A DNA stretch of 25,307 bases, taken from a virus. Location of the stretch: positions 1 through 25,307 of IMG/VR virus record IMGVR_UViG_3300049846_001080. One strand, 5' to 3'. Below the pieces are notes generated by a model. It was not told where the DNA came from. It was given only the letters and a program-made list of their open reading frames with translations, and did not search any database. The translations under genes and the position numbers were made by a program. Below, in pieces: positions 1-25,307 of this stretch; the first letter of the stretch is position 1, and every line of letters starts with the position of its first letter.

Positions 1-2208
1 TGGATCGTCAACAACGGCGCGCTGAGTTTCACGCAGGGAGACGCCACTCCGTTCAATGTCGCGGCGACTCTGCCGGCCGGATACACCGCCGGCGGCGTGT
101 TCGGCGTTGACCCAGCCAACGCCCCGCTGCCAGCCGGCATGACCCTGACCGATGCCGGCAGCCTTGCCGTCGGTAGCGCCGCCCCCGGAACGCAGGCGGG
201 CGTCATGTTCAGCTACCACGAGCCCGGCGCGCTGCCCACGCTGACGCTGCACAGCGCCAGCGCCGGGAGCGGCGTGCCCTACATGGCCACCGTGTACCCG
301 ACCGAGGGCGCGGTTCCGGCCAACATGGTGCTGCTGAGCCCGGACGATCCAACGCTGCGCAGCTCCGTGCTGTCGGCATGGCCGGACGACAGCGCGCAGG
401 TGGTTGTCGTGGCCGGCCATACCGACGTCGCCCTCGGCGGGCAGAAGACCATCCGCCTGCGCCCCGGAAGCTCGAGCGGCGCCGCGCTCACCACGGCCGA
501 CATCGCCAGCAAGTTCACGACCGGCATCGTGTTCACGAACTTCGGCGGCGGCACGCAGACGCTCAATTTGTGGGGCGCGCCGGATCGCATCTGGTGGCAT
601 AACTCGCAAGTGATCTGCGCGCGCTACCGGCAGTCGCTTAACGTCGGAGCAATGGAAGCAGTGATCGACGTACACGCCTTCCAAGGTGGGCGGGCGTTCG
701 TTGAGGTGGTGATCGAGAACGCCAAGTTCAACGCCAACGGCACCAGCCAGCCAGCGCCGACGAGTCAGACGTACACCGGCGCTACTGTCACGGTCAACGG
801 CACCACCATCGCCACGGTGAGCAGCAGCGGCAGCCCGTCGGGTTCGCACCGGGGCGGCATGGCGTGGTACGCCTCCACATGGGTCGGAGGCGATCCTCAG
901 ATCGAGGTCACGCACGACACCGTCTCGATGCAAGCGCACCCGCTGCTGTTCCGCATGGATCAGACCAGCACGGTCGATATGCAGACGACCTACCAGTCCG
1001 ACGCCTACACGCCGTGGGCGATTGGCCGGCAGGGCTACAACGGCATGAGCGTCGCGGGCGACCACGACTGGATCGGCTACCTGCCGAAGTGGGAAGCGCA
1101 CTACCTGCAAACGGGCAGCAAGTTCGCGCGGCGCGCGGTGCTGGCGGCGATGCTGTCTAGTTTGGTGCTCGACATTCACTACCGGCATACCGGGACAGGA
1201 GCGAGCAATAACTGGGTGCCGGACTTCGACCAGCAAAGCGGCAAGAGCTGGGACAACGGTGTGTGGCCGACCGCCACGGCCTACAACGACAGTGGCGGCT
1301 GGGCCGGCTCGCACCACCCGGCCGTCGGCCTCATGGCTTTCCTGTGCCGGCCCAGCCCGTACTTCATCGAGATCGCGCAGCGGGCGGTGCTCAAGACCTA
1401 CTCGTGGAGCACGGGCTTCAACGACGGCGCGGCCAACGGCACGATGGGGCCGTGGTACGCGGTACGGGCGCGGGCTTGGGGCTTCCGCTCCTTTGCCCAT
1501 GCGCTGTTCCTGACGCCGGTCGGCCATCCGTGGCACACGCCGGCTGTGAACTGCCTGGTCCGCAATGTGACGGGGTCGCTGTACTTCCGCGACAACCCGA
1601 AGAGCAAGCTGAACACGCCGTGGGGGGGTGATCCCTACATCTGCTGGGACGACAACGCGGGCGGCACCTTCCAGCACGGGGTGTTCCAGTCGTTCTACTT
1701 CATTCAGGCCACGCACGCGCTGGCCAATGCGAAGGTGCTGACGGGCGCCGATCAGTCCAACGCGGTGGCGCTGGCCGACTGGGCGGCGGGCTTTCCTGTG
1801 CGCTACTGCAACGAATCGCCGGGCGGGGCGTTCCGCTCGATGGCGCAGCGCTTCACGATTGGAGCCACTGGCGCGGCCAACTTCGTCAACGCCGCGATGG
1901 ACCAGTATGCGGACTGGGGCGCGTGGGCAAGCGCGACGATGAGTGGCACCGTGCCGCCCGTTTCAGGACCATGGATCTCCGAGGCGGACACGGCATCCAA
2001 CTGGGGCAACTACGGCACGGACACCACGGCCGGGGCGTGGTACACGAGCTACTACTGGGCGGCCCTGTGCTGCGCGGTGGAGCGCGACATCTCCGGCGCA
2101 ACCGCAGCGTGGGCCAAGGTGACAGGCGGCAACATCACGAACCTCGCCACATGGCGCACGGGCTTTGCGACCGAGCCGCGCTGGGGCTACTACCCGAGGA
2201 ACGCCTGA
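1..2208 (+). CDS. Large phage surface protein, possible glycan-active tail or head fibre (5' end cut by window)
   Basis: The reading frame is open from the first base of the window, so the true start lies upstream; a GTG at 97 is only an internal start candidate. At least 735 residues are present. The beginning resembles a putative-Ig repeat (LPAGMTLTDAG, then GSLAVGSAAPGTQAG). A beta-rich part follows, then a long aromatic and helical region (roughly window residues 350-700) with repeating amphipathic helices, His pairs (SHHPAVGLMAF) and many Trp/Tyr, a pattern common in alpha/alpha-barrel polysaccharide lyases and hydrolases. I cannot name a catalytic residue, so enzymatic activity is inference. 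It heads a block of five surface-type genes and its stop overlaps the next start by one base. It could equally be a pure adhesin. Confidence 0.72.
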   Translation, partial: WIVNNGALSFTQGDATPFNVAATLPAGYTAGGVFGVDPANAPLPAGMTLTDAGSLAVGSAAPGTQAGVMFSYHEPGALPTLTLHSASAGSGVPYMATVYPTEGAVPANMVLLSPDDPTLRSSVLSAWPDDSAQVVVVAGHTDVALGGQKTIRLRPGSSSGAALTTADIASKFTTGIVFTNFGGGTQTLNLWGAPDRIWWHNSQVICARYRQSLNVGAMEAVIDVHAFQGGRAFVEVVIENAKFNANGTSQPAPTSQTYTGATVTVNGTTIATVSSSGSPSGSHRGGMAWYASTWVGGDPQIEVTHDTVSMQAHPLLFRMDQTSTVDMQTTYQSDAYTPWAIGRQGYNGMSVAGDHDWIGYLPKWEAHYLQTGSKFARRAVLAAMLSSLVLDIHYRHTGTGASNNWVPDFDQQSGKSWDNGVWPTATAYNDSGGWAGSHHPAVGLMAFLCRPSPYFIEIAQRAVLKTYSWSTGFNDGAANGTMGPWYAVRARAWGFRSFAHALFLTPVGHPWHTPAVNCLVRNVTGSLYFRDNPKSKLNTPWGGDPYICWDDNAGGTFQHGVFQSFYFIQATHALANAKVLTGADQSNAVALADWAAGFPVRYCNESPGGAFRSMAQRFTIGATGAANFVNAAMDQYADWGAWASATMSGTVPPVSGPWISEADTASNWGNYGTDTTAGAWYTSYYWAALCCAVERDISGATAAWAKVTGGNITNLATWRTGFATEPRWGYYPRNA

Positions 2209-3359
2209 TGCCAGCCGTCGTCTTTCCGCGCCGAGCTACCAGCACCGCCACGACCATCAGTGTCGTTAGCGCCTCGACTGCCCTGTCAGCGGCTGCGGCG
2301 GCGGTGACGAGCAATACGTTTTCCGCATTCTCTGGCGGCGGGTTGTCCACGCGCAGCGCGCATCCGACCAGCGGCTTCCAGTGCGACGTCACCGAAGATG
2401 GATCGCTGTCGCAGGGCCGCACCACGCTCGACTGGGCCGGCAACGGAGTCTATGACCCGACGACCAAGCGCGTGATGTTCTCTGGCAAGGGCATCGGCAA
2501 CAGCAACGGCGACTACATCTACAACACGCAGGCCATCTACAACGAGACGACGGATTCATGGTCGGCGACGCGCGGGTTCCGGGCATCCGATCAAGTCGGG
2601 AGTTCGCGCCCGACCGGGCACCAGTACGATGGCAATGCCCTGTGCCTTATCTCGCGCCGGCACTACAGGAAGCAGTTCACCGATGACAGTGGCTTCGGGT
2701 CTGGTCCGATCCTGCAGTTCAACTTGGACACGAACACGTGGGGGCCAATGATCGCGCCGCCATCGAATGATGACGCATCGCTTGGAAACGGCGCGCTGGA
2801 AAGCGTCGAGGACAAGACTGGAATAGGTGCCGGAGCGTTGTGGTACTTGAGTAGCACGAACTCATCCGGCAGCGCACGAATTTCGGAACTGAACCTCGGA
2901 ACGAACGTCTGGAATCAGGAAAAGATCGCCACCGGTTCGGGTTCGTTCCCCGCGCTGACGGCGGACGGTGGCAATGGCTATGTCATGGCGTTCAATCCAC
3001 GCGCGTTCGGCGGGGCGGGTGGTGTGCTGCTCGGCGGCGGGAACACGAAGTGCTACACGGTGCGGTGCGATACCCTTGCCGTGGCAGCCGTGGCAGATGC
3101 GCCGACCATCATTGACGTGCGCTATGACGGCAAGCTGACGGCAGATCCGAGCGGGTCCGGCTGGCTGCTGTTCGCATCCAACGGTTTCGTCTACCGCTTC
3201 GATGGCTCGACATGGACGCAGCGCGCGGCGCTTCCGGAAAACCTGAGCGGCGGCACGGTGCCGTTCATTGTGGTCCCTATTGACGCGCATGGCGTCGTGT
3301 GGGCGATCCGCGATCAGGCAGCCTCGCCGCGTGCGTGGCTCTACAACCCGAGGGACTAG
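2208..3359 (+). CDS. Kelch-like beta-propeller phage protein
   Basis: The ATG at 2208 shares its A with the TGA of the preceding gene (TGATG), which fixes the start although the frame stays open upstream to 1923. The 383-residue product has a low-complexity Ala/Ser/Thr start (about residues 1-45), then repeated blades with the Kelch-like rhythm of a hydrophobic beta-strand, a Gly pair and a spaced Tyr/Trp: YDPTTKRVMFSGKG, IYNETTDSWSA, FNLDTNTWGP, LNLGTNVWNQ, YRFDGSTWTQ. Such propellers bind glycans or proteins, and in phages they occur in receptor-binding or virion decoration proteins. No enzyme motif was recognised. It is flanked by other surface-type genes and ends one base before the next ATG. 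Confidence 0.75.
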   Translation: MPAVVFPRRATSTATTISVVSASTALSAAAAAVTSNTFSAFSGGGLSTRSAHPTSGFQCDVTEDGSLSQGRTTLDWAGNGVYDPTTKRVMFSGKGIGNSNGDYIYNTQAIYNETTDSWSATRGFRASDQVGSSRPTGHQYDGNALCLISRRHYRKQFTDDSGFGSGPILQFNLDTNTWGPMIAPPSNDDASLGNGALESVEDKTGIGAGALWYLSSTNSSGSARISELNLGTNVWNQEKIATGSGSFPALTADGGNGYVMAFNPRAFGGAGGVLLGGGNTKCYTVRCDTLAVAAVADAPTIIDVRYDGKLTADPSGSGWLLFASNGFVYRFDGSTWTQRAALPENLSGGTVPFIVVPIDAHGVVWAIRDQAASPRAWLYNPRD

Positions 3360-4055
3360 ATGGCGTACAGATCGCACACTACGAAGATTGAGAACGGACT
3401 TAGCACCATTACCATCAACAAGCCGTCCGGCACGGTAGAAGGCGACATTCTTCTGCTGCTGGTGTCGCTCGACCGCACTACAGCGGAAACGATTACTCCG
3501 CCGTCCGGCTTCGCGGCGCTTGCCAGCAGTCCGCTTAATTCGGCGGTGGAGGCTGGCTCGTCCGCATGTTTCTGGAAAAAGGCCGGCGCCAGTGAGCCGG
3601 CCAGCTACGACTGGACGTGCACGTCAAGCGCCAGCACGGCAGGCATCCTCGCCGCTTACTCTGGGCGCGACGGCACGACGCCGATCAACGCATCGTCCGG
3701 CCTTGCTGAAGGCGGCGCGGCGTCGGCGGCGAGTGTCAACGCGACGGGCATCACGCCCTCGGTCGATAACTGCGACATCGTGTACCTTGCGGCGACTGAC
3801 ACGACGGTCAGCGCCACAGTCTCATGGACGCCGCCTTCCGGCATGACGGAGCGGGCGGAAGTCACCACCGCGTCGCCGTGGGTCAATGCAACTCTGGCTG
3901 ATCTTACCCAGGGCACGGCAGCGTCGACCGGCACCGTGACTGGCACGGCAACGTGGACCGGAGGCGGAACGACGGGTCGGATGGCGTTTCTTGTCGCGCT
4001 GGCGCCTGCGGCCGGATCAAGCGCTAAACCGGCGTATTACTTCGCACAACTGTAG
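3360..4055 (+). CDS. Phage structural protein, beta-sandwich type, unknown role
   Basis: The ATG directly follows the TAG of the previous gene. The 231-residue product is almost entirely beta-prone, rich in Ala, Thr, Ser and Gly, with no charged helical regions. The pattern (strand pairs such as GDILLLLVSLDR, a Trp-Lys segment FWKKAGASEP, and SAGILAAYSG-like turns) resembles widespread jelly-roll or galactose-binding-like virion proteins in tailed phages. It ends PAYYFAQL, a compact hydrophobic tail. It lies inside the surface-gene block, and codon usage is slightly more AT-rich than in the downstream tail genes, suggesting a separately acquired cassette. No function can be assigned beyond a likely virion component. 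Confidence 0.65.
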   Translation: MAYRSHTTKIENGLSTITINKPSGTVEGDILLLLVSLDRTTAETITPPSGFAALASSPLNSAVEAGSSACFWKKAGASEPASYDWTCTSSASTAGILAAYSGRDGTTPINASSGLAEGGAASAASVNATGITPSVDNCDIVYLAATDTTVSATVSWTPPSGMTERAEVTTASPWVNATLADLTQGTAASTGTVTGTATWTGGGTTGRMAFLVALAPAAGSSAKPAYYFAQL

Positions 4056-4064
4056 GAGAGCTTC

Positions 4065-4694
4065 ATGGCTGACATTTGGATGGACGTAGACGCGGCACTG
4101 TCCGAAGTGCCAGTCAATATCATGCCTCTGCTGGATGACACCGACTTCAAGACGATCGAAGACGGCCCTATCGCCTACAACGCTGCCGGCATGGATCTGC
4201 GGTGGAACTTCGTGACCACGGCGGGTGCATATACCAGCACTGCCGTCACTCCGACCACTGGCGGCAATTACGACTGGGCGCATAAGGGCGATGGCATGTA
4301 CTGCATCGAGATCCCCGCATCGGGTGGCGCCTCGATCAACAACGACACCGAGGGCTTCGGCTGGTTCACCGGCCGGATCACTGGCGTACTTCCGTGGCGT
4401 GGTCCGGTGATCGGTTTCCGCGCGGCGACGATCAACAACGCTCTGATCGACAGTTCCACCGGCCTCGACCTCATCGCCGATGCGATCCTCGCGCGTGACA
4501 TTGGCTCCGGCTCGGGTGCGGGATCGCTCAACGAGCGGACGGTGCGCAGCGCATTGCGCACGATCCGCAACAAGACGTCGGTCAGCGCCGGCACGCTCAC
4601 CGTCTGCAAGGAAGACGACAGTACGTCGGCCTACACGGCGGCGGTCACGACCAACGCCGCGGCCGATCCGATCGTGAGCATCGACCCGGCCTGA
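4065..4694 (+). CDS. Phage virion-associated protein, BppU-like layout
   Basis: A good Shine-Dalgarno sequence (AGGAGA) lies 6 bases before the ATG. The 209-residue product begins MADIWMDVDAALSEVPVNI and has a beta-rich N-terminal half followed by a helical linker (residues about 133-145, LDLIADAILARDIG). Its C-terminal part (about 155-209) carries the pattern RTVRSALRTIRNK, GTLTVCKEDDST, AADPIVSIDPA. This tail is a recurrent module of phage baseplate or fibre-associated proteins, where an N-terminal domain sets up a beta-domain that presents ligands. Assignment to that group rests on pattern recognition only. It is probably co-translated with its neighbours in the surface block. Confidence 0.68.
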   Translation: MADIWMDVDAALSEVPVNIMPLLDDTDFKTIEDGPIAYNAAGMDLRWNFVTTAGAYTSTAVTPTTGGNYDWAHKGDGMYCIEIPASGGASINNDTEGFGWFTGRITGVLPWRGPVIGFRAATINNALIDSSTGLDLIADAILARDIGSGSGAGSLNERTVRSALRTIRNKTSVSAGTLTVCKEDDSTSAYTAAVTTNAAADPIVSIDPA

Positions 4695-4708
4695 TCGAAA
4701 GGTAAGTC

Positions 4709-6022
4709 ATGGCCGAAGGCTTCCGCGGCCTTTGGCCGTTCCTGTCCACGGATGGCAATGTCCCGCCTGGCAAGGGCGTGGGCAGCGCCTTCGCGGGCGC
4801 CACCGTCAGCGGTGAGGGAACGGTCCAGCAAATTGGCTCGGTGGCCAGCGCCTCGAGCGCCACCGCCGTCAAGGTCGTCGCGGCCGTCTGCTCCGGGTCG
4901 AGTTCGAGTGGCGCGGAGGTCACTGGCACGAAGCCCTCCGCTGCCAATGAGGGCTTCGCAAATTACCGCCCGTGGTTCACCGTCAACGGCATGGGCGGCT
5001 ATGTCGGCTGGGCCGCGGCCGGCGCAACGGTCACAGGCGCGCTGGCGCAGACCATCGTCCGCACCGGCGAGGCAGCCGCCGGAGCCCAGGTCACCGGGCG
5101 CAATGCGTCCATCGGCGGGACGGAGGCGTTCACCGGCTACCGCCCGTGGTTCGGGTTGCAGGGCTCGACCACCCCGGTCCCGGCGGGCGCGTCGTGGTCA
5201 GCCGCCCACGTTACCGGCGACGGCGTTTACAGCATTCTCGGCGACTACGCGACGCCACCGCGCAGCGTGTTCGACGTGCCACCTCCGGCGGACTTCAAGC
5301 CGCCGGGCACGACGCTGGACTACGGCCTGCCGACGTCGCTGCGGCCTGCCGGATCGACCTACGCCGAGCTGCTGTCGACGAGTGCTGCCAGCGGCCAGCC
5401 GCGCGCGGCGTATAGCCTCGACCCCGGCATTGCTGGCGGGGCCTCCGTCAATGGCCAACTGCGCGCGGTCGTCATCACCGAGGGCGCCTCGTCCGGCGGG
5501 GCGCGAGTCACCGGCGCCGCAGTCGGCGTTACCAGCACCGTCGGCACGGGCTCGGCGTTTGCCGCGGCCAGCATCACCGGCCAGGACCGCTCGCTCAGCC
5601 CCGGCGCGGCGCTCGGCACGGCGACTGCCACCAGCAACGCGCAGGCGGCGGGCCTGTCGGAGTTCGCGCTACCGGGCGCCTCCGCGGGCGCTTCTTCGGC
5701 GCAGGCCGTCAATGCCTCCGGCTACCCGCTGGCGGCGCCGGCCGGCAGTTCGTCGGGTGGAGCGGATGTCGCCGGCGAGGCGGTTGCCGCCGTCGTGCGG
5801 AATGCAGAGTCGCAGGCGATGGCCGCCGTGGCTGCCACGCAGGCGACCCTGGCGATTGCCGAGGCGGCAGTGACGAGCCTCGCCTTCGTCAGCGGCAGCG
5901 ATGCCGCCGTGACCACCGTCAAGCCGATGGGCCGCTGGCCCACCGGTCGCAGCAAGCGCACGGCTGACACCGTGCGGCCCGGCACTGGCAACACCCGCCG
6001 GCCCGTGAGCAACTCATCGTAG
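4709..6022 (+). CDS. Repetitive Ala/Gly/Ser-rich phage surface protein
   Basis: The ATG follows a GAAAGG ribosome binding site. The 437-residue product is highly repetitive. A short degenerate unit of the form G-A-S/A-x-G-A-x-V-T-G recurs about eleven times (GATVSG, GAEVTG, GATVTG, GAQVTG, GARVTG, GADVAG and variants). A second motif, E-G/A-F-x-x-Y/L-R/W-P-W/F-F, occurs three times, near residues 3, 81 and 139. The C-terminus is basic (KPMGRWPTGRSKRTADTVRP). There is no catalytic motif, signal peptide or membrane segment. Regular short repeats suggest a fibrous beta-structured spike or head fibre. It ends 6 bases before the head-tail connector gene, so it is encoded between the presumed head genes upstream and the connectors. 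Function unknown. Confidence 0.7.
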   Translation: MAEGFRGLWPFLSTDGNVPPGKGVGSAFAGATVSGEGTVQQIGSVASASSATAVKVVAAVCSGSSSSGAEVTGTKPSAANEGFANYRPWFTVNGMGGYVGWAAAGATVTGALAQTIVRTGEAAAGAQVTGRNASIGGTEAFTGYRPWFGLQGSTTPVPAGASWSAAHVTGDGVYSILGDYATPPRSVFDVPPPADFKPPGTTLDYGLPTSLRPAGSTYAELLSTSAASGQPRAAYSLDPGIAGGASVNGQLRAVVITEGASSGGARVTGAAVGVTSTVGTGSAFAAASITGQDRSLSPGAALGTATATSNAQAAGLSEFALPGASAGASSAQAVNASGYPLAAPAGSSSGGADVAGEAVAAVVRNAESQAMAAVAATQATLAIAEAAVTSLAFVSGSDAAVTTVKPMGRWPTGRSKRTADTVRPGTGNTRRPVSNSS

Positions 6023-6028
6023 GCACGC

Positions 6029-6595
6029 ATGGCACTGACCAAGATCACCGACGCCAGCGTCGAACCAGTCACGCTCGCGGAAGCGAAGGCGCATTGCCGC
6101 ATCGACACCTCGGACGACGACGCCTATCTGACGACGCTCATCACCGTCGCGCGCACCGAGGCGGAAAACCGCATGCAGCGCACGTTGATGACCAGCACCT
6201 GGCGCCTGCTGCTCGACTTCTTCCCCGACGCGATCCGGCTGCCGATGCCGCGCGTGATCGGCGTAACGAGCCTGCAGTACGTCGACCTCGACGGGGTGCT
6301 CACCACGCTGGACCCGTCGATGTACTCGGTCGACGTCGGGAGCGAACCCGGCTGGGTCGTGCCTGCGTGGGACCAGGAGTGGCCCGACACGCGGGCGCAG
6401 ATCAACGCCGTCAGTGTGCTCTACACCGCCGGCTACGGCACGAGCGCGGCCCTGGTGCCGGCGCCGCTGCGGCAGTGGATCTTGCTGGCGGTGGGCGAGA
6501 TGTACGAGCAGCGCGAGCGCGGAGCGGACAAGCCCTCGGTGCCGCACCAGTTCGTCGACGGCCTGCTCGACACCTACCGCATCCTGGCGGTCTGA
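6029..6595 (+). CDS. Head-tail connector protein (phiE125 gp8 / gp6-like family)
   Basis: The product is expected to form the first ring under the portal and join the capsid to the tail. The 188-residue length and layout match the phiE125 gp8 family. An N-terminal helical part (EPVTLAEAKAHCRIDTSDDD, then YLTTLITVARTEAENRMQRT, residues about 11-52) is the usual gp6-like signature. A beta-hairpin region (WRLLLDFFPDAIRLPMPRV, SLQYVDLDG, residues 54-90) and a C-terminal helical part with YTAGYG and LRQWILLAVGEMYEQRE follow. The gene starts a run of connector and tail genes in the standard siphovirus order and overlaps the next start by one base (TGATG). Confidence 0.9.
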   Translation: MALTKITDASVEPVTLAEAKAHCRIDTSDDDAYLTTLITVARTEAENRMQRTLMTSTWRLLLDFFPDAIRLPMPRVIGVTSLQYVDLDGVLTTLDPSMYSVDVGSEPGWVVPAWDQEWPDTRAQINAVSVLYTAGYGTSAALVPAPLRQWILLAVGEMYEQRERGADKPSVPHQFVDGLLDTYRILAV

Positions 6596-6921
6596 TGCGT
6601 GCCGGCACCCTCCGCAACCGCGTCATCCTGCAGCGGCCGATCGAGATCCGCGGCGCGGACTACGCGGACTCCCAGCGGACGTGGCAGGACGTCGCGACCG
6701 TATCGGCGGCGGTGGAGCCGTTATCCGCCCGCGAGTTCTTCCAGAATCTCGAAGTCCAGGGAGAACTCTCGGCGCGTATCCGCATTCGGTACATGGCCGG
6801 CGTCAGCGCCAAGTGGCGGGTGCTGTTCGGCAGTCGGATCTTTGAAATCCAGGGCGTCATCAATCCGGGCGAGATGAACGTCGAGCTCGAGCTGCTGTGC
6901 GCGGAGTCCGCCAGTGGCTAA
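6595..6921 (+). CDS. Phage head closure protein (SPP1 gp16 family)
   Basis: The start is the ATG at 6595, which overlaps the stop of the connector gene; the frame is open further upstream but only as a shadow. The 108-residue product begins MRAGTLRNRVILQRP, the hallmark opening of SPP1 gp16-like head closure proteins. It continues with a small beta-barrel: WQDVATVSAAVEPLSAREFF, RIRIRYMAG and KWRVLFGSRIFEIQGV. These proteins form the ring or stopper below the connector that keeps packaged DNA in the head. The position between the connector and the gp10-like gene supports the call. Confidence 0.9.
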   Translation: MRAGTLRNRVILQRPIEIRGADYADSQRTWQDVATVSAAVEPLSAREFFQNLEVQGELSARIRIRYMAGVSAKWRVLFGSRIFEIQGVINPGEMNVELELLCAESASG

Positions 6922-7462
6922 CGGAACCATCATCCGGGTGCGGCTCGACGGCTTCGACACCCTGCGCGCGCGGCTGGACTATTTCCCCGACCGTATGCGC
7001 AACAACTTCCTGCGCGGCGGGGCGCGGGCCGCGGCGAGCCTCCTGGCCAAGCGTCTGAAGACGCGGCTCTCCTCCGACGGGCTGCAGACGGCGGCCGGCA
7101 GCGTGCGCAGTTCCGTGCGGCTGCAGGGCGGCCCCGCGGGCAACACCGTGCGCGGCGTGGTGCAGTACGGCGGCCGCTACCAAAAGCGGGCGAGCCTCGA
7201 CCGCGGGCCGGTCAAGACGGCGCGCGATGCGTGGTACGCGCACATCCTCGAGTGGGGCGCCAGGCCGCACGTCATCAAGCCGCGGCCCGGACGTCGGGCG
7301 CTGATGATCCGCGGCGCGTTCGTCTCGAAAGTCCGCCACCCCGGCATCCGCGCGCGCCTGTATGCCACGCAGACGGCGGAGCGCGACATGCCGGCCGCCA
7401 ATGCCGCCTTCGAGCGCTACGTCGAGGCGCGCGTCGCCCGCTTCTGGAGCACCGGACGATGA
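6914..7462 (+). CDS. HK97 gp10-like phage protein
   Basis: The gene starts at a GTG (6914) inside the end of the head closure gene, an 8-base overlap. The product has 182 residues. The N-terminus (IRVRLDGFDTLRARLDYFPD, then MRNNFLRGGARAAASLLAKR) matches the gp10 family opening, a helical pair that precedes a beta-sheet. The central part WYAHILEWGARPHVIKP is typical of the family (usually a YA..LEFGT..PARPF type segment). The protein is strongly basic. Gp10-like proteins act at the head-tail joint or tail terminator stage of siphovirus assembly. Gene order agrees. Confidence 0.87.
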   Translation: MANGTIIRVRLDGFDTLRARLDYFPDRMRNNFLRGGARAAASLLAKRLKTRLSSDGLQTAAGSVRSSVRLQGGPAGNTVRGVVQYGGRYQKRASLDRGPVKTARDAWYAHILEWGARPHVIKPRPGRRALMIRGAFVSKVRHPGIRARLYATQTAERDMPAANAAFERYVEARVARFWSTGR

Positions 7463-7854
7463 GAGCCGAAAAAGCCGCCGCTGCGCTGCTGAACGCCGCG
7501 CCGGGCGTCACCGCGCTGGTGGCCGACCGCATCTACGGCGGTGCCGCACAGGAAGAGTCGCCGGCGCCGCTCTTGATTTACCGCAAGCTCTCGGCCGACC
7601 GCCCGGCGCAGGAAGACCCGGCCCCGCTGCAACTGGTCGAGGCGCAGATCGAGGTGCTGTGTGTGGCCCGCACGTACCCCGAGCTGAAGGCGCTCGGTGA
7701 GGCGGTGCGCGTGGCGCTGGTCGGCGCGCGCGGCACCGTCAACGGCGTCGACCTGCTCTACGTCAGCGTGAGCGAAGAGGGCGCCGACGAGTACGAACCG
7801 CAACTGCGCGAGTTCGCGCAGACCTGGACGTTTCTCGTCCAGCACACGGAGTAA
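7459..7854 (+). CDS. Tail completion or terminator protein (DUF3168 / gp17-like)
   Basis: The ATG at 7459 overlaps the preceding TGA (ATGA), and the open frame upstream of it is antisense-free shadow. The 131-residue product begins with the helix MRAEKAAAALLNAAPGVTAL, followed by ADRIYGG. It continues with the beta-strands APLLIYRKLS and VEAQIEVLCVARTYPELKAL, the last leading into a helix, the alpha/beta layout of DUF3168 proteins. It ends EFAQTWTFLVQH, as many of these do. The family caps the tail tube at its head-proximal end. Its place immediately before the tail tube gene is standard. Confidence 0.87.
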   Translation: MRAEKAAAALLNAAPGVTALVADRIYGGAAQEESPAPLLIYRKLSADRPAQEDPAPLQLVEAQIEVLCVARTYPELKALGEAVRVALVGARGTVNGVDLLYVSVSEEGADEYEPQLREFAQTWTFLVQHTE

Positions 7855-7875
7855 TCCCTTTTAACCTGCCGCACG

Positions 7876-7897
7876 CACCGGCCGCCGGGCCGGCGTG
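7876..7897 (+). other. Stem-loop in the 76-bp gap before the tail tube gene
   Basis: The gap between the tail completion and tube genes (7855-7930) is the largest in this part of the operon. It holds a GC-rich inverted repeat: CGGCC (7879-7883) pairs with GGCCG (7888-7892) around a GCCG loop, and CAC/GTG can extend the stem after a two-base bulge. There is no T tract after it, so it does not look like an intrinsic terminator. It might protect or process the mRNA so that the abundant tube protein is expressed more strongly. That role is inference. Confidence 0.3.
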
Positions 7898-7930
7898 GGC
7901 GTTGGATCGTCCCGGCAATTGGAGAACTGA

Positions 7931-8581
7931 ATGGCAATCACCCTGTCTACCGGCTCGATCATCGCTATCGCCAGCACGCACGGTAGCTCGAAGACCATGA
8001 GCGCGATCACGAACGCCGCCGAGGCCGTCGCGACCCTCGAAGGCAGCCACGGCATCAGCCAGGGCGACTACTTCGAGGTCACTTCGGGCTGGGACCGGCT
8101 CAACGGCCGGATCGTCCGCGCCAAGAGTGTCAACGTCAACGACGTGACGCTGGAAGGCATCGACACCAGCAACACGACCAAGTACCCGACGGGAACCGGC
8201 ACCGGCAGCGTCCGCGAGATCACCGCCTGGGCGAACCTGTCGCAGATCCAGACGGTCGAACCCGGCGGCGGCGAGCAGCAGTACGTCGACACGACGACGA
8301 TCGTCGACCAGACGCAGAAGCAGATCCCCACGACCCGCGCGCCCGTTACGGTGACGATGACTTTCTTCGACGACGCCACCCTCTCGTGGTATGCGACCGT
8401 GCGGGCAGCGTCCGAGTCGTCGACCGCCACCGGGGTGCGGTACACGTTCCCGAACGGCTCCATCCTCGTCGCGAACGCCTACTGGTCGTTGCAGACGACG
8501 CCGAGCATCGGGTCGAACGCGCCGCTCACGGCGAAGATCGACCTGTCCTACGCCGCCGAGCCGACGCGCTACGCCAGCTGA
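7931..8581 (+). CDS. Major tail tube protein
   Basis: This is the expected tail tube subunit, which stacks in hexameric rings to form the siphovirus tail. A clear ribosome binding site (TTGGAG) precedes the ATG. The 216-residue product is beta-rich, with the features of lambda gpV-like tube proteins: an N-terminal strand, a central WDRLNGRIVRAKSV strand pair, the loop SQIQTVEPGGGEQQYVDTTT, and the conserved turn IPTTRAPVTVTMTFFDD, close to the family pattern with an aromatic pair after paired strands. No C-terminal Ig-like extension is present. It has its own good ribosome binding site after a 76-base gap, as expected for a highly expressed structural gene. Confidence 0.88.
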   Translation: MAITLSTGSIIAIASTHGSSKTMSAITNAAEAVATLEGSHGISQGDYFEVTSGWDRLNGRIVRAKSVNVNDVTLEGIDTSNTTKYPTGTGTGSVREITAWANLSQIQTVEPGGGEQQYVDTTTIVDQTQKQIPTTRAPVTVTMTFFDDATLSWYATVRAASESSTATGVRYTFPNGSILVANAYWSLQTTPSIGSNAPLTAKIDLSYAAEPTRYAS

Positions 8582-8967
8582 TGGAGCTGGCGCAACTCAA
8601 GGCGCGCATCGAAGCCGCGCGCCGCTTTGACCACGAGGTCGGCGGCGTGCGCTTTGCGCTGCAGGTTCCCACCGAGTACGAGATCACTGTCTACTGCGCG
8701 CGGGCGCGGGCGGACGGCGCCACCGATCCCTCGTCCATGATGGTCGAGGCGATGCGGGCCATGCTGCTTTCTGCCGTGCGCGGATGGTCCGGGGTCACGG
8801 TCGACCACTTCCTGCGCGACGGCGATACCGAGCCCGTGGAGTTCGAGCCCGGGCTCGTCGCGCCGCTCTTCGACGCGCAGCCGGACCTCGCGCCGCCGAT
8901 CGTCACGGAGCTGCAGCGGCGTCTGGTGGTCCGCAAGGAACGCACGGAGTCCGCCGCAAAAAACTGA
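8581..8967 (+). CDS. Tail assembly chaperone, short form (gpG-like)
   Basis: The ATG at 8581 shares a base with the tube stop codon. The 128-residue product is mostly helical with a central beta segment (GGVRFALQVPTEYEITVY). It ends in basic and polar residues (RRLVVRKERTESAAKN) just where the frameshift site lies. Its position between the tail tube and tape measure genes, together with the -1 slippery heptamer at its last codons, identifies it as the G-like member of the tail chaperone pair. These proteins coat the tape measure protein during tail assembly and are absent from virions. Sequence similarity to lambda gpG itself is not visible to me; the call rests on synteny and the frameshift architecture. 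Confidence 0.83.
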   Translation: MELAQLKARIEAARRFDHEVGGVRFALQVPTEYEITVYCARARADGATDPSSMMVEAMRAMLLSAVRGWSGVTVDHFLRDGDTEPVEFEPGLVAPLFDAQPDLAPPIVTELQRRLVVRKERTESAAKN

Positions 8968-9212
8968 ACGCGCGCATCGAGTGGGAGAAGTCCCGCGCCG
9001 ATGCGCGCAAGCTCGAAGCCGCCGGCCTGGGCGGCCTCGTGGCCGACCCGCCGCCGCCGGGGCCGGACGAGATCCGCGCGCTGCATTGCTGGGGCTTCCT
9101 CGGCGGCTGGCACCCGGAACGCCTGCCCATGTACGACGCGCTCTACGGCGTCGATGACTTCGACCTGATGATCGAACTGCTGCTGCTGCTGCGCAACGCG
9201 CAGCCGCGTTAG
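8581..9212 (+). CDS. Tail assembly chaperone, -1 frameshift fusion (gpGT-like)
   Basis: Ribosomes that slip back one base at 8958-8964 would leave the gpG-like frame just before its TGA and continue in the overlapping frame to the TAG at 9212. The result is a protein of about 210 residues: 128 from the first frame and 82 from the second. The extension begins LNARIEWEKSRADARKLE (helical). It contains a Pro-rich turn and then HCWGFLGGWHPERLPMYDAL and DDFDLMIELLLLLRNAQPR, a compact acidic and hydrophobic tail. The second frame has no plausible start codon with a ribosome binding site of its own. In lambda the T domain recruits the tail tube while G binds the tape measure; the same division is inferred here. 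Confidence 0.82.
8958..9008 (+). promoter_or_regulatory. Programmed -1 frameshift signal: slippery heptamer plus stimulatory hairpin
   Basis: In the upstream frame the codons read GCA AAA AAC TGA, so 8958-8964 is A AAA AAC, one of the most efficient -1 slippery heptamers in bacteria. Five bases later a perfect 10-bp inverted repeat starts: GCGCGCATCG (8970-8979) with CGATGCGCGC (8999-9008). Inside it, GTGGGA (8981-8986) and TCCCGC (8991-8996) can form a further stem with one G-U pair closing a GAAG loop. The spacer length and stem strength fit a classical stimulatory structure. The zero-frame stop directly after the heptamer adds to the resemblance. Confidence 0.88.
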
Positions 9213-9219
9213 GTGCCCG

Positions 9220-11157
9220 ATGGCCAATCCAAAGATCATATTCACCGGCGTCGATCAGGCCAGCGTCGTCGTCGGCAAGATCGCCGGCACTGTCGACAAG
9301 CTCAAGCTGGCGCTCACCGGCCTCGCCGGGGCGGCGGCCGTGGGTATCTTCAAAGGCATTGTCGACGACCTCGACCGGCTGGAGGAGTCGGCGCAGTCCG
9401 CCGGCGTGGCCGTCGAGTCACTCTCCGCGCTGCGCTACGCGGCCACGTTCGCCGGGGTCGGCGCGGAGAACCTGGACGAGGCGCTCAAGCGCCTCAACGT
9501 CCAGCTCGCCGCCGCCGCGGGCGGTGCCAAGGACGCGCAGGCCGTCTTCCAGGCGCTGGGCATCAAGATCACGAACACGTCGGGGCAAATCCTCAACTCC
9601 GACGAGGCGCTGGCGCAGATCGCCGACAAGTTCGCTTCATTCCGCGACGGGCCAGAGAAGGCGGCGCTCGCCGTGGAGCTCTTCGGCAAGAGCGGCACGA
9701 AGCTCATCCCGTTCCTGAACCAGGGCGCGGACGGCCTGGAGCGGATGAAGGAGGAGGCCGCCAAGCTCGGCGTCATCATCGGCACCGAGGCGGCCACCGC
9801 CGCCAGCCGGTTCGCAGACCAGCTCGACCGCCTCGCCGCCTCCGCCACGGCGGTCAAGGTGTCGATCTTCCTGCCGATCATCGAAGGGCTCTCCAAGGCG
9901 ATCGAGGAATTCAACGCGGCGCGGGGCGCTGCGCTGGGCTTTGGCGAGGCGCTCAAGTTCCTCGCGACCCAAAGCGCCGGCACGCTGCAAGATCCAGGGG
10001 CCAAGATCCGCAGCCTGACTGCGGACATCGAGGCGCTGCAAAAGAAGATCGACGCGCCGATCGGCGCCGCGCCCTACAAGCGCCGGCTCGCCGAGCAGGC
10101 CGATGCGCTGCGCCGGGAACTCGCGTTCCTGAAGGAAATCCAGCGCAATCGGGCGCTCGCCAACGCCGGCACTCCCTATTCGAACGAAGGCCGAACCGCC
10201 GCGGGGGCTGCTCCACGGATCAAGCGTGCCACGGGCGGCGACACCAAGGAAACGATCGACGCCACGCGCGAGGCGCTGGCAAAGTACATCGAGGAACTCG
10301 ACCGCGAACTGCAGAAGCTCGAGGACATCTCCACCGTCGAGAAGGCGCGGCGGCTGCTGGCCGCCAACCCGGCGCTTGACACCGTCCAGGTGCGCGAACT
10401 CCTGGCCACCGAGGAGAAGATGCTCGACCTGCGCCAGCGGGCGGTGGCGGCGCGCAAGGAAGACGCCGACATCGAGGCGCGCATCCTGGCGCAGCAGAAG
10501 AGCCTCGACGAACAGCTCGAAACTTTCGCCGGCCGATCCGCCGATGCGCTCAAGATCGCGCAGACGGCCCGCCTCGAAGCCAGGCTCGCGGCCGGGGAAC
10601 TCTTCAGCGCAGAGGAGCTCGATCGCATCGTCAAGGGCATCGGCGGAATCAGGGACGAGATCCAGAAGACCGACGACGTCGCCAAGGAACTGGGCCTGAC
10701 CTTCGCCTCGTCGCTGGGCCGCTGGATCGAGGCGCCCAGCGAGACAAACTTCTTCAAGGCGCTCGCGCAAGACCTGCAGAAGCTGCTGGTGCAGATGCTG
10801 ATCGTCAAGCCGCTGGCCGAACAGCTCGAGCGGATCTTCAAGGGCTCCGGCGTCGGCGGCACGGGCGCCGGCCTGGCGTCCCTGTTCTCGCTGTTCGGCT
10901 CTCAGAACCTGGTCGGCGTGTTCGCCAGCGGCACCGACTACGTGCCGCGCACCGGCCTAGCGCTGGTGCATCGTGGCGAAGCCATCGTCCCGGCGGGCCA
11001 GAACGGCCGCGGCTGGGGCGGCACGCTGATCGTCAACAACTACATCGACGGCGCCGTCGACCGCGCGCGCATCGCCGGGTACGTGGACCGCGGCGTCCGC
11101 GCCGGCATCGCGCGTTCGGTCGACAACACCGCCCGCGGCGGCAACGGCATCGTATGA
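9220..11157 (+). CDS. Tail tape measure protein
   Basis: The product sets tail length and is ejected with the DNA. At 645 residues it is a fairly short member; at roughly 1.5 angstrom per residue it would correspond to a tail near 95-100 nm (estimate). The N-terminal part has the usual helical and Ala-rich start with a hydrophobic stretch (LTGLAGAAAVGIFKGI). Then come long heptad-rich helices (about residues 240-470, rich in Glu, Lys, Arg, Leu and Ala). The C-terminus has the family's typical GTDYVPRTGLALVHRGEAI segment and a Gly-rich end. A weak ribosome binding site (TTAGGTG) precedes the ATG 7 bases after the chaperone stop. The stop overlaps the next gene by ATGA. Confidence 0.93.
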   Translation: MANPKIIFTGVDQASVVVGKIAGTVDKLKLALTGLAGAAAVGIFKGIVDDLDRLEESAQSAGVAVESLSALRYAATFAGVGAENLDEALKRLNVQLAAAAGGAKDAQAVFQALGIKITNTSGQILNSDEALAQIADKFASFRDGPEKAALAVELFGKSGTKLIPFLNQGADGLERMKEEAAKLGVIIGTEAATAASRFADQLDRLAASATAVKVSIFLPIIEGLSKAIEEFNAARGAALGFGEALKFLATQSAGTLQDPGAKIRSLTADIEALQKKIDAPIGAAPYKRRLAEQADALRRELAFLKEIQRNRALANAGTPYSNEGRTAAGAAPRIKRATGGDTKETIDATREALAKYIEELDRELQKLEDISTVEKARRLLAANPALDTVQVRELLATEEKMLDLRQRAVAARKEDADIEARILAQQKSLDEQLETFAGRSADALKIAQTARLEARLAAGELFSAEELDRIVKGIGGIRDEIQKTDDVAKELGLTFASSLGRWIEAPSETNFFKALAQDLQKLLVQMLIVKPLAEQLERIFKGSGVGGTGAGLASLFSLFGSQNLVGVFASGTDYVPRTGLALVHRGEAIVPAGQNGRGWGGTLIVNNYIDGAVDRARIAGYVDRGVRAGIARSVDNTARGGNGIV

Positions 11158-11768
11158 CGACCTTCGCTTTTCCGGCGCTCAGCCGCAGCACGCCCTCCGA
11201 GTGGCGCTTCGGCCTGCGCAGCAACACCCTAGTGCACGTTTCGCCGCTCTCGGGCCAGATGCAGACGGTCGAACTGCCCGGCGCGCGGTGGTTCTTCTCG
11301 GCGCGCTGGCCCAACCTTCGGGAGGCCGACCGCGCGCTGTTCGAGACGTTCCTGATGAAGCTGCGCGGCCAGGCCAACCGCTTCAGCGTGCACGATTTCT
11401 CGCGCCCGATCCCGCTAGGCACGATGCGCGGCACGCCGGTCACCAGCGGCTCGACCGCCGCCGGCGCGGTGAGCTTCACCATCAGCGCCGGCGCCGGTCA
11501 GGCCGGCACCACGCTGCTCGGCGGCGACAAGCTCAACGTCGGCGGCGAGCTCAAGATGGTGGTCGACCCGATAGTCACGCTCAACGGTTCCGGCGTGGCG
11601 TCGGTGACCGTCGAGCCGCCGTTCCGCAGCGCCATCGGCGGCGGTGCCTCCGTCCAGTGGGACCAGCCAAAGGCGGTATTCATCGCCGCGGAGCCGGAGT
11701 GGTCGGCCGAGATCAATGCTCCGTCGCTGGCGCTGTTCGGCCTCGACGGTATCGAGGCGTTTGCATGA
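11154..11768 (+). CDS. Distal tail-like protein
   Basis: The ATG overlaps the tape measure stop (ATGA). The 204-residue, beta-rich product carries WRFGLRSNTLVHVSPLSG, a VELPGARWFFSARWPNL strand pair, and a helix DRALFETFLMKLRGQANRF followed by the SVHDFSRPIPLGTMRG segment. This layout is common for proteins encoded right after the tape measure gene in siphoviruses of proteobacteria. They sit at the tip end of the tube and connect it to the hub. The C-terminal half is a beta-domain ending EINAPSLALFGLDGIEAF. The exact family is uncertain, but the position strongly favours a distal tail or tip component. Confidence 0.75.
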   Translation: MTTFAFPALSRSTPSEWRFGLRSNTLVHVSPLSGQMQTVELPGARWFFSARWPNLREADRALFETFLMKLRGQANRFSVHDFSRPIPLGTMRGTPVTSGSTAAGAVSFTISAGAGQAGTTLLGGDKLNVGGELKMVVDPIVTLNGSGVASVTVEPPFRSAIGGGASVQWDQPKAVFIAAEPEWSAEINAPSLALFGLDGIEAFA

Positions 11769-12343
11769 CCCGAACCGTCACCTCCGGCGTCGCCACCGCG
11801 CTGGCGCAGCCCAACGTCGGGCTCGTTCTGTTCGTCGAGATGCTGTTCGACAGCGGCGCCGTGCGCGCCTGCTCGGCCGGCTACAACCTCGACTGGAGCG
11901 GATTCACCTGGCAGGGCGTCGGCCCGTTGGGCGCGGTCGATGAAGTCAAGGAAGGCGAGGGCGGCGAGGTCACCGGGCTCGCATTCATCCTCAGCGGCGT
12001 GCCGTCGTCGCTGATCGCGATTGCGCTCGGCGAGAACTACCAGCGCCGCGTGGTCAACGTCTACGTCGGCTTCCTGAACCTGCCGAGCCACGCCATTCTG
12101 GCCGACCCGGTGCTGGAGTGGTCCGGCCTGCTCGACACCATGACCGTCGTCGACGACGCCGGCACCAGCACCATCCGCGTCACCGCCGAGAACGACCTTT
12201 ACGACTTCGCGCGCCCGTCGCCGCTTTTCTGGAGCGACGAAGACCAGCGCAAGCTGTTCCCGACCGACACGGGCCTGCGCTTCGCTAAGCAACTGAACGA
12301 CCGGCAGATCGTGTGGCCGGCCGCCGACTTCTTCCGCCGCTGA
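11765..12343 (+). CDS. Tail tip or hub-associated protein (DUF2163-like)
   Basis: The ATG at 11765 overlaps the previous stop (ATGA), and the frame upstream of it is not coding. The 192-residue product starts MTRTVTSGVATALAQPNVGL and has beta-hairpins LVLFVEMLFDSGAVRACSAG and YNLDWSGFTWQGVGPLG. Further features are GEVTGLAFILSGVPSSLIAI, a segment NVYVGFLNLPSHAILADP, and a C-terminal SEDQR-like stretch (SDEDQRKLFPTDTGLRFAKQ). Tip proteins of this size with a strand-rich core and such a C-terminal stretch precede the NlpC-like gene in many siphoviruses and gene transfer agents. The name is a synteny-based assignment. Confidence 0.72.
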   Translation: MTRTVTSGVATALAQPNVGLVLFVEMLFDSGAVRACSAGYNLDWSGFTWQGVGPLGAVDEVKEGEGGEVTGLAFILSGVPSSLIAIALGENYQRRVVNVYVGFLNLPSHAILADPVLEWSGLLDTMTVVDDAGTSTIRVTAENDLYDFARPSPLFWSDEDQRKLFPTDTGLRFAKQLNDRQIVWPAADFFRR

Positions 12344-12353
12344 CGTTCTCCGC

Positions 12354-12782
12354 ATGAAACTCAACGGTTCTGGACTGCGCCGCTCCGACTGGCCGCTGCT
12401 GCTCGAGGTGTTCGTCGAGCGCCACCGCAACACGCCATTCTCCTGGGGCCATCACGACTGCGTCACCTTCGCCATCGGCTGGCTCGAAACCGTGCGTGAA
12501 GACCTCGCCCCGCGCGACGACCTGGCGCCGCGCCTCGCCTATGACACCGCGCACGAGGCCGCCCGCGCGCTGGGCGCGCAGCCGCTGGTGGACGCGGTCG
12601 AAGCCTGGGGCGAGCTCGCCCGCATCGGCGTCACCTTTGCGCGGCGCGGCGACCTGGTGCTGCTCGACATCGGCGGCCGGCAGACGCTCGGCGTCTGCGT
12701 GGGCGACACCGCCGCCGGCCCCTCGACCCACGGCATCGAGTTCGCGCCGATGACGGCGGCCGTGGCCGCCTGGCGGGTGTAG
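12354..12782 (+). CDS. NlpC/P60-fold tail protein (DUF6950-like, gpK position)
   Basis: The 142-residue product contains PFSWGHHDCVTFAIGWLE (about residues 28-45), in which the Cys after the Trp-Gly and Asp motif corresponds to the nucleophile of NlpC/P60 and CHAP-type peptidases. The later strand RRGDLVLLDIGGRQTLGVCV matches the family's second conserved block. The usual catalytic His that follows in true peptidases is not obvious: the place holds LGVCVGDTAAG instead, and the only nearby His is in STHGIEFAP. It may therefore be an inactive or altered peptidase. Lambda gpK-type proteins act at the tail tip and may cut peptidoglycan during infection. It lies just before the J-like gene, as expected. 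Confidence 0.78.
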   Translation: MKLNGSGLRRSDWPLLLEVFVERHRNTPFSWGHHDCVTFAIGWLETVREDLAPRDDLAPRLAYDTAHEAARALGAQPLVDAVEAWGELARIGVTFARRGDLVLLDIGGRQTLGVCVGDTAAGPSTHGIEFAPMTAAVAAWRV

Positions 12783-15700
12783 ATGGCAGAGCTGCTGATT
12801 GCGGCCGAGGTCAGCGCCGAGCTGGCCGGAACGATCGCGGCCGTGGCGCAGGTGGCCGCCGTGGCGGCCTCGGTCGCCATCGGCCAGCAGCAGCAGCGCA
12901 GCGCGCGCCGCCGCGCCCGCGAGGAGTACAACCGCGGCCTGCGCGACCAGATGATTACGGTGAAGGGTGGCGTCAACACCCGGCCGCTGATCTACGGTCG
13001 CGCCTGCGTCGGCGGCCAGCTGCTCTATGCCGAGACGATGGGCTCGCGCAAAGAGTTCCTCGTCATGGTGGTCGGCCTCGCGCATGGCGAAGTGCAGGAG
13101 ATCGAAACCGTCTACTTTGACGACATCGCGCTGACGATCGACGGCTCCAACAACGTCACCACGCCGCCGTACTACATCAGCGGAGACGAGCCGGCGTGGC
13201 TCAACACCAGCGTGCCCGGCACCGCGCCCTACCAGGTGACGCTGCCGGTGACGCCGGTCGGCACGCCCGTGATTCAGGACATGAGCAACGGCTCCGGCGG
13301 GGGCGACAGCGGTGCCCCGCCGCTGCTGCAGGCCGGCAGCGACTTCACGGTGGCCGGCGCCGTGATTACATTCGCGAGCGCGCTGGCCGGCCGCAACGTC
13401 GTCATCACCTACAGCAAGGCGGTCACTGGCAGTGCCGCCACCGTCATCCGCTTCACCGGCGCCACCGGGCAGGACATCTCCTCCACCCTCATCTCGATCG
13501 GCGCGCCGAGCTGGACCAGCGCTGACAAGTGCGACGGCTTCACCGGCCTGATCGTCACGTTGAGCTACGGCGAGACGGTGTGGCCGTCGGGCATCCCGAA
13601 CATCAAGGCGGTGATTAAGGGCCGCAAGGTCTACGACCCGCGCTCATCGACGACGGTGTGGAGCCGCAATGCGGCGCTCTGTGCGCGCGATTACCTGACC
13701 TACCTCTACGGCGTCAACGCGGCCGGCGGCAAGATTGATGACGCCGCCTGTATCGCTGCCGCCAACATCTGCGACGAGGACGTCCAGCTCACGGCCACGC
13801 CCACTTACCAGGACCGTTACACCTTCGACGGCGCCGTCAACACCGGTGACGACCGGCTGAGCAATCTGGAGCTGTTCGCGCAGGCGATGGCGGGCAGCAT
13901 CAACTACTCCCAGGGAAAATGGCGCATTCGCCCCGGCGCCTACACCGCGCCGGCGCTCACGCTCGACGAATCCAAGCTCTCGGACGCGGGCTCGGTGAAG
14001 ATCGTGCCATTCGTCTCGCGGCGCGACCTCATCAACGGCTGCAAGGGCACCTACGTCAACGCCGACAAGGGCTGGATTGTCGACCAGTTCCCCGAGTGGT
14101 CGAGCGCCACCTTCGTGAGCGAAGACGGCGGCGCCCCGATGACCAGCGCCATCGAGCTGCGCCAGGTGACCGACAGCGCCCGCGCGCAGCGGCTGGCCAA
14201 GATTGCTGTCTACCGCGCCCGCGAGCAGCTCACGCTGGAGTGCAACTGCAACCTCAGCACCTACGCCTGGCAGGTGGGCGACATGGTGAGCGTCACGCTG
14301 GCGCGCTACGGCTTCAGCGCCAAGCCGTTCCGCATCCAGCGCCGCAGCTTCGATGCCCGCGGGGGCATGATGTTCACGCTGCGCGAGGAGCCAAGCGGCC
14401 TCTACGACTGGAACCTCGGCGAGGCATCGGTGCTCTCCGGCGCCGGCAACACGACGCTGCCCAACCCGGCCGCGGTGGTGGCGCCCACCATCACCGGAAT
14501 CAACTCCGCCGGCTACCTCTACAAGGCCGGCGACGGCACCTTCGTGGCGCGCATCCTGGTGAGCATCACCAGTCCGGCGGATGAGTACGTCCGCAAGGGC
14601 GGCCAGATCCAGCTGGAGTACAAGCGCGGCGACTGGTCCGCGGTGCAGTGGGTCCGCATTACCGCGCCGGGCGACGCGACCGCGGTGTGGATCGACCCCG
14701 CCTTCGACGGCCAGAATTACCTGATCCGCGTGCGCGCCGTCAACAACGCCGGCTTTGCCAGCGCCTGGACCGCGCCCCAGGCCCACGCCTGCATCGGCCG
14801 GCCCGGCGTCACTGCCAACATGCTGGCGAACAGCGACTGGACGGACGACCTGGGCTATGCCGTCAATGCCGCGTTTGCTGATACGCGCACCCTACGCGGG
14901 TGGTCGCCAGGCGGAAATCCTGCATTATTTGCCAGAAACTACGCCGGCGGCACCGCGTGGAACTTCGGGAACGGCGGCTGCTGGTTCTACATTCCATCCA
15001 ACACAGTCGGGCACTACGCCTACGTCTACCAGGATGTGCCCGTCGTGGCGGGCGTGGCTTACGAGGCGAGCGTCTACGTCAGCACGCATCGCGGCATCTC
15101 GCAGCTGCAGATCCAGTATCTGGACGCCGCCAAGAACACGATACTGGGCAACCCGGCGGACGCATACGACAGTCTGACGGCGGTCGACGGAGGCCAGTAC
15201 GACTTCACGACCCACCGCCGCCTCTGGTGCACTGGTACGGCCCCGGCGAACACCGCATATGCGCGCGTGATTTGCCTCGTCCAGTGCACGTCCAGCAGCA
15301 GCCCATATCCGTTCACCGCTTGGAGCAAAGCACTCCTCTGCGTCGCCCCTGACGGCGTGACGCGGGCGACGGCGACGCCCTGGGTGGAGGGCAATCCCTC
15401 GACGGTGGACGGGCAGACGGTCGGCACGTGGCACCGGTATCTCAACCAGCGCAGCTTCAGCATCATCGACGACGTCTACGAGGTCGACACCTTCGGCTTC
15501 ACGCCGACCGTCCCGGGCATCCTGAAGGTGCGCGTGACCGCTGGCACGGGCTTCACGACGGCGTCTGGAGCGACCCGGTCCATCGAGATGCAGATCTGGC
15601 AGGGCGGGGCGATGCTGACCGACGGCGCGCGCCTGTATCTCGGCAACGGATCGTATTTCCAGGCGCCCTACTCCGATACGAAAGACGTCTTTGTGCAGGC

Positions 15701-15821
15701 CGGGCTGGCGGTTGATGTGCGGCTGATCGTGCGCGTTGAAGGCTGGGGCGGAGCGGACGAGACGGCGTACATCTACTACCTCACCTACAACGCGACAATC
15801 ACCAGGCTGATCCAGCGATGA
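12783..15821 (+). CDS. Tail tip or host specificity protein (J-like)
   Basis: The ATG directly follows the TAG of the K-like gene. The 1012-residue product starts with an Ala-rich hydrophobic helix (residues 9-34) and a basic stretch (QQQQRSARRRAREEYNRGLR), followed by the hub domains with TRPLIYGRACVGGQLLYAET and ITYSKAVTG. The central part has the DRLSNLELFAQAMAGSINYS and KWRIRPGAYTAPALTLDE region typical of J-like hubs. A fibronectin-III-like domain spans about residues 562-664. A carbohydrate-binding-module-like beta-sandwich (about 679-870, starting NMLANSDWTDDLGY) and a C-terminal beta-domain follow. The C-terminal domains probably bind the receptor. Third-position base use becomes more AT-rich from about 14880 to 15350. 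Confidence 0.87.
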   Translation: MAELLIAAEVSAELAGTIAAVAQVAAVAASVAIGQQQQRSARRRAREEYNRGLRDQMITVKGGVNTRPLIYGRACVGGQLLYAETMGSRKEFLVMVVGLAHGEVQEIETVYFDDIALTIDGSNNVTTPPYYISGDEPAWLNTSVPGTAPYQVTLPVTPVGTPVIQDMSNGSGGGDSGAPPLLQAGSDFTVAGAVITFASALAGRNVVITYSKAVTGSAATVIRFTGATGQDISSTLISIGAPSWTSADKCDGFTGLIVTLSYGETVWPSGIPNIKAVIKGRKVYDPRSSTTVWSRNAALCARDYLTYLYGVNAAGGKIDDAACIAAANICDEDVQLTATPTYQDRYTFDGAVNTGDDRLSNLELFAQAMAGSINYSQGKWRIRPGAYTAPALTLDESKLSDAGSVKIVPFVSRRDLINGCKGTYVNADKGWIVDQFPEWSSATFVSEDGGAPMTSAIELRQVTDSARAQRLAKIAVYRAREQLTLECNCNLSTYAWQVGDMVSVTLARYGFSAKPFRIQRRSFDARGGMMFTLREEPSGLYDWNLGEASVLSGAGNTTLPNPAAVVAPTITGINSAGYLYKAGDGTFVARILVSITSPADEYVRKGGQIQLEYKRGDWSAVQWVRITAPGDATAVWIDPAFDGQNYLIRVRAVNNAGFASAWTAPQAHACIGRPGVTANMLANSDWTDDLGYAVNAAFADTRTLRGWSPGGNPALFARNYAGGTAWNFGNGGCWFYIPSNTVGHYAYVYQDVPVVAGVAYEASVYVSTHRGISQLQIQYLDAAKNTILGNPADAYDSLTAVDGGQYDFTTHRRLWCTGTAPANTAYARVICLVQCTSSSSPYPFTAWSKALLCVAPDGVTRATATPWVEGNPSTVDGQTVGTWHRYLNQRSFSIIDDVYEVDTFGFTPTVPGILKVRVTAGTGFTTASGATRSIEMQIWQGGAMLTDGARLYLGNGSYFQAPYSDTKDVFVQAGLAVDVRLIVRVEGWGGADETAYIYYLTYNATITRLIQR

Positions 15822-16246
15822 GCGCGGTCGACTTCTTCGACGCCGGAACCGGCCTCTGGACCGGGGTGCGGTTTTCCGGCAGCGAGGCAGACATCGCGCT
15901 CAACGCGCCGGCCGGTTCCGTGCCGGTTGCGGCCGTGGAGTTCCCCTGGGCGATGCGCCTGGACGCCGACACCGGCACGCTGGTGGACTACAAGCCGCCG
16001 GCGCCCTCGCCCGACCACGACTGGAACGCGCAGGAGCGCCGCTGGGTCGTGCGGCCGGCTGTTCTACAGCAGCAGTCCGCGAAGCGCGCCGCGCTTGAAG
16101 AGATCACCCGCCTGGAACTGTCGCAGCTCCGGCTGCAGCGTGAGGAGCGCATCGGCCGCGGCGGCTTGACCCCTTTGGAGATCAAGAAGCGCCTCGAAGA
16201 CATCGACGACCAGATCATCGCGCTGCGCGCGATCGTCAACCAATAG
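15818..16246 (+). CDS. Tail fibre assembly or tip-associated protein
   Basis: The ATG overlaps the J-like stop (ATGA). The 142-residue product has an N-terminal beta part ending in a Pro-rich linker with YKPPAPSPDHDWNAQERRWV (about residues 58-77). That linker is the typical signature of tail fibre assembly proteins, in which a D-x-x-W-N-x-x-x-x-x-W segment follows prolines. A long coiled helix then runs to the end (EITRLELSQLRLQREERIG and RLEDIDDQIIALRAIVNQ). It may be a chaperone for, or a small partner of, the tip protein. The helix content rules out a simple membrane protein. Confidence 0.65.
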   Translation: MSAVDFFDAGTGLWTGVRFSGSEADIALNAPAGSVPVAAVEFPWAMRLDADTGTLVDYKPPAPSPDHDWNAQERRWVVRPAVLQQQSAKRAALEEITRLELSQLRLQREERIGRGGLTPLEIKKRLEDIDDQIIALRAIVNQ

Positions 16247-16287
16247 GAAAGAACGAATGAGCGACCGCGCCCGGAAAGCCCGATGAC

Positions 16288-16542
16288 ATGGACAACCTTA
16301 GCGAAGAGGAAAAGTACCGTGTCGCCCTGCAGGTTGACCACTTCATCGACCTGATCGAAAAGCGCTCGGGGATCACGTTCACGGAAGTCATCTCGCTGGT
16401 GCTCTGGGCGCGCGAGCACAAGAACGTGGTCGGAAAGCTGAACTTCGCGGCCTCGATCTCGATCATCGGCATGGCCATCAGCGCCATCGCCTACGGCTTG
16501 CTCGAAGGGGTCAAGCACATTTTCGGCAATGGGGGCAAGTGA
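16288..16542 (+). CDS. Small membrane protein, holin candidate
   Basis: The ATG at 16288 is preceded by GGAAAG at a suitable distance. The 84-residue product has a charged N-terminal region (residues 1-50, with helices VALQVDHFIDLIEK and FTEVISLVLWAREHK), one hydrophobic segment (about 53-73, AASISIIGMAISAIAYGLL) and a short positive tail. The layout and the position directly upstream of another membrane protein and the endolysin suggest a holin or antiholin. A 9-codon frame with its own AGGAAAG site starts at 16257 and stops at 16286, just before this ATG. It could act as a leader. The holin assignment rests on context only. Confidence 0.65.
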   Translation: MDNLSEEEKYRVALQVDHFIDLIEKRSGITFTEVISLVLWAREHKNVVGKLNFAASISIIGMAISAIAYGLLEGVKHIFGNGGK

Positions 16543-16543
16543 C

Positions 16544-16879
16544 ATGAATTTCGCCTGGTTCGACGCCGTCCGGTGGGATTTCCCGGCGGTGATGCTCATC
16601 GTCCTCCTGGTCGGCTTTACGATCTCGCTGGTGCTCGTCCAGCTGCGCAAGGACTTTGACCTTGCCGATATGTACCGCGACGACGCCGGCAAGGTGAGCG
16701 CGGTGCGCGTGCTTTCGGTCGGCTGCTGGGTGGTGGCCACCTGGTACGTCATGCAGGACATGCTCGACGGCATCGGCACGCCCGAGATCTACTGGGCCTA
16801 CGTCGTCACGTTCAGCGCCGCCAAGGTGCTCGACAAGGCCGCCGAAAAGTGGAACGGCAGCCTGCCGTTCGGCAAATAA
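16544..16879 (+). CDS. Small membrane protein, second holin candidate
   Basis: I take the ATG at 16544, one base after the preceding TGA, over the in-frame ATG at 16529, which overlaps that gene and lacks a clear ribosome binding site. The 111-residue product has hydrophobic segments at about residues 15-33 (AVMLIVLLVGFTISLVLVQ) and 54-72 (VRVLSVGCWVVATWYVMQD), and a weaker one at 79-97 (IYWAYVVTFSAAKVLDK). A charged loop (RKDFDLADMYRDDAGK) separates the first two. Membrane proteins with 2-3 helices upstream of an endolysin are usually holins or holin partners. Which of the two candidates forms the lethal pores cannot be told from sequence. Confidence 0.7.
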   Translation: MNFAWFDAVRWDFPAVMLIVLLVGFTISLVLVQLRKDFDLADMYRDDAGKVSAVRVLSVGCWVVATWYVMQDMLDGIGTPEIYWAYVVTFSAAKVLDKAAEKWNGSLPFGK

Positions 16880-16881
16880 CC

Positions 16882-17403
16882 ATGAAGGCGAGCGACGCTG
16901 CCCTGCAGCGGCTGCGGGTGCGCGAGGCGCTGGCCATCAACGCCTACCGCGACGCCGCAGGCGTCTGGACCATCGGCTACGGCACCACGCGCTACCCCGA
17001 CGGCCGCCGCGTGCACTGGACCGACCACTGCACCGAGGCCGAGGCGGAGGCGTGGTTCCGGTTCGACGTCGAGCGCTTCGAACGCTGCGTGCTCGAGACA
17101 CTGCCGCACGTGCCGCTCAATCAGCCCATGTTCGACGCGCTGGTGAGCTTTGCCTACAACGTAGGCTGCGCCGCGTTCCGCGACAGCACGCTCGCCCGCC
17201 GCATCAACGCCGGCCAATGGATCGAGGCGCAGGCGGAGTTCGACCGCTGGGTCAAGGCCGGGGGCCTGGTGCTCAAGGGGCTGGTCAACCGCCGCAATTT
17301 CGAGCAGGCGGAGTTCAACGACGGCATCCGCCAGGCGCTGGCCGACCAGCCGACCACGCTGGCGCTGTTCAACCGCCTCGTCGCCGAAACGGATACCGCA
17401 TGA
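16882..17403 (+). CDS. Endolysin, T4-type lysozyme (GH24)
   Basis: The enzyme hydrolyses the beta-1,4 bond between N-acetylmuramic acid and N-acetylglucosamine in peptidoglycan. From the ATG at 16882 the product has 173 residues. The catalytic triad has the exact T4 lysozyme spacing: Glu15 (RVREALAINAYRD), Asp24 (YRDAAG) and Thr30 (VWTIGYGTT), that is E-x8-D-x5-T. The C-terminal lobe has the family segments NQPMFDALVSFAYNVG and WVKAGGLVLKGLVNRRNFE. There is no signal peptide or signal-anchor helix, so release through a holin pore is expected. The in-frame upstream start at 16849 lies inside the holin-candidate gene and is less likely. The stop overlaps the next gene by ATGA. Confidence 0.95.
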   Translation: MKASDAALQRLRVREALAINAYRDAAGVWTIGYGTTRYPDGRRVHWTDHCTEAEAEAWFRFDVERFERCVLETLPHVPLNQPMFDALVSFAYNVGCAAFRDSTLARRINAGQWIEAQAEFDRWVKAGGLVLKGLVNRRNFEQAEFNDGIRQALADQPTTLALFNRLVAETDTA

Positions 17404-17855
17404 TTGTTGTGCCGATAACGCTACGCGAAGCCAACGACTTTGTCGAAAACTTCCACCGGCACAGTGATCGAACTCAGCGCGACGGTGGGCGCTTCGCCAT
17501 CGCTGCCGAGTTTGAGGGCGCAATGGTAGGTGTGGCGATTGTCGGCCGGCCTCTGGCGAGGCTGATGGACGATGGCTTTACCGCTGAGGTCACGCGCTGC
17601 TGCGTGCTGGACGACGCGCCGCGCGGCGCGTGCTCGTTTCTCTACGGCCGCTGCTGGCGTATCTGGCAGCAGATGGGAGGGCGTCGAATGATCACGTACA
17701 CGCTGGCGGCTGAGTCTGGATCATCACTTCGCGGCGCCGGTTGGAGGGTCGCCGGAGAATCGCGGCCCTCATCCGGTTGGCAACGGCCCGGCAGGGATCG
17801 CGCCTGGCAGCCGATCTACGGGCAACTGAAGCCGCGATGGGAAGTCTCCGCATGA
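17400..17855 (+). CDS. XF1762-family protein, GNAT acetyltransferase-like
   Basis: The ATG at 17400 overlaps the lysozyme stop (ATGA). The 151-residue product starts IVVPITLREANDFVENFHRH and has the strand-rich pattern GGRFAIAAEFEGAMVGVAIV followed by GRPLARLMDDG. Later features are a helix LYGRCWRIWQQMGG and strands RRMITYTLAAESG and GWRVAGESR. This matches the phage and Xylella XF1762 family, which is related in layout to N-acetyltransferases but has no proven substrate. Lying between endolysin and spanin it occupies an unusual slot in the lysis cassette. A host-modifying or protective role is possible but not shown. Codon use is slightly more AT-rich than in its neighbours. Confidence 0.78.
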   Translation: MIVVPITLREANDFVENFHRHSDRTQRDGGRFAIAAEFEGAMVGVAIVGRPLARLMDDGFTAEVTRCCVLDDAPRGACSFLYGRCWRIWQQMGGRRMITYTLAAESGSSLRGAGWRVAGESRPSSGWQRPGRDRAWQPIYGQLKPRWEVSA

Positions 17856-18379
17856 TTCCCCTGCCGACCGGCCTCGCCGCGCGCCTCATCATCGGGGCCG
17901 CCTTCGCGCTCTGCTTCACGCTGCTGGGCATGAGCATCCACAAGGTCTACGCCGACCGCAAGGTCGCGCGGATGGAGCGGGACTGGAACGCCGAGCGCGC
18001 GGCCGCCGCCTCGGCCACCGCCGCCGCGCAGCTCGAGGCGCGGCGCATTGAAACCGCCTGGCGCGATCACGTCGCCGCAAGGGAGAAAGAGTATGCCGAC
18101 CAGCTCGCCGCGCAGGCGGACCGCATTCGTGCTCTTGACGCTGCTGGCAACGGGCTGCGCCAGCGTCTCGCCGCTTTCACCGCAGCCGGTAGCACCGCCG
18201 GCGGTGCCTCCGATGCCTGCCGCGATCACCAGCATCGAATTGAAACCCTCGGGCTACTACTCGCAGAAGCTGACGGACTGGCGGACGAAAGCGGCCGCGC
18301 AGCTGACCAGCTCCGCGACGGCCTCGCCCTCTGCCGCGCCTGGGGCGCCGAAATAGTGGCGATGCCAGCCGCACAGTGA
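17852..18379 (+). CDS. Rz: Inner-membrane spanin (Rz-like)
   Basis: The ATG at 17852 overlaps the previous stop (ATGA); the frame is open upstream to 17741 but that part is not protein-like. The 175-residue product has an N-terminal membrane anchor (about residues 8-27, LAARLIIGAAFALCFTLLGM). A long periplasmic coiled coil follows (about 36-145, rich in Ala, Arg, Glu and Leu), with a Cys-containing end. This is the inner-membrane half of the spanin complex, which fuses inner and outer membranes at the end of lysis. It carries the outer-membrane partner embedded in its +1 frame. The pair follows the endolysin after one interposed gene. Confidence 0.87.
   Translation: MIPLPTGLAARLIIGAAFALCFTLLGMSIHKVYADRKVARMERDWNAERAAAASATAAAQLEARRIETAWRDHVAAREKEYADQLAAQADRIRALDAAGNGLRQRLAAFTAAGSTAGGASDACRDHQHRIETLGLLLAEADGLADESGRAADQLRDGLALCRAWGAEIVAMPAAQ
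18093..18356 (+). CDS. Rz1: Outer-membrane spanin lipoprotein (Rz1-like), embedded in Rz
   Basis: The gene lies entirely inside Rz in the +1 frame. The ATG at 18093 has a strong ribosome binding site (GGGAGAAAG) just upstream; the frame is open to 18048 but only this start places a signal sequence at the N-terminus. The 87-residue product begins MPTSSPRRRTAFVLLTLLAT followed by GC, a lipoprotein signal with a lipobox around Cys22. The mature part is Pro-rich (PLSPQPVAPPAVPPMPAA), which is characteristic of Rz1. The leucines and the T-G before Cys22 are acceptable though not the strictest lipobox. The lipid anchors it to the outer membrane, where it pairs with the C-terminus of Rz. Confidence 0.9.
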   Translation: MPTSSPRRRTAFVLLTLLATGCASVSPLSPQPVAPPAVPPMPAAITSIELKPSGYYSQKLTDWRTKAAAQLTSSATASPSAAPGAPK

Positions 18380-18426
18380 AGGCGCTCGTCATCAAGCTCG
18401 GCGGCTGCGGCTGCCGGCGCAAGCTC

Positions 18427-18449
18427 AAGCCGCGCAAGCGGTTTGTTTT
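18427..18449 (+). terminator. Candidate intrinsic terminator after the lysis cassette
   Basis: AAGCCGC (18427-18433) pairs with GCGGTTT (18438-18444), one G-U pair included, around a GCAA loop, and TTTGTTTT continues into a T-rich run up to 18449. It lies 47 bases after the Rz stop and before the ATG at 18490. The stem is short for a strong terminator, so it may be partly read through to the Ig-like gene. Confidence 0.5.
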
Positions 18450-18489
18450 CCGCTGGGCAACCGGCACCCAATCCTTTGTAGAGGGCCTC

Positions 18490-18813
18490 ATGGCACGCAT
18501 CACGAACGAACAGCAAGTCTCCGCGACCGTCGCGCCCAAGACCGCCGCCGGCCGTCCCGCCACGATTGACGGCGCCGTCGCCTGGTCCTCCAGCGATCCC
18601 GCCGTTGCAACCGTTGAATCGACCGGCCCGCTGACCGGCCTCGTCAAGGCCGTCGCGCCCGGGGTGGCGCAGATCTTCGCCGTGTTCGATGCCGACCTCG
18701 ATGTCGGCGAAGTGCGCGAGATCACGCTCACCGGCGCCATCGAAGTCGTCGCAGCCGAAGCGCAGACCGCAGAGATTCTCTTCGGGGAGCCTGAACTCAC
18801 CCCTTTGCCCTGA
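18490..18813 (+). CDS. Ig-like (BIG2-type) phage accessory protein
   Basis: The ATG at 18490 has a GAGGG sequence 4 bases upstream. The 107-residue product (MARITNEQQVSATVAPKTAA) has an Ig-like beta-sandwich pattern with the BIG2-type core: VAWSSSDPAVATVESTG, then GLVKAVAPGVAQIFAVFDAD, and EVREITLTGAIEVVAAE. In-frame codons continue upstream to a GTG at 18376 that overlaps the Rz stop (GTGA). That longer version would add 38 residues containing GGCGCRRKLKPRKRF, encoded across the terminator-like hairpin, and I judge it less likely. Small Ig-like proteins decorate phage particles or stick to glycans. Here, after lysis, it may be an independent accessory gene. Confidence 0.68.
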   Translation: MARITNEQQVSATVAPKTAAGRPATIDGAVAWSSSDPAVATVESTGPLTGLVKAVAPGVAQIFAVFDADLDVGEVREITLTGAIEVVAAEAQTAEILFGEPELTPLP

Positions 18814-18902
18814 GCCTGCGCCGGCCAGCTCACAACGACTGGCGGCGCTGGCAGGCGCCTTCCGCACCCATCTGGCCGGGGTGGCTCAACTGGTGAGCCC
18901 TG

Positions 18903-18920
18903 AAGCGGCGCAAGCCGCTT
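18903..18920. terminator. GNRA-loop hairpin, weak terminator candidate
   Basis: AAGCGGC and GCCGCTT form a perfect 7-bp stem with a GCAA tetraloop. The loop is the same as in the candidate terminator at 18427 and the stem is related. The following bases are GGGGGCGGTC, so no T tract supports intrinsic termination on the + strand, nor is there one on the - strand. It may stabilise the 3' end of the late mRNA. Confidence 0.3.
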
Positions 18921-18948
18921 GGGGGCGGTCTTCTCTGTCGGGGATTTT

Positions 18949-18963
18949 CCCCACCCTTACCCC
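18949..18963. repeat. 15-bp direct repeat, copy 1
   Basis: The sequence CCCCACCCTTACCCC recurs at 19089-19103 with a single mismatch (CCCCAGCCTTACCCC), 140 bases away, on the same strand. A TTTT run lies directly before this copy. Short spaced direct repeats near an integrase gene are typical of arm-type integrase binding sites, which is the inferred role. Confidence 0.6.
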
Positions 18964-19023
18964 ATCCCGTGCCGTTCTGGGCCGTTTCCGACCGGCCCTG
19001 CCTCTGAAGCCGATGGCCGGCTC

Positions 19024-19041
19024 CGTGGGACACGATTTTTT
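19024..19041 (+). terminator. Weak terminator candidate with six-T run
   Basis: CGTG (19024-19027) pairs with CACG (19031-19034) and is followed after one base by TTTTTT (19036-19041), an uncommon run in this GC-rich DNA. An alternative stem GGGAC/GTCCC (19027-19048) uses the T run as loop. The four-pair stem is weak. If functional it would keep late transcription out of the tRNA. Confidence 0.3.
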
Positions 19042-19088
19042 GAGTCCCGTGGCAAAAGCCTAAAATCAAGCACTTGGCGAAGTTTTAT

Positions 19089-19103
19089 CCCCAGCCTTAC
19101 CCC
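19089..19103. repeat. 15-bp direct repeat, copy 2
   Basis: CCCCAGCCTTACCCC differs from copy 1 (18949-18963) at one base. A TTTT run lies two bases before this copy. It ends 28 bases before the tRNA, overlapping where a -35 element of a tRNA promoter would be expected. Confidence 0.6.
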
Positions 19104-19117
19104 GACGTTGGCAATCG

Positions 19118-19123
19118 TATGAT
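19118..19123 (+). promoter_or_regulatory. Possible -10 element of a tRNA promoter
   Basis: TATGAT lies 8 bases before the first base of the mature tRNA, so transcription would start at about 19130. No convincing -35 element is present at 16-18 bases; only CTTACC-like sequence within direct repeat copy 2 lies there. The call is weak. Confidence 0.3.
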
Positions 19124-19131
19124 GCACTTCG

Positions 19132-19216
19132 GCCGGGGTGGCGAAAGCGGTAGACGCATCAGATTCAAAATCTGACGGGTAACACCGTGCGGGTTCGAGT
19201 CCCGCTCCCGGCACCA
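19132..19216 (+). tRNA. tRNA-Leu(CAA): tRNA-Leu, anticodon CAA
   Basis: All arms fold. The acceptor stem is GCCGGGG (19132-19138) with TCCCGGC (19206-19212), and the D stem is GCG/CGC. The anticodon stem TCAGA/TCTGA encloses the loop TTCAAAA, with anticodon CAA at 19166-19168, reading UUG. A class II variable arm has CGG/CCG, and the T stem GCGGG/CCCGC encloses TTCGAGT. The discriminator A (19213) and an encoded CCA (19214-19216) complete the 85-base gene. The integrase stop codon on the other strand begins at the next base, so this is the probable integration target or its phage copy. Integrase transcripts running leftward would be antisense to it. Confidence 0.96.
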
Positions 19217-20155
19217 TCATTTTTTCCCAAGCCGCAAGCCGCTCACGGCCTTGACCAGGTGCGGCGCTGCCAGATGAGCATACCGATCCGTCGTGGCCAT
19301 GGCGGCGTGGCCGAGCAGTTCCTTGACGACCTTCATATTCTGCCCGGACTGCACCAGCCAGCTCGCGTAGGTGTGCCGCAGGTCGTGAAAATGCACGTGC
19401 GGCAGGCCCGCAGCCCTGCGGGCGCCCTCGAAGGCGGCGCGGAGGGTATAGACATCGACCTGCCAAGGCAGGCGCTTGCGCGCGATCCTGAGAGCTTCGG
19501 GCGGCAGCGGGACGATGCGCGGGCGGCCTGACTTCGTGCGCGCGTCCAGCAGCAGGGCGCCGTCGCGTAGGTCGCTGGGCTTGAGGCGCAGCAGCTCGGA
19601 GCGGCGCAGCCCCGTGAGGGCGGCAAAGCGCACCAGGTCGCCAACCTCGGCCGGGCAGTGGCGGGCAATGCGCTGCACTTCCGCAGGCGAGAGGTAGACG
19701 TGCCGCTCGTTGCGCTCGGGCAGGAGCTGAATCCTGGGCGCGCGCTCGAGCAGGCCCCATTGCTCGGCCAGGTTGCCGATGCGGCGCAGGACGGAAAGGT
19801 AGCGGTTGATCGTAGCCGGCGCGGCGGTGGCCGTCTTGAGCTGGCCGGCGACGGTGACGAGGTCCGCCAGCGTCTTGCCCGCGGTGAACTCGCGCAGGAC
19901 GTTGACGCGCTGGCGCGTGCGGACGGCGCTTTTCTGGTGCTGGACTTCTTCGGCCAGCCAGCGGTCGAGCGCGTCATCTATGAGCGTGGCGGGCCGGCGA
20001 CCAGCCGCAAGGTCGATCTGCGCGCGGCGGAGCGTATCTTCGAGGGCGCGCGCGTCGGCGCGGGTGGCGCCGGGCGGGAGCGTGCGCTCAATGCGGCGAC
20101 CGCCGCCAATGCGGAGGCGAACCTGCCATCGGTTGCCGACTTGTCGGACGGACAC
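19217..20155 (-). CDS. int: Tyrosine-type site-specific integrase
   Basis: The enzyme cuts and rejoins phage and host attachment sites through a covalent 3'-phosphotyrosine. With the GTG start at 20155 the product has 312 residues. An N-terminal arm-binding and core-binding part (about 1-150) is followed by a complete catalytic domain: Arg184 (TGLRRSE), Lys208 (TKSGRPR), His257 and Arg260 (HDLRHTYAS), His283 (LLGHAAM) and the nucleophile Tyr292 (TTDRYAHL). All expected residues are present, so it should be active. The gene lies downstream of and overlaps the excisionase-like gene. Its 3' end abuts the tRNA-Leu gene exactly, which suggests that recombination occurs in the 3' part of that tRNA. 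Confidence 0.94.
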   Translation of the reverse strand: MSVRQVGNRWQVRLRIGGGRRIERTLPPGATRADARALEDTLRRAQIDLAAGRRPATLIDDALDRWLAEEVQHQKSAVRTRQRVNVLREFTAGKTLADLVTVAGQLKTATAAPATINRYLSVLRRIGNLAEQWGLLERAPRIQLLPERNERHVYLSPAEVQRIARHCPAEVGDLVRFAALTGLRRSELLRLKPSDLRDGALLLDARTKSGRPRIVPLPPEALRIARKRLPWQVDVYTLRAAFEGARRAAGLPHVHFHDLRHTYASWLVQSGQNMKVVKELLGHAAMATTDRYAHLAAPHLVKAVSGLRLGKK

Positions 20156-20313
20156 GCTGCGGGCTGGGCGGCGAGGTACGCCTGCCAGTCTTCGGGGCGG
20201 ATACGATACAACGACCGCAGCCGCACCGCCCGCAGCCGACCATCGGCAATCTCGCGGCGGATGGTGCGCTCGGAGACTTTGAGCGCCTGGGCAGCTTCAG
20301 CGATGGTCAGCAT
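19978..20313 (-). CDS. Excisionase-like HTH protein overlapping int
   Basis: I choose the ATG at 20313 because the conserved domain starts at once: MLTIAEAAQALKVSERTIRR, then EIADGRLRAVRLRSLYRIRP, a MerR/HTH_17-type winged helix (residues 1-55) as found in excisionases. The same frame runs on to 111 residues. The last 57 or so are rich in Ala, Arg, Ser and Pro and overlap the integrase gene by 178 bases. That tail is probably a by-product of the overlap rather than a functional domain. An excisionase next to int would control the direction of recombination, and it could also act as a regulator. The start overlaps the upstream gene by 17 bases. Confidence 0.75.
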   Translation of the reverse strand: MLTIAEAAQALKVSERTIRREIADGRLRAVRLRSLYRIRPEDWQAYLAAQPAACPSDKSATDGRFASALAAVAALSARSRPAPPAPTRAPSKIRSAARRSTLRLVAGPPRS

Positions 20314-21406
20314 GCTTTGCCAGATAGGCCTCGATTCTGTCCGCGAGCCATCCGCCGTTGTCGTAATCCCATCCGTGATCGCCAACGACATAACTCCGAG
20401 CCTCTCTCAGCAACCTAACCGCTTCGTTGATCTGATCGGCAGCAACGCCAAGGCAGTTCTTGGAGTGCAGTAATTCGCTACGCAACCTGACCGCTTCGTC
20501 ATCGGCAGGAGTGGCAGCTTCGATTACCGCCTTGTACGCCTCGTCTTTCCATGCGCGCATTTCTGCGCGGCGCTCCATTGGGCAAAATCCAAGCGTAAGC
20601 ATTGCCGCGCCAAACGATGCCACGGCTTTTTCAAGGTCGGATGATGGCGTCGGCTCTGCCTGCGCGGCAGGTGGGGCGGCGGACGCGCGGCAGTTATCGC
20701 AGACAAACGCGCTAGCCGGATAAACGTCGCCGCACGCGCACATGATCTGCTTTTGATCCTGCACAGCAGGCGGGGCGGTGTACAGCGGCTGATACCCGTC
20801 CGCAAGCATCGCCGCGTCTGACTCGATACTGATGCAAACGTTCATGCCTTTCATCCATGCCATCGGCTCTGCCTGCTGTGCTAGTGCTGCGTCATAGTCT
20901 GCCTTCGTGGCAAACATGCTCATAGCCACCGGCTCTGCCTGCACGGCAGGAGGGGCGTTCCGAAGCACCGACTTCACCCCGGCCTCATATGCTGCGCATT
21001 GCTGTTCGTTGGTGCAGTTTGCGCATGGCGCTGGCTCGGCGCTCTGCTGTGGAGCGGCTGCTGCGTCAATCAGCGCCCTCCCGCGCGGAACATTCTCTCC
21101 CCAATACCGACACAGCACTCCGCCTACCGTGCGCGAGTGGCATGTGACCATGTTCTCGCCGCGCGACTCGATCCAGTCGTCGGTGTCGAAGTCAACCGGA
21201 ATCAAGTTCGGCTCTGCCTGCTTCGCCCGCTCCATTTCTTGCCACGAGTCGGAAATCACTTGCTGCGCCTGCTTCTGCCGCTCGGATGCGAGTGCGGCTA
21301 GCTCCCGCTGCAACTGCTCGATGCGAGCGATAGCTTCTTTGGCAAGGGGATGGATGTTTCCTTCGTCGTCGTACTGGCGACTTAGCCGCGCGATCAGGTC
21401 TGTCAT
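20297..21406 (-). CDS. Modular early phage protein, segments joined by AEP linkers (Ead/Ea22-like style)
   Basis: A very good ribosome binding site (GGGAGGAATAG) precedes the ATG. The 369-residue product has an N-terminal coiled coil (about residues 22-62), then unrelated short modules separated by the linkers QAEP (63-66), SAEP (122-125), QAEP (156-159), QAEP (178-181) and QAEP (249-252). One module carries the GYQPLYTAPPA string seen in many lambdoid Ead/Ea22-like proteins. Two are Cys-rich and may bind zinc (PCANCTNEQQC, 127-137; CACGDVYPASAFVCDNC, 223-239). The C-terminal part (260-369) is helical. The role is unknown; such proteins are expressed early and vary greatly between phages. It is translated upstream of the excisionase-like gene. 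Confidence 0.75.
   Translation of the reverse strand: MTDLIARLSRQYDDEGNIHPLAKEAIARIEQLQRELAALASERQKQAQQVISDSWQEMERAKQAEPNLIPVDFDTDDWIESRGENMVTCHSRTVGGVLCRYWGENVPRGRALIDAAAAPQQSAEPAPCANCTNEQQCAAYEAGVKSVLRNAPPAVQAEPVAMSMFATKADYDAALAQQAEPMAWMKGMNVCISIESDAAMLADGYQPLYTAPPAVQDQKQIMCACGDVYPASAFVCDNCRASAAPPAAQAEPTPSSDLEKAVASFGAAMLTLGFCPMERRAEMRAWKDEAYKAVIEAATPADDEAVRLRSELLHSKNCLGVAADQINEAVRLLREARSYVVGDHGWDYDNGGWLADRIEAYLAKHADHR
20651..21221. repeat. Four dispersed 13-bp repeats within the modular gene
   Basis: CGGCTCTGCCTGC occurs exactly at 20651-20663, 20864-20876, 20930-20942 and 21209-21221. On the coding strand each encodes the QAEP linker. Two copies extend into small inverted repeats, CCTGCGCGGCAGG (20659-20671) and CCTGCACGGCAGG (20938-20950), and a related CCTGCACAGCAGG stands at 20758-20770. 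Identity at DNA level beyond what the amino acids need suggests recent duplication or recombination. Confidence 0.75.
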
Positions 21407-21700
21407 CTATTCCTCCCTCAAGACATAGCGGCGCAGCAGGCCAGCGGTTCGCCCCTCGTACACTCCATTGGCGAGCAGCGTGCGAACGAATGACTGATCC
21501 TCCGCTGTAGGTGTCAGCCGTTGCAGTTCGGCCTCTAGCCTCTGGCGCTCCGCTTTCTCGGTATCAGCGGCACGGGCCATCATCTTTGCCTCGGCCGCTG
21601 CACGCTCCAACGCCTCGCGGACGGCGAGCTTGGCGAAGGCTTGCAGTTCATCCCGCGTGTACATCCGATACTCAAGCGGCGGCGGCAGCGGTGCGGTCAT
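21407..21700 (-). CDS. Small coiled-coil phage protein, unknown function
   Basis: The ATG at 21700 has an AAAGGA ribosome binding site 6 bases upstream; the open frame beyond it is a shadow of the HTH gene. The 97-residue product begins MTAPLPPPLEYRMYTRDELQ. It has a long charged helix (residues about 17-68, AKLAVREALERAAAEAKMMA and EKAERQRLEAELQRL). A C-terminal segment, DQSFVRTLLANGVYEGRTAG and LLRRYVLREE, follows. The helical part suggests dimerisation. The gene sits between the Fis-like HTH gene and the modular gene in the early operon. I do not recognise a family. Confidence 0.68.
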   Translation of the reverse strand: MTAPLPPPLEYRMYTRDELQAFAKLAVREALERAAAEAKMMARAADTEKAERQRLEAELQRLTPTAEDQSFVRTLLANGVYEGRTAGLLRRYVLREE

Positions 21701-21737
21701 GGTTGATCCTTTAGGGCGGCGTCGGCGATGGTCAGCA

Positions 21738-22025
21738 TCAGTCCTTGACCCCGTTCCATGCTTCTTCCGGCGCAGTGCGCACAGTGCAGAACACGCATCC
21801 CGAACACGGCTCCGCATCCCCGTGGCGCCGGTCGCGGTTTTTCCACAGCGTCCTCTGGATCGTGCGGCGATGCAGTCCGGTGGCCCTGCTCGACTTGGTG
21901 AGGTTGCCGGAAAACCGCTCCAGCACCAGCCGCAGGTAGAGATCGCGCACGGCATCTGGATGAGGAAGCGGCTTGCCGCACCTGCCGGACAGGAAATCGA
22001 CCAACGCGGTTTCCAGATCAATCAC
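21738..22025 (-). CDS. Fis-type helix-turn-helix protein
   Basis: The GTG at 22025 overlaps the upstream stop (GTGA), which decides the start; earlier codons in this frame read the neighbouring gene out of frame. The 95-residue product has a helical N-terminus and then a Fis/NtrC-type HTH: LVLERFSGNLTKSSRATGLH followed by RRTIQRTLWKNR (about residues 35-66). This closely follows the pattern N-x-x-x-x-x-A-x-x-x-x-x-R-R-T-x-x-R of Fis-family DNA-binding domains. The C-terminus has a cysteine cluster (CSGCVFC) that might bind metal. It could regulate early or late phage genes, or bend DNA at the attachment site; neither is shown. Confidence 0.75.
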   Translation of the reverse strand: MIDLETALVDFLSGRCGKPLPHPDAVRDLYLRLVLERFSGNLTKSSRATGLHRRTIQRTLWKNRDRRHGDAEPCSGCVFCTVRTAPEEAWNGVKD

Positions 22026-22336
22026 GGGTTGTAGTCCTCCCGTCGCTGAGTAGTGTCGACGGCGTGCAGCACGGCCGCGTTGAGCGCGGGCTCGAAGCCG
22101 CCGCGCAGCGGCAGCACGTTTTCGGGCTGGCTCACGGGCTGAGCCTCGGATGTGGCAAGCGGCTCGGGCCGCGATAGCGTGTACAGCACGGCGCAGCACT
22201 TGAGCGCTCGGCTGGCGAAGGATTCAAGGAAGGCGCGCGAGGCGTTCTCGCGCGTGATCTCCTGCGCGTAGAGCTGCAGCTGCTGGCAGATCTCGCTGGT
22301 GAGCAGCAGGCGGGCGCTGATCTGGTCCTGGGTCAT
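22022..22336 (-). CDS. Small early phage protein, unknown function
   Basis: The 104-residue product starts MTQDQISARLLLTSEICQQL. It is helical for about the first 55 residues and has a Pro/Ser-rich second half that ends TTQRREDYNP. No motif is recognised. No ribosome binding site is visible before the ATG at 22336. Instead the ATG overlaps the stop of a 16-codon frame (ATGA), so translation is probably coupled. Its stop overlaps the GTG of the HTH gene in the same way. Confidence 0.6.
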   Translation of the reverse strand: MTQDQISARLLLTSEICQQLQLYAQEITRENASRAFLESFASRALKCCAVLYTLSRPEPLATSEAQPVSQPENVLPLRGGFEPALNAAVLHAVDTTQRREDYNP

Positions 22337-22383
22337 GGGGCGTCGTTAAAGCGATCGGGTTGCGCGGTGGTGAGGCTGGTCAT
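22333..22383 (-). CDS. 16-residue micro-ORF linking two early genes
   Basis: The frame encodes MTSLTTAQPDRFNDAP. Its ATG overlaps the stop of the upstream 51-residue gene (ATGA), and its own TGA overlaps the ATG of the downstream 104-residue gene (ATGA). It fills the only gap in this stretch of coupled genes. The peptide itself may be irrelevant; the frame would carry terminating ribosomes to the next start. Expression is inferred from architecture only. Confidence 0.45.
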   Translation of the reverse strand: MTSLTTAQPDRFNDAP

Positions 22384-22535
22384 CCGACGTCGCCTCGCAG
22401 AAAGCGCTCCACTTCGAGGTCGTGCAGCGCGTGCATGAGTTGCACGAAGCCGGCGTCGGGGTGCGCGGGGTGGATGCCGTTGAGCGCCCAGCGGTAGTAC
22501 GTGCGGGCGCACAAGTGGTAGATGGCGCGGAGCAT
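22380..22535 (-). CDS. 51-residue early phage protein, unknown function
   Basis: The ATG at 22535 shares a base with the stop of the upstream membrane protein gene (TGATG); a longer frame to 22625 overlaps that gene out of frame and is rejected. The product begins MLRAIYHLCARTYYRWALNG and continues IHPAHPDAGFVQLMHALHDL to an acidic end. It looks like a small helical soluble protein with aromatic residues. No family is recognised. Confidence 0.6.
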   Translation of the reverse strand: MLRAIYHLCARTYYRWALNGIHPAHPDAGFVQLMHALHDLEVERFLRGDVG

Positions 22536-22807
22536 CACCGGCTCCGCCGCAATCTGCGATGCGTCCACATCGCGGAGAGCACGCCCAGCGCGCCGCCGGT
22601 GCCTACCCACGGGACGGCCTGCCATCCCGCCGACACGACCAGCAAAACGGACGCAACCTCGGCGCAGGCGATGGCGTATGGAATCAAGGCCGCCGCCAGA
22701 TAGTTGCCGTGGATGACATTCTGCTGCTGGATAGACCGCAGAAAAACCAGCGCGAACGTCGCGAGCATGAGCATCGGCAATCCGTCGTAGTAGAGGCCGC
22801 GCAGCAT
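22535..22807 (-). CDS. Small membrane protein with three hydrophobic segments
   Basis: The ATG at 22807 shares a base with the methyltransferase stop (TGATG). The 90-residue product has hydrophobic segments at about residues 5-23 (LYYDGLPMLMLATFALVFL), 37-59 (LAAALIPYAIACAEVASVLL) and 63-82 (AVPWVGTGGALGVLSAM), and a basic tail (HRRLRRSR) that should face the cytoplasm. Nothing more specific is recognised. In an early operon such proteins may serve superinfection exclusion, but that is a guess. Confidence 0.7.
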   Translation of the reverse strand: MLRGLYYDGLPMLMLATFALVFLRSIQQQNVIHGNYLAAALIPYAIACAEVASVLLVVSAGWQAVPWVGTGGALGVLSAMWTHRRLRRSR

Positions 22808-23685
22808 CAGGCGGCCTTGGTGTCGAACAACGATGCCGTCGTTGCCAGCGCGTTGGCCAGGTTGCGCGTGGCCTGCTGGTAGTAGCTAGCCTTTAGTTCG
22901 ACGCCGATGAAGCGCCGGTTCATCTGCAGGGCCACGTACCCTTCGCTGCCAATTCCCATGAACGGGCTCAGAACGATGTCGCCCGGATTCGTCCAAAGCA
23001 TGACGCCGCGCCGGATCACGTCGAGCTGCAGCGGGCAGATGTGGCGCTCGTCGTCATGTTCGCGTGCGCTTTGATACTGGAGCGTGTCGCTGGGATTGAT
23101 GTCCATCCATACGGGCGAGGCGACCTTCTGCCAGAGGTCGACGGGGTATTCCTCGCCGTGGGTCACGCGCTCGGATTCGCCCGGCGCCCGCACTGTGATG
23201 AGGTAGTCAGGAATGCCCTGGCGGCACATCGCCGCGTTTTCGCGCACGCTCTTGTGCAGGAGCCCCAGGGCCTTCGTGCGCTGCATGGCCGTCACGGGGT
23301 CTTTCCAGATTGTCGCCTTGCTGTGAAAGATGAATCCGTGCCGCTGAAAAGCACGCAGCAACTCACCCGGGAAGTCATTGAGCCCGATGTAGCCGTCGCG
23401 CTCTTTGCTCGCGGGCATGTCCATGCAGTGGAAGCTGACGTCGCGGCCGGGCTTGATGACGCGCCGCAGCTCAGCGATCAGAAAGTCGAAATGCTCGAAA
23501 AATTCCGCATCATTGCGGACGTTGCCCATGTCGCGCGGGCTGTTGCTGTAGGTGTACAGGCTGGCAAACGGTGGCGAGAAGATCGAATAGCCAACGCTTT
23601 CGGACGGCAGTCCGCGTAACACCTCGACGCAGTCGCCGTGGTAAGCGGCGTAGCGGTCGGTGATGACCTGATCTATGCACTTCAT
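22807..23685 (-). CDS. DNA methyltransferase, N6-adenine/N4-cytosine type, beta class
   Basis: The enzyme transfers a methyl group from S-adenosylmethionine to an amino group of a DNA base. I take the ATG at 23685, which overlaps the helicase stop (ATGA), giving 292 residues; an in-frame ATG at 23700 would add five. Motif IV is SPPF (residues 37-40), preceded by AAYHGDCVEVLRGLPSESVG. The S-adenosylmethionine-binding motif I lies near the C-terminus (DIVLSPFMGIGSEGYVAL, 236-253) and is followed by RRFIGVELKASYY. The order IV then I marks the beta class (PF01555 fold). SPPF resembles the SPPY of N4-cytosine enzymes, but the target base is not certain. No restriction endonuclease gene is adjacent. 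Confidence 0.9.
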   Translation of the reverse strand: MKCIDQVITDRYAAYHGDCVEVLRGLPSESVGYSIFSPPFASLYTYSNSPRDMGNVRNDAEFFEHFDFLIAELRRVIKPGRDVSFHCMDMPASKERDGYIGLNDFPGELLRAFQRHGFIFHSKATIWKDPVTAMQRTKALGLLHKSVRENAAMCRQGIPDYLITVRAPGESERVTHGEEYPVDLWQKVASPVWMDINPSDTLQYQSAREHDDERHICPLQLDVIRRGVMLWTNPGDIVLSPFMGIGSEGYVALQMNRRFIGVELKASYYQQATRNLANALATTASLFDTKAA

Positions 23686-25076
23686 GCAACCCCCAGCCAT
23701 GTCGGTGCGACGACGTGCGCCGCCGCGTTGTAGGTATTGGTCTGCCGCTTCAGGCCGGTGACCTCGGCCATCACGGCGTCGCGGGTTTCGGCGCTCAGGC
23801 TTTCGGCCATGGCGAGCGCGTCCTTTTCTTTCCGCTTCAGGTTCGCCACCACCGCGCCTTCCGCATCCGAAGCAAAGACATGCACGTGCACGTCGCGCTT
23901 CTGCCCAAAGCGCCAGCAGCGGCGCACGGCCTGGTAGTAAGCCTCAAAGCTATCCGTCACTCCGACGAACGCCATACGTGCGCAGTGCTGCCAATTAAGG
24001 CCGAAGCCGGCAATGCTTGGCGTTGTGATAAGCACGCGAATGCGACTGGCAGCGAACTCGGCCAGCCGGCGTTCTTTTGTTTCGATGTCGTCCGAACCGC
24101 GGATCTCGACCGCGCCGGGAATGGCTACCCGGAGCGCATCGCCTTCGGCGTTGAGGTCGCACCACACAACCCATGGCTCGCGGTCGGCGTTGACGATGCT
24201 CGCGCAGTCGGCCACGCGATCGGCCAGCGATGAGCGCCGCGCATCACGACGTTCGCTCAGCGTTTGAGCTTCGCTGGCAAAGAGCATGCCGTTGGTCGGC
24301 ATCTCTGTCTCGACCGTGTGCTCGTGCAGATGCAGCGGAGGCAGCGCGTAGGCTGAATCATCGAATCCTAGATCCGACGGGCGCCGCACCAGGGCGCCCC
24401 ATGAGCACACCCAGCGCCAGAAGATGTGGCGGGCATGGCCCTTTAGCCGCCAGACGGATGTGTCGCCGCCATCGTGCGTGAAAAACTCGGCCAGCATTTC
24501 CTGGCGAGTGCAGATGCCGAGGAACTCCGCATGCGTTCCGAGTTCAGTCCAGTCGTTCGGCGCCGGCGTGGCGGTTGCGCAAAGCTTGAACTGCGTCTGA
24601 TCGAACGCCTCGAGCAGCAGGCGAAGCGTTTTTGAGTCGTGATGTTTGATGCAGCTCGACTCGTCAAGCACGACCGCCCCGAATACCGACGGATCGAACC
24701 GATGCAGTCGTTCGTAATTCGTGATGTAGATTCCGGCGCCGTCAATCGAGTTGCCGTCGCGCACATGGCGCACGTCGATGCCGATTGCCTGCCCTTCGTG
24801 CACCGTTTGCTCGGCTACGGCCAGCGGGGCGAGGATGAGCGCCGGCCGGCGCGTGTACTCCACGGCCGGCGCCGTCCATGCAAGCTGCATGCGGCTCTTT
24901 CCAAGCCCAGTGTCGGCAAATATCGCAGCGCGGCCGCGCCTGCACGCCCACGAAACCAGCGCACGCTGGTGCGGGAATAGTCCGGCCGTCGGGATGTGCA
25001 CGTCCGTCGGCAGCCCCGTCCCTGGCACGGTCGAAAGCTTGCGCTGCACGTACTCGGAATAATCGAGTTGCGTCAC
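23682..25076 (-). CDS. SNF2-like superfamily 2 helicase/ATPase
   Basis: The GTG at 25076 overlaps the stop of the upstream micro-membrane gene (GTGA), with AGGGA further upstream. The 464-residue product has the full set of SF2 motifs. FPHQ is at 34-37, Walker A ADTGLGKS at 54-61, and motif II DESS at 138-141 (a DEAH variant). Motif III is CATATPAPND (166-175). Motif V is TTPSIAGFGLNWQ (351-363), and motif VI is QAVRRCWRFGQKRD (382-395). The N-terminal part lacks extra DNA-binding domains, so it is a compact phage-type SNF2 protein. These translocate on double-stranded DNA and remodel bound proteins. It is translated directly before the methyltransferase, and a joint role in replication, recombination or evasion of host restriction is plausible. 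Confidence 0.9.
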   Translation of the reverse strand: MTQLDYSEYVQRKLSTVPGTGLPTDVHIPTAGLFPHQRALVSWACRRGRAAIFADTGLGKSRMQLAWTAPAVEYTRRPALILAPLAVAEQTVHEGQAIGIDVRHVRDGNSIDGAGIYITNYERLHRFDPSVFGAVVLDESSCIKHHDSKTLRLLLEAFDQTQFKLCATATPAPNDWTELGTHAEFLGICTRQEMLAEFFTHDGGDTSVWRLKGHARHIFWRWVCSWGALVRRPSDLGFDDSAYALPPLHLHEHTVETEMPTNGMLFASEAQTLSERRDARRSSLADRVADCASIVNADREPWVVWCDLNAEGDALRVAIPGAVEIRGSDDIETKERRLAEFAASRIRVLITTPSIAGFGLNWQHCARMAFVGVTDSFEAYYQAVRRCWRFGQKRDVHVHVFASDAEGAVVANLKRKEKDALAMAESLSAETRDAVMAEVTGLKRQTNTYNAAAHVVAPTWLGVA

Positions 25077-25162
25077 GCCGCAATTCCCTGCGCAATGACG
25101 TACACCAGCACGCCCAGCGCCAGCAAAAAGATGATGTGATCCGCGAAGTCCTCGTGACTCAT
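25073..25162 (-). CDS. 29-residue single-span membrane peptide
   Basis: The product is MSHEDFADHIIFLLALGVLV followed by YVIAQGIAA. It has a short acidic start and one hydrophobic helix (about residues 9-25). The ATG at 25162 overlaps the stop of the upstream gene (ATGA), and its TGA overlaps the helicase GTG (GTGA). The double coupling supports its reality despite the tiny size. No function is known to me. Confidence 0.6.
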   Translation of the reverse strand: MSHEDFADHIIFLLALGVLVYVIAQGIAA

Positions 25163-25307
25163 GTCACGCTCGCCATGACCATCGCGACGGCAAAGACGGC
25201 GAAGATGCACAGCAGCCACACCAGCGGGCGGGCCGGAGCCAGGTCGTCGAGATCGCGCAGAAAGTCGCACGAGGCGCGGCGGGCGCAGTCGGCGCGCTGA
25301 TTCCATT
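25159..25307 (-). CDS. Membrane protein fragment, 5' end cut by the window
   Basis: From the window edge the - strand frame starting at 25305 reads WNQRADCARRASCDFLRDLD, then DLAPARPLVWLLCIFAVFAV and AMVMASVT before a TGA at 25159-25161. Only the last 48 residues are visible. They contain a charged region and a C-terminal hydrophobic helix of about 20 residues. The stop overlaps the ATG of the 29-residue peptide (ATGA), as is typical of this operon. The competing frame beginning MESARRL is basic, low in hydrophobic residues and probably not real. Confidence 0.6.
   Translation of the reverse strand, partial: WNQRADCARRASCDFLRDLDDLAPARPLVWLLCIFAVFAVAMVMASVT

Follow-up and report, generated by a model that had tools for sequence, protein, structure and literature searches.

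The question raised by this locus is whether two reading frames lying between a tail tube gene and a tape measure gene are joined by a programmed -1 ribosomal frameshift. The window, that is, the whole stretch of DNA that was analysed, is the 25,307-base virus record IMGVR_UViG_3300049846_001080, positions 1 to 25,307. The site in it is very probably a frameshift signal of the lambda G/GT type.

Anatomy of the G/T locus

The features of the locus are collected in Table 1. The order is tube, G, T in the -1 frame and tape measure, which places G between the genes for the major tail protein and the tape measure. The tube gene lies directly 5' of G, its stop overlapping the G start as TGATG. The last codons of G are GCA AAA AAC TGA, and the spacer TGAAC (8965-8969) leads from the heptamer to the stem of a hairpin. 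The -1 frame runs without a stop across the junction until 9210-9212. The codons, heptamer, 5-nt spacer, 10-bp stem and inner stem described in an earlier, sequence-only reading of this DNA are exact to the base.

Table 1. Positions in the window of the predicted frameshift cassette and its neighbouring genes.
Feature	Position	Strand	Basis or remark
Major tail tube protein gene (Phage_tail_3)	7931-8581	+	PF08813, E 1.5e-49; phrog_584, E 2.9e-65
Gene G, zero-frame tail assembly chaperone (predicted), 128 aa	8581-8967	+	ORF; phrog_313, weak; AF2 model
Candidate SD-like GGAG	8946-8949	+	9 nt 5' of heptamer
Slippery heptamer A AAA AAC	8958-8964	+	In-frame X XXY YYZ near G end
Zero-frame stop TGA	8965-8967	+	Abuts heptamer; within 5-nt spacer
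T domain, -1 frame, 82 aa post-slip; predicted GT fusion 210 aa	8964-9212	+	ORF and protein conservation
Outer stem, 5' arm GCGCGCATCG	8970-8979	+	Fold, inverted repeat; covariation
Inner stem, 6 bp, 4-nt loop	8981-8996 (8981-8986/8991-8996)	+	Fold; not conserved in relatives
Outer stem, 3' arm CGATGCGCGC	8999-9008	+	Fold, inverted repeat; covariation
Tape measure protein gene	9220-11157	+	phrog_13338, E 5.6e-48; phrog_8462 tape measure, E 1.7e-40

The nature of G can be judged from profiles and from its modelled fold. The family phrog_313, 'Tail assembly chaperone', matches it weakly (E 0.015 for the window and 2e-4 in a relative), while the Pfam search of G gave nothing relevant and a profile comparison with Medea1 G gave no significant match. 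The AF2 model has a pLDDT of 94; its top match in BFVD is the tail assembly chaperone of Loki (prob 1.00, E 1.1e-3), and several other chaperones are among the top matches. Of the solved structures that were re-aligned with the model, 3fgx (Z 6.4), 2ob9, which is the tail assembly chaperone of HK97 (Z 5.7), and 5ir0 (Z 5.3) rank well above the remaining, unrelated ones, which have Z 3.3 and below. Since these Z values are middling, the fold gives moderate support, and at that strength the model suggests a tail assembly chaperone fold for G.

The heptamer and the T frame in relatives

By chance, AAAAAAC is expected 0.54 times per window, so that its mere presence says little. It is the position at the stop, rather than the heptamer alone, that sets this site apart from chance. 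In a census of stop-to-stop ORFs of at least 100 codons on both strands, covering the loci fetched by then, 1476 distinct ends were counted. A slippery heptamer abuts the stop at 32 of them, and all 32 are ends of G genes; 31 read AAAAAAC or GGGAAAC followed by the stop.

Relatives were gathered through tail-tube homologues, which gave 36 metagenomic virus loci and one bacterial MAG; the latter, a Pseudogulbenkiania MAG, was the only one that a contig scan of genomes yielded. Further loci came from searching with the T alignment. Wherever the end of G is readable, a slippery heptamer is present at or near it, with a long -1 ORF behind; among the recovered homologues, there is no window-type T domain without such a heptamer. 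In the tail-tube lineage, the weak heptamers of the form X XXA AAC adjoin the zero-frame stop in nearly every case, in counts that ignore kinship. The heptamers ending in A or G that were seen (A AAA AAG and A AAA AAA) do not adjoin it. The stop lies further away in L036 (+72), L066 (+66) and L040 (+9) and at the AAAAAAG sites of L034 (+21) and L059 (+24), and it follows 3 nt later at the A-run sites of L008, the L012 group and L021. In a sister group consisting of L012-L019 and L038, a longer A run takes the place of A6C, about 338 nt past the tube stop, and the zero-frame stop lies 3 nt beyond the heptamer as read.

Among isolates, GGGAAAC or AAAAAAC is found at the G end in all eight of a first set and in 10 of 12 further ones. 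In 17 of these 18 it stands directly at the stop; the exception is PseuP_222 (L045, +6). The comparison across related phages that had been proposed as a check on the site therefore turns up a slippery heptamer at the G end in 18 of 20 isolates. The same proposal took homologues that keep both frames and lack the heptamer as evidence against frameshifting. None was found in the T subfamily of the window, whereas two of the 12 further distant isolates, and so two of the 20 in all, have no XXXYYYZ heptamer at the G end. In these two, Klebsiella phage pK8 (a Webervirus, L077) and Klebsiella phage K34PH164 (L078), an AAAAG run is situated near the end of G, which is perhaps a slip site of the tetramer type.

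Comparison of proteins shows the -1 frame to be a coding sequence under selection. The T of the window and those of ten relatives align from the junction onwards, with 37-50% identity to the window in the protein alignment, and the residues KL at alignment positions 2-3, at the junction, are invariant or nearly so. The family phrog_17368 is one protein that spans both G (1-107) and T (108-209) of isolate relatives, and in the record of Escherichia phage LL5 the frameshift product is annotated as a joined CDS. Other isolate records give two separate or hypothetical genes, or part of the pair only. In several public phage records T thus stands as a gene of its own, as a hypothetical one or not at all, where a frameshift fusion is expected. 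Searches of T in Pfam, PHROGs and NCBIfam gave no relevant family match, Foldseek and VIA gave no informative match for it, and neither G nor T had a tblastn match in isolates.

The downstream hairpin and rival explanations

The outer stem consists of 10 bp with arms that are 100% complementary, and it begins 5 nt past the heptamer. This falls inside the range of 5-8 nt at which the stimulatory RNA structure begins in bacterial -1 cassettes (PMC4066793). The fold of 8965-9012 reaches -31.8 kcal/mol (z -6.1), and 0 of 200 dinucleotide shuffles are as good.

The comparison with relatives is based on 12 loci, in which the region aligns gap-free and the register of the outer stem is kept. In the outer stem, 90.8% of the alignment cells are paired. 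The covariation score of the whole structure is 0.402, against 0.197 for shuffled alignments (0 of 500 reach it) and at most 0.123 with the partner slid. RNAalifold, with no structure supplied, predicts eight of the 10 outer pairs, four of them with changes on both sides. Columns 17/47 and 18/46 have AT/TA pairs in place of GC/CG pairs among the relatives. When placed on a tree built from tube, G and T, the changes are spread out; columns 19/45 and 22/42 show repeated changes, and at two pairs there is one double change each that is common to one sub-clade; since some double changes are shared in this way, the number of independent covariation events is moderate. The inner stem, with 59.7% of its cells paired, is not conserved.

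It has to be considered whether the hairpin might be a mere by-product of GC-rich coding sequence, without any role. Inverted repeats are common in GC-rich DNA, and 16 are listed in the window. When the T protein is held fixed and synonymous codons are redrawn, however, the shuffles average only -13.9 kcal/mol against the value of the window (z -4.75, p 0.002). Among the clade loci, 11 of 18 beat their synonymous shuffles at p<0.05, and the effect is absent further along T, where control stretches have a mean z of -0.6. In addition, paired changes on both arms preserve the stem across relatives. From the covariation and the synonymous shuffles together it follows that the stem is not a by-product of coding or of GC content, an explanation to which we give very little chance. 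As far as sequence comparison can tell, the presumed stimulatory hairpin is under selection.

Two other explanations accept the T protein and dispense with ribosomal slippage. T could be a protein in its own right, translated by reinitiation or from an internal start past the G stop, with no need for a fusion; this would agree with the GenBank records of several isolates, which list the two ORFs as separate genes. Yet the first ATG, GTG or TTG in the -1 frame after the junction of the window is a GTG well inside T, protein conservation already begins at the junction with the KL residues, and the conservation of the heptamer would be left unexplained. Separate production of T is accordingly most improbable. 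Hardly any more credit can be given to transcriptional slippage on the A run, by which mRNAs with an altered number of A residues would encode the fusion. The run of the window has six A residues, compared with the more than seven named for transcriptional realignment (PMC3711429), many relatives use GGGAAAC and have no long A run, and such a process needs no conserved hairpin at ribosomal spacing. In L012-L019 and L038, with their longer A runs, slippage of the polymerase is plausible and could contribute. That the tail-chaperone gene has a -1 frameshift site followed by a properly spaced hairpin, as the sequence-only reading held, is supported by the agreement of the relatives, the -1-frame domain and the covariation of the stem.

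Two further elements were considered around the hairpin. A pseudoknot formed by the loop and downstream sequence, as had been suggested, was rejected for the window: its pairing is no better than that of shuffles, since shuffling the downstream sequence gives equally good pairing in a fraction of 0.93 of cases. Borderline pairing of this kind (shuffle fractions 0.06-0.11) is seen in L005, L007, L028, L032 and L051, and in L007, L028 and L032 loop bases of the type GCCGGCC could pair with a downstream stretch of the type GGCCGGC. In bacterial -1 cassettes an SD-like sequence can stand 6-17 nt 5' of the heptamer. The candidate SD-like motif of the window occurs in 14 of 18 clade loci against about four expected, an enrichment confounded by the conserved Glu-Ala that its bases encode. 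It is missing from L004, the closest relative of the window.

Mechanism, known systems and wider context

What we infer about slippage in the cell, how often it would happen and what G and GT would do can be put as follows. Most ribosomes would end at the TGA and release the 128-aa chaperone G. With a Lys-tRNA on AAA and an Asn-tRNA on AAC, the ribosome would be held by the hairpin 5 nt downstream, and a minority would slip back by one base, bypass the stop and read on into T, to give a fusion of 210 aa. If lambda is a guide, coating of the tape measure protein would fall to G, and recruitment of the tail tube subunit to T. In systems of the lambda type, tails require the GT fusion, which is formed at a low, defined ratio to G.

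A AAA AAC, previously taken for a top-efficiency heptamer, ranks with the best ones on mammalian ribosomes but is reported to be inefficient in E. coli, in which XXXAAAG is the best heptamer type (PMC4066793; PMC5009743); E. coli may not be the host. The view of A AAA AAC as an efficient bacterial slip site is corrected in this respect. Neither is the suggested unusually high G:GT ratio supported. A weak heptamer and a strong hairpin may together give an ordinary ratio; the hairpin may compensate for the heptamer. It is also conceivable, if rather unlikely, that the abutting stop assists: slow termination there would give the hairpin-held Asn and Lys tRNAs a second chance to slip. The near-constant contact of the X XXA AAC heptamers with the stop would agree with such a mode. 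If so, the kinetics of release factors would help to set the G:GT ratio.

Tail-chaperone frameshifting of this kind is already established, from lambda, Loki, KL1, phiCbK and Colossus, and for Loki and KL1 the position of the heptamer at the stop has been described as well. The programmed -1 frameshift of lambda G/GT takes place at G GGA AAG (review PMC5009743, citing Xu, Hendrix and Duda 2004). The window resembles it in the position between tube and tape measure, the -1 shift close to the G end, the location of T in the -1 frame and the minor fusion that is expected, and differs in having A AAA AAC right at the stop and a strong hairpin. In the searches made, G and T have no clear sequence relation to those of lambda. 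Acinetobacter phage Loki has AAAAAAC adjoining the stop in gp12/gp13 (PMC5313236), and among the folds in BFVD it is also the chaperone of this phage that matches G of the window best. Loki belongs to another phage lineage, however, and the available part of its report describes no hairpin or covariation (PMC5313236). The same heptamer type as in the window is found in Burkholderia phage KL1, where GGGAAAC in gp18/gp19 directly precedes TGA and a stem-loop is predicted further on (PMC3483164), and in the Caulobacter phages phiCbK (AAAAAAC) and Colossus (GGGAAAC) (PMC3556154). These are single-genome predictions, for which the accessible portions of the articles describe no covariation tests (PMC3483164, PMC3556154). 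In the tapemeasure chaperone of Escherichia phage LL5 (Tlsvirus, MH491968), G ends with AAAAAAC TAA. LL5 has another T subtype and a weaker downstream fold (-18.0 kcal/mol for 60 nt). At the bacterial dnaX site, as in the window, a hairpin follows the heptamer, and an SD-like motif may act from the 5' side. The dnaX heptamer is A AAA AAG (PMC5009743), and the shift there gives a shorter product (PMC4066793).

The mechanism is ordinary, and the covariation backing for the hairpin is the addition made here. This is comparative evidence, beyond a single fold, for selection on a putative stimulatory hairpin. New as well are the subfamily, found only in metagenomic virus contigs within the searches made, and the observation that, across the family, weak XXXAAAC heptamers go together with a stop that abuts them.

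Some observations concern the remainder of the window. The region 1-6022 contains five large ORFs 5' of the head-tail connector gene; three of the five were scanned in Pfam and gave no match. The ORF at 4709-6022 has no PHROGs match and contains repeated Gly/Ala/Ser-rich motifs of VTG type. A tRNA-Leu(caa) at 19132-19216, the sole match in an Rfam scan, adjoins a phage integrase gene on the opposite strand (19217-20155), so that the phage behind the record is probably temperate, with a tRNA gene as its site of integration. Finally, on the minus strand at 22807-25076, a DNA methylase (PF01555) adjoins a gene for a helicase of the SNF2/DEAD type.
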